Below, in pieces: positions 1-64,000 of a stretch of DNA of 64,000 nucleotides. The stretch is taken from positions 17,874,001-17,938,000 of the forward strand of contig NC_092312.1 of the NCBI RefSeq assembly GCF_036785885.1, in the 5' to 3' direction. The position numbers and the translations under genes are program-made. The notes beneath the pieces are model-generated. The model saw only the letters and a list, made by a program, of their open reading frames with translations. It did not search any database and was not told the origin of the DNA. Within the stretch, counting starts at the first letter, position 1. Each line of letters opens with the position of its first letter. The stretch comes from Coffea arabica (Eukaryota > Streptophyta > Magnoliopsida > Gentianales > Rubiaceae).

Positions 1-302
1 TGAATCATTCATTTCCATACAAGAATATTTATTAGCTTAAAACATCTGCTAATTAAAACATCTGCTAATAAAACACAAATGTGACAATAATTACAAAAGG
101 AGAGCATAATAGTCAACACAGTCCAACCTACCAACAAAAGATACAAACATTAACAGCTTTGAGTTATCCATCATTCAAAATACTCCCAGAAAGACATTGT
201 TCCCCTAATTGAATCATCTAAGCATATGCAAGCATACACATTTTACTTATTGTGCCAGTGAATGTATCCTCATGAATCCCTATAACAAAAACATTGATTT
301 AC

Positions 303-3300
303 CTCCAATGAAATATCCCTAAGCCGCCTCCCTGTTTGAGCACAACAAATTCGGACAACACTTTCATCACAACTTCCACTAATAACATAATCCCTTCCAT
401 TCATGTAATAAGAACGAGTGTAGTTCTGAGAGCTTCCTGTTGAAGATATTCTAAAATCTAGATGAAGCCTTCCATCAACAGCCAATAATTGTTTGACCTG
501 CAAAAGAGTCCTTTATTCTCAGCCTAATACAATATTTTTACAGAATCCAGAGTCAATAAATTGAAATCATTTCTTTGTCTTGTCTAACCCTTACATTCAT
601 GAACCCATTTAATTGGGCTATATTTCAGAATTTCTCCAGAAGCTAGTCAAACTGCTAGTAAGAAATATTTTGCATCTGAGAGCAAAGATCCCAAATTTCA
701 AATTCTAACATGTACACCCCAAACAATGTGGTGCTCACAGTAGAGTACTTATAGTTCACTATGCAAATTATTACCTCGTTGTCAACAGCTGAAACAAGAA
801 GATACTGGTCATCAGGAGAAAAGCAGACCATAACATTTCCACGAGAACTTGAAGTAGAATAGCAAGGCTGGTTTGGTTTCTGTCTTAGATCCCACATCTT
901 AACATCTTGATCAAATGATGATGTGGCAAAAATAGAGGGTGAGTGATTTGAAAACTTGACCACATTAATATGCTCTCTGTGCAAATCAGTTAACATCTGC
1001 AAGCGTCTTCCAGTGCTAATATCATACAACGCAACATGCTTTGAGTATCCACTTGCAAGAAGCAGTTCATCGGCCGAATTGACATGAACAGATGTTAACT
1101 GATCAAAGTCATCAAAGGCAACAGAACCAGAACCGACACTTGCTTGAGACATATGATTGATCTCATACAATCTAAGCGAACCATTATCAGAACCAGCGAC
1201 AAGCTGAAATTGGGCAAACAAAACAGAGGAAAGGAGAGAAAACAAATCAGGACGGACATATTATTGAAGGAACAACGAGGCTAGAAAGCCAATTCTTTTG
1301 ATGGATAGGGTCTTCCTTGTAAAAGATAATCACATACAAAAAGTATAAGAATAGGTGCATTTTATTCTTCCCTATGTTCTTCCATTTATCTAAGTGATGG
1401 TACTACCAATGCTCCATAAACAGTCTCAGAAAGTTTGCACAATACTGAAGATGCAGAGATCCACGGAGTCATGAAATTCTTTATTCAGTGCTATCATTAT
1501 ACATGATAATATATGAAAATAGGAGACCATTCACAAAAAGATTGGCTTACGAAACATATCATCTTAGCAAAATTAGCAAATAACTCTAGCAAATGCAAAG
1601 GGATTGTTGATTCTATCTAGATTCAAATGCATCTGAAAATTATAGTTTTCATAAAGATACTTTTTACACTACCATATTAGTTGCTAGGCCAAAATAACAA
1701 ATCACATACCTTTGATGGATACTTTTTAAGCCAACATAATCCCAGGACACTGTTCATTATTCCAAGCGATGGCATGTAACTAACAATATTCTCACTCTCA
1801 TGGTTGACAACAACAACCTCACCATCCAAGGTCCCAAAAACCATAAGGCTTGAATCAGAGGGATGATACTCAAACTGCCTTGGACGGAAACTTCTTCTTT
1901 CATCTCTTAATGGGTTACCCAACCAAGATAGTGGGTGCAAGGCAGGCCATGCAGAAGAACCCATTTTGGCAGCAGATAATGATCTAGAATAGTAGGACGG
2001 TGAGTCACATGATGAATAAGATAGCTTTTCTCTTGAAGACCCAGCTTGTGTATGGGTTGCTCTTATTTCGCGCTTATACAGAATACGCACAACATTCTCT
2101 TTATTCTGTCTTTTATATGGCTGGTACTCGAAGTGTTCTGAAAAGACTGCTTTGGCTCTCTCCCGGTCAATCTTTTCAATTGGCAAGTTATCAAGATTTT
2201 TCAGATTCTGCAAGGAAGCTATCATATACTCTCGGTAATATTTCTCATAGCATATTGGTGAGGAATGACAAGAATTAAACTTCCTTGAAGCACTACATGG
2301 CATATGCTTTGAGTTAGAAGAACTTGGCAAGGGCACTTCATCTTGAATGTCCCATAATCCAAGAGAATTCTGCAATGTCATAGAGTAAGCCATTAATATG
2401 CATAAAAAAGCATCTCTGATTCTTAGCTAATTTTATTCTTGAGAATAGCCTTATTTTTGCCATTTAGGGGTTAGTACATCCTCAAGAAAGGAGCCATATT
2501 GCCATCACATTGCAACAAATGGTCCCTTCTCGATAGACCTACAGCTGTCGCCAGAAATTTTCGAAATAGACTAATATCAAATCAACAACATACTCATTCG
2601 GTTATTTAGTCCATCCCTCCTGAAGAAAGAAGGGGGCAGGGGAAGGTTGGGAAGGAAGACAAATCAACAACGCATAGAGCCACTGAATATTAGCATTTAT
2701 CGCATAGAAAACCTGATTTTGCAGATCAAACAATTCACCCCAACCAGAAGCATCAGGTAAAAAATGTGGCAAACAACGGTCCTGGTGATGACTTGAAAAA
2801 TCCACTTCGCTATTGTCTGATGAATATTCCACTGTGCTTTGATCAAAATTTATATCGTTTGTATTCATGCCTTGCTCTTCTGCATTTGCACTTTGATATA
2901 GGATTTCTTCATCAATAGACCATGGTTCTTCAGAATAAAACCTACCATGGATATAACCTGAATCATTGCTTTCATTTGCTTTTCCTTGGGATGATACACA
3001 ACATCTACCTGATTCATCCAAGCATAAACAGTTCTGAAAGCGAAGTCGAGTCAAAGATGGAAGTTTGGCTAATGCTGCACTTGTTGTCCAGAGATTAGAG
3101 ATCCTTGTCTCACACAATGAGAGGAACTTTAGGTTTGGCATACAACTAAAACAATCCTCTCGAAAACTAGTCAGTGAAGCACTGAAATCCAAATTAAGCG
3201 TATGCATATGCACAAACTTCCCCACCATGTTGAGCTTTCGAAAATGAGAAGACTTTAAGTATAAGACTTGACATCTTAACCCTCGCTGAGCAAGATCCCT

Positions 3301-4603
3301 ACAAGTGACAATCTACAATCAGCCAGTACACATTTAAGTATTCAATCTCATAGTTCAAATCTATGAGAGGTGGTACATAAGTCGTAAACCTCATGCTTCA
3401 ACAAATTACATGGAATGTTAAGCAACATAGAGGCAATTACTAGCTTTACAGCCCTTTACTGCATGTTTCTATACCACCATTGTGGGGGTATAAGAAGGTC
3501 AGACGAGTTCAATGGCAGAAGGAACAGAAAGTCTCCTCTCAATACCAAGATGAAAAAGAAATGAAATTATACTAAGTATAGGAATGGAAGCAGTACTTAC
3601 AACAAAAATTCCTTTCCAAATAATTTGTCTTGGAGATCAACAACTCGAAGCTTCTTATGTATAGCACGCATCAATGACAACACGCATTCACCGCTGAGGA
3701 ACCCAGAGGACTTATTAATGAAGTCCACTGCTTCAATCTCAGAAAAGTCAATTCCCGAGAGGAGATCAAGGAGGGGATGGAAATGATCATCCGTCAAGTC
3801 ATCCAACAAAATCACAAGGCTAACTACTTCACTGCGGGCTTTCCTGACCTTTGCCTGAGACATGACATATATACAAGAGCTTAGGCTTGATTAAGTATCC
3901 AACAAGCTAAATTACTTGAGAAACTAGGGATCAATGCACATCGGACTATGTTGCAGAATAACTCTGTGTAAGCAAAAACATTAAAATAATAACAACAAAG
4001 AAAATTTACTAAGGCATTGTAACACTTATAATCACAAAAACATGAATAATAACAATAAAGGAAAACCCATAGGCAAAAGAATCCACCTCAAGGATTGCAG
4101 ATTTGCTGAGATTTACCAAGGCGTTGTACCTTACATCTTAGTAAAAACAAAGAAAACAACTCTGAAACCCAACCTACTCAATAAAATCGTTATGAAAATG
4201 GAAACATTACTTAGAACTAACAAAAGTAAGCACTTAATGCATCGTTACAGACCTTGAATAGAGCTGACAAAACGACGTTGGTAGGTACAATACCGTGCCG
4301 GTCGCAAGAATCCAAATAGCTGAAATCAATACCAACTTTGATTACAGCGCCAATAATTTTTTTTTTTTAAAAAAAAAAGAAAAAGTTACACTTCAGTAAT
4401 CGTAACTTAGAAACGAACAGGCAAGCTGAAATTCCTCGTATTGTAAAACAACAAAATGATAGACTTAATTCCATATAAAACCAAAAATTTACACTAGAAA
4501 TCACCAGGGAGTCTAAAAAGAATTATTCGAAACCAATAAAACTGTAGATATTAGACGAGAAATACTACCGTCTTTCTAAGGTATGAATATCGATGGTGGC
4601 CAT
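303..4603 (-). CDS. LRR plus WD40 repeat protein with DWD box (3' end outside window)
   Basis: Seven exons read on the minus strand: 4603-4569, 4319-4253, 3854-3601, 3298-2713, 2369-1710, 1203-775 and 497-303, all with GT-AG borders and joining in frame to 742 codons. The last exon ends at a donor and no stop-containing exon is visible in 1-302, so the gene runs off the left edge. The N-terminal third has leucine-rich repeats (for example LNLDFSASL and LKFLSLCETRISNL). A Ser/Asp/Glu-rich linker follows, then WD40 repeats from about residue 300 (LMVFGTLDGEVVVVN, FATSSFDQDVKMWDLRQ). KMWDLR fits the WDxR DWD box that WD40 proteins use to bind DDB1 in CUL4 ubiquitin ligases. The start ATG lies in gccATGGCC and opens MATIDIHTLERRYLDSCDRH. 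Function as a CUL4 substrate receptor is inference; I do not recall a named gene for this fusion. Confidence 0.85.
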
Positions 4604-7600
4604 GGCAAATTTGTTGGCGTTTCTGCCTACTGCTCGACGGCGGAGGCACTGGAATTAACCATAGTACTAGCAGCAATCGTCTTTAATGGAAGAACTAGTT
4701 AACAAAAAAGTGACGGCCTAACAGTCTCCTTCTCCGTCCATTCCTTTCCTTGAGCAGCTTCATCTTCGTTCTGAGTGAGTTTGGGAAGAGAGGTCTTCTT
4801 CCAGGTGGCCGTTATTCAGGAAGCCAAATTTTGCACTTTCTGGCCACATGGACAATGGACCCTGGCTCCTCAGCTCCTACCATATGAATTTGCATCTTGG
4901 GCCGTCAATATATTTTTGGGGCAAATTTAGTCTCGAAACTTGGGCCGGGCCTCCACAAGTAGAAGTTGAAATTGGACAGTGCGATGTAGTATTAGACATC
5001 TCCGGACAAACCTTTGCCTCGTGTAATCTTTCGCGATCCACGCCTTCCTAGCTCCGGCACAAGAGAATCAAAAGAAACGTTACATTTCCTCAAAGCGAAA
5101 GAAAAAGTTACGTTAACATTAGTATATATTTTAGTCAGGAAAATGATACAAACCCAATTAAACATCAAAGCTCGTGTGTTTTTTTTCCAAAAGAAAAAAG
5201 AAAGAAATGAAAAGAGACTAATTTTAAGTCACAAGTTTAACGTGCTGTGGAAATGTTTTGGTACTAGACGGAATTTAAGGCTGAGTAAATTATCAACCTT
5301 AAACCTTTCAACTAATTCATTCCCTCAGAATTTGAGCAGTTGATAGAACCACTATTAAGTGACGTTTCTGCTTCGTTTCGTGGAAATCTTTAGCCTGTCC
5401 TTCAAGAATTATGCCTTCGTGAAAGAAAGTTCTATATAGTGGACGATATGGCAGCCGCGAATAAAGCACCTTTTTCTTTTCTTTTTTTTGGGGGGCCCCC
5501 AAGAAGGCGTGAGATTTATACATTTTTCAGTGGAGCGCTTTTGGCACCTAAATATAACGAGCGCTTTTCAGTGGTATACTATTCAAGATTGTGAGCCTTT
5601 GATAACTTTTTGACCTAATAATCAATAATAATAGTGCTGCTGTGCTCCACCTTCGTCTCGACAGCCCCATGCATCTTGATTCTGAAAAAAAGGCCATATA
5701 TGCTGCTGTGCTTTTTCAGCGGTCTCCTTCCAATTCTCTAGCCCCTGAAAGTGAAAAAAGAAGACGACTTGCGCATCAAGATTGTGACAAAGCTTTGCAG
5801 GGCACTACTGCCTGCATGCACCGTCGCTGGCAAATGCATGAGTAGGTAAAAGTAAAACAGCGGGGACTCTTTCCCTTTATCCCCTGCTGCATTTCTTTTC
5901 TCTTTTCCTTTGTGGGGCTTCCAGTTTTTTGTTCAAATGAGTGGAGGTGTACCTTGCATTCTGTCCCTGGCCTGTAATTAGTATAGTAACTTTGGATCGT
6001 ATCATTTAGCAATACAGGCTTTCCTTAAGTTAGTCGAATTATTGGAAAGAAAGATGAGTAGAGAACTTTAGCCGCAACAAATAAAAAAAGACATATAACG
6101 CCGAAAACACTCTTGATTTTTTTTTTTTTTTTTTTTGCATAATGATACATATAGTCTAACATAGCCTACTCCTACTCCTACGGGAGAGAACCTACTCTAG
6201 GGAGTAGCCCAACTAAACCAAAAGAACCTGACGAAAATTGAACCACCATCAGATCAGACGGATGTACCACGCATCCGCATGAATTTAGAACAATTCTCAT
6301 ACAGAGACACATTGATTTAAGTATGAAAAAATGCTCTTGATTTAAGAAACAGTTGATTTTTTTTTTTTGTTTGCAAATTAATTTGTAAAATAGATGTTTG
6401 GATTGCATATTTTTTAAAAAGTTTTCAAAGAGAAATAACTTGTAATACTTTTGAACCGCATTAGATGATGTTGTCATTTAATCTTCATTCATTTGTAGCT
6501 AATTTGACAATTGAACCGAGGTCAGACGAATCAAATATAAACATATAATGGTTTCTCTCTCAAAGAGAAAGTAACAAACATTCAACTCAACGAAACCTTA
6601 AGAGGGTAAAAGTGCAATTAATTAACCCTAGTGATGGTGATAAATTGATAATGATAATGGACTGCAGGCAACCTTGGATCCGAAGCAAACCAAAGTATAG
6701 ATGTTCTCGTGATTGTGTCGACCTTTCCCCCCCCCCCCCCCCCCAATAAAAATAGCATAACAGAGACGTCCCACCTTTTTTTTTTTTTTTTGGTCAAAAA
6801 AATGTATCCGTAATTATGATGTCCCACGTAAAACATTATACCGATCAATCATTTGGGTGCGTGCAAACAATATTATAGATGGTGGTGAAGAATTTCTTTC
6901 CATCCCCAACGTAAGAATATGATTCTGAAGTTTAACAAGTCAAGTCTAGCGTTATGAGATTTGGGAGTAAATAAATTGATGCCATCTCTTCTCTTCTTTT
7001 GATAACAACAATTAGCCTAAACGCTTCTTTTACAGCAAATTAATTTGACTTCCGAGGAGCTTGTTTTAGCGTAGGAGTAGTTACGTAAAAGACAAGAGCA
7101 GTAGCTAGGGGCGCTTTTACGAACTGTTTTTGGTACTTGGAAGGGGGAAAAAAAAAAAGATTGAGGTGAATTATTATTATTGATACTGATTGAGGTGATA
7201 TATACATATATGTTCAAAAATTGGGGGCAGATATTTAATTATTATTGTATCCTCCGATTTGTACCTTCGGACCAAGAGATTTGTGGGCAACGTTCCAAAT
7301 CGAAACAAACAAAGGAAAAAACAACAACTACTGCTGTATCCGAAGGCATTCTAACAAATAATAATGGCTGCACGTGGAGACGTAAACCCGTCCATGCAGG
7401 TGATGAGATGTTAATTCAACCGTTATCATCAATCATCAACAGACAAACAAGAACAAACATTTGGATTGCATTTTTCATGAAAAAAATTACTGTAGCGATT
7501 TGATGCATGTGAGGGAAAAAGCTAATAAGGAAATGTGATTACGAAAAACAACGTAATTTTCCGACGGAAAGCTGCAGTCCAAACAAGGCCTTCTTGTTGG

Positions 7601-9357
7601 GTCGAAAACAAAAAATGCTTATATATATATATATATATATAAGGAAGATTTCTTGATAAGTTGAAGTATTATATGGCCTTTTTCCCTGATTATTAAATCA
7701 ATTCATGCAGTATATGAAAATGGAGATAGTGGAACATACACACAGAAGAATAAGGGCTGTGGACAGCAACAAAAGAACCGACGGCGGAACATGCATTTCA
7801 TGCAAATGGTTATGGTATACAGCCCACGATCGCATTATTGATGCCATGTCAAAACTAGTCCACAAAAAAAAAAGGGGGGGGGGGGGGGGGATATAATGTC
7901 CTAATTCCTTTTTCCGTTCTATCCCGTTGCTTTCGACATTTCTGCATTCCATTAATGATCTCATGCTATAAAAACAAGGGCGCCTATCCTGATTTTCTAA
8001 TCTTATCTCATCAATTAAAAGTGTGCTTTGCTGCAAAATAGTACTGTACTACCACTAAAAGAATGATAATTAGCAAAAATGCCGTGGTCGATCGTATAAA
8101 AAGAAATCGGTCCCATAAAGTGGGAAAGGTGGTCGATTATCAGGCTTCAGTCCGTCTGGAATGATATATATAAATGGAGTACGTCCTATCAAATAAAAGA
8201 GTACTATAACGTTAAACGCGTTCTTTGGGCCCTTGAATTAAGCATGGGAGGAGCTTTTGTCTTCTAATATTACCAGTGCTGCATTACTTATTACGAAATC
8301 AAATCAAAGTGATGACAACACAAGTATGCCACACACACGGCTCAGAACCAAAAAAAGCATATTTTAAACCATTCATTCATAAAAGAATCTACGTACGTCA
8401 ATTCCATTCCGCCAGAATACAAACTTCTTCACAGCTAAATGACAGGGCAAATCCCAGAAACAGGGACAAGATTCATGAAATGAAACTTTATACTTTATCA
8501 TAGTATGAATGTATATATTCATATTTTATAATTAAATATTTTTCAAATTAACTTCTCATTTTTGTAAAAAAAATTGACCCCTGAGACCTCTAACATGTAT
8601 TATCTTTCATTTTCATTTCCTTATGGTTATTACTTTTACTTTTTGTTTTCTTTAAAATCAATTTTTCCCTTTTCTCCAAGAGAAGAGAATATAGCTAAAC
8701 TGATACAAACAGATTTACAGTTGTTATTCCAGAGAAATGTTAGGTGATTTATGTCGCACTAGATTTGATTCTATTAGTTGGCCCAAAACAGAACATTATG
8801 AATTGATTTATGATTTTCCATGTTCGGGATGGAAAAGTCCGCGACTGATACATCTTTTGAATATTAATGATGATGAATTCATGAGTTAGATCTCCATTTC
8901 TTACTTTTAGATGCCAAACCAACCGATCAATTTATTTAGTGGAATGGGAGTTCAATTTTGTCATCGGAGCCATTTCAACCCCTAAGCCAATTTTCTCTAT
9001 TTTACATGCACTTGTCTTTGGGGTCATTTTCAACCGCTACTTCATTTCAATTGTTGTTTATAGGGATTTTTACCCAAAAGATACAGAGCCCATTTGAATT
9101 GCATTTTATGGAAAGTACATGAGAAGAAATTACTGTAGCACTTATCCGAATATATGAGGTACAAATATGATTAAAAAATGTATTGAATAAATATTTATAA
9201 AAAAATGTAAAAATTATTCTTCAAAAAAATAACAACCTATAGTACATTTTTTAATAGACACGTGTGACTATAAAAAGGTAATTGAAAGGTAACTTTTAAA
9301 AGATTTTCAAAAACATATTCATGGACAACCCATTGTTATCCAAAATAGACTTATGAT
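4604..9357. other. Spacer upstream of the LRR-WD40 gene
   Basis: No convincing gene was seen on either strand. Reading frames here are short, lack family resemblance and are broken by homopolymers. It holds a C18 run at 6727-6744, a (TA)n run near 7619-7640, a G17 run at 7874-7890 and the MITE at 7458-7587. The first few hundred bases should contain the promoter of the minus-strand gene that starts at 4603. Confidence 0.6.
7458..7587. mobile_element. Small MITE relic with TTTGGATTGCA termini
   Basis: The left end reads catTTGGATTGCA and the right end TGCAGTCCAAACAAgg, an imperfect inverted repeat around a roughly 130-bp AT-rich core that contains ATTACTGTAGC. The same core word recurs in other short elements of this window (9.1 kb, 40.4 kb), which suggests one loose MITE group. 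No clear target-site duplication was found. Confidence 0.45.
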
Positions 9358-9937
9358 ATTGTTCGTTTTGGATTGACCTATTTATCAAAAATAAGTTTTT
9401 CAAATGCAATGCTACGGTAATACATAAACAAAAACAACTCAAAAAGTATATCATCCATACAATATATCAAAAATAACTGACAAATATACAACAAAAAAAA
9501 AAATTCTGCAACATTTTCTACCTATCACCACCCCTCCCTCATCCCCACCCACCACCGTCACCACCCCACCTCCCTTTTCCTGCTTCCCTCCTTTTCTCCT
9601 CCATCCCCCTCCACCCCCCAGAAGGTAGCAACCTTTTGGTCGTGATCTGGCCGCGACCAAATCAAATGGGGGAGGGGAGGGGAGGGCCGAGGATTGGCGG
9701 GGAAAGGGAGGGAGGAGGAGAAGAGGGAAGGGGTGGTGTTGGTGGTGGTTGTGGTTGTGGATAGTAGTTTAATTTTTAAAAAGTATTGAAAAAGTATTTT
9801 AATTTTAAAAGGTATCCCAAAATATATATCAAAAATTCTTTTAAAAAATTATTTATAGTAAAAATTTTTCATATACACTGCTTCAGTAACATATTTTAAA
9901 AATACTTCTAAAAATAACTAATCCAAACGGGCTGTAG
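9358..9937. mobile_element. Foldback-type element with CT-rich and GA-rich arms
   Basis: The left end (CGTTTTGGATTGACCTATTT) and the reverse complement of the right end (CCCGTTTGGATTAGTTATTT) match. Moving inward, the left arm turns pyrimidine-rich (9520-9620) and the right arm purine-rich (9665-9760), so the whole element folds back on itself. The centre at 9636-9660 is a hairpin, TTGGTCG facing CGACCAA. A further AT-rich stretch at 9086-9350, with cccATTTGAATTGCATTT and TTACTGTAGC, looks like an older related MITE. The frame across the CT-rich arm is not a gene. Confidence 0.6.
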
Positions 9938-11275
9938 AACGCAGTTCAATAAATCTATAGTTGAAATACAAGTATGATTAATATGTGCTTTTCTGTGTAA
10001 TGAGTCGTATCCCAGCAAACTTTGATGACATGGTGGTTGGTACCCTGTGGATCGAGCTACATCAAATACACGAAGTACCTACAAGAGTTACTTGGGCTAG
10101 CTCAATTTTAGTCAATGAGGTTCGTGTTAAGACTTCGCCGCCGTGACTTCTGCATACATGAACCACCCAGTCTTGAGTTATTACCGTGACGGTTATCGGG
10201 TTCATCCCAGCCCATTAGCAACAGACAATAATGATTTATCCATACAAAGAAATACTAATTATTATAGCACCTTTTAAAATATTATCTGTCTTTTTCTTAG
10301 AAGAATTTCAAACTTGTATAGACAGAAGATATTATTTGAAACATTACTTGAACTAATTATTATAACAAATTTTAAAATATTATTTATACTAACCAGTGTA
10401 ACACTTTTTTATAATGTAATATATGTAAAATAAAAAAATTATTAAAAAGACAAAAGGATTATAAAAAATTGCAATTATGAAGTAAATAAAATAATATTTA
10501 AAAAAATTTAGCTATCCAAAGCTAATATTAATTTGCTGAACAATATAATGATTATATATATATTATCATCATTTTTGTATCTTACTACTACTATTTTTGG
10601 ATTTCACATATATAAAAAAACTTCCAGATGATCTTCCGTCCGAGAGCACTCGCTAAGCATTGCTATTACTAGTACTAGTACTAACAAAGAAAAGGAGAGA
10701 GAGAGAGAGAGGGCGATAACCAAAAAGCAAGTGGGGACCCACAAAGGCTGATAGACCTGAGAATTCAAGCACGCATCTGATGCGCGTTGCATCACCGCTC
10801 CCTGATTCTCTTTTTCACACACACTTCTCACTTTCTACTTAGTGTAGTGAAGTCTACTACTGCTCCTACTATCACTGCTGCTACCACTACTGAGCAAATT
10901 CAAGCAGACAGCAGCACCAGCTTTCTCTTCCTCTTCCGGCGCTTTCATTTTCCCCACCTTATTCCCCACCAAAACAAAATCCCCGCAACACTCTTAACCA
11001 GCCTCTCAATCTCCCAAAATTTCTTCTCACCCATTTTCCGATTCCCTCACAAATTCTTCTCCATGCAAGTCATTGCTCACCACCGTTTTGAATCATAATC
11101 TTCAGCTAACTTCCCTTTTACCCTGTCCCTGTTATTGTTATCCGCTTTTCCTTCCCTAGAAGAAGAATGGGTTGTCATTCCCATATTTGCCTGCCTTGTT
11201 TTTCTTTGTAGTAGTATATAGAAAATTTCCATCTTCAGTAGGGGGAAAATTAAACTTTTCCTCCATTTCTTTGCT
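9938..11275. other. Spacer upstream of the DUF620 gene
   Basis: AT-rich sequence to about 10600, then a (GA)n run at about 10695-10711 and a pyrimidine-rich tract at 10800-11100. Such tracts are common in plant promoters and leaders, so part of this may be transcribed. No ATG-initiated frame with family resemblance was seen. Confidence 0.5.
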
Positions 11276-11283
11276 TATATAAA
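11276..11283 (+). promoter_or_regulatory. Candidate TATA box of the DUF620 gene
   Basis: TATATAAA lies 53 bases upstream of the start codon at 11336. This would give a leader of about 20-30 bases. A longer leader starting in the CT-rich tract at 10.8-11.1 kb is an alternative. Confidence 0.4.
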
Positions 11284-11335
11284 AAAAAAAAAAATTTAGA
11301 GGACGAGAGTTTCTATACGTACAAGTTTGTGAAAA

Positions 11336-13525
11336 ATGGAGAAAAAGCAAGGCTTTTTTTCGGCGATAAAGGAGGAGGTAGTAAGGGGTTTATCGCCGTC
11401 GAGGTCACGATCAAAGAGCCCAGCAAGGAGCGCCTCACCCATCTCGGCTTTGCTCCGGAGGAAGAAGACCAGCGGTAGTACCAGCAGCAGTGGTAACAGC
11501 TACGTAGCGAATCCCGAAGCGTTGATTGCGAGATCAGGGAGTATGAGGCCGTTGGGGGAGACTCTGACACCGTTAATGGAAGGCCCCGATCCGGATGGAG
11601 GTGAAATCGGGGAGTCGAAGCGGGTCGGGTTGGGTCAGTGGATGAAGGGTCAGCTCTCTCGGGCCCCGTCCGTGACTTCAAGTGGGTACGGAAGTAGTAA
11701 CAACAACACTTCCGGGGGAAGCTGTAATAGGAGGTCTGATCTGAGGTTGTTGCTAGGTGTCATGGGTGCGCCGCTCGCCCCGGTTCACGTTAGTTCTATG
11801 GACCCTCTGCCCCATCTCAGCATCAAAGACACCCCCATTGTGAGTCGATATTTATGAACCTTTTTTTCCGTGTAATTTCTTGCTAAGTAGTTGCGTCCTA
11901 GTGTTTTTTGTTTTTTGTTTTTTTTTTTTGCGGGGGAAGAAAGATTTTGATTATTTTGGTTGTTAATTTGTGAGTAGCTAATTAATATCTTGTGATGCAG
12001 ATGTCGACTAGCACGAATACAGATTCTACTACTGTTATCGAACTTGTTGGTCTGTTTATTGTAAATATTAATTTGAAGTGTTTTGGTGGTGGGGCTGCAG
12101 GGAATGGTGGTTGGAGTCTAATTTTTGGGACAACTGAGTACTGAGGTGGTAGAGATTTATTCCAAGCTTATTTTGGGTGGGTTGAACTGTAATGTAATTG
12201 AAGCAATGGTTGTAACTTTTTCATGTCGTCGATGGGAAATCCTGTCCTAAGTGAAGTGCATGCGCCAATTTTGATACAAGATTGTCAAATTCTGACTTGA
12301 CCAATTTGTATGATCCTCTTTGTCGAGGCTAAGGTTCGCTCATACGGGTTGAATTGGTATTAGGAAGTGGTGTGTAAATGTTACCTGGTATCTTGTTTAA
12401 GGTTTGTGTTGGTTGAAATGCAGCGTTGTCATTTTGTCTGATCTGGCGCTCTGATTTTGCAGGAAACTTCTTCAGCCCAATACATATTGCAGCAGTATAC
12501 TGCTGCATCTGGTGGTCAAAAGCTTCAGAATTCTATTAGAAATGCTTATGCTATGGGAAAGCTGAAGATGGTGGCTTCCGAATTCGAAACTGCAACAAAG
12601 GTTGTGAAGAATAGAAATGCTGCTAGAGCTGCTGAGTCTGGAGGTTTCGTCCTGTGGCAAATGAATCCTGACATGTGGTATGTCGAGCTTGCAGTTGGCG
12701 GTAGCAAGGTACATGCTGGTTGCAATGGCAAGCTTGTTTGGAGGCACACACCTTGGCTTGGGGCTCATACAGCGAAAGGGCCGGTTAGGCCTTTACGCCG
12801 TGCTTTACAGGTTAAAACTAGTGACAAGCTTTGTTTCTACCATTTCCTCGTTTATGTTTTCTTGTCTTCTCACCTCATCCGGCTGTGGTTCTTCTGTACA
12901 GGGTCTTGACCCAAGAACAACAGCCGGTATGTTTGCAGATGCCAGATGCATTGGAGAGAAGAAAATTAATGGGGAGGACTGCTTCATTCTCAAGCTTTGT
13001 GCTGATCCTCAGACACTGAAGGCAAGGAGTGAAGGGCCTGCAGAGATCATTAGGCATGTCCTTTTTGGCTATTTCAGCCAGAAGACTGGTCTTCTTGTGC
13101 ACATGGAGGATTCACATCTTACGCGCATTCAATCTAATGGGGGTGATGCAGTTTACTGGGAAACCACTATTAACTCTTTCTTAGAGGATTATCGTCCTGT
13201 TGAAGGTATAATGATTGCTCATTCTGGTCGTTCAGTGGTTACACTTTTCCGGTTTGGGGAGATGGCAATGAGCCATACGAAAACAAGGATGGAAGAAGCT
13301 TGGACAATTGAAGAGGTGGCGTTCAATGTTCCTGGCTTGTCTTTGGACTGCTTTATTCCACCAGCTGACTTACGGTCAGGGTGCATGAGTGAAGCCTGTG
13401 AACTCCCTCAAGATGAAAGGGCAAAGAGTGCACTTGCGCTTGCTGCTCACCGGGCAAAGGTTGCTGCACTGGAGAAAACTCACGGCAGCAACATGGATAA
13501 TGTGTTCTGGAAAGTTGAGGTCTAA
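11336..13525 (+). CDS. DUF620 family protein
   Basis: Three exons, 11336-11839, 12463-12810 and 12902-13525, all phase 0, give 491 residues. The N-terminus MEKKQGFFSAIKEEVVRGLS is followed by a Ser/Arg-rich low-complexity stretch (SRSRSKSPARSAS). The conserved DUF620 block starts near residue 150 (DLRLLLGVMGAPLAPVHV) and runs through AQYILQQYTAASGGQKLQNS, VLWQMNPDMWYVELAVGG and WRHTPWLGAHTAKGPVRPL. The C-terminal part (EEVAFNVPGLSLDCFIPPAD, then a stop after NMDNVFWKVEV) is complete. Plants carry several copies of this family; its biochemical role is unknown to me. The start is the first ATG in a good frame and matches the usual MEKKQGFF opening. The intron at 12811-12901 is only 91 bases and can be read through in frame, so retention would insert residues without an immediate stop. 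Confidence 0.93.
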
Positions 13526-15690
13526 CCTAACAGGATCAGTGCCGCAATTGTTTATATGGGTAGGCAGTTTTTAATATTCTAACGAAGTAGAAATTAGGAG
13601 CTAAGCAAAATTAAGTTAGTTGAATATGCATCTACTATTCTGTAAATGGAGCATAATTATTCACAGGCTCTTGCCTGGAGCCTGGATGAATATTTATGCT
13701 CTCAATGCGGAATCCAACTAAGGGGTTGGAGCTCCTTTTTTTTTTTTTTAAAGTAATGGATAGAACATGCGGAGGCTAATGTTTTGGTTACCTTCCAATA
13801 GTAAAGGAAGGTGGGGAAGCACAAAACCTAGGCTGAACCATTGACCTTTGAATGCTGATTTCATACTAATTTCACCGTCCAAATGTATACCAACTGGGCA
13901 GTTTGAAGAATCGTCCTCGATGAGGTTGATACTTCAGCAGTAGTACTAGTGTTTTAGCAGTTCTTTCAAGTTCTTTTTATTGCAGTCTTCTTGCTTTAAC
14001 CTTGATGGTTTTATGGATTTAAAGATATTTCTTTCTGCCGGCCTGGAGGATGGGATTTCTCTGGTGGCCGGGATAAAGGCTAGGTTGCAGCCTAATACCA
14101 TGAAATCAGACCATGGCAAATTGGCGGCAAATATTGCTCTTATCTGCTTTAGGCAACAGTTCTGATACGGGCTTCCGGCTGTGTTGTGGCATTTTGTCAG
14201 TCTTGTCAGGAAAAGATGTAATTTTAAAACTTTTTCCAGCAGATAATTTAATGCTCAGAAGAGATGAGCATCATTTCTTTTATCGATTCCTTTGCTATTC
14301 ATTATTCTTTTTGGGCCTTAGGTAACCGTATCTTAATAATCTGTCAGCAAAACTTCTCCGCTGGATCAGAAGGCAATTCACATGGCAAAGCAGTTGTGGC
14401 TCTTTTCCCATCCAATCCTGCTGAAACTGCAGATAGACCCTAAAAATCTTTTTCAGATTGGCATTTTGTTAGATTTCTAGTCAGCTATTCATTCAAAAGT
14501 TGCATCGTCTTTTTCTTCCTTCGTATATTTTGTTTTGGTTTCGTGGCCGCCCTGTCTGTGCATTGGAATCATGGAACGTTGAGGAAGCTCGAGAAGCAAG
14601 GAGAGTGGTTTGACCGCGAGTTTTCCGTATCCTGTACTGGAGTTTGCCTTCATCTTTTCCTCGTACTCGCCTCTGCAAATGTAGCGAGTAAACTTTTTCA
14701 TCTTCTCCCTTTTTTGTCTTTTAATTGGAGCCAATTCCATCCTCTAGCCTGTAAAGTGTAAAGCCCTTCTCCTCGTTGGGGGTATTTTCCATGGCCTGAG
14801 GATGTAGCGTGTGTGAGAAATTATCATTGCACCAAAGGCATGGATTGGGGGCAAAAGTCGTCCCAGATCCCTGCGGTCTCCTAGTCATCCCTCTCTTTCT
14901 CATATTCCATCCTCAAGTGCTCGTGCTTTCTCAAAGTGAAATTGATCTGCCTTTGCAGTCAATTTCGCCTCCTCCTTTACCCCACCCATCACCTGCAATT
15001 TTTCACTTTCACTACTATATGTCAAGCCTGTAAATGATGGTAGCAGTAGCAGGTACATGCTTGTGGGGAAGTTTCTAAAGATCTACTCCATGATGGTGTC
15101 CCCGCAATGGTCAAATTTCCGGATTGATGGTGGAAACAGGTTTCTATTGATTGAATATTTGAATGGTGGGTGACTCGTACATTTTAGAATGTCGCAATAG
15201 CATAAATGGTCTCCCCAGTGACTTGTGAGAGAGAGCGGCATAAATGAGTCTGCCGGCACAAGGACAGCCCAGTAACAACATTTCATAATCTATCTTCTTC
15301 AGGACAGCAAATCATTGGAATCTTCTTTTATTTAAAGGAATAATTTTAAAAACTTTCCTGAAAATCTGACAGGCAGTTTTACCAGTTCTCTGGAGATTTT
15401 AAAAATTGCATCTACTTTCCTTATTCGCTAAGAATGATAAGTCTTTAACATTTGGATAAAATTCCGGAGTTGCTTATGCAAAGAATATATGAGTTTTACA
15501 GTTTTTTTTTTCTTCTTTTTACCACAAAGTCATGAACATTGATCTTAGCCTCTATTGTTGTTGTCATACTTTAAACTAGTAACTTTTTATTTGACAATTT
15601 TGAATGCGATCGATTTTTTCTACCTTTCTTTTTGTTTACCAAAAGCAATAATGACTCTAAAAAGAAAAGCCCAAAAATGCTTTCAAACTA
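13526..15690. other. Gene-free spacer downstream of the DUF620 gene
   Basis: The first few hundred bases should be the 3' untranslated region. The rest shows only short frames with no recognisable domain. No tRNA, SINE or long inverted repeat was seen. Confidence 0.5.
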
Positions 15691-15917
15691 TAGGCCCTGT
15701 TTGGCACTTGAGTTTTTTTGTCAAGTTTGTCTGCTATAAGTTTTTTAAAAACTTTAACTACAGTAATCTCAAAAAACTTCTCAAAGTTTTTAAACTACAC
15801 ATTTCAAAATATTCAAAAATTTACACACTTCAAAATTTTTTTTAAAAAACTACTACAGTAAATTACATTAAAGTTTTAGACAAACATTCAAAAAACTCAC
15901 TTGCAAAACGGGGCTTA
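15691..15917. mobile_element. MITE with TAGGCCCTGTTTGGCACTTG termini
   Basis: The left end TAGGCCCTGTTTGGCACTTG and the reverse complement of the right end TAAGCCCCGTTTTGCAAGTG match at 15 of 20 positions. The 227-bp interior is AT-rich and has ACTACAGTAA words in both halves. The GGCCCTGTTTGG type of terminus is common among plant hAT-like MITEs. No clear target-site duplication was seen. Confidence 0.6.
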
Positions 15918-17678
15918 TGATAGTTCCACCAATCCAAAAATTCGTAGAACTTCGAAAGAATTATGACGAACTTTCTTGTCCAACTTAGGAAAAATATCTA
16001 TGAAGGGTAAAGCACCGTGGAAAGTAACCTATCCATAGTAATACAACTATTACTTGTTGCTTATCAAATAATAAATGGATATTAAAAACATTACACTTTT
16101 TCGTTACATTTGTGCCAAATCTCAAAGGAATTCAATAAAATTGTCAAAATCGTAATAGAAGTTTATGAAATTATCCCAATATTTAATGAAAAGAAATAAT
16201 GCAGAATTTAGATCCTTAAATAGGGAATGCAGTGTGATAACCTTTTTGACTTGAGTTGGGGGCGTCTTCCACTTTGCCCTCGGTAATATTTTCTCAAACC
16301 CCACACATAAAATTGATAAGGAATACATGGTAAATTTAGGAGGGGGGGGGGGGGGAATTAGGTTTGCAGGTATGAATTTATACATGTACCGTGGAATCAA
16401 CCATGCTATCACAACAAAATGTAACATGTCTGCATCATTACAATTAGTGACAGAACCACAATGTTTTTATTTCGAGTAGGCAAACTTCATGCACATAAAT
16501 TTAATTTGTAATCAATATAAAAAATTTTAAATTTGGGGGGGGGGAGCAGAAAGTTTAATGTATAAAGGACACTCAATAATAGCTTCCAAGTCCTTAAAGT
16601 AGAAAAACAATTTGTAGGACTTGGGTCGGTACTCCATTCTAGTTCCATCCTGAAAGAAACGATCAAATTGGAACATGGTTGCTTACCATTTCTGTGTCCG
16701 CCAATACCTTTACATGAAAAACACATCCCTACAGCATCTTTTAACTACCTCGATGAATGTGGACGAGTCCAAGTAATGCCTTTTAAAGTGGGAAACCAGA
16801 CCTAAATGTGTGTCCTCTTAATAATTTCATACTCAAGCAAACTAGGGAAGTCAAAAGATGAAAAGAAAAAAAAAAGGGGGGGGGGGGGGGGAAAGAAAGT
16901 CTGAAGGTCATTCATATTCATTCAAATACATTTGAGATGAGACACTAGAACGAAATTCATAGCATAGCTCATAATTGTTGCCATAGCTCTCAAGTCCATT
17001 CAATGTGAAAGGTTCAATCATGCATGTGGTCCTGACTCCTGACAGTCTGCAGTATCTCTCCCATTGCCTGATTGGAGAAGAAGGATCTGAGGATTCTTAA
17101 GCCAACCACCGCCTGCAGGCTGCATCCATTGTGGACCGGTTACTACTTACTACTACTACTAATACTCTTCTGCCCTGATGTTCTTGGAGAGGCTTGGAAA
17201 GGGAAAGAAAACAGTAGCCTATTGGCCTTGGGACCAAATGGGTCATGGCTTTCAATTCGGCCTATCCTGCCCAGTACGTAGCAGTTTTTCACTCTGAGTA
17301 ACTAAATGCCAGTTCCCATTGTACAGTTATTTTTGTTTCCTTTGTCCTGGAAAAGTTAGAAGCTGTGTATGCTGCTGTCACTGATTTGTGCATAAACCAG
17401 TTTGCCGACCACTGAACAAAACTCATGAAACAAAAAAGTACTGCTTAATAAAACAACAAGAAGGTACCTAGATCGATACTTAAATGTTGGGGGGGGGGGG
17501 GGGTTTTGACCTCCAACTGATGATCCTTGGAGAATTAGGATACATGAAGCCCTTCTCTCAGTTCTTCCTTAAAAGTTGGCAATGGCAGGGGTAGTTTATA
17601 TTTATTTTTTGGATTCTAAAGTTTGACTTGGAACTACAGTTTCAAACTCCAAACCCTATTACTTGATTGTGTTTCTCA
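15918..17678. other. Gene-free spacer with several poly-G runs
   Basis: Runs of 10-16 G lie at 16342-16355, 16535-16544, 16876-16891 and 17489-17503. Several short frames surround them but none resembles a known protein. Confidence 0.5.
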
Positions 17679-17858
17679 GGGTTTGTTTGGATTGAGCATT
17701 ATTTACCCAGTTTTATTTGCTTACATCATCATTACAATTTCCAATACACCTTTTTACCTTCCCAATTACCTTTTTATCTCACATACATCACATCACAAAA
17801 AGTGTTACAGTAAAAATATTTCAAATAATCCCAAATAACTTACAATCCAAACAAACCC
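17679..17858. mobile_element. MITE, family A, copy 1
   Basis: Perfect 16-bp terminal inverted repeats, GGGTTTGTTTGGATTG and CAATCCAAACAAACCC, bound a 180-bp AT-rich element. Its interior (TTGCTTACATCATCATTA, then CATACATCACATCACAAAA and GTGTTACAGTAAAAATAT) is nearly identical to the element at 59814-59982. The close match of two copies 42 kb apart points to recent spread. Confidence 0.8.
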
Positions 17859-18723
17859 CTATTAGGATGTGATTTTTTTAATGCAACCAATCTAATTTCA
17901 AATAAACGACCCAACATCACATGCAAAGGCATATACATGTGGAACTCCCCGAACGTGCACTTATAGATTTGTCTCCAATTCGTCAATCACCGATCAACGC
18001 TTACTGCTAATTTTTTCCGGAAATGGCGAGGATGCATTTATGATTTTCACTTTCACTGCTAATAGAAATTCTTGCTGCTCCTTTTTTGTTGTGATTTAGT
18101 ACTATTTGTAGTATACAGTGGGGAAGGGAGTTGACGAGTCATGAATTCTACACTACTTATTAAATACTAAAAGTGAGGACAGGATCACTTTGTCGCCAAG
18201 GGAAAACCCTAAACACACCTCGTACACACAGAAACCCTTTTCGTACACACAGAAACCCTTTGATTCTTGGCGCATGCAAAAGAACAAGTTAATGCATGAA
18301 AAAGGGTGGTTCACATTAACAAGGCCGCTTACAACAGCTTAGCTAGCAACCCTACATTAAAATCTCATTCTCTATATTTGGATTGCCATAAAAATTTTAT
18401 TACTCTTACCATAACTATATTTAGAATCGATTACATATTTATCCCGTATCCATCAAATCATTATAATATATACTATCGTAAATTTCTTAAAAAGTAGCAA
18501 TCAAACCACGAGGAGAGTGCGAATTGGAATCTTCCTTGTATCAATCATGTGCTAATAATAGATGGCTACTGCCCGTTGTATATAGTTGACCATTTCTTGG
18601 GCTTGATTCCGAACATGACCAGTCACAACAAATTAAGCTGAGTTTTAGGAATTTGGGTGGCATTTGACCCAATTGTAAACAGAAGGTCACTTACTCGGAA
18701 CTTGACTTTTAGTTCTCTACTAG
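17859..18723. other. Gene-free spacer
   Basis: AT-rich sequence with no recognisable gene. A short tandem duplication of CGTACACACAGAAACCCTTT occurs at about 18221-18260. Confidence 0.5.
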
Positions 18724-18738
18724 TACTAATAGGAAATT

Positions 18739-18875
18739 AACCGGTGGGCCAATGGCTCAGTAGCTATCAGGAAGGGATTTAAATTCCTTCTCGAGTTGTA
18801 GGTGAGGGTTCAAATCTCATAGCACTTCCTTGATCTAGTTAAGTCTGTATAGAAAATTGCTGACAAAAAAAAAAA
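18739..18875 (+). mobile_element. tRNA-derived SINE, whole-looking
   Basis: A 137-bp retroposon flanked by a perfect 15-bp target-site duplication, TACTAATAGGAAATT at 18724-18738 and again at 18876-18890. An A-box-like TGGCTCAGTAGCT and a B-box-like GGTTCAAATCTC, spaced as in a tRNA, lie near the 5' end. The 3' end is a run of A just before the second duplication. The intact duplication suggests a fairly young insertion. Confidence 0.85.
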
Positions 18876-19361
18876 TACTAATAGGAAATTGCTGTACACC
18901 ACCCTGTACTAGTTTCTAGTACTGGTTGTAGGCTATTAGTAGCATCAATTATCAAATAAATCTGTCGGCAAAGGGAAGCTTCCCAATGGGGACGCATCCC
19001 ATGCATGGCTGTGCGTGTAGGATATAAATGGTTGCACATTAATGGGTGTGCCAGCCAGCCCCAGCCCCCCCGGAAGCGAGTCCATTTCCATCCGTTTTGG
19101 TGCTGCAGCGGCAGCTGAATTGAATGGGTGACGATGATCTTGATGGCATGCATCTATAGTGTCGAGAATCAAGATTAATATGTTAGTCGTCACAACCGCG
19201 TACTGTTGTAATTAATGCGGCACCAGTACCTAAACCATTTCCTGTGCACGTGCGTTCCCTCCTTGGGTGCCCCATAGCCTTATCTCGCCTCACCCCACAC
19301 GAGAATTACTCTATTTACCACTGCTCATGTCTGTGCGGAGGCGGGACTTTCTCAGGAGCAG

Positions 19362-21995
19362 TAAATTTTCACTTTGATAGTCTTATTTTTTTTCTCCGTC
19401 TATCCTAAATTATAATTTATTTTTTAATTAAAAAATAAAATTATTTTTAAATTTTTCTAAAATATTCTTATTCAATATGGATTGCTATTAGTATAAATTA
19501 CCTTATTTAATATAGATAATCAACCTACCCCCATTTAATATATTTAGATTTTTCAAAATATATCCTTATACTATATAAGAACGAGTTTAGAATTAGATTT
19601 CAACCGCATGGATGAGGTTATTTTGGGAATGCGAGAGTGTTTGAAGAGTAATTGAAACATTGAGTACAAGTCATTATAGTTTTAATTTCACTATAATTAC
19701 TTATATAACCTTTCAGACATTTAAGGTTAGGGATAGGTTTGATATATTACAATGTTTGGCGCCAAGTTCAGTATCAAGTACAACTGAATAAAGCTTGTAT
19801 TGTATTTTGATAGAATTACATAAAAGTTTTTCCAATCATTTATTATACTAACATCCAAAACTTCCAATTTCCTGAAAACCTTTCTCTAAGAAATTAATTG
19901 GATGTTTACATAATTGAATTTTAATTACAATTAATTAGCTTAATTATTATGTAAACAATCATTATCATATTTATGTCTCCATGTTTAGCCGATATCCTTT
20001 CTTCTTTTTCGGTTTCACCTTTTTGATTTTATTATGACTATTAAATATTTGGTAGAATACATAGCTTTTCCTTTAAATTGAGGTGGGTTCTTTGAGTTTG
20101 TCTTTTTCGATTGTAGTTTTTTTTTTCTGATGATTGGTTTATTCAAGAATTCCATATAGTTTGTTTTTTGATACTTCTAATTCCAAAAATTGGCTAATTG
20201 TATTATTTTTCTTAGTAAATTTCAGAGATTCTATTTCTGGTCAAAGTACAATTTGAGATAATTTTGTCACTTTCTAAAATAATCAGAAAAGTAATTTTAT
20301 CATTTTCTCCTCCTCAGTCAAGATATTATATGTTTATTTAAGTCAAATAACCTTATTTCTCATGAACTTTCCCCTATTATTCTTGACTCTAGAGATCTGT
20401 TGGCTACATTCCAGCAATTATGGTTCAAATAGTTATTTTTTCATGTAATATGATTTGAAATTCACCTTGTGTTTATTTTAATTGAAAATTTTTTTATTAT
20501 AAAATTTATTAATTTAGAATTTTGTACTTCATTGAAACTAAAAAATAAAATTAATCGTGCTACATAGTACTAAAATGTCATTTGCACTCTATTTGCTTTC
20601 CATGCTATGATCTTGTTCTTGTATTATACTGTTTATATAATTTCAAATACAAAAAATTTATTTTTTTATGCTATGTAAAAAAGTTTGTAGTGAAACTTGA
20701 TGAGTTTAAATGCTTTACCTACAACACTATTTTGATTGCATTGTATTAATTCATTTACTCATAATTGTATGTTATACAATGATAAATAATGTTTCTTGAT
20801 TTGATTGAAGCAACTATTATCCATAGCTCAAACGAGTCAATTAAGTAGAGATGTTATATTGGGTACTTATACAAGTAAACATTGGAAAATATTATTAAGC
20901 AGTTTCTACCTATAGTTTGTAATTCGAATTCATATGAGGAATTTCTTCTGATTTTACTTACCATTTTCTACAATTTCAAATTTAGAAAATATTATTTTCA
21001 CCAATTTTTTATAATCAAGATATGTTCAATTTAGATCTTTAACAATTACGCAGATTTGAACTTATTTATAAGATTATAAAGAAATGCTCCTAGCAAAAAA
21101 CACCAAATTTGAATAATTTTTACAAAACTTTGAAAAAAACCACTTAAGTTTCTTATCTATCTATCATTTTTAAGCATTATTATCTCTGTAAGAAACATGT
21201 GATTAAGTCGTATTATACCCACCAAATTATATAAATAGTTAGTAAAAAGTAAAATTATTTTAAATTAGATTGGATGCAAAGTGATTGATAGATAAACTTG
21301 ACTTGATAATTCAGATTGAACTTAAGTCGAGGGAGAAATCAGAAGCATTGCTTGAGAGATATTTCACGAACATATATAGATTCGAGAGATGAAGGGTCCA
21401 ATTGATATTTTAAAATGTTTTATCATCTTGGATAAGTATTAGAAAAGACCTTTGAATACTTTTCAATTGCACTTCAAACATTTTTACATTTTCAAACTAC
21501 TCTTATCTTTGCAGTTGAAATTCAAACATAACTTTTGATCACAACGGATTCTTATATAGTATAACGATAAGGATGTCTTATTGCACATTATTTTTATTGA
21601 CTCACTATGTAACTTATAATTTTTCTATTAAAATCACATGACAAAATCATCATACTTCAGTTCCTATACTACAAAATATTAAACAATAATTATTAATCAT
21701 CTTGAATCACAAGCACCAAATTCCCGAGCGTCGCACGGGCTGTCCCTCCTTAGTTAATATATGAAAAGCCAGTTTTGTTATTCTTTCAAGCTAAAATGTG
21801 AAATAATGTAAAATGAGAATTGATTCTTTCTTGATCATCAATTCAAGTTTAATAATTAATATAAAATTATACTCTATTCAATGTAAGGGTATTTTAGAAA
21901 AATACCAATCTAAATTTATTATTCCAATAAAATTAACTACTTTTTCTTAAACTATGTGAAAAAAAACTAAAACTATCAAAATGGGACAGATGAAT
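19362..21995. mobile_element. Stowaway-like MITE relic split by a Helitron
   Basis: The left part (19362 on: CACTTTGATAGTCTTATTTT, CTCCGTCTATCC) and right part (up to about 21995: AACTATCAAAATGGGACAG) match the ends of the whole Stowaway element at 34642-34988. The extreme termini have drifted. Between them sits the Helitron at 19563-21754. This is an older copy of the family used as landing site. Confidence 0.55.
19563..21754 (+). mobile_element. Non-autonomous Helitron, about 2.2 kb
   Basis: The 5' end TCCTTATACTATATAAGAAC has the TC start and the TATACTATATAAGAA-type head of plant Helitrons. Near the 3' end, CCCGAGCGTCGCACGGG (21723-21739) forms the short GC hairpin, followed by a 15-base tail ending CCTTAGT, close to the usual CTRRT end. 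Target sites fit insertion between A and T. The interior is AT-rich with no Rep/helicase frame, so it must depend on another element for movement. Confidence 0.65.
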
Positions 21996-22004
21996 TACTT
22001 ACTA

Positions 22005-22405
22005 CTCACTTCGTTCTCCATCTCACTCTAATAGTTTTAGTTTTTTTTTTACACAGTTTTTAAATTAATTAATTTTATTAAAAAAGTAAATCTAATCTAT
22101 TACTTTCTTAAAATGCTCTTTACAGTAATATTAAGAGTTTCACTAATCACTACTATACCTTCACATTAACTATAACAACAATAACGATGGTACATTACAC
22201 CGTTCAAAATATGCATCAAAATAATTATAGGTCAAAAAGTTGACTGTATTAAATAAGGTAAGCTATATTTATGAATAATGAAGTATATTAAATAATGATA
22301 TTTTAGAAAAATAAAAAATTAAATATATTCTTTATTTGGAATGTGGATTATAATATGAAGGAGATGAAGAATGAAAATAAAACTATCAAAGTGAGACGGA
22401 GAGAG
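22005..22405. mobile_element. Stowaway-type MITE
   Basis: Terminal inverted repeats CTCACTTCGTTCTCCATCTC and CTCTCTCCGTCTCACTTTGA (read from the right end) are flanked by TA on each side (22003-22004 and 22406-22407). TA duplication and CTCCCTCCGT-type ends are marks of the Tc1/mariner Stowaway group. It lies end to end with the relic at 19362-21995. Confidence 0.7.
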
Positions 22406-22450
22406 TAGTATACACAAACAATGCCACACTTGAAAAAGTAAATATAAGCC

Positions 22451-22624
22451 AATAGTCCAAGAGACTGTTGGTCACCAAGACATTTTTTAGTTTTGATAGA
22501 GGTGGGAGATTAAGAGTTCAAATAGTGTGTCTCCTACCAGCTACTATTTGTGACTTTCCATTCTTTCTTCGCTTAGATTAGAATAGAATAGGTTATAGAA
22601 ATAGTTATCGTTGCCAAAAAAAAA
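22451..22624 (+). mobile_element. Probable SINE
   Basis: A roughly 175-bp segment ends in A10 at 22615-22624. It carries a B-box-like GAGTTCAAATAG. Flanks GTAAATATAA (22438) and GTAAATCTAA (22626) could be a decayed target-site duplication. The A box is weak, so the call is tentative. Confidence 0.4.
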
Positions 22625-22903
22625 AGGTAAATCTAACCGAAAGGCAATGTTTTCAAACCCGGACCGTCAATCGAACCGGTGAAGTGAAAGGGTCGAGGTT
22701 CAACCGGTCGGACCGGTTCAACCGGGGTTTAATAAATAAATAAATATATATATATACACACACACACCTATGCACAGAATAAGATATAAATGCTGAACCA
22801 CAATAAATATAAGAGCAATATTAAACAATTAACACACACACAATTAACATAGTTATCAAACTTACATGTCCAATTGTCTAAATATTAGAATTAACAAAAA
22901 ACA

Positions 22904-23100
22904 ATACTTTTAAATAATTGGGAACTGAAACTGTCACCAAAAGAGATTTAAAGACATCAAATATACTTTTAAATAATTGTGGGAACTGAAACTGTCACCA
23001 AAAGCTTCTTGAGGGTGTTAAGTATTTTCATGATAACTGGGTTTTGCACAGAGATTCAAAGACATCAAATATACTTTTAAATAATTATGGTGAGTTGAAG
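22904..23100 (+). repeat. Three partial copies of a kinase-derived segment
   Basis: ATACTTTTAAATAATT recurs at about 22904, 22962 and 23069. Copies one and two continue as GGGAACTGAAACTGTCACC. The second and third are preceded by AGATTYAAAGACATCAA. The third copy is the in-frame kinase sequence coding [13 protein letters not shown], so the first two look like local duplications of it that have diverged. Confidence 0.6.
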
Positions 23101-23181
23101 ATCTGTGACTTTGGATTAGCACGTCAATATGAAAGCCCTTTGAAACCATATACTCACTTGGTGGTTACTTTGTGCTACAGG
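23005..23181 (+). pseudogene. CDK11/CDKG-type protein kinase fragment
   Basis: A 59-codon open stretch reads [19 protein letters not shown], then [20 protein letters not shown], then [20 protein letters not shown]. This spans the catalytic loop (HRD, here HRDSK where HRDLK is usual), the DFG motif and the activation segment of PITSLRE-type cyclin-dependent kinases, which plants call CDKG. Similarity stops abruptly at both ends and the rest of the kinase is absent. Its placement inside a hAT-like element implies that it was picked up by the transposon. The reading frame remains open across the kept part. Confidence 0.85.
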
Positions 23182-24197
23182 TTACTTATGATTCACTCGT
23201 GGCCAACCCACCAAGTAGTTGGTTCATAGGACCATCTATTTAGGAAATGAAATTCCGCCATATCCCTTTTAATGTTGAAAGCCAAAATCCACAAAAGAAC
23301 AAGAAAATGCTCTCAGATTGTTACAATTGCCTCAAAGAATACTAAACCTCGTTCTATGTTTAGTGCCATTAAATAAAGGAAAGCTAGTTACAATAACTTA
23401 GCGCTTGATCTGATTAAGCATATATGAAAGTAGCTATAAGCTTATAACCAAGAAGACAATACAAAATTGGCCAGTGGCCTTCCCCATGACTGCCTGCCTT
23501 AGACAAATTTCAGAACAAATACACCAGGCAGAAATGGTCTTGACCACCCAGCATCCGGAATTACAAAATGATTGCTTGAATTAAATGATTAAAGCTTCCA
23601 CTTGCAAGAACGATTGTTTTCAATCCCTCTTTATTCGTGTTTACTTTGAATTTATCAAGAATACATCCAATTCACAGTTTTTTCAATACTGTAAGGACCC
23701 GTAAGGACCCGTAAGCGAAATGTAAAAGTCTCTAAATGACCATTCCCAAAGTCAAACTCAGACTAATTCTAAGCCTTGAAAGTCAAAGGACCTTTGTGAA
23801 AGGCGAAGCACAGGAACCAGTTTTGCCTAGGGAAGAATCTTGAGACCTGAAATAAACTGTTCAGAGTCTTATACTTTCTTAGGTATTGAATCATTACTCA
23901 AGGGGTTAGAGTCCCAAACTCAGGAAAAAGAGCACCGTCATGTTCAAATTAAGTATACCATTCTCCTAGGATCCACAGCTCTAGACATCTTGATCTGGGT
24001 AGATGTATCTATTACCAAGGAAACATGCATGTACAGGTATGGGAAAGACAGAGCTGGGTAAATTCGTGGGTCTTCTTACAATAATGAAGCAAAAAATATT
24101 TAAGTGTACTACATGGAATCTTTGACAATCGAGGCAGGGTACCCTAAGCCCAGATGAGAACGAAAACTGGAACTGTGACTCCAACTATCACAAGTAC

Positions 24198-24300
24198 CTT
24201 GTTGCTTTTCTTCTTCTTGCCACCCCCGGAAGACCTAGCTGCCGGACTGGTATCGCCCAAATTCCTGGAGGAAGAAATTGGGTATTGATCGATGAGCAAG
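24198..24300 (-). other. Possible captured first exon of an unknown gene
   Basis: On the minus strand a pyrimidine-rich leader-like stretch leads into codons reading SSRNLGDTSPAARSSGGGKK and then KKSNK, stopping at AACAAG|GTACTT, a good splice donor. It lies inside the kinase-carrying hAT-like element. The sequence looks coding but I do not recognise the source gene, and no ATG in this frame is certain. Confidence 0.3.
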
Positions 24301-24807
24301 TGTGGAAATAGCACTGGATCAAGATTGGAGTTTGGAGAAGGGAATAGGGACGGCAGGCAATTTTGGCAATTGCAGGGGAAGTGGGAAGAGTCGGAAGACC
24401 GAAGCGGCGCAGCGAAGAGGAAGAGTGGAAGACTGATTCATGAAGATTGAAGAATGAAGGGTGAACCGGAGATTAGGTTTAGATAATTTCGGTCAAAATT
24501 CAGTCAAATTTGCCAAAAATTAAAAAATCGCGGTTCACGGTTCGTTCCGGTTTTAAACGGGTTGTACGGTTTTTACGGATTTGACCGGTTTTTGGACCAA
24601 GTCAACACAGGCTATGAACCGGACCGGATATAAGGCCGGATCGCGGTCGAACCGGCCGGTCCGGTCCGGGTTTGAAAACATTGCCGAAAGGTTAGCATTT
24701 ATACCTAGCTGGCTAAGAAGTGAGAAATTGATTTGTGGATCCACTTCCGATCCGTTTTATTTGGGGTGTCATGCATTTGTCCTTAATGGCTATGTATCCA
24801 ATATAAT

Positions 24808-24995
24808 TTTTTTTTTTTTTGTCATCATAGTGGGTATCTGGACCCGTGGATTGGTTATCATACTACCCAACTAGTCCTCACTGTGAGCTGGGAGAGGCTC
24901 GTCCTAGCGTCACCAGCCATGTTAACACCGGGAGTCGAAACCGTGACGATGGTACTCATCCAACTAGACTACTACCACCAACTCCAACCCCAGAG
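24808..24995 (-). mobile_element. tRNA-derived SINE, whole-looking
   Basis: A 188-bp retroposon in minus orientation with a T-run (its poly-A tail) at 24808 on. An exact 20-bp target-site duplication, GGCTATGTATCCAATATAAT, lies at 24788-24807 and 24996-25015. On the minus strand the head has A-box-like TAGTCTAGTTGG and B-box-like GGTTTCGACTCC. It differs in sequence from the SINE at 18739, so it is a second family. Confidence 0.85.
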
Positions 24996-25015
24996 GGCTA
25001 TGTATCCAATATAAT

Positions 25016-27005
25016 AGCTTGTCAAGTTCTTCAACATTCCAAGTTGTACGTAGGTGGTACAACTTGACAATAGATTTGACAAGCAGTTAAAAGGTTCTTC
25101 GACTGCTTGGTACAGCGTTGTTGTTCAAGTTTCCGGATATCAAATACTACTAATTGTAATTCTTTAAATTTCCCAACTTTAACTGGTGTTATTGAATGTT
25201 TTGGATTGGTAGCAATTATTACTTGAGTTGTCACCACTGATATGGCACAATTTGAGCCATCGTGTCTATCAAAATTCGGATTCACATAAATGTGAGCCTT
25301 TTCCTTTTATTTGCATGATGTCCTTCACTCTATTCACGGGAACTGGTTTTGTATTTAGTATTTACTTGAATGGTAAATTAACTCAAATGGACAAAACAAA
25401 AAAAAAAAAATCCGGCGGACCAAATAGCGCTGACCTAAAACTATTGAGGGCAAAATAAAATTTGTGAAAATATTAATGCTCTTCTTAATAAGAATAAAAA
25501 CATGGAGTTTGAGAGGCACTAACTACTAAATGTCATTATCCCAGGCTCAGAGGCCCAAAACAGAATCTCACCCATTTTTTAATCATATCCAAAGTGTTAC
25601 AGCAAAAACTGAATAACCCATCATTTATCTTAAAAAAAAAAAATTTTACGCCATCAGTTTGAGAAAAACATCTCTTTTAACAACATATAATCATGCTGCG
25701 AGGGTATAACTGGGGTGACAAAGGGGCAAGGTCGCATAAGAGTAATGTCGAGGCCGACCTGTGGCCTTTAATCAGTCGAAACTCTGATGCACAATATAAA
25801 AGGTTCAGCCCATACCAAATTATTGTCGGCGACCTTGATATCTCAGATTCGGCCTGGACCTGAAAATGAATTTTGGGTCCTGGACCGTAAGGGAAACTTA
25901 CAGAACCAGCCAATGCATACTCACGAATGACGCTTCGATTAGGCAGCAATTTAATTGTGTCCGCTTCAGATGACATGATTCAATCTTAGACCCAGCCCAA
26001 AATAAAATGTTTAATTCAATAAGAAAGTTCTAAAGTTATAAACGAATCAAATTAAATCGAATTTTTCAACTGTCAGGCTCGATTTGCATTTTTTAAGCTC
26101 AAGTTCGATTCAATTTAACATTCAATAGATTCGAGTTTGATTCAATAGTTGAAAATTTTATTCATTTTTTTAAATTCTAATACCAAATTATCACTAATAC
26201 ATATATTATATTTACATAAGAAACTGATAACTGCATAAATATACATAAAATATTAATAAACATTTCAAATAAAAATATTAAAAATTACTCGAGTCTTATC
26301 AAGTCGTAACAAGCCAAATATGTACAAGTTTGAACTCGAGTCGATACTTTGATCGAATCATAATTCCTGTTAGAATTCAAGTTATAACTCATTGAAAATC
26401 GAAATCAAATCGAATCCTTACCAGATCGAGCAACAACTATTCTTTAAGGGTTTTGTTTGTTTGCATCCCTAATTTCGACTGAACGCCTTATTTTATTTTT
26501 TTTAATACTCCCACATCTGAAGAAAAAAAATAGTGGATAGAACAATTAATATATTTCTACCGGAATGATCATATGTAATGTAATTGCCAATATTCATCGA
26601 CTGTTAGTATGGTGATCATATTACATTGGCGTACGTCAAATAGGTTCAAAAAAACCACCTTAGAGCGTTTTAAATGGAAATTTAAAACCTTAAACCAACT
26701 GGGGCTATATCTTCCTTAACCTTGCTTAGTTTGTTTCCCTAATGTTTTGCATCTTACTCGTCTCTCCCTGTCTATTTTTCCGGTACGGGGTGACCTGAAG
26801 GCAGAACTCAGAATGTCGTTAATGTGTAAACACACTATGGCCACCACAATACGTAATAGACCTGCTTTAATCTGGTAAGGGCGTGTGAAATTCATTCACC
26901 ACTCACTACTCTCCAATTATCGTTGTGCCGTACCAAAATCAAAACGTGTTTCTATTTTGCACTGCAGGCAATTTTAGCCCAAAATCTTCTCGGCAAGTCA
27001 GGGAA
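25016..27005. other. Gene-free spacer with an old hAT-MITE relic
   Basis: No gene recognised. About 26040-26471 is rich in TCGAATC/TCGAGTT words and ends in TTTGTTTGCATCCCTA, resembling the end of the hAT MITE at 55059-55529; its left end is decayed. Confidence 0.45.
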
Positions 27006-27105
27006 TTTTTTTTTTTTTTTTTACCGACACAGGGATGTTCGGATCAATTTCGACAAGTCGGGAATTGAGCACCCCATAATCCTTTCTGGCGTAAGTAACG
27101 GCCCA
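27006..27105 (-). mobile_element. Truncated SINE related to the one at 54.6 kb
   Basis: A T-run followed by ACCGACACAGGGATGTTCGG matches the poly-A end of the minus-strand SINE at 54585-54780 (GTCGACACAGGGGTGTCCGG). The tRNA-like head is missing, as expected for 5' truncation. Confidence 0.5.
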
Positions 27106-27113
27106 CAATTCCA

Positions 27114-28334
27114 CAATACGTTTTAAAGCTCGGACCGGGCTGATTGGTTCGATTAATTGAACCGAAAACTGAATAGGTGTCCGGTCTGAATGGAAGTAAA
27201 AAATTGGGTGGCAGAGACCCGGTCAAGAGCCGGGTCCAATCGGGGGTTAAACTGAAAAACCAAATGTGCCAAAAAGTTCGGTTCGATTTTCCCAAATTTC
27301 TAAATTTTTTCCAGGCCAACAAAAAAAAAATAAAAAAAAAAATAAAAATTCAGCCTCTCTCTCCCCCAGTCTTCAAATGAATCTACGATGGCGGAACAAA
27401 TCTGCAATGGAAAAGTTGCTGCATCCACACCCCTTAAAGAAAACTAAGGGAAAGAAGAAACAGATCTAAAAGCCTAAAACCAAATCAAGGGGAGAAAGCT
27501 GAAAATAAAAAGAACGAAGAGATAGAAGGGGAAGTAAAAGAACAAGAACTTTTCAGGTTTTTGTTTGATCACATAAAGACAAGAAAGTCAACCACGAAAC
27601 TAGATAGGGAGAAATTTTTGACACAAAAAGAAACGAAGGAAAAGACGAAAGTTGAAATTGGAAGATGAAACTCATGAAACAGAGTCCGACGGCTGAGAAA
27701 TAAAGGCCATTAGAGAATGAATTAGAGTTAGACCTCCTAAGGTTTTCAGTATTTTATTTTTCTCTCTAAATATTTTGGATAACTATACAAGTTCCCAAGA
27801 TATTTCTTGATTTTCATTTGCAACATTAATCGTAAATGCACTCTCAAAAGATGCTTTTCAACTTTTTAAATATTTGATTTTAACCCCTTGATGTTTTAAA
27901 TAATCGTAAATACACTCTCAAACTTCTATGTTATATTTTTACAAATGAGTCTCAATTTATTCAGCCTCTTGGAAAAAAAAAATACAATATGCATTGGAAT
28001 CTTAAAAACATTAACCAACAAATTAAAAATTTTGACTTTATGTTTTATTTGAAATTCTTATTAACTAGTTGATATTAATTATCATTTCTTGAGTTTACAA
28101 TTAAGTTATCTTTTTATGAACTTGATGGGCAAGGAATATGATCGTGAAAATGAATTATTACTACATTTATAGTCAATTTTCTATTGTTATTTACTTAAAT
28201 AAAAAAAATATATATATATCATAATGGCATCATTAGATTTTTATAACGATTCGATCTCGATCGAATCCATTGATCCTGATCCTGAGAGCGTGTACGAGTC
28301 ACTGTTCGTGTTTGGTCCGAGTTTCAAAACATAG
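27114..28334. mobile_element. Second hAT-like element, related to 22644-24683
   Basis: The left end CAATACGTTTTAAAGCTCGG and the mirrored right end CTATGTTTTGAAACTCGGAC resemble each other and the ends of the kinase-carrying element. Flanks CAATTCCA (27106-27113) and CAATTCCT (28335-28342) fit an 8-bp duplication with one mismatch. The 1.2-kb interior contains an ATG frame at 27388-27447 (MAEQICNGKVAASTPLKEN) after a CT-rich leader-like run, which could be another captured first exon; its source is unknown to me. Confidence 0.5.
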
Positions 28335-28868
28335 CAATTCCTTGCTCCTGCATGAGGATATCCTTTTGCCTAGTTTTTGCAAAGTAGAACGATTACACGT
28401 ACTGACTTGCATCTCGATACATGTCATCTTAATTATTAACACACACACACACGCGGAGAATGGTAAGACCATATCATCGCCTCCAAATGAGTTGAATATC
28501 GTAAAGTAGAGAATGAGATTGGCAGATCGTCGGCACTCGTAGTGAGTTGCATTTCCTTTTATTATTTTGTTATGCGATTTGACAAATTGAAAAAGAAAAT
28601 AAAGGAAAGGTCTACCTAAAAAGCACAAGAGTCCAAGACTAAAAAACAACTCGGGAATAATGTGGGCCAAAAAAATAAAATAAAATAAAATCAACCCCTC
28701 AATTCATACACAAAAAAGCTCCATATAAGCCTCTCAAAGAATTGAAGTGAATGCGTAAATCGAGTACAACAGGTAAAAAGTCCATCCAATTAGCTAATCA
28801 AAATGATGGCAAGCAATATAAGCAGTAATACTTCGTAAGAAATGTAGATGACAAAGACAAGATTTGAT

Positions 28869-30513
28869 CTAAATTAGGAAATATAGGACAGCCCATCCAA
28901 AGGCCAAGCTCGATATAATCTTGGCCGACGACTGTGTGCTCTCTGCTCCACTCTGCATTCAGCAAGCAAAAACCAACACCCAATTAGATATTTTTAACAC
29001 TAGTGGGAATCCACAATGATTATGATTATGCTGCACAGCTCAAAACTGCTACTAGTAATATCTAATAACCAAGAAAACCACCATAACATCTGTTTCGAGC
29101 TCCTCCTCGACAACACTTTAATTGAGCTGTATGGATGAACCAACACATTAGTGTGCCTTATGCCTCCGTCTCTGTCCTGCCTTAACTTGCATTTTGTGAC
29201 TAGATTCTTCTCTGTTTTTTTTTTCCTTTTCTTTAAAAAAAAAATTAATGTTTGCTTATCCATCGATCTCTTAGTATTAGAAACGGTCTTGACAAGGAAC
29301 GGTCCTTAAGAGAATCAGAACAGCGTAACGGGAACCAAGGGGCCACTCGAGGCACCATGAATTATCCATTTCTGAAATAGATCTGCTACCTTTCCTCCCT
29401 CACCAATAATGTTACTCCCAAAAAGACTAAAAACCGATTGAAAGAAAAATTTTTGAACAACTTTTAATACAAAAAAAAATTCACTCCTAAGATCTACAGT
29501 TCCCACGCGACACATTAAATTCAATCACGCTTATAAAATTTTTTTTTTTTCACTGCATCGAGGTGGAAAAAAAAAGTGTTAAAAGTGATCAAATCTAACA
29601 TATTACTACTATTTGTCTTGGAGAATGAACTACTTAAACGGCTCCGAAGTGATCAAATTCAGGGAGGGGCAGTGCAAATGAGTATTATAGCCGTATATAG
29701 TTTCGGTTACTTGTACAAAGGCTTCGCTGCATGGCAGTGTGTAGATATATATAGCCGTGGAATGAGTAAATGAACTAAGTACGGGGCGGATCAAAAGTGC
29801 ATTTTTCCCACATATAATATAATAATAGTCGATTGTTAAATTAAACTACAGAAAACACAGTGACGCAATCAGTGTTGTAGCTGGAATACCTGATCAGTGG
29901 CTGATGGAGCAGGGGCGGTAGTGCCCAGGCTGGGAGCAGGAGCTGGAGCTGCGGTCGGAGGAGACGGAGGACTCCGCAACAAAGGCGACGGCGCTGGGGA
30001 TGTCGGCGTAGCGGGAGCTGGTGAGGGAACAGAAGCTGGCGGGGCAGCCAGTGGTGCGGGTGTAGATGCCGGTGGCGGGGGAGTGGCTGGCGGAGGTGGT
30101 GGTTGAGATGGAGGAGGGGAGGCCGGAGCTGGAGGAGGAGGGGTAACCGGGGGAGGAGAGCTGACTTGAGGAGGAGGTGAAGCCGGTGGTGGGGAGCTCA
30201 CCGGAGGAGGGGAGGAAGCAGGCGGCGGTGAAGCCTGGACCGGGGGTGGAGAAGTGACAACTGGCGGAGGCGACGACACTACGGGAGGAGGAGATGAAGG
30301 TACAGGGGGCGGGGATGATGTTGGAGTTGGAGGTGGATTGGTGGTAGGGGGAGGTGAAGCTGTGGGAGTAGGAGGAGCAGGGGGAGCTGTGGTGGGTGCG
30401 TTGGGAGTAGGAGGAGAGGGAGTAGTGGTGGGTGGGCTAGGCGGAGCTTGGCCACCGACGCCGGCGACGATAACGCAGATGAAACCTAAGAGGAGAACAC
30501 CTCGTGGCTCCAT
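28869..30513 (-). CDS. AGP9: Classical arabinogalactan protein, GPI-anchored
   Basis: Exon 1 (30513-29890) codes a signal peptide (MEPRGVLLLGFICVIVAGVGG, cleavage before QAP) and a long Pro/Ala/Ser/Thr-rich region with AP, SP, TP and SPPP units, the sites for arabinogalactan and extensin-type glycosylation. It ends DQ at a GT donor. A 937-base intron follows. Exon 2 (28952-28869) begins SGAESTQSSAK and ends with a hydrophobic tail (IISSLAFGWAVLYFLI) and TAG, the usual signal for GPI anchoring with Ser/Gly/Ala near the cleavage site. The joined protein has 235 residues, in the range of classical AGPs. It should sit at the outer face of the plasma membrane or be released to the wall. AGP9-like is my best fit, helped by the neighbouring SWIB gene. 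Confidence 0.88.
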
Positions 30514-30676
30514 GAAAACACGATGAGGGAACGGCAGAATGGGAAATAAATTGTAGTGATGTTATCTTGCGCACTTATGTTCTCAACAGAAGACCACCGC
30601 ACTCCAACTGTGTGAGTATGTGAGATGGAGGGACAGTGATGCGAAGACAGGGGAAAGCCAAAGGCCAGGGACTGCT

Positions 30677-30684
30677 TTATATAG
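30677..30684 (-). promoter_or_regulatory. Candidate TATA box of the AGP gene
   Basis: TATATAAA on the minus strand in the context CCTATATAAAGCAG, about 165 bases upstream of the AGP start codon. This would give a leader of about 130 bases. Confidence 0.5.
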
Positions 30685-31320
30685 GCGGGTTTCGTTTTAC
30701 TTACATCACCATGCCCAGGTATTTTTTTTTTGGTTGCAATGGCGGTACATGGAGGCATGGCATATATAGCAGGTAATCTGAAGAAAGTTGGCAGGTCTGT
30801 ATCGTCTCTTAAACCTTGCAAGTATTTGGCAGTTGTGTACTGGTTGTTTGATGGTGATGGACTAATAGTATAGTATTGTGTGATTTTGTTTATGTGAGTA
30901 CCAAACTGACGTTAGATCTCCGGTGACTGTGTGTCTAGCGTCTGATTACGGAATGCCAGATAGGTTGCATGTACATGTAGGATCCCACGGGATCCCTGTG
31001 TCTATAGTTAATGAAAAGATTAGTTGTTTCTTAAAACTTACCCATGCATTATAACTCTCTTAATTTTTAAATTGTATTGCTCGAGATTTTTTCTCATCTC
31101 AAATTTAATGTAAGGGAGGGTTTCAACCCCTAATCTACAATTAAGATTATAACTTATGCGCCTATAACGATCAAGTTACGTAAAGCAAGTCAGCTGAATT
31201 TGTTTTACTCTCAAGGATCTCCAAGTTCTACAACTCCCAGTTTGGTACACAAGAATGGTTTGGGAAGGAAAGACCTTTCCAAACTGCCCATTCCATTCCG
31301 AGTTTGATTTAGATCACTTA
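30685..31320. other. Spacer upstream of the AGP gene
   Basis: No gene recognised. The proximal part should be the AGP promoter. Confidence 0.4.
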
Positions 31321-31917
31321 GGTGCTATTTGGTAAAAGGGAACCGGAATCAAGAATTGAAATAATTCTAATTCTTGTTGTTTGGGTTACATGTATTAGAT
31401 TCATAATTTTGGAGTGAATCATTAAAATTTGAAAATTCTCAATTCCCAACAAATTTTTTGGGTTGGGAGGGGGGAGGGTGGGGTTGGTGGATTCTCAAAT
31501 TTGACTCCAAAACTTCAAAAAAGAAAAGAAAACATATAGTTTTCACACTCTTTCTCTTTCCTCCAATACTCTATGGTGGCCACTTCTCTCCATCTAGTTC
31601 TCTCTTCTCTCTTTTTTTTTTTTTTTCTTTTTATGTAATCCTTTCTCTCATCTCTTGTTAGTCGCTCTCCCATGTTCCATTGATTGCAAGGTTGATTGGT
31701 GAAGCATGAATACTTAAGAGCTGGGAAAAAGGAAGTAAGAGAAGGGAAAGAAGAAAAAAATAAAGATAAGAAAATGAAAAATAAGTTGATTTCAAAACCT
31801 TTTAAATATATACCAAACACTAATCGTTGTAATGATACTTTTGATCAAACCTCTTACTAAATTTTTGGACGTGATTCCAGTTACAATTATGATTCCTAGG
31901 TTTGAACCAAGCTTCCC
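31321..31917. mobile_element. Probable MITE with imperfect inverted ends
   Basis: The left end (GCTATTTGGTAAAAGG, then GGAATCAAGAATTG) and the mirrored right end (AAGCTTGGTTCAAACCTAGG, then AATCATAATTG) share several blocks. The interior is AT- and CT-rich with no coding resemblance. No target-site duplication was identified. Confidence 0.4.
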
Positions 31918-33057
31918 CTTAATGAAAATTTTTTTTCCCTTGAAATGCTAATTCTAACCTTTTTTTTGGAAGTATATTCCTCTTTCCAAATTTATCCTAT
32001 AATGTCCAAAATAATAGGACGGTAATTTTACCCTTATAAATTTTTTACTGCATCACCATATTTTAGGATATTTGTGAGCTCAATTAATAATTGAATGTAA
32101 TTTTTTCTTAATAAATAGTTTTTCTTGTTTTTAGAATATGTTTTCTTTTTTAACTAGCAAACAAATATTTTAAGATAATTTATTCTCTGACTTCAAACAA
32201 TTGAGCAAAAATTTTTTGAATGTCATATCAAAAAATGAAAAATAAAATTTAATTTTAAAATATATATTTTTAGCTTTATGCAATTTATATTTTATATTTC
32301 CAATGGATGCAAAATTTTAACTTAAAAGTCTATATGCTAGAATGAATCAAGTAGTACAATTGAAAATTTTAAATATCAACCATTGGTTATTTTGAAAACA
32401 AAAGATGTCCACGTAAATAAACAAATACTACAAAGTAGAACAGATAAAACATATTGTGTCCTATTAACTATTTCAGAGCAATTAGGGCAAGTTTATATTA
32501 ATTGTATTTCATACTGACATCTAAATATTGATTATATCAAATATTAAAAAAATTAATGAATATTCCATTCTAACTTGAATACCAGATACTAGAATGATAA
32601 ATTTTTTCCTACCATTTTAGATTAAAAAAAAAAGTATTTTGAGTGGAAAGACTTTCTCATTCTAAACATTTATGCATACGTTCTTAAAATTTAAACACAT
32701 AAACCGTTAAGTTGCCCTATGACTAACAAAAAAAAAAAATGTAGTACTGTCTTGCTCAGTTAACAATCTCTGCCACTGGCTTTTTGGGTTAAATTGACAA
32801 TAGGGGGTTATGTGGTAAAATATCAAATTATATAGGGATAAAAGGTAATTTATCCTTAATTAAACTTGGATAATAGGATCTGGTTTTGTTTTGAGAGAGG
32901 ATTCACAAGTGCCATTGGCCTTTTTAGCACTAAATTCTGAATGATAATTGAGAAAACTTTATGCCCGGCTTGTGACACCGAGTATTGAGAGTGTAATGCA
33001 CGTCTAGCGATTATGGAAAAACACATGGATTAAAGAATGAAGAAAAGAGCTCCCCTA
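31918..33057. other. Very AT-rich gene-free spacer
   Basis: Nothing recognisable was seen on either strand. Confidence 0.4.
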
Positions 33058-33065
33058 ATCCCCAT

Positions 33066-34134
33066 CAGTGACGGAGCCAGGATTTTTTCCTTGGGGGGGC
33101 CGAAATTTTTTCGGACAAAATTACCTTAATATGTTATGTTCAAAATAATTTTTATTTATTTAAATATATGACATCTTAAAATATCAAATATTAATTTTAA
33201 TTATAAAGGTATGTCTATTTCATAAATATGCAGCATAGTCACAACAAAAATTAGGATAAGAAATAACCTTTGATTAAATATCTTATAAAATCACAAACCT
33301 TCCAAATTATACATTATGAGAAAATGCTCCAATATGTCACTTGTGCAAAAACAAAAATATAACTATTTCAATTAATAAAAGATAAAAGTTATGTTAGCAT
33401 ACCTTGAATTTCAACCTCTTTTTTAAAAATAAACTGAGTTTTACGTTCTTTCATAGAACTAAATTCATCTATAATTGAATCAGTACTAAATTTTTGAACA
33501 GCCTCATTTTTTTATGTACATTGTTAGATAATCATTCAAAAAATTATCTTTTATCTTGTTTTGGATCTTTGTTTTGATTATATTCATAATTGAAAATATC
33601 TGTTCTATAGTTGCAGTTGACATAAGAAGAGTGAGAACAAATATAATCAATCTGTTGACAACATGATAGATCACTCAATTTCCTGTCTTTACAAAGCCTT
33701 CAAGTAATTATTTGTACATTTGTATATGAGTCAACAAGAGTATAGATCACTAATTTTAAATTTTTTTCAATTAGGCTAAGTTGTATATTTGTATATGGAC
33801 CAATAAAGTAATTATTTTTGTTTTAGCTCATTGATAATTATGAATTGAGTCTTTTATTATAATATATCAAATTGGATCAATTTACCATGGATTATCAAAT
33901 TATATGTTTAATTTTTTGAATGTTAAATAATTAGCACAATAAAAAAATAAATAACTTTTTTTGAAGAAAAAATTAAATCAAAGTTGGCTAATTCATATAC
34001 ACATACAAATATATATATATATAAACTAAAATTGTAAAAAATTAGAAAGACCAACTTTGTCTTATATATATATTTACATATTATAAATTAAAATTTTCAA
34101 AACTTAGGGGCCATGCCCCTTGGCTCCATCATTG
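33066..34134 (-). mobile_element. hAT transposon remnant with transposase trace
   Basis: Ends CAGTGACGGAGCCAGG and, mirrored from the right, CAATGATGGAGCCAAGG are flanked by an exact 8-bp duplication ATCCCCAT (33058-33065 and 34135-34142), as expected for hAT. On the minus strand at about 33623-33507 a frame reads MSTATIEQIFSIMNIIKTKI, QNKIKDNFLNDYLTMYIKK and then stops. This matches the C-terminal dimerisation region of TTF/ZMYM-type hAT transposases (family form roughly ATxERAFSAMKIIKTKLRNK). The rest of the transposase is gone, so this is an internally deleted copy. Confidence 0.8.
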
Positions 34135-34641
34135 ATCCCCATTCCCCCGCCAGCCAGCCACCACATCAAAAGCACAAGGAAATGTCCCCGTTCCTAAGAG
34201 TGGCCAAAAAGACAGTTTGTTCGTACTATATTTCGTTAAGGCGAAGGAAGGACAGAAAAATGGGAAATTGCAAGAAGGAATTTTCAGTAATGAGTTGTGA
34301 CATAATTGCTGTGCAGCAGCAGCACAGCACACTCAGTTGGTGGGATTCATCATATATGTGAAAAAAAGGTCATCTAACAGACTCGGAATCACTTTCCAAT
34401 CTCTGCATACGCGTCAAGGTTGTGTTGGGTTGGGTTTGGTGTTGATTTGGATGGAAGGAAAGGCTGTGCCTCCAGGGACAGCTTGGAAATCTGTTCACTC
34501 CACCTTCTTCAACTGCCGCCCGCCATAACCATTGCCCCCACCTTTCCAGCCTACGCAACAATTCATTTGGTCTACATTTATTCTTTAGTCTTGACATCCT
34601 CAAAAACATCCGCATTGATATCTCTCTCAGTTTTCAGAATA

Positions 34642-34988
34642 CTCCCTCCGTCCCGTTTTATTAGTCTTGATTTTTTTTTCACACAGATTAAAAAAGTGTA
34701 ATTAATTTGGTTGGAAACATAAATTTAGATTAATAATTTTCTAAAATACCCTTATGCTAATCACGAAGAGTGCCAATTAATATCAGTAACTAATGTGTTA
34801 GTATTGGAAAAGCTCAATGTATTCAATGTAATGGGTTAGTATTTAATAACAATGTATTAATAACAAGATATTTAATAAGGGTATTTTAGATAATTTGAAA
34901 GATTACTACATTTCTTAACGGGAAAGTGAACTACAATTTGGGACAGACGAAAAAAGAAAATAAGACTATCAAAGTGGGACGGAGAGAG
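34642..34988. mobile_element. Stowaway MITE
   Basis: Inverted ends CTCCCTCCGTCCCGTTTTAT and, mirrored, CTCTCTCCGTCCCACTTTGA lie between TA dinucleotides at 34640-34641 and 34989-34990. At 347 bp this is the best preserved member of the family seen also at 19362 and 22005. Confidence 0.8.
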
Positions 34989-34990
34989 TA

Positions 34991-37900
34991 TATATAGAAC
35001 GAATTCTGGGACAAATCAATCAACTCGGGATGTGCATGTCTTATTTTTCAAAGGCATCCATTTCTTTTGAAAGCAAAAAAAAAAAGGAATATGCATTACT
35101 CGTGAATAATAATAATGACACAGTTGCCGTGAAGGAGATAATTAATTAACTGGTGACATCATTCATGCATGAGACATTTTCAAAAGTGCTAATCATGTCG
35201 CATGATTCCATAGATGGGTCCTTAATATCATTTCATATTAGTACAATGATTATATATATATATACCCGTTTAACCACAGGGAATAATGAATATCACTTGA
35301 CTTTCTTTCATGGAGGGATTTCATTATAATCATCCTCCCGTTTGCATGTTGTAGTAGTCATGTAAATGAAAATTACCCGATAAACTTGAACAAAGTTTCT
35401 TCAAACTGAAGACAAAGTAAGTGTACCCGACCATTTACTGTATATTGTACTTTTCCGCCTGGATTAGGGTTCAAGCCAAAAGCACTTAATTTAGCTGTTT
35501 TACAATAACATCATGTAGCTCTGACGTGCCTACTAACCCATGCAAATAAAATTTAGATGGGCATTTTGTGCCAGTAGACCCTCCCTGTGTATTTAGCAGC
35601 AGACGTAATTTCAGTTTAGACTCCTCAACCACGGTGAACCGATCGAGTAATTAGTCCCTAGGACAGAAAAAAAAAAAAAAAGGGCAATGAATCACGTACC
35701 GGCGAAATAAAACAAAGGTTGCGTCGACATATGGCAGTAGCAAGTCATTTTCCAGCTTGATGATTGGCAATTAATGGAGATTGGTGCTAACCATAAAGGA
35801 GAAAATAGCACGATGAATGGAACGGGGCAACTGACTGAATCGGTATGGGTCCGGAAAGAGATCAAAGGGAAACAAACAACCATAAAGTCTCTTTCTCCCC
35901 AAAATCTCAAACAGCGTAGAGTGCAAGATACTATTGGGAATTTGGGATGGATACTTCTCGTTTTAAGGATCATTTTTTGTGGGATTAATCTGCTAATCTC
36001 AATGATGACGTTACGTGCCATCCTGGACTTGTTGTAACATTCCTTTCTCCTGCTGTCTTCTGCCCGTTTTCCGTCCTCATTTTCTGATGAGGTGACTTCC
36101 TTCTTCTTTTTTTTTTTTTTTATATATATTTTGGAATTGTTGGAATCAATATATAGCAACAGGTATGCCCGTTTCATTTTTTTAAAGAGAAAATTCCAAT
36201 CCTTACAACTGAAAGGGAGAAAGAAAAGAGCTTAAGAATAGAATCAGATAAATGTCCCTATCAGATGGATATGCTTTTCAACATGTACATCGACATATAT
36301 AATATGTGGCTAGAATTTTCACCATGTAGCTAATTAAGTTTGCCTTGGTTTAGTAGGTAAGATCGAGGCTCTAAGAATTTACAAGTTTGGCATTCAAATT
36401 CCTCATTCCCCCTCTCCATTTCTTATATCACACCCTTTCGCTGCTAAAACAAATTTCCTCCCTTTAATTCTTTTGCTCTTATGTAACATTGTCAACGCAA
36501 AGTGGGTTTTTATCGTTAATTAAATGACAGGAATTATACTTGGATCCTGTGAAAGTATGAGCAATTTACACCTCCCATGTTAATCCTCAGATGTGTTTGA
36601 ACATTAAATAATCCTTAGTAAGATTGTTTTGATAATGGCAGATGTGTATTAGCTTTTGCATTCACACAAATTAGAGGTCATGAATTTATTCACGCAAAAT
36701 CATGATTGAACCATTTGAACTGCATTTTTTGTTTATTATGAAACAAGTAACATGTGAAATGATAATACATAATCGGCACAATATTACACCCTAAGAGAAA
36801 TGCAAAATTGCACAATTAAATTTTCAAGGAGGGAACATTGGCAATCTATTCGTTTCACCTTCACTTGGAAGAATTACAACGAATATAATGTCATGGATAA
36901 AACTTTTATGAACTGATATTGCATACACTAGCAATTTTAGATGCATGCTACATATGCAGAGTTTGGTGTGCAATTATGATCTGTCATTGTATACACTGAC
37001 AGTACCGGAAAGATTACTTCTAAAGTTATGATAACAAAAAACTAGCAAATTAGAGATAAAAAATCTATATGAATAAGTATTCAATAACTCGTATTTCTTC
37101 CTAGACAACCCTGAGGAGGAGGAATGCCAATGAGTCGAGTTTAATCGAATAACTCACAACTTTGTTCGGTCAAAAATCAAGGTCGAATTTGTATTGATCG
37201 AGTTTGAGCAGCTCGAGTTGCTCGATGACTTCAAAAGCGAGTCTAATATGTGAAACTCAAAAACTCGTCGAGTTCAATCAAGTTTCACATATATATTCAT
37301 GTTTTTTATAATTTTTTATTTATTAATATAAAATGTCTATTTTATCCCTTATTTAAATATATACATAATATAAATTTATGTTTCTTAAACTCAATTTGAT
37401 TCAATTAAACTAGAATCAAGCTTAATTGGACTCGATTTGCACATGTTTGAACTTGAGTAGGGAAAAACAAAATCGAACTCAAGCTATCTTAATTGATCTT
37501 GAGTTTGATCTTAAGATGAGTTCGACTCGAACAAAATTGGGCCCGTAAGGAGTGCTCTTTAATGAAAGAAAACCAGAATCGTGGGCTCTGTCGTACCAGT
37601 CCAACCCATTCCCCGCGAACAATGAGATGGTTTTGCATGTTGTGCTCCAAAAGTTGGTTACATGTACGAGGATTGGACTCTTCTGACCACAGAGCCTAGA
37701 CCATTGTCGGCAAAAGTAAGGATGACAAAGAAATCCATTGGTAGAGAAGTTTTTGCTAGAAGCCCAATTACTGTTTGCTTGAAGCCTTGACTTTTGCGCT
37801 TGAACATGGTCTGCTCGGAGTTAAACTGGGGAGGGAAGCCATTACCCGGGGGACGACAGATAAAGGGTAGTTTCGTAAATATTCAGGGACAGTAACCTCC

Positions 37901-38160
37901 AGTCCCCCATACACGGGTCGAATCCTAAAGGCGGGCTCAGTAGTCAGTACCTGTTCACGCGCACAAAGAGCCCTTGGGTTTCCCTCCCACTCTTATCTTC
38001 TCCTTGTCTTCCCCCACTCACTCTACCTCACTCTCTGCAATTTCTATTCAAAAGAGAGGGGCCAAAAAAAAAAAGGGAAAATATTCGCTAGAGAAAATAG
38101 TAGTACTACCAGTATCCTTTTATCAATAAACCAATAATTTGTATACATCAGCAGCTAAGA
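34991..38160. other. Gene-free spacer between AGP/MITE block and SWIB gene
   Basis: No gene recognised. At 36345-36420 a SINE-like piece (TGGTTTAGTAGGTAAG and a B-box-like CATTCAAATTCC) is seen. At about 37120-37550 a decayed TCGAGT-rich hAT MITE related to 55059-55529 is likely. The last 200 bases should include the SWIB promoter and leader. Confidence 0.45.
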
Positions 38161-40010
38161 ATGGCAACAATCTCTTTGGGGATTTCGGCGAGCTTTCTGA
38201 CTAAAGAAACGCCGTCGTCGTTTTCAGTCAGTCTTGCCCCTCCCGTCGCTGTGCGTGCTAACCTGCGCCCTTTGCGTACTGTGACTCTCGCTACCGTCTC
38301 CAAACCGGCTGCCGAGACCAAGAAGCGCGAGCCCAGAGGCATTATGAAGCCGCGCCGTGTCTCCCCCGAAATGCAGGCCTTCCTCGGAGGGGTTTCTGAG
38401 ATCCCTCGTACTCAAGCCCTCAAGGAGATTTGGGCTTACATCAAACGCCACAATCTTCAGGTATCCCCATTTTTCTTTGAACCCTTCTCTGCTTCTACAC
38501 TTTTTCCTTGGTATTTGTAAGCGAAGCTCATATTGTTATGTTATGCCCCCATAATCAGATATTTTTTAATTTCTGGCTCTTGGGTTTGCTTACCTGTTGA
38601 ATGGTGTCTGATCTTCTTTGGGTTTCCCCTACTTTTTGGATATTTGGATATTTGTTCACTTTGGCAAGGTAAAAGCTGTTAATCCTCTTGTGATGTGAAT
38701 GTCGGCTCTTTTCAGATGTTTGATACCTTGCATCTTTGAAGTAGTTATATTTGCTGCTTTGTAATGCGGGAACTGCTTAACTTAATAGTTACTAATGTAC
38801 GAAAAATGCTATAGGATTAGGATGTTTGTTAACTATGCATTTTTTGACTGTGGCCCGTTCCCTGGGAAGCCAATTCTTGCGGTGTATGGGCGTTTATCTG
38901 TTCGAGTATTACATATGGCTGGTACTGGAGATGTACTGCGATGCCCTTCTGCTTTATGCGTCGTGTATGCTTGTTTTTGTCCTTTGGATAGTTAATAGTG
39001 TTGGGAGCAACTAACATATTTGGAGGCCACAAAAGGGGTTATTTTTTTTTGTTTTGTTTTGTGATTATTTGTTTTTATTGCAAATTTGCAGATGACATTG
39101 GTTTCACTCAATGAACTGCAAAGAAGTTCTTGAATTGAAACTACTTGTCTATATGATTGGATTGCATGTTCTTAAATGAGACATGAATTTAAGTAATTTA
39201 GAGTCTTTTTGATCTCTGCAATTGCCAAAATGTTGCAGACTCTGTTTTCATTGACTTTTAAATTGACTGAATTAAGTGATTAACATGGAACCTGTGATTT
39301 ACCAATTTACCAAGGCACTGAGCTCTGAAGCCTGATTTGCACATAAACATACTTCAACATGTTGCGAACTATATTGCTGATGAGTCCAGATTTATCTTGT
39401 TCAATGTGAAGCTAGTCCTTGAGCTTGGTTTATTCTGTCTGGCTGGTTGTACACATGCTAAATTGCTGTTAATAATGTTGAAAATGTTTTTATTTATGGA
39501 CATGCCTGTGTTGTCTGCTTTATGAACTTTTTTCTAAGTTTTCCTTGGATTGTGGTGGTTTTATTTAATTGGCTTTGTTCTTGAATGCAGTTCATCAAAG
39601 GTGCAGTAAATAAAGATATTGAATATGTGTGTAATGACTTCCAGATACATGCTGTGTTTACTGGTTGACAGCCTTTTTTTTTCTTTTTGTTGGGGGGTGG
39701 GGATGAGAGGGGGGGGGTAAGTTATAGGGTTTATGTCTTGTTGAACCCTGATATACAAAGTAGAATTTTGTTCTTATAGTTGGTTTTAAGGGCCCATCAT
39801 TGTTGTGTTTATACATTGATTGGCTTGTTGTGCCTCTGAAGCGCAGCTTTTGTGCTGATGAATTGGTATGTCCATTTTAAAACAAAACAGGATCCGGAGA
39901 ACAAGAAGGTGATTATTTGTGATGAGCAGCTGAAGAAGATTTTTGGAGGAAAAGATCGTGTTGGGTTTCTTGAGATTGCAGGGTTGATTAGTCCTCACTT
40001 TTTAAAGTGA
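38161..40010 (+). CDS. Plastid-targeted SWIB/MDM2 domain protein
   Basis: Two exons, 38161-38460 and 39891-40010, join in phase 0 to 139 residues. The first 50 or so residues (MATISLGISASFLTKETPSS) are rich in Ser, Ala and Val with few acids, typical of a chloroplast transit peptide. The SWIB fold follows: PRRVSPEMQAFLGG, IPRTQALKEIWAYIKRHNLQ, DPENKKVIICDEQLKKIFGG, DRVGFLEIAGLISPHFLK, with the stop right after the last helix. In animals and yeast this domain belongs to SWI/SNF chromatin remodellers. The small stand-alone plant versions go largely to plastids and mitochondria and may act in nucleoids; that role here is inference. The 1430-base intron at HNLQ|DPEN is supported by family continuity. 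Confidence 0.92.
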
Positions 40011-40345
40011 AATTGTCACCTTCAAATTACTCCAACCACATTTTGCAAGGAAAGCACAGCTTTGTAAATGGAAATTTTGGGACTTGGTTGATGGAATTAC
40101 TTCTAGGAGATGTTAGTAGTGATATTTCTCTTCTAGTTCTAGCTAGTATTTCCTTCCAGATATTTCAGTACTGCCCCCCATGTAACCAGGATGGATATCC
40201 TCCTAGTTTGGATGGATAATTTTGTTTTTGTTTTTGGTTGGGGCAGTCAGAATTTGCATGTGGGCTTACAACTGCCAAATCTGGAATATCAAGTATGTAT
40301 ATGTTACCCCGTATTTAGGCTCAACAGCTCGCCAAATTACCATAT

Positions 40346-40533
40346 GGCTTCGTTTGGATTAGCTTTTTTTTTTGGGATATTTTTGAAAAATTTTACTGTA
40401 GCAGAATTTTTAGAGTATATTTTGAAATATTTTTAGAATATATTTTAAAATATTTAAGAATAGTAGAGTTTTTAGAATATATTTTAAGATATTTTTTAAA
40501 CATTAAAAAACTCAATGATCCAAAAATACGGGT
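40346..40533. mobile_element. MITE relic with CGTTTGGATTAGC end
   Basis: The left end GGCTTCGTTTGGATTAGC faces a right end containing GATCCAAAAATACGGG. The interior repeats AGAATATATTTTAAAATATTT-like blocks and has TTACTGTAGCAG, as in the other TTTGGATT MITEs. It abuts the PRISE exon 1 relic. Confidence 0.45.
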
Positions 40534-40536
40534 TGG

Positions 40537-40680
40537 TGTGTAGCTATATGGCGCCGCTAAGGCAACTTCATTTCTCTTCTGCTTTTACGCCCGCTCCTGT
40601 TTCATCTCTCCGTGTCCCTGAATTTTCTTACTGGTAGCTTCATTTGATGAGGCTATTATTATTTGGGTTAGGCCTAGTTT
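40537..40680 (+). pseudogene. Relic of PRISE/VEP1 exon 1 and intron 1
   Basis: GGCGCCGCTAAGGCAACTTC at about 40550 matches GGCGCTGCTAAGGCAACTTC at 46569, the end of exon 1 and start of intron 1 of the intact PRISE gene. Similarity continues for about 100 bases with small gaps (for example TGATGAGGCTATTATTA against AGATAAGGCTAATTAATA). Upstream coding bases are worn and no downstream exon follows; the PPR gene comes next. This is a truncated duplicate of the 5' part of PRISE. Confidence 0.7.
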
Positions 40681-41259
40681 ATGTTGAGTTTAACCTGGAC
40701 CAAACCCAATCCCAATTGATTTTTAATTATTCTATTCTAACTTCAATATTATTATTATTGTGTTAATTTTAAGTGTCATTAATTATTTTTCCTCACTCAC
40801 ACACTAATAATAATAATAATAATAATATGGTAATGTCCAACCAAAAAAATGCCCCTGCGCGTGTCGCTATATATATATATATATATATATATATGTTTTT
40901 AAATCCATAATCAAATAATACTTTTTTTTCTTTTTAAAATAAAACAAGCGCTGCGCATCATTCATATTTCATGGTAAAGAAAATGAAAGTGGAAAACCAC
41001 AAACGTCACCAAATTTGGCCCAGCGGATGGAGATATTTTCATCTGTTGGAATCGAAATGAACGAACATCAATCAGGGCATGGGTCTAATGTCTCAAAGAC
41101 GCATTAAAGCTTCTTGTTAAAGCTCATTCTTCTTATTACAGTCGTTGGCACTGGGACAGGTGATGCCGCCGGCTGGGTCGAACATTTTTTACCCGCTGGT
41201 CTCTGCTCCCTCTTGCTCGAGTTCCTTCCCTGAGTTGGATTGGAGCAGAAATTGTGTCA
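40681..41259. other. Spacer upstream of the PPR gene
   Basis: Contains (AAT)n at about 40805-40826 and (TA)n at about 40868-40894. No gene was seen; the distal part should hold the PPR promoter. Confidence 0.45.
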
Positions 41260-43755
41260 ATGGCAGAGAAGCTAGCACTTCCCCTCCTACTTCCAAATCC
41301 GCCACCCCCAAAGCCTTTCTTTCAAGAACCCCAGCCTCAGCCCACCCCTCTTCCCCACCCCAATACTAGCTCCTTGAACCCTCTCCTCCAAAGCCTCCTC
41401 ATTTCAGAAACCCACCGAAACCCCACCACTTCTTCCAATCCCAGCCAAACTCATGAAAACCACCCCCAGTCCCCATCCTCCTCCTTTATCCCCCGAACCC
41501 GACGGCGTCTTGGCAAGCACCGTGACCTTAATAGAGGGAAGCCCTGGTCTCACCACCGCCTCTCCTGTCAAGGTGAGCGGACTCTCCAGACCCTTCTTGA
41601 TCCAGAATTCCATGTCGAAAATATTAGCCAAGTGTTGCTCAACTTATTTAATTCTCACGATTTTGGTAAGAACCAACAAGGTCCTCAATTCTGCACTGAA
41701 ACTTTGAGCTTAGACATCTTGGGTTTAGTCAAGGGCTTAGGGTATTATAAGAAATGTGACTTGGCAATGCATGTCTTTGAATGGGTTGTGAATCGTAGCG
41801 ATTCACATCTTCTGTTGAGTAATTCTGTTGTAGCTGTGATTATCAGTATGCTTGGGAAAGAGGGCAGGGTTTCGGCTGCAGCTTCTTTGCTTCATAATTT
41901 GCATAGAGATGGTTTCCTCATTGATGTCTATGCATATACTTCTTTGATTTCGGCATTTGCTAATAGTGGGAGGTATAGGGAGGCTGTGATGGTGTTCAAG
42001 AAAATGGAGGATGAGGGTTGCAGGCCTACTTTGATCACTTACAACGTGATCTTGAAAGTTTATGGAAAAATGGGCATGCCTTGGCATAAGATCATGGAGG
42101 TGTTTGAGGGTATGAAGGTTTCTGCGGTTGCCCCAGATTCTTATACGTATAATACCCTTATAGCTTGTTGTAGAAGGGGGTCTTTGTATGAGGAGGCTAA
42201 AGAGATTTTTGAGGAGATGAAATTGGTTGGCTGTGTGCCGGATAAAGTCACCTATAATGCATTACTGGACGTCTATGGCAAGTCGAGGAGGCCTCATGAA
42301 GCTTTGGAGGTTTTGGCAGAGATGGAGGTCAATGGCTTCTCTCCCTGTACTGTGACATATAACTCTTTAATATCTGCTTATTCTAGGGATGGATTGTTGG
42401 AAGAAGCAACGGAGCTAAAATCGCAAATGATGGAAAAAGGGATCAAGCCTGATGTGTTTACTTATACCACTCTATTATCAGGATTTGAGAAGGCTGGTAA
42501 GGATGAGTCTGCCATGAAGGTCTTTGATGAGATGAGAGCTGCAGGTTGTAATCCAAATATCTGTACGTTTAATGCCCTTATTAAAATGTATGGCAACCGC
42601 GGAAAATTTACAGAAATGATGAAGATTTTTGATGATATCAAGACGTGCAAATGTAGTCCCGATATCGTTACATGGAATACACTTCTTGCAGTGTTTGGAC
42701 AGAACGGCATGGACTCTGAGGTATCCGGGGTTTTCAAGGAAATGAAAAGAGCAGGCTTTTTAGCTGAGAGAGATACTTTTAACACTCTAATCAGTGCTTA
42801 CAGCCGCTGTGGGTCTTTTGACCAGGCCATGACTGTCTACAAGAGAATGCTGACAGCAGGGGTGACCCCTGACCTCTCTACCTACAATGCTGTTTTAGCA
42901 GCTCTGGCTCGGGGAGGGCTCTGGGAACAGTCTAACAAAGTGTTTGATGAAATGAAGGATTGTCGATGTAAGCCCAATGAACAGACCTATAGTTCCTTGC
43001 TTCATGCCTATGCTAATGGCAAGGAGATTGACAAGATGCATGCTCTTGCAGAGGACATCTACTCTGGTGTTATTGAACCTCATGCTGTGCTTTACAAGAC
43101 GCTCGTTCTGGTTTATAGCAAAAGTGACCTACTTGCAGAAACAGAACGGGCCTTCCAGGAGTTGAGAAGAAAAGGTTGCTCTGTCGACATAACGACTCTG
43201 AATGCCATGGTTTCCATATATGGGCGGCGTCAAATGATCAGAGAGGCAAATGAAATTATTAATTTCATGAGGGAAAGTGGTTTTACACCTACCTTGACAA
43301 CTTATAATAGTTTGATGAATATGTATAGCCGGTCAGCAGATTATGAGAAATCTGAAGAAATGCTGAGGGAGCTTTTAGCTAAAGGAGTTAAGCCTGATTT
43401 GATCTCATACAACACAGTGATAAATGCATATTGCAGAAATGGTCGAATGAGGGATGCATCTCGGGTCTTCGCAGAAATGAGGGAATCTGGGCTTGTTCCG
43501 GATGTTGTCACATATAATACATTCATAGCTAATTATGCAGCTGTCTCGATGTTTGTTGAGGCAATTGATGTGGTTCACTACATGATCAAGCACGGTTGCA
43601 AACCAAATGAGAGCACATATAATTCAATTGTAGATTCGTACTGTAAGCTTGGCCGGAGGGATGAGGCAGTGGTGTTTGTTGGTAACCTTCGCGAGCTTAA
43701 TCCCCATATTTCTAGGGAGGAAGAATGTAGATTGCTGGAAAGATTGAAGAGGTGA
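41260..43755 (+). CDS. P-class pentatricopeptide repeat protein, At5g02860-like
   Basis: A single uninterrupted frame of 831 residues, as usual for plant PPR genes. The start is the ATG at 41260 (MAEKLALPLLLP), which matches the N-terminus I recall for Arabidopsis At5g02860; the frame is open slightly upstream but without an ATG. After a Pro/Ser-rich N-terminal part, canonical 35-residue PPR motifs run from about residue 220 to the end (ITYNVILKVYGKMGMP, VTYNALLDVYGKSRRP, VTYNSLISAYSRDGLLEEA, FTYTTLLSGFEKAGK and so on), about 16 repeats with no E or DYW tail. P-class PPRs bind organellar RNA one base per repeat and affect stability, splicing or translation. The residue pairs that would set RNA preference are intact, but the target cannot be read by eye. 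Organelle targeting is likely, though the N-terminus is not a clear transit peptide. Confidence 0.95.
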   Translation: MAEKLALPLLLPNPPPPKPFFQEPQPQPTPLPHPNTSSLNPLLQSLLISETHRNPTTSSNPSQTHENHPQSPSSSFIPRTRRRLGKHRDLNRGKPWSHHRLSCQGERTLQTLLDPEFHVENISQVLLNLFNSHDFGKNQQGPQFCTETLSLDILGLVKGLGYYKKCDLAMHVFEWVVNRSDSHLLLSNSVVAVIISMLGKEGRVSAAASLLHNLHRDGFLIDVYAYTSLISAFANSGRYREAVMVFKKMEDEGCRPTLITYNVILKVYGKMGMPWHKIMEVFEGMKVSAVAPDSYTYNTLIACCRRGSLYEEAKEIFEEMKLVGCVPDKVTYNALLDVYGKSRRPHEALEVLAEMEVNGFSPCTVTYNSLISAYSRDGLLEEATELKSQMMEKGIKPDVFTYTTLLSGFEKAGKDESAMKVFDEMRAAGCNPNICTFNALIKMYGNRGKFTEMMKIFDDIKTCKCSPDIVTWNTLLAVFGQNGMDSEVSGVFKEMKRAGFLAERDTFNTLISAYSRCGSFDQAMTVYKRMLTAGVTPDLSTYNAVLAALARGGLWEQSNKVFDEMKDCRCKPNEQTYSSLLHAYANGKEIDKMHALAEDIYSGVIEPHAVLYKTLVLVYSKSDLLAETERAFQELRRKGCSVDITTLNAMVSIYGRRQMIREANEIINFMRESGFTPTLTTYNSLMNMYSRSADYEKSEEMLRELLAKGVKPDLISYNTVINAYCRNGRMRDASRVFAEMRESGLVPDVVTYNTFIANYAAVSMFVEAIDVVHYMIKHGCKPNESTYNSIVDSYCKLGRRDEAVVFVGNLRELNPHISREEECRLLERLKR

Positions 43756-44719
43756 TTATGGAGCATCTCCTGCTGCTTGTGGAATCGCCTTGCACACGTT
43801 CCTTCTCGTCTTGCTGTTTGGCTGTTTATAGCCTGCTCCAATGGAATAATGAGCGGGATGGCATGTTTATGTATAGAATCTTACCCGATCAAGTCATGTT
43901 GGACTAATACTTGAGCTTCAGTGCTCATTAGGATGTATAGCTGGCATTAATTAAGCCTTTGTAAACCCATAGGAGATAGAATACTCCGATGCAGGGTATG
44001 TACAATTTCGTTTCAGTAATCAAAGAGGAGATTTGTGAATCAATCCAAGACTTTTGTCATTTTTCTGCAATATTTCCTGGGGATACCATACGTCGAACAC
44101 TTGAATTCTCTGGGAGAACATGGTCTCAGAAGAAGTGGGACACCAAATAGTAAATCAAGATTAGGTACAGCAAAACTACCGAAATCTGGACTTGGAACAT
44201 GCCGTTAATGATTGACCGAGTGAACGTTAAAAAACCTAATGATGAACTCTATTCAGAATAAAAAAGGTCTAATTCCTACCCTCCATTCCTTCCTTCCATC
44301 GCCTTTACAGACTCTATACATACATAAATACTTCTTCTTCTTCTTCTTCTTTAAAAAAAAAAAAAAAAAAAAAATCAGATCACAGGTCCAACTTTGGACT
44401 TTTCTTTCTTTCATTTTCTTTCTTTATTCTTCATTGAGGGAGCCCGTTAGACATTTTGTTACTTGTAAAGCAGTCTAATCTAGACTTTTTGTTGTTATTG
44501 TTGTTTTAATTAAATAAAATAATATTAGCTCGTAGCCTTTGTTAAATTCAATTGTTGGCGTTGGCAAAGCAAAAGTTAATAGCAGCACCTAACTATCTCT
44601 ATCATTATCTCGGGAAGCCGGCAGCCATGTAAGTGGATGCATTATCTTATTAAACCATACAACAATGCAAAACAAATTTGTACCCCCCGCCCCCGTAAAA
44701 AAAAGATGAAGAAAAGAAT
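43756..44719. other. Spacer downstream of the PPR gene
   Basis: Contains the 3' untranslated region of the PPR gene, a (CTT)n run at about 44332-44352 followed by a long A run, and a copy of the PRISE promoter segment (listed separately). No other gene was recognised. Confidence 0.45.
44285..44332 (+). repeat. Stray copy of the PRISE promoter segment
   Basis: CTTCCATCGCCTTTACAGAC and then TCTATACATACATAAATACT match 46448-46490 just upstream of PRISE exon 1 (CTTCCATCGCCTATACAGAC, TCTATACAGACATAAATACT) at nearly all positions, including the candidate TATA box ATAAATA. Similarity ends at the (CTT)n run. Confidence 0.7.
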
Positions 44720-45433
44720 AAGGGATAATATTAGAAACCTCCCTGAGATTATTCTCCTAAAGTTTTAAAAATATCACTTATCTCCCTTACTTTTGTTATT
44801 TGTGTAACAAAGTTTTTAAAAACTCTAAACTACCGTTTCACTTACTAAATAAAAACATTCGTAATCCACTTTGTTCACTTTCAAAAAACCATCACCTCAA
44901 AAACAATTTCTTATAGTATTAATAATTACCATATCATAATGCTATAACCCATAAAAATATAAATTTGAAAAAAAAATACACTTGTATCAATTTAACTTTA
45001 TATACTCAAAATCGATTTCTTATGAATTTATATATATTTTTAACAGCTTCTCAACTCTTACTCAAATCATTAAACTGTACCAACTATTATAAAAATCAAC
45101 TTAAAATAAGCAAATAAATTAGACCCCACTTTATAACAATCACAAAAAATAAAAGATAAATAAAATTCAATTTATTATAATTTACAAATAAAATATTGCA
45201 TAGTCATCCAAAAATGCGTAAGAGAGAATGAGAAAGAAAAGGAAAAATAAGAAAGTGACTTTTGTTTCTTTTTTTTTTTATTTTTGAGCTCCATTTATTT
45301 AATATGTTGTGAATTATGTGTCAAGTAAGGATTAATATAGTCTCTTTACAATAATTAGGGATGATAAGTGATATTTTTACAATTTCATGAGTGTCAAGTA
45401 ATATTAAAAGAAACCTCGAGAGGTTTCTGATAC
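44720..45433. mobile_element. MITE with AATATTAGAAACCTCC ends
   Basis: The left end (GGATAATATTAGAAACCTCC) and mirrored right end (AATCTTAGTATCAGAAACCTC) match, and similarity extends inward about 100 bases with gaps (AAAAATATCACTTATC is shared by both arms). The element is about 0.7 kb and has no coding content. It ends where the foldback element begins. Confidence 0.55.
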
Positions 45434-45441
45434 TAAGATTA

Positions 45442-46236
45442 AGGGTTAATTACATTTACCTCCCTTGAGGTTTGATCATATTATCAATCAATCCCTATAA
45501 TTTATCCAAATAACGGTTTCACCCTTTGAATGATCAAACATTTAACAAAAACCCCCTTAATGCCGAAAATGCCCTTTTTGAGGCCATATTGCATTAAAAA
45601 AAGAACATATTTTTATTTATTAACTTTCAAGTAATCCAAAAAAATCATCAAAAAGTTTTTGCTTATTATTTTATAAAAATCATATCTTTGCTTCCATAAA
45701 TAGTTTTGAATCAATAATTATTTTAAATCTTAAAAATGAATATTAAAAATTAGATAAATTGAAAGAAAAATAAAAAAGAAGCAATTATTTTAAATCCTCA
45801 AGTATGGTTCGAATTTGTGGTTCAAGGCATGTTGCAGAGAGCACAAGGCATGTTTTCCTCAATTTGAACCATACTTCAGCAATTAAAATAATTTCTTCTT
45901 TTTTTATTTTTCTTTCAATTTATCTAATTTTTAATATTCATTTTTAAGATTTAAAATAATTATTGATTCAAAACTATTTATGGAAGCAAATATATGGTTT
46001 TTATAAAATAATAAGCAAAAACTTTTTTCTATTTTTTTTGGATTGCTTCACGGTTAATAAAATAAAAATATGTTCTTTTTTTAATGTAACATGGCCTCAA
46101 TAAGGGCATTTTCGGCATTAAGGGGGTTTTTGTTAAATATTGGATCATTCAAAGAGTGAGACCGTTATTTGGACAAATTATAGGAATTGATTGGTAATAT
46201 GGTCAAACTTCAAGGGAGGTAAATGTAATTAACCCT
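45442..46236. mobile_element. Foldback element with near-perfect 390-bp arms
   Basis: The left end AGGGTTAATTACATTTACCT is mirrored at the right end AGGTAAATGTAATTAACCCT, and the mirror holds inward for almost 400 bases (for example CCCTTAATGCCGAAAATGCC against GGCATTTTCGGCATTAAGGG). Only about 20 bases at the centre near 45835 do not pair. Flanks AAGATTA at 45435-45441 and 46237-46243 look like a target-site duplication of 7 to 8 bp. High arm-to-arm identity suggests a young insertion or gene conversion between arms. It has no coding sequence, and the superfamily is unclear. Confidence 0.85.
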
Positions 46237-46480
46237 AAGATTAACAACATTCATTCCAGCCCACAAAACAAAACAAAACAAAAGACTACAATCGTCATCA
46301 TCATTCATTACACATTTACGCCTAAAGAAATGGGGCATTCGATTGATTTATCAGCGCCTGACTCCTGACTTCACCGCTTTTGTCACTCAGCAGTCAGCAT
46401 CGTCCGCTTCTACACGTCTTCGCCCTTGCCACCAGAAACAAAAGACTTCCTTCCATCGCCTATACAGACTCTATACAGAC

Positions 46481-46488
46481 ATAAATAC
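46481..46488 (+). promoter_or_regulatory. Candidate TATA box of PRISE
   Basis: ATAAATAC lies about 55 bases upstream of the start codon at 46542, in a segment that has a second copy at 44.3 kb. Confidence 0.4.
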
Positions 46489-46541
46489 TCCCCACACAAC
46501 AAAACTCCATTTCATTTCATTTGCATTTCGCCAATCCAAAA

Positions 46542-47877
<1,336 letters not shown>

Positions 47878-48714
47878 TTTGGACTTTTGTTTTTGAGTTT
47901 TGTGATGTTTGATGTGTTCTTAGATATGTTTCTTCTCCAGTAGCTTGCTGTTTAGGAAGGTGAATAATGATGAAAGATTTTATATCTGGCCACGAGGTTT
48001 TAGTTTGCAATGTGATCAGTTTCCGCAATTCGTATCTTCTTTCTTTGTTATCCTGCTTTTACTCTAATTGCATGCCCTGATGAATCTGCTCCCACAATAT
48101 GGCCTTGACTTTTTGAGACAATTATAGAGAGACATATCAATATGCTAGAAGCAGAACAGAGGCTAAAATATCTCTGTCTGGTATAAAGTTAAACAAAGAG
48201 TAGGAGAAGACAGCAGAACTAGAATGGCACTTTAAACCCCCAAATCTTAAACTGATGATGATATGCAATGTACGAAGGGACAGAAGGCCATGGATGTAAC
48301 TTTCACTCCCATTACCCTGTGTGTTCTCAAGCAGGGTAACATCCTGAACGAATGATCCTAAAGGCAGAAGATTCCTCTTGCACTGAAGGGTAACACCCCA
48401 TATCTACGCAAATGCCATACTCTGCAGTGCAGTGACAATCAATTTGATCGTCTCTTGCAACGGCCAAATATTCTAGAGTGCATCAACAGCAATGGTAGAG
48501 GTTGATAATTTGGAAAGCCACCATCACTATTGACCCAACCCAGGAATTAGCTTTGTTAAGCGTGTGGACAAACACTTGTACATATATACAACAAAGCACA
48601 GATGGAAAGGGAGAATTTCTGAAACAAGATCACCGCATGCTAAAGATTAAAATTTGATTCAATCTCTTCCTTCCGGGGTTGAAATCACAAAAGGTTGTGC
48701 TTCAAAAGAGAGGT
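47878..48714. other. Spacer between convergent PRISE and SWS1 genes
   Basis: Holds the 3' untranslated regions of both genes. No further gene was seen. Confidence 0.5.
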
Positions 48715-49593
48715 TCAGAGTTTAGAGAGGAGTAGAGCCAGCTCCTCATCGGGAATTTTAACGTCAATGCATGCTCCGAGTGAAGCAGCTAGTCTTGCAG
48801 CTAACTGATGCTTGCACTGAGAAACAGCAAAAAAGGGACAGACCTGATGCTCTTTTAACTTGTAGTATCAAATTAAGCATAAATATTTATTAACGAATGA
48901 ATACTAGTAAACTTGTGTAGTCAATAAATAGAAGAAAAAAAAAGGGGACCAAAATGGTTCATATTCTAGTAGTAGAAAAGAAACAGAAACTCACACAAAG
49001 CTGTTCTCCCCTGTTAACAACGTCATAGAAGAACGAATAACAAGCACAATAGTGTTCCGGGAAGCACAAGTATTCTTCTTTCCTCCGCGATTCTCCCAGA
49101 ACCTGATCAAGAAACGAAATTAAGGGTCATGAAAAATGAAAAAAAAAAGGTACATTTATTCTTTTGATTAAATGAATAAACACCTGAAAAATAGAGCGGC
49201 CGCTGGGTTCACCAGAGATTCTCTTGACTCCTCTCTGATCGACTATCCTCGTCGCTTTCTCCAGATTCTTGCCGAACAAAAAATGCAGTCTACAGACAGA
49301 AAGACTCACATCCATCAACCAATATTAACAGACAAATTTGAGAAAAAGAAACACTCGTTGACTCACTCACGTTGAGAGCTGGTCATCCGTGACTGCCCAG
49401 ATTCACAATCACATGCATAAACATCTATTGTTAAGCAATATGCAGTCCAGAAATCAATTTATAAAAGAAAAAAAGATGAAGGAGCATTAGAAGACACAAA
49501 TGAAGAATTGGAATGAGAAGGAAGCAGTGAACCTGAACCCCTGGACTCAATTTCCTTCCACGCTGCTTCTGCAACCAAACTGCTTGTGTTCAT
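48715..49593 (-). CDS. SWS1: SWIM-domain protein, SWS1/ZSWIM7 homologue
   Basis: Five exons: 49593-49533, 49392-49371, 49289-49184, 49102-48995 and 48816-48715. They join in frame to 132 residues opening MNTSSLVAEAAWKEIE. The SWIM zinc motif CxCxnCxH is complete: HYCACYSFFYD, then QLCCKHQLAARLAASLG. The block LHFLFGKNLEKATRIVDQRG is typical of SWS1 proteins. SWS1 works with RAD51 paralogues in homologous recombination; the Arabidopsis homologue I recall is SSN2 (At4g33925). Exon 2 is only 22 bases and splits codons at both borders, so it must be spliced in to keep the frame. Human ZSWIM7 is similar in size. The frame is open upstream of the ATG, but without another ATG. It lies 0.8 kb downstream of the PP2C gene, same strand. 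Confidence 0.9.
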
Positions 49594-50390
49594 TCTCGGA
49601 ACCAAAACCCTCCCCACTATCTCTATCTCAGACAAACGTCCCGCCAAGGGCCAGAACGCAATGTCAGTCTAGTCCTCCTATAGTTAGGGCGCAGTGGCCC
49701 AGCACTCCATTTCTCTTTCTTTTTCCATTTTCTATTCTTCCCTCTCTCTCTCTCTCTCCCTATAAACTTCTTTCTTTATTTGGGTTAATTTTCATTTTTT
49801 TTTTTTTTAAAAAAAACATATCTTCCCCCTTTTGAGTGGTGGTGCTACTGCTACTAGCTCTAGTGGCAAAATGATTTCGGAATTAAAGTACTCCCAACTT
49901 CTTACTTTAGATTCTCCCAACTTCTTGTGGCAAAGAGATTATTCTATTGGTTTCGCAAGAAAGATTTCTTAAACATGATTCGTTCGCACGTTCTGCATCT
50001 CCGGTGCTCACCATCGTTTTGTAATACAATTTTTTTTGTTGGTTACGATGCCATCATTGCGACAGGGTAGATCTTGTTCAATTAATATTTTAACAACAAA
50101 AAAGGTTAGTATTATGTATGTACCAAGAACCCCCAAACAAGAAAACAATCGACGTAGTAACATATAATTATTTTCTGTAATGCAATCCATTATTTGTGTC
50201 CAAAACCAACTCACGGCACGGAAGAAAGAACAAAAAAATGATTGTATCCAATCCGGATCTGAAGTTAAGAAAATGCTAAGCCGCTACACCACCCTTCAGT
50301 CTCATATCTACAACGGCGAACTGCGTCTTCCTGTATACATACAAATTACATTTTTTCAGTTCAGACTTCAGATGTAGCAGTCTCTCATAA
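49594..50390. other. Spacer between SWS1 and PP2C genes
   Basis: Includes the promoter of SWS1 and the 3' end of the PP2C transcript, with a (CT)n-rich patch at about 49741-49760. No gene was recognised. Confidence 0.5.
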
Positions 50391-53300
50391 TTAGTATACC
50401 GCCCTTATCTGATTGTCCTTGCTCAAGAAACTCCTGCCGTATGCGTCATCCATTTCTTCATCCGAGTTAGAGGAGAAGATGTCCACCGGAGCGCTTATGC
50501 AGCCAACAGTGCCTTGCCTTTTAGTAGGAGACAATTTGCTTTTCTGGTGATCAAGATAAATTACGACCACCGTGATATCATCATGGAAATGCCGCCGAAT
50601 TCCCTTTTCTATCTGTGCCATGTCCTTGTACCTCATCTCTCTCTTCTTTGCAGCCTCCCGCAGGGCAGCTCCAACTAACCTTTTAGCTATTCCCTGCAAG
50701 TATTTCACCAATACAAGGAAACAAAACTCAGTTTTACCTACACCAAAAAAAAACATTCCGAAACATATCAATGTTCCATCCAAACTACTCCATTTATCTG
50801 TCCTGAAATTATTCTAGATCATGCAATCAAATCATCGATATATCTCGGTGATCTAAGCGTAGCGGGAAGGAAAGACAAACTAAAGCTAGAATGGATTAGT
50901 CATGTACTGAAATAACCTCACAAACAATCAGTGCATCAACACTACAGACAAATTAACTTACTGCTCTTGGATTCTTGAATACAATCTCCACAGCAGCCTC
51001 ATCAGTTAGGTGCTCCCAAAGGCCATCAGAGGCAAATATCAAGAACAGATCTTGCGGCTGGATCTTTTTACAGATTATTGAAGGTTCTGCTGTTAATACC
51101 GGTCTCCTTAGCGGAACAGGATTTCCAAATTGCTGGAAAATTGGATCTCTGTTGAACTCAGGTTTCTTCAGATAGATGTCACCAATAGATCTTGACACCT
51201 GAGATGCACAGAGGACATGTGTTTTTGTATCAGCAATTACATTCAAGTAAATGAAAATTTGAAACAAGAACAAAATGACTTTAAAAAAAAAAAAAAGCAG
51301 ACATTGACCCCAGTCATTGGCATTGGATCTAGCATACCTCTTCTATGCTACATCAAGAAAAATAAAATATATCTTACTAGCTTCATGAACATCATGGGAA
51401 TTTATGGCCCTCATCTTCTGATATGGCCAAGATATAAAGGAAGACCACTATATATTCACTGGAATCACAACCCTTGTGATACTTCATGGAACATCTCATG
51501 CGTGGAAGACATGCATGCTTCAGCTGCATGAGACGGTGGCAAGGGGCAGAGCATGTGATTCCTGGAAGAATGGGGAAGACAATGACCCTTAGAACAGGCT
51601 AGACCATGGTTTCTGATGCTTTCCTTTTTACAGGCAAAAGGCAAGAGGAAAAGATAAGAAATACCATAAAAATTATAACGAGACTTTTACTGCTTCCCTG
51701 ATCCCTAATGTAGGCAAGAGACGCCCTTTTCTCCCAAGAAAGAATATGAAGAGGAATGTGGTAGATAAACAACCAAGATGAATAATATACGATAACTCAA
51801 ATGATATCAAGATCCACCAAGCAACGATGTGTGTGTGTGTGTGTGTCTATAGATAGGCACTATTTCCAGCTTCAATGCTTTTGGAAGGAAGCTTTATCCC
51901 TTTGGAGATTATTCTGCATCAGCAATCCAAATATCAAAGACTGAATAAAGCTCTATTCCAAGAAAGCAGAATCATTTGCCACATTTCACCATTTTTTGAC
52001 AAGACCGTAAACAATTACGCTTAGAAAAAAGAAATTAGACACTAAAACACCAAAAGTAGTAGATCGTAGAGAAGAAAGCCATTGCCATCCTGTCCATAAC
52101 AAAATTTCTTTCATCGCACATTCTATAAAATTTAAAAGAGATGGTTTGGTACAGAACAGAAACCAATTTCAAAGTTTCGAGGTCAAAGATAAATCATTTC
52201 TCTTATAAGACATGAAAAGGACTAAGCTAATTTCCCTTATTGGCCACAAAAAAGCCCCTAGGACACATAAAAATAACCTCTCAAATCTAATAAAACTTCC
52301 CACCTAATTACGAAAGTTTGATAAGATAAAGTATACAAAAGCAGGAAGAACGAGAAGCAAAGTTGAATTCACTTATTAAGCAAGTCAAAGGAATGCAATT
52401 TACCTGAATTATGCCCTTAATTCTCCAGACTCCACGACAATAGATCACTATGGGAGAATCACCAGGATGTTGTGCTTCAACCTCCCTCCTCACCTTCTCG
52501 CACGAAACATTATGATCTGTTGTTAACCGCTCAGCTACCACTGAACCACTTTCACCATCAGAACCTCTTCGGCCCAAAACAGCTCTGGAGTCCCCTAAAT
52601 TTGCTACATACAGCTGGTCATTAGAAATAGCGCCAACAAGACAGCATGAGCCAACCGAAGCAATCTGTGGCGTAACCGCCAAGGATCGCTTCACTAATTG
52701 GGTAAAATCCTCTTCTGTAGCACTAAATGCCTTCTTTATCACATCCGCTGATAAACCCCCTTGCTCACCGGCAAATTCTACAAAAAGAGTTTCCCACAAA
52801 TCACGTAATTGAATAATATAACACTGCGGGAGGGAGCGAGTCTACAAGGAACATATTCCACAAACCATCAAAAGATTATTTTAATTTCAAGGCAAGCCGC
52901 CACCATCAATCAGGGTTCATTCACAGAATTTGACAAGGTCGCTTGTTCCTCGGTATTCGAATGATCGATAGACTCTCCCCGTCACCATTCACGCCACCCT
53001 TCCAGCTTCTTCCTTGCCAGTTCCCACCCCACCCCACCCCTTCTAAAATTCTATTTTCGCTTTTATGCTTTGGCAGGGAGAAAAAAAAACCCAATAATGA
53101 AAAATCTTACAAAGTTACCAAACAGACACAGACATAGACACGGAGAAAGCATGCATTAGCAACTCCAAAAAAGAAAGGGGAAAGAAGATGAAGAAATGAA
53201 AAAAAATTGAGAAGAACAAAATGCAACATACTGTGTAAATAAGGGAAGAGGTGGCGGTTAACGAAGCGAGAAGCTTCAGGGCCACCGTGACCGTCGTAGA

Positions 53301-53505
53301 CGCCGACGTAAGTGGCGGAGGGGGAAGTGTAAACTTGACTCTGGTCCTCGAGACTAGAATTAGCCTGGACAACGGCGATGGAGAAGTCACCGGAGGCGTG
53401 GGGCTTTAAGTCCATGTGCCACAGCAGCCCATCTCCTCCTCCGCCGCCGCCACTCATCCTCCCTAAACACCTCTCCAACGGCCTATAGCACGATCGCAAC
53501 ATCAT
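50391..53505 (-). CDS. PP2C63: Clade D protein phosphatase 2C
   Basis: Four exons: 53505-53232, 52777-52404, 51198-50962 and 50693-50391, joining to 395 residues. All PP2C motifs are present in order: [20 protein letters not shown] (metal-binding Asp), [64 protein letters not shown] and [16 protein letters not shown]. Metal-dependent Ser/Thr dephosphorylation is therefore likely intact. The N-terminus [16 protein letters not shown] and [18 protein letters not shown] fit clade D, whose members dephosphorylate plasma-membrane H+-ATPase and are inhibited by SAUR proteins in acid growth. The closest match I recall is Arabidopsis At4g33920 (PP2C63). Intron 2 (about 1.2 kb) has a (GT)n run near 51830. 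Gene-specific substrate is not deducible. Confidence 0.93.
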
Positions 53506-54584
53506 CTATCAAATTCTAGTCCTTACGTTTGAGGTGGGGTTTTTGGCAAGAAAGATGAATACTAGTACTAGTCGTCCTCCTATCCCATATCAGGAGGAGG
53601 AGGAAGTGAACAAAACCGGGAGCAGACCGCGTAGGAAAGGAAGAATAGTGAAAGACACGCTGAAGCGGACGCGTTTTTCTACTTTATTGCCGATACGAAT
53701 GCCTTTTTCTCCACTCCACACTTCATTCAAACTATAGTCCATTCCATTCTTTGATTTCGGTCTTCTTTGGGCTTTTCCAAGTTCCTTAATAAAGACTACA
53801 ACTGGCCCGGCTCTCAACCATCTTAAAGGTGCTTTAGAATTTTCAATTCCGTTGACTACGATACCCTTTTATTGGTCCAGACCTGAAATTCTGTTTTTTT
53901 TTTTTGTTTTTGGCACCCAGACCTAAAATTCAGTATGCGCTATTAAAGAAAAATTTTTTTAAAAAATAATTAGAAAAACTCTGAGTGCTTGGAGTTGTTG
54001 GAGACTTTGGGTACATATATGATGCAAGCAAAATATACTACTATTATTTGATAAAATTGAATTATCCAAACACACCCATTTATTGCGACCAAATTAAAAC
54101 AAATCCAAATTAAAAAAAAAAACCTAAAATCTATCTTATTTCTTTAAATAAAACTATAAATTAAAGGAAAACAAATGACCCGGGAGTTTGGAATTTTGGA
54201 TATCTTCGCAGAGAAGTTAGATGGGAGGCAAAAAAGTACAAAGAAGCGGGGAGAAGCAGAAAGAGACTAATTTGTCTAAATATTATAACTCTTCAATATA
54301 GACGGGGTCAATTGGGGTTTACTCAGTGTCGTCTTCGGGAGGATCCATAGACCCATAGATCGAAGCTACACAAGTTTTCACCCATCATCATTAAGCATAA
54401 TGTATTTATTCATTAGTATTTACTATTAACCCTCCAACCTGTGAGAAAAAAAAAAAAAAAAAGAATTACTACTAACTCTCCAATTGTATTCGGTAGCACG
54501 GCATTACTCTATTACCAGCGTTCTTCGCCTTTGTCTAACCGTCAAGCATACCAGATAGAACTTAGAAGCAATGCCACCACGGTG
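53506..54584. other. Spacer upstream of the PP2C gene
   Basis: Should contain the PP2C promoter. Otherwise AT-rich with no recognised gene. Confidence 0.45.
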
Positions 54585-54780
54585 GTTTTTTTTTTTTTTT
54601 GTCGACACAGGGGTGTCCGGGTCAATCCTTACGGGGTCCAACTAATTTCCTGCGGTCCGGATCCGACGCTTCAACCCGACCCGAACACGTTAAGTGTACG
54701 GAGTAATTCAGCGGAGCGGAGACTCGAACTTGTGACCTCAAAAATTCACTGGTGAAAGGCGCTACCGCTGGATCATTCAT
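54585..54780 (-). mobile_element. tRNA-derived SINE
   Basis: Minus-strand retroposon: a T-run at 54585-54600 is its poly-A tail. The head on the minus strand has A-box-like CCAGCGGTAGCGCC and B-box-like AGTTCGAGTCTCC. Flanks CCACCACGGTGG and CCACTAAGGTG could be a worn target-site duplication. A truncated relative lies at 27006-27105. This is the third SINE family in the window. Confidence 0.7.
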
Positions 54781-55058
54781 GCGGGACCACTAAGGTGATT
54801 CTTAGACATGATTGATTTTAAGCAATTAGTTACTGGAAATTGCATAGATTTTAGAATTGGGCTCCAACTTCCAACCAACCAAAAGTTCGCTGCTGGGGTC
54901 ACAACAACCCAAAAAGTCAATTCAAATTTTCCACGTCCGCTGATTTTGCTCAGTCATGGTAGTAGTATTTCAAAACAGCGCCCATTACCGAGAGTGATTA
55001 CTACACTCTTTCCTTTTTATTTTTTAAAAAAATTTTTTTTTTGGTCACGAGTCCTTAA

Positions 55059-55529
55059 TAGGGCTGCAAACGAATCGAGCCGCTCGCGAGCCGCTGGAGT
55101 CAAGCTCGAGTCCAGCTCGATATTAATCGAGCTCGAGTCGAGCTCGAGACAGCTCGAGTCAAACTCGAGCTCGAACTCGAGCTCAGAATATTAAGCTCGT
55201 TAGCTCGCGAGCCGGCTCGCGAGCTTGAGTATATATATATATATTTTTTTTTTTATTTTTATTTAATAATAAAATTACGTATATTATATATATATTTTTT
55301 TTTTATTTTTTATTTTCATAGTGAAATTACGTATATATCCTTAATATTTTATTATTTCTTCAGAAAAAAATATTATTTTATTTATTTTTTAAAAAAATAA
55401 AATATTTTTTTTTATTTTTTTCGAGCTCGGCTCGACTTGATTCGAGTCGAGCTCGAGCTTGGTAAAATTTAGTCGAGACTCGGTTCGATTAGCTCAAAGC
55501 TCGACTCGACTCGACTCGTTTGCAGCCTA
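55059..55529. mobile_element. hAT MITE with GGGCTGCAAACGA ends
   Basis: Inverted ends TAGGGCTGCAAACGAATCGA and CGAGTCGAGTC...GTTTGCAGCCTA (471 bp) are flanked by an exact 8-bp duplication GTCCTTAA (55051-55058 and 55530-55537). Subterminal regions are packed with GAGCTCGAGTCGAGCTCGAG repeats around an A/T core. Older relatives lie near 26.0-26.5 kb and 37.1-37.5 kb. Confidence 0.85.
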
Positions 55530-57645
55530 GTCCTTAAGGAAGGAAAGCAAATTTCTATTTCTAAAATAAATAAATTATAGTGGTGAGTGGTGACAGATTG
55601 AGATTATGCTGCCAAAGCAGTCGCCCAGCGCATTGTACTTTTGACAATGGGTACTCCGTGCCGTGTCATTTATGCTTCAACATTAACCAAGACATAGACG
55701 GTATGTCACTTCATGGAGGTTGACTGTACTCCAACTCCCAACAAAATATAGGAATTTAGGAAGGAAAAAAAAAGTTGATTCCCTTTCCTGATGTCTAATT
55801 AATAAATTGTCTGAATAGAACCTTGATTGCAGGGCAGTGCCTGAGCTGTTTTGCTTGGTAATATTTCGATTGGACCAGCTTTGATTGAAAGTTTAATGGT
55901 AGTAGTAGTTAGGTGAGCGGGCGGTTGAGAAATAGCTGAGTCTTTTCTCGGATGCCTCGACTTGCGTGATCTGTGCTCTAACTTTTCATATCTGGACAAT
56001 TTGCAATCGCCAGTTCATCCGTCCTGTTCTTGGCCAGTCGCAGTCGGTTGGCCTGCGTCTGATTATGAGCAGAAGCCGCAAGAATTCTGAAAATATAGCA
56101 TATGATCACCGGCACCGCCCGCTGAAACGAATTTCAACATTTTTGGTGCAAGGAGGTCCGTATCATCAACCTAACAATCATGATGAGTCAACGAAATCGC
56201 AGATAAAAATTTTTATAAGTGCATCGAACCCCGCAAAGCCATTTTCCATATCAACAAAACGTGCTTAAACAAATGCAAAACGCCTAATTACCCTTTATTC
56301 CAACCGATAGAATCATACGAGTGTGACCATCCCACAATTCCATCAAGGAAAATTAGAACTTGACATGCGCTGCCACCTTTAATCACTTGTTTTTCTATAA
56401 ATGGTTCCTCGCTTATATATCACCGTCAGAAATTGTTTACCAGCATCTGTCCAAAAGAGTTGAGACCTCAACTATTGAGGAGGATCATACCCCGTGGCCG
56501 ACAGGTTATGCAACACTGTACTTGGTGTTGGTGTAACAAAAATCAGCACGAACACTTGGCATTGAAGACAATATCTTGTCGGGGCGCTAGCAACATTGCG
56601 TTACAGTGAGTGGGATTGCTACAAAACTTGATTAGATTTTGGTTACATACATAGCACTTTATGCAGAAGTAGGGTAGGGAAAGTCATCAAATCAAATCAC
56701 TGCATGTTAACGGTCGACCTTGTTTTAGTGTCAGCTAACAACCGTTTGTGCCCCAATCTTTTTTCTGCATACACAACCGGTGGCCTGGTTTTAGTGTCAG
56801 CTTTACCAATCTTAAAAACGCCACCAATGCAATGGCTCTTATTGTTTGGTCGATCAATGGGTGGATGTGACTCATTTGTCTGTGTTAGTAGCCTGCATTA
56901 CATTAGCGTTGTACCTGTGCGGATTGCTGCATCAAACAACTTTAGTCTTCCCAAGTAAACTGTCAACTTCTGTGTCTTGTAAATGTACCAAGGAGAATAC
57001 TCGCTTAAATTCATCACTTGACCGTCAATCAAGGAAGTTTTCTTCTCTGAAGCTCTCGATCTGAAGTTGCTTTTGCATAGTTCTTTCTTTATGTGTCACA
57101 TTATCAGAAAGACAGGATAAGAATGTTCTTGATTAATCGCGAATTAGACTCTTTGATCCAAGTGTAGACCATGCTCAATTGTGGTTCGTCAATTTCACGA
57201 TGTCCCATTAGTGACTTTTAACATGTGATTTTAGAAGTGTTTTGCTTTGGATCTTGTGATCTTTTTCCGGAGTTATAATCTCACACTTTCCTCATTTTTC
57301 ATACATAAGACAAAAGTTTGATTTAGGTCAGTCATCATGTGGTTCTGCCACTCAACCTGACCAGCTATGCCAGAGGCCATCCTGACTCTGACTGCCCCAA
57401 TTGCAACTTCAGGAGATCAACGGAATGGTCCTCATACCACACGCCAACCTCTTTAATTTGATTCCACATTTTATTTGCTATATAGAAGGTCAATTTGATG
57501 ACAAGAAGGAAGAAACATGTAAAGTAAAAATTTGTAATCTTCAGGTATTATTTCAGTATTTCAGATAGACTTCATAAACATTTTCAAACCATTAGAGATG
57601 ATCTAAGTAGCCCAAAGCGAAATGCCAAAAATAAAAGCCAATAAG
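55530..57645. other. Spacer downstream of the DUF2828 gene
   Basis: No gene recognised; the part next to 57646 should be the 3' untranslated region of the DUF2828 gene. Confidence 0.45.
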
Positions 57646-59325
57646 TCAATCGAACACAATCAAATTTTGGAGTTCTTTTCTGCGAAGCGCGGATCTCATC
57701 AGTTCCTCTGGTGTTGGAACCATCTTCAACATCTCCTCCGGCGTTGCGAACTCACCTTTTCTCAGCCATGCATTTGCCCAACTATCAGAAAATCCCTTAA
57801 CAATAACCAAACCATCAAACTTCTTTACCTGTGGGACACTAACGCATTCTTTAACATCCCAAAACACAATCTCCGGCAATTTCTCATACCCTCGACTCTG
57901 ATACTTACGTACGCTTGCCCACGTTGCCCAAAAATTATTTGCAGCCTTCTCAAAGTCCACATCAGTGAAAACACATATCTTCTTCACCATCCTATCCAAA
58001 CTCATATTTCCAGCAACTGCAGCTTCTAGAACTTGATCGAAAACCTTGGAAAACCTTATATTTTCACATTGCCTCAATTTTCTCATGAACTCAATCTTTG
58101 ATCTCAGATCACTTCCTTCAATCCTGCAAAATATGGGGTCAGTGCCGAATGTGAGCACTTTTCCCTTCCAAGGCTCGTCACTGATTTCTGAGATCAGCAA
58201 CCCTATACCGAGAGCAAAATCCATTGCTGCATTTCTAGTGCCTCCTGACACATTGTAAATGGCCAAACAGTTTCTCCATTCTTGTTTCTTGGCACAAGCT
58301 TCCACTATATTGCGCCATCGAATCTCTACGGCGTCATATTGAACACTTTCATCATTCAAGCAAGCGACAATATGATGAGGGCCAACCTTGCTTCTACCCT
58401 TAGTGTATATATCCAGCAAAATTGTTAATCTTTCTTCACTGTCTCCAGTCAAAAGCCTTTTGTCCTTTTGATAGAGCATGAACAACTTTTTACCTAAATC
58501 TTTCTTTGTTGTTGGCATTGTTACTCGGTCTGCTCCAGCTTCGAGGGCTTTGCGGAGAGGAACAAGGACTTGTTTACGTAAACGATTTCGGACTCTATAA
58601 GCATAGTGGGTTTCGTCAATCTCCTTATACTCCTCATCAGATTCAGGCGGAAATAGCTTTCTTGCAATTCCCTCGCATATCAGGGTCGATTTATCACAAA
58701 CAGAATCAAGAGAGGGACATAATTTGGAAGCCATGCTAAGCTCGTCAATTCTTCCCGAGGCCAAAAACTGTAGATCATCCCTAAGAAGATCAGCGAACAA
58801 ATTTGAAATTTGATTGTGCAAGAAACGATATTGCGCATCATGTACGTACTTCTCTAGTGCTGATCGAGCCCTGCTGATATCTCTTTGTTTCTTCAGTATT
58901 GTGCATGGAATCTTGTCTGAATTCTTGATATCTGCCATTGTTCCCGAACCCTTAGAGGGGTCCAGAATTCTGCATAAGATCTCAAGCGTATAGTCTAAAA
59001 GCTCTAAACTCGAAAATATGCTAATATTGCATGCAAGAGTTAGGTGATGATGCTGGTGAAGCCACAAAATTGCAGGCAAAAAAGCTAGTTTGTTAGAGTT
59101 TCCGCCGAAGTTGAATATGATTTTAAGGGTCGTCAGGGGGTTGTGCCTCCAAGCACTCTCTAGTAGAATGGGGAGGTTTTGGAGCGAGAGGTCACAGAAA
59201 AACAAGTCCATGCAAGGGCTTCTTGGGGATGTTGGCTCTTGATCAATTGGGGAAAGGGGGCTTTCATCTTGAACACACAGGTTATGAATAAATGGTGGGC
59301 CAAGAAGAATGGTTGGAGGAGCCAT
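57646..59325 (-). CDS. DUF2828 (vWA-like) protein with altered MIDAS motif
   Basis: An intronless frame of 559 residues from the ATG at 59325 (MAPPTILLGPPFIHNLCVQD), the usual opening of plant DUF2828 proteins. The frame is open for 64 codons upstream, but a TATA box at 59361-59368 lies inside that extension and no upstream ATG is needed. Conserved blocks include NPLTTLKIIFNFGG, LPAILWLHQHHHLTLACN, VPLRKALEAGADRVTMPTTK, WRNIVEACAKKQEWRNCLAI and PWKGKVLTFGTDP. The C-terminal half is a von Willebrand A-like domain. Where relatives have DVSGSM (metal-ion site), this protein reads NVSGGT at about residues 358-363. DUF2828 function is unknown to me. It is somewhat shorter than the family norm, mainly in N-terminal spacers. 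Confidence 0.9.
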   Translation of the reverse strand: MAPPTILLGPPFIHNLCVQDESPLSPIDQEPTSPRSPCMDLFFCDLSLQNLPILLESAWRHNPLTTLKIIFNFGGNSNKLAFLPAILWLHQHHHLTLACNISIFSSLELLDYTLEILCRILDPSKGSGTMADIKNSDKIPCTILKKQRDISRARSALEKYVHDAQYRFLHNQISNLFADLLRDDLQFLASGRIDELSMASKLCPSLDSVCDKSTLICEGIARKLFPPESDEEYKEIDETHYAYRVRNRLRKQVLVPLRKALEAGADRVTMPTTKKDLGKKLFMLYQKDKRLLTGDSEERLTILLDIYTKGRSKVGPHHIVACLNDESVQYDAVEIRWRNIVEACAKKQEWRNCLAIYNVSGGTRNAAMDFALGIGLLISEISDEPWKGKVLTFGTDPIFCRIEGSDLRSKIEFMRKLRQCENIRFSKVFDQVLEAAVAGNMSLDRMVKKICVFTDVDFEKAANNFWATWASVRKYQSRGYEKLPEIVFWDVKECVSVPQVKKFDGLVIVKGFSDSWANAWLRKGEFATPEEMLKMVPTPEELMRSALRRKELQNLIVFD

Positions 59326-59360
59326 ACTGGCTTCACAACTCGAGCAGGAGCAATGGAATC

Positions 59361-59368
59361 TATTTATA
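59361..59368 (-). promoter_or_regulatory. TATA box of the DUF2828 gene
   Basis: TATAAATA on the minus strand (CCTATAAATAGATTCC) lies 36 bases upstream of the ATG at 59325. This implies transcription starting about 10 bases before the start codon, an unusually short leader, and argues against the longer upstream frame. Confidence 0.6.
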
Positions 59369-59813
59369 GGGGGAGGATTTCTTGGGCAGCAAGCTGCAAA
59401 GTCCAGGGAATAATATGGAGTAAGGCGGTGATCACACTGCGTTAGCTTACTTGTCTTTTGGGCTACGGCTTGCTGTACAATTTTGTCCCAGCACTTTATT
59501 TGCCTAATTTTTCTCATTTCCTTCCCACCTTTTCTGGGTGAGCTTACCGGCAGTTAAGACGAGTTCCTCAATTCGTCAAGTCATCCTTTACCCGCTCCTG
59601 TTGAGTTGCCTCATTTCAAACACACCCTGAAGGGCCTAAACAAAACGAAAACGAAAACGAAAACAAAAGCAGAAGTCAGATAACCCAAAAGATTGAACAG
59701 GACTTGAACCAACTTTTCCTTCTTTTTTGTCTGCTAATACGGAGATGGCTGATGTACGAGGGGATTTCGTTTGGATTTTGGACATCGATGGGCGCTTTTT
59801 GAGTGGTAATGTA

Positions 59814-59982
59814 GAGTGTGTTTGAATTGTAAGTTATTTGTTCAAATATATTTGCTTACATCATCATTATAATTTTCAATACACCTTTTTATCTTCCCAA
59901 TTATCTTTTTATCTCACATACATCACATCACAAAAAGTGTTACAGTAAAAATATCTCAAATAACTTACAATCCAAACACACT
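59814..59982. mobile_element. MITE, family A, copy 2
   Basis: Ends AGTGTGTTTGAATTGTAAG and CTTACAATCCAAACACACT are near-perfect mirrors. The interior shares TTGCTTACATCATCATTA, TCTCACATACATCACATCAC and AAAAAGTGTTACAGTAAAAA with copy 1 at 17679-17858. It lies upstream of the DUF2828 gene. Confidence 0.8.
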
Positions 59983-60603
59983 CGTAGTTGTGACCTAAAT
60001 ATGGACTTTATATGTTAATCATGTAACATTTAATCGGCCCCCTACATGCAAATTGTTACCGGCTAGCATGTCGTTATACTAGAATTCATGCATCCTTCCG
60101 ACGGCTTTGCAATCTTTTTTCCAGGGAAGAGCCTGACGTGCATCATATTTTAACGGTGTTTACATAACAGCGACCTAGGAGAAAACTGCAGCAAGCCAGA
60201 TAAGTGCTTCATTCTTATAATTGCAAAAAGATAAATTTCAACGTGGATATTACAAGTAATTAAGATTCGCATATAATACGCTCCCAGTTTTAATTCTTTC
60301 GATATATTTGGACAATTGAAACCAGGTTTACTCACCGAGTAATGGCATAGAAACATGGAAGACGAAAGACTTGGTGAAAGGAAGGGAGACTTGATACACA
60401 GGAGGCATAATGGCAGCTCACAGGCACAAACAAAAATCTCCAGCTGACATTACTGGCAAATGGGAAGATGGTAAGGACTGACTAGTTAGCTTCCTGGAAC
60501 ACCGGGATTCCATTTAGTCACTTCCAAGATGAAGCAACGGCTCTGACCTATCCCGTCATCCAAAACTTAACCATGGTATGAGATCAAGTTAATAGGCAAC
60601 AGA
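59983..60603. other. Spacer downstream of the RING gene
   Basis: Likely 3' untranslated region of the RING gene near 60600. No other gene was recognised. Confidence 0.45.
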
Positions 60604-63600
60604 TTACACTCTTTCTTTGGCTCTACGACCAGTAATTACAACAGCTTTTCGACAATTAGGGCAGTCCCCACAGATCCGCACCCAGGGATCCAAGCAGCAG
60701 AAGTGGAACCTATGCCCACAAGTTAAAAATATCAGCTTATCTCCCTCCAGGAAGCTCTCAAGACATATGCTACAATCCTCTAATCGCCTTGCCGTTACCT
60801 CTCCATCACTGTTATCAGATTTACTGAATATCTCAACTTTCAAACTGTCTAGAGCCTCTTGAGTGAGTCCTGGAGGTCTCTCGGACTTTTCTGTGGGAAG
60901 GATGTCAGTGAAGGAAACTGATTCAGCTAGCCACTCTCTGGAAATTCCATTATCCCAGTCCCCAACATCAGCAAGCCTAAAATCATCCTCGACAGCAAAG
61001 TCATTGTGATGAATGCTTGATGAAGGCCGGTGCCTTTGCCTACAGGTAAGACAGCAAAAGTCCAAGTAATCTGAATGTCAGAATATCTTTCACTACATGC
61101 AAAAAGAAACATATAAAACAGTGTCTACAAAACAAATTTTTTCTTTCCACACGTTTCGCTGTTAAAGCATATGAGACAGCACAAAAGGCACTTGATCTGC
61201 AAAATAAGTTCACAGAAACAAATAGGCAGATTCTGTCATTCTACCAAATCTGCCTCTTCCCTTTACACAGCACAGCTGTAAGATTTGCAACTAAACTACT
61301 ACATGATTTGTCAGTGGACATTAAAGCAACGGGAAATAAAGTAAAAAGTTCAAACAATAAAAAACAAAAGCAGATTGCTTAGGAACAATACGGCCAAAGT
61401 TCTTTAAAAGTTTTACAGTAAGATACTTAATCTGGAGACTAGAAAAGGCCAAAAGGAAGGTCTTCTTCATACAGAAAATTCCAGAAGAGGCCAAACAAAA
61501 TGGGAAGTAGCCTATCCTGATGAAGCAAATGCTTGAGGTGTGCTAAATTGCTCCCCAAAACCATACCATAGACCAATGTCGTCAAGATCTTTTAAGTGAA
61601 CTTTCTGCATGAAAACATTCTACTCTGAATGCTTTAAATTTGCATCTGTTCCAAAACAGTGTTGTCACCCTGACAGTTTCATGTAATCCTCTAGCATCCA
61701 CGAGAATTCAGATAGGGTGGAATTGCATTTATTGCCAATCTACTGTTATCCTTTCCAACTAGACATCATATAAAAGAAACTAGGAATCCCCAAGCAAACA
61801 GAATCACATGAACAAAATGGGACTTAAGAAGGAGGATGAGGATTAAGAAGATGGAAACTGAAGCACCCATTAAGTTAGTCTATACACACAAATGATAAAT
61901 TCTACTACTGCATATCAAAATATATTGTCTATTCTTGTCTAATTGCCGGTTTATTAATTGAAATCCAAGGAAAAATTTTCACAAGTCAAAAGAAATATTG
62001 GAATGCATAGGCCCTAGGTGCATATATCAAAACTGAGAACCTGTGACCATTTTTTCATAAAGGCCCTGTATAAACTCATAAATGAAATTACCACCACAAC
62101 AAGAAAAAGCTCCTAGAAAAACAAAAGTTGCAAACTCAAAAAGCTTTGCGGATCAAAAGTGGGAGAAATAACCTATTTGCAGATAAAGAGACTCCTCTCA
62201 GCCTCTGCAGAAGCCTCTCTCTTGCAAGAAGCACAGTTCCTGGAAGCCTATCATTACCAGAAGACCTCAGCCCACCCCTTAAGGCGTCCACAGATTCAGA
62301 ATTGTTAACCTCTCCCAAGGCAGAAGGACTGCTACCTTGGTCCAGCCAACCTGATTCATGGTCCTATGCACAGAAAGAACTTAAGCATAAAACTTTCCAG
62401 CCAGCAAAAAGATTTTATTGGTGTTGGGGAATGGGATGTAAAAGACTGGCAATGCCCTTAAACAAGAGAATACAGGGTCACCCTCCTCTTAATAAGATGG
62501 AAGTCAAGGGAAAAAAGCACACAAACCACCTGAATAATGCAATTTCGTGTCTACAGATTACACACAGTTACAGCTGCCTCATTCATTTGTACCTCATATT
62601 TTTCGGCAGATTAATTAAGTGCAGAGTAAGTACACAGGCAAGCAAAATCCCCATTAGACAGAAACTTCAGATTGAAACCTGCCAAAATAATAAAGAAAGT
62701 GGTGTTTCATAAAGTTGTGCATTCAAACTCTGAGGATAATCACACTCCTATTGCCAGGTGCTATCAAATCCAGATTGAAAGGTTTCATCAACTGGTAGAG
62801 AATGACCGCTGCTCAAACAGCATACTTAAGTTGAGCAAGTTGGAATCAAGTAGCCAGCAAATTTATTGTGTTCAATTGCGGTCCCACAGTGTAGAAGGTT
62901 ATATTAGAACTGCTTCGATGTGGAATTCAAATTTGTAGGTGCTTTGAATGTCAATATCGAACAACAAAGAGGAGGATTCCTCACATTAGTTGAGGTAATG
63001 GGTCAAGCTTGCCCCCACCACAAGGCACAGAGACCTCTCATGGTGTGCCACTAAACTGAGACCATTATATATTACAAGTTACAGCAGACATCAAGTAAGT
63101 ATGATTACACCGGCCAAAAGCAAGTGGACCACCATACCACTTGCTCATGCTAAAATCAAACAAATTTCTCCCTCGATAAATTAGTAGTCTACCTAATTAA
63201 CTAAAAGCAAAAGTAAAAATTTTTAACTCGGAAGAAAAAAAAAAAAAAGAAAGTTACATAAAAACACGTCCTTGATACAAAAGGATATCCACCAGTTTGT
63301 TCGACATTTATCCAGTTTTTTAGCATCAATTCGATCAATTATAAACATAAACTACACCACACAGACACATCATGTATAATTTATAAGAAATAATAAAGTA
63401 AAAGTTAAGGTATCTCATACAGGAAGAAGGTGGCGATGAGGTAGGTGATGCCTAGGGTGAGGAGGGCGCCGAGGGAGAGGATCACATCCTTCAATATCGA
63501 GGCGATTATGATGATGACGTCGTGAATTAAGACTAGTAGTAGGAGTGGTACCGTGATGGTGAGTGACGTGATAGCGGTGGCGACGACTATTAGGGTGAGG

Positions 63601-63732
63601 AATTCGGTGAAGATGGGAGGAGGAATCAAGCGGCGGCTCCTCTCCTCCTCCGTCTCCAAGGTCGAGGAGGCTGCTGCTGCTTCGACCAAAGCGAGACCTC
63701 CTGGCGTGAAACAGCTCCGACGCGCTCGTCAT
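60604..63732 (-). CDS. RHY1A: RING-H2 E3 ubiquitin ligase, RHY1A-like
   Basis: Three exons, 63732-63421, 62363-62173 and 61039-60604, join in frame to 312 residues. The start ATG opens MTSASELFHARRSRFGRSS; the frame is open a little upstream without an ATG. Exon 1 is His/Arg-rich, including a dense HPNSRRHRYHVTHHHG stretch. Exon 2 has the conserved RLPGTVLLARERLLQRLRGV. Exon 3 has RPPGLTQEALDSL and a complete RING-H2 finger: CSIC, then CGHRFHFCCLDPW, then CPNC (C3H2C3 spacing). Such fingers recruit E2 enzymes for ubiquitin transfer. The layout fits Arabidopsis RHY1A as I recall it; substrates are unknown. Also of note, At4g33940, near the PP2C/SWS1 pair in Arabidopsis, is a RING gene by memory, so local gene order may be kept. 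Intron 1 is about 1.06 kb. Confidence 0.85.
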
Positions 63733-64000
63733 GCAAATGCAATTCAATCAATTTCCACCAGCCGGAGCAATAATTAAACCGAAACCTAGAAACAAAATTT
63801 TTTTAAAAAAATTTTGCGTTACTCCAATTAGCTTTAGTACAATTCAAGCTGAGATGCGGATAAAGAAAAGTGATTTTTCAGATGAGGAAGCGATGAAAGA
63901 AGTTTGAATCTGATTGGGGGAAATTTTGGGAGGAGTGGTGAAGCGAGATGATTGGTACAGTACTTAATAACTAAGGGACCAACTACCAACAACTAAAATT
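63733..64000. other. Upstream region of the RING gene
   Basis: Short stretch to the window edge that should hold the promoter and leader of the RING gene. No other feature was seen. Confidence 0.4.

Follow-up and report, generated by a model that had tools for sequence, protein, structure and literature searches.

A Pack-hAT element of Coffea arabica with captured host fragments and a kinase block shared with transposase-bearing relatives

The window analysed here, a stretch of 64,000 nucleotides (G000:C3:17874001-17938000 of the 1.198-Gb genome of Coffea arabica), contains a hAT element of 2,039 bp at positions 22645-24683. Our results point towards this element being a Pack-hAT, i.e. a non-autonomous hAT element with gene fragments, in whose family the captures were made stepwise, the kinase fragment coming first and in the transposase lineage; we give this reading a probability of about 0.86. 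Host DNA from four donor loci, three of which are recognisable genes, makes up approximately 1.3 kb of its 2.04 kb (Table 1). The preliminary description of this DNA had proposed capture from a CDK11/CDKG gene. The donor was indeed found (loci L017 and L018), and the proposal is amended in three respects: the option of an RNA intermediate is not supported, the kinase piece was inherited from a transposase-bearing ancestor, and three more host fragments had been missed.

Table 1. Features of the element and its borders (window positions; L-numbers are donor loci with their own coordinates)
Feature	Position	Strand	Evidence or remark
Left target-site duplication CCGAAAGG	22637..22644	.	Single copy at empty homeologous site
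Left 22-bp terminal inverted repeat	22645..22666	+	Exact match to right end
hAT left end (element 1-263)	22645..22907	+	Common to many family copies
Inverted kinase intron-3 bit, first of two direct copies (L017 ~6038-6013)	22919..22943	-	Direct repeat; intron identity by inspection in window
41-bp duplicate of kinase exon (L017 4882-4922)	22942..22982	+	Sequence comparison
Inverted kinase intron-3 bit, second copy	22980..23004	-	Direct repeat; intron identity by inspection in window
PITSLRE-type CDK (CDKG/CDK11-like) exon fragment	23003..23182	+	95.6% to L017 4835-5014
RCC1-repeat gene 3' end, antisense to kinase piece	23185..23692	-	L015 5156-4647, 92%
Fragment of single-copy C2 locus	23702..24152	- (relative to L013)	L013 4906-4447, 95.9%
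Transmembrane-exon piece, malectin-like/LRR gene (L053/L054)	24147..24248	-	Sequence comparison and domain search
LRR-exon piece, same malectin-like/LRR gene (L053/L054)	24238..24309	-	Sequence comparison
hAT right end with subterminal ACCGG/CCGGT repeats	24310..24683	+	Sequence comparison with family
Right 22-bp terminal inverted repeat	24662..24683	-	Exact match to left end
Right target-site duplication CCGAAAGG	24684..24691	.	Exact match to left duplication

The first 22 bp of the element are an exact inverted copy of its last 22 bp, and an exact 8-bp duplication stands on both sides. Both features had been described beforehand, together with an extent of 22644..24683 and a size of 2.04 kb; the end and the size hold, and the start moves by one base, since 22644 is the last base of the duplication. 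The ACCGG/CCGGT motifs are confined to element positions 31-77 and 1821-2017 (start positions). An arrangement of this kind, an exact 22-bp inverted pair inside an exact 8-bp duplication, was found in two places in the window (22645-24683 and 45722-45955) and in none of 50 mononucleotide shuffles. The second place is a 234-bp AT-rich unit with ATAATTAT on both sides, and is probably a small inverted-repeat element.

Two stretches of the N-methyltransferase family in this genome match the Coffea xanthosine methyltransferase 2EG5 (4.6e-66 and 1.1e-76), with alignments that look ~90% and ~96% identical. The contigs form the pairs C1/C2, C3/C4 and C21/C22, which suggests an allotetraploid, and the flanks of the element match the homeologous region C4:18054458-18056359 (99 differences in 819 positions). 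This site is empty: the flanks join there at one CCGAAAGG, and a further difference is an 18-bp gap that begins 5 bp right of the duplication. The element is thus a real insertion, made after the C3 and C4 lineages separated. Two other features of this neighbourhood are worth recording. A SINE-like insertion with poly-A and a B-box-like GGTTTCGACTCCC lies on the minus strand at window 24788-25014, flanked by GGCTATGTATCCAATATAA, of which C4 carries a single motif without the insert; similar stretches were matched on many contigs. A sequence of ~355 bp at 21400-21760, which stops where the C4 match starts, recurs with 93-96% identity in dozens of the places scored (3,109 first-look candidates).

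The window copy has a twin on C1 (C1a): over 2,039 aligned bases the two are separated by 5 substitutions, C1a being 39 bp longer. Set against the 99 differences in 819 positions of the C3/C4 flanks, the movement of the window copy looks recent, and the empty C4 site together with the near-identical twin would imply that it moved in the past, presumably by means of transposase supplied by its relatives.

These relatives place the element. Among 14 sibling loci (L009-L012 and L019-L028) both ends were located in ten; the 8-bp flanks are exact in seven of the ten (L009, L010, L011, L025, L026, L027 and L028), differ by one mismatch in two (L012 and L023) and do not match in L020. On their minus strand, the copies C12 (5,057 bp), C15 (5,049 bp) and C6b (4,657 bp) carry a transposase gene. 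In Pfam searches the C15 transposase matched DUF659 (9e-55) and hATC (PF05699, 1.7e-15), its BED match being weak (0.0014) and under Pfam's cut-off, and that of C12 matched DUF659 (6.7e-53). The frames of all three copies are broken by stops or frame shifts. The hAT-type assignment made earlier is therefore borne out by siblings with the same ends that carry a DUF659/hATC transposase, and on these sequence features we assign the window element to the hAT superfamily. It lacks the transposase itself, as it aligns to the C12 copy only at 1-275, 3244-4021 and 4511-5057, and the C12 transposase frames, at 1278-3132, lie outside all these alignments. The window element thus has the structure of a non-autonomous hAT deletion derivative, as maize Ds is a deletion derivative of Ac. 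The copy C6a lost its transposase via another deletion (C12 coordinates 517/3096, versus 275/3244 in the window copy).

Some family copies are arranged in other ways. In L023, the family copy at 3166-6441 encloses another pair of ends (5396-6441, with GTTTTAGG at either flank), which apparently reflects the insertion of one copy into, or next to, a second one. L036-L040 represent a subfamily of ~1.55 kb; their right end is similar, their left end reads CAATGTTTTAAAACTCGG, and the 8-bp flanks agree in each of the five. Scanning them for donor sequence gave matches only outside the elements, in L037 and L040.

The kinase fragment (element 359-538) is 95.6% identical to L017 on C22 and 95.0% to L018 on C21. 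A 79-aa open frame at window 22990-23229 spans the HRD (here HRDSK) and DFG motifs and matches Pfam Pkinase at 4.9e-18. Its nearest relatives in the PDB are three CDK11B chains (2.3e-22 to 3.9e-22), followed by a match at 6.5e-18 and by CDK2 chains near 5e-15. The frame lacks most of the kinase and continues into the antisense RCC1 sequence. The donor frame has 593 codons (1.78 kb, one exon), reads PLTSLRE at its PITSLRE-like helix and encodes the first part of the kinase domain. The in-frame PITSLRE-type piece with both motifs was accordingly recovered as described, and alignment to the parental gene places it inside one large exon. On this sequence evidence, the source of the piece is the PITSLRE-type (CDKG/CDK11-like) CDK gene on C22/C21. 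Similarity to this gene is confined within the element, to 23003-23182 and the 41-bp duplicate, and stops before the inverted ends. The intron-3 identity of the inverted bits was shown in the siblings C2b, L046 and L047. A 40-bp stretch of the kinase exon is present in two or three tandem copies inside the elements L027 (C6), L028 (C14) and L047 (C8).

Regarding the other fragments, the RCC1 piece corresponds to element 541-1048, its donors being L015 and L016. Among the matches scored, donor sequence for the piece at element 1058-1508 occurs on C2 (95.9%) and C1 (91.6%) only. This donor was scanned with Pfam in ten frames of L013 and in a single stretch of L014, and no convincing domain emerged (best 0.065); a frame next to it in L013 may resemble SIAMESE-related proteins. 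The malectin-like/LRR pieces (element 1503-1604 and 1594-1665) occur in seven kinase-bearing copies and in two copies without a kinase match, and were not found in L046 or L047, a distribution that does not fix the place of this capture in the order. The two copies that lack a kinase match (L041, C8:48381346-48383598, and L043, C12:11277574-11279822; ~1,970 bp of each read) have the same ends as the window element, and siblings of this kind had been named beforehand as support for capture.

Comparison of the copies orders the remaining captures. In L017 coordinates, L046 joins kinase 4765-5078, 5634-5843 and 5989-6042, and in the C6 and C11 copies the matching stretches are 4765-5078, 5634-5903 and 5984-6042. 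The breakpoint 5078/5634 is common to six siblings and L046, and L017 5079-5633 is covered by no element match among the best 40 of 52 kinase candidates. In C12, C15 and C6a, kinase 4835-5014 is followed by RCC1 5156-4543 and then by kinase 5821-~6042, with identical junctions in the three copies; they have no C2-locus fragment and keep kinase intron-3 sequence that L046 lost, so that they go back either to an early state of the block or to a capture of their own. Both the window copy and C1a share the first of these junctions and have C2-locus DNA in place of the RCC1 tail and the second kinase piece; in these two copies, which have no transposase, the C2-locus DNA also replaces the sequence up to the malectin/LRR fragment. 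The fragments are thus nested, each later one lying within an earlier one at the expense of part of its sequence. Divergence from the donors agrees with this order (2.2% for the C2 locus versus 5.9-7.5% for RCC1). At 16 sites that differ between the C2 and C1 donor homeologs, the element agrees with C2 at 13 and with C1 at 3, so the C2-locus capture probably took place after the homeolog split; C15 is ~6% from both RCC1 donors, which are 1.5% apart, so the RCC1 capture probably preceded it.

The joints between fragments bear scars. AGCCCA is shared at the joint of the C2-locus fragment and the right end, a tandem AAGGACCCGT stands at that of RCC1 and the C2-locus fragment, an inverted piece of intron 3 of the same gene stands at the start of the kinase block, and an 18-bp direct repeat flanks this block in L046. 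Most junctions share only 0-2 bp, by inspection. We infer that these scars are of the kind left by break repair with template switching. Each capture would then be a copy made during repair of a break inside the element, by synthesis with template switching. The sequences themselves show that a transposase-encoding hAT lineage contains genomic DNA from a 1.28-kb span of the PITSLRE-type CDK gene, adjacent to the start codon of the transposase, and that the two were amplified together; that in one branch RCC1 3'-end DNA occupies the middle of the kinase block; and that the window copy and C1a have no transposase, C2-locus DNA standing in for the RCC1 tail, for the second kinase piece and for the stretch as far as the malectin/LRR fragment.

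The fragments could instead have been gained via ectopic recombination or hybrid excision of two neighbouring elements, and acquisition from neighbouring elements does figure in the accessible parts of the Pack-TYPE literature (PMC8903248; PMC13317346). We consider this route unlikely, as no family end was found in 9.6-9.8 kb around three of the four donors (L013-L018) and the nested replacement of fragments is not predicted by a neighbour model.

It may also be asked in which copies the kinase capture was made. Our genome searches scored the best 40 of 1,665, 1,212, 119 (transposase) and 52 (kinase) candidates, and all copy numbers are accordingly lower bounds. Among the best 40 of the 119 transposase candidates, a kinase block lies within 1.5 kb upstream of the transposase in 21 of the 22 copies that are 94-100% identical to C15, and in none of the four copies at 85-88% or the 14 at 77-79%, an absence that rests partly on the best 40 of 52 kinase candidates. 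Five of these 18 distant copies (L048-L052) were read over 2 kb each and showed no kinase match. In the single exception among the close copies, on C16, the kinase match is 8.3 kb off, perhaps split from the transposase by a later insertion. The kinase census itself (best 40 of 52 candidates) gave 40 loci, namely two genes and 38 others, and each of the 16 non-gene loci read has at least one family end. The presence of the block in 21 of 22 close copies and in none of 18 distant ones implies acquisition by a transposase-bearing ancestor. Judging from these sequences, the block arrived once or a few times in such an ancestor and was amplified with the transposase lineage, and the window element inherited its kinase piece rather than capturing it itself.

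The position of the block relative to the transposase gene may explain why it was retained. On the transposase strand, 6 of 12 sequences have TTTTAG/GATG immediately ahead of the start codon, including the uncaptured L049 and L051, and a matching leader exon ending in AG/GTT was found in two of the 12 (L046 and L049); three of the 12, the window copy included, have lost the leader region. The kinase block of L046 lies between the predicted donor (AG/GTT) and acceptor (TTTTAG/GATG) sites, within the predicted leader and antisense to the transposase gene. In the uncaptured L048-L052 the sequence immediately flanking the block is missing, which hides the precise site as it stood before capture. 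Nevertheless, the block seems to sit in a predicted 5' leader intron of the transposase gene, a site at which the first capture could have been tolerated. It is tempting to speculate, and we do so tentatively, that this intron acted as a loading dock: cargo copied there in break repair would spare the transposase, the autonomous lineage would spread the cargo, and Pack forms would follow by loss of transposase, so that Pack-hATs would not be loaded as non-autonomous elements.

The antisense orientation of the block in the predicted leader, and its presence at the at least 38 loci besides the two genes (among the best 40 of 52 candidates), might also be taken to mean that the kinase or RCC1 piece was kept because element transcripts regulate the donor genes. 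This seems to us very improbable. Across 14 copies of the kinase exon compared with the donor, 41 of 55 distinct changes are nonsynonymous, against a neutral expectation of 0.728 (p 0.88), these being differences from one donor copy, counted with no tree and with donor-side changes included; besides, the captured pieces are variously deleted or replaced among the copies. These figures fit neutral drift of the captured exon, with no sign of selection, and the cargo is most likely a neutral passenger.

Least probable of all is that the kinase piece is a retrocopy of spliced RNA later carried by the hAT element: the piece in the window has no interruption and stops ~2 bp or less from where the donor exon ends, but it was drawn from a single 1.78-kb donor exon frame, the siblings run ~65 bp into donor intron 1 (to L017 5078) and carry sequence of introns 2 and 3 (borders read from the donor sequence, not annotated), and the jump from 5078 to 5634, with its start in an intron and its end in an exon, does not correspond to a splice junction. 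The donor introns in the siblings mean that genomic DNA was captured and contradict an RNA intermediate. Of the two origins put forward for the intronless HRD-DFG stretch, only the source exon thus stands, the window piece being free of introns because it comes from one large exon.

Pack-hATs have been reported in maize and rice (PMC8903248). In the accessible part of that report they resemble the coffee elements, being non-autonomous hATs that end in terminal inverted repeats, are flanked by 8-bp duplications and enclose captured DNA of genes; the coffee family differs in that four donor loci were traced, intermediates survive and transposase-bearing copies also carry cargo. Maize Ds2 and Ds-l4, as far as the account of them is accessible (PMC3260210), are likewise hAT deletion derivatives with filler DNA that is at times genic and contains introns, although they belong to another hAT family and the captures described consist of one gene fragment per non-autonomous element, or else of a compound element. 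The nearest parallel is grapevine Hatvine-6, in which transposase and terminal repeats are shared and the rest is variable, often host exons and introns; the accessible portion of that account gives neither a step-by-step series nor a leader-intron position (PMC2528002). For metazoan Pack-TIRs, including a frog Pack-hAT, the proposed route is similar to that favoured here (filling of gaps, or template switching during replication, with microhomology), whereas these are animal cases and the frog multicopy example, in the text available, has one captured 5' UTR piece (PMC8277862). A literature search, mostly outside subscription papers, returned no report that we recognised as this coffee hAT family. 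Pack-hATs are therefore already known, and the coffee family is probably a new, well-resolved family of Coffea arabica, distinguished by an unusually clear, preserved and ordered series of captures and by their position by the transposase leader.

How transposons capture host genes is still debated. With donors, several intermediates and uncaptured relatives in one genome, the coffee family offers an ordered series against which gap repair with template switching, hybrid excision and RNA copying can be tested. Altogether, it suggests that captures may be made by the transposase-encoding copies, even though it is in non-autonomous copies that they usually come to notice.
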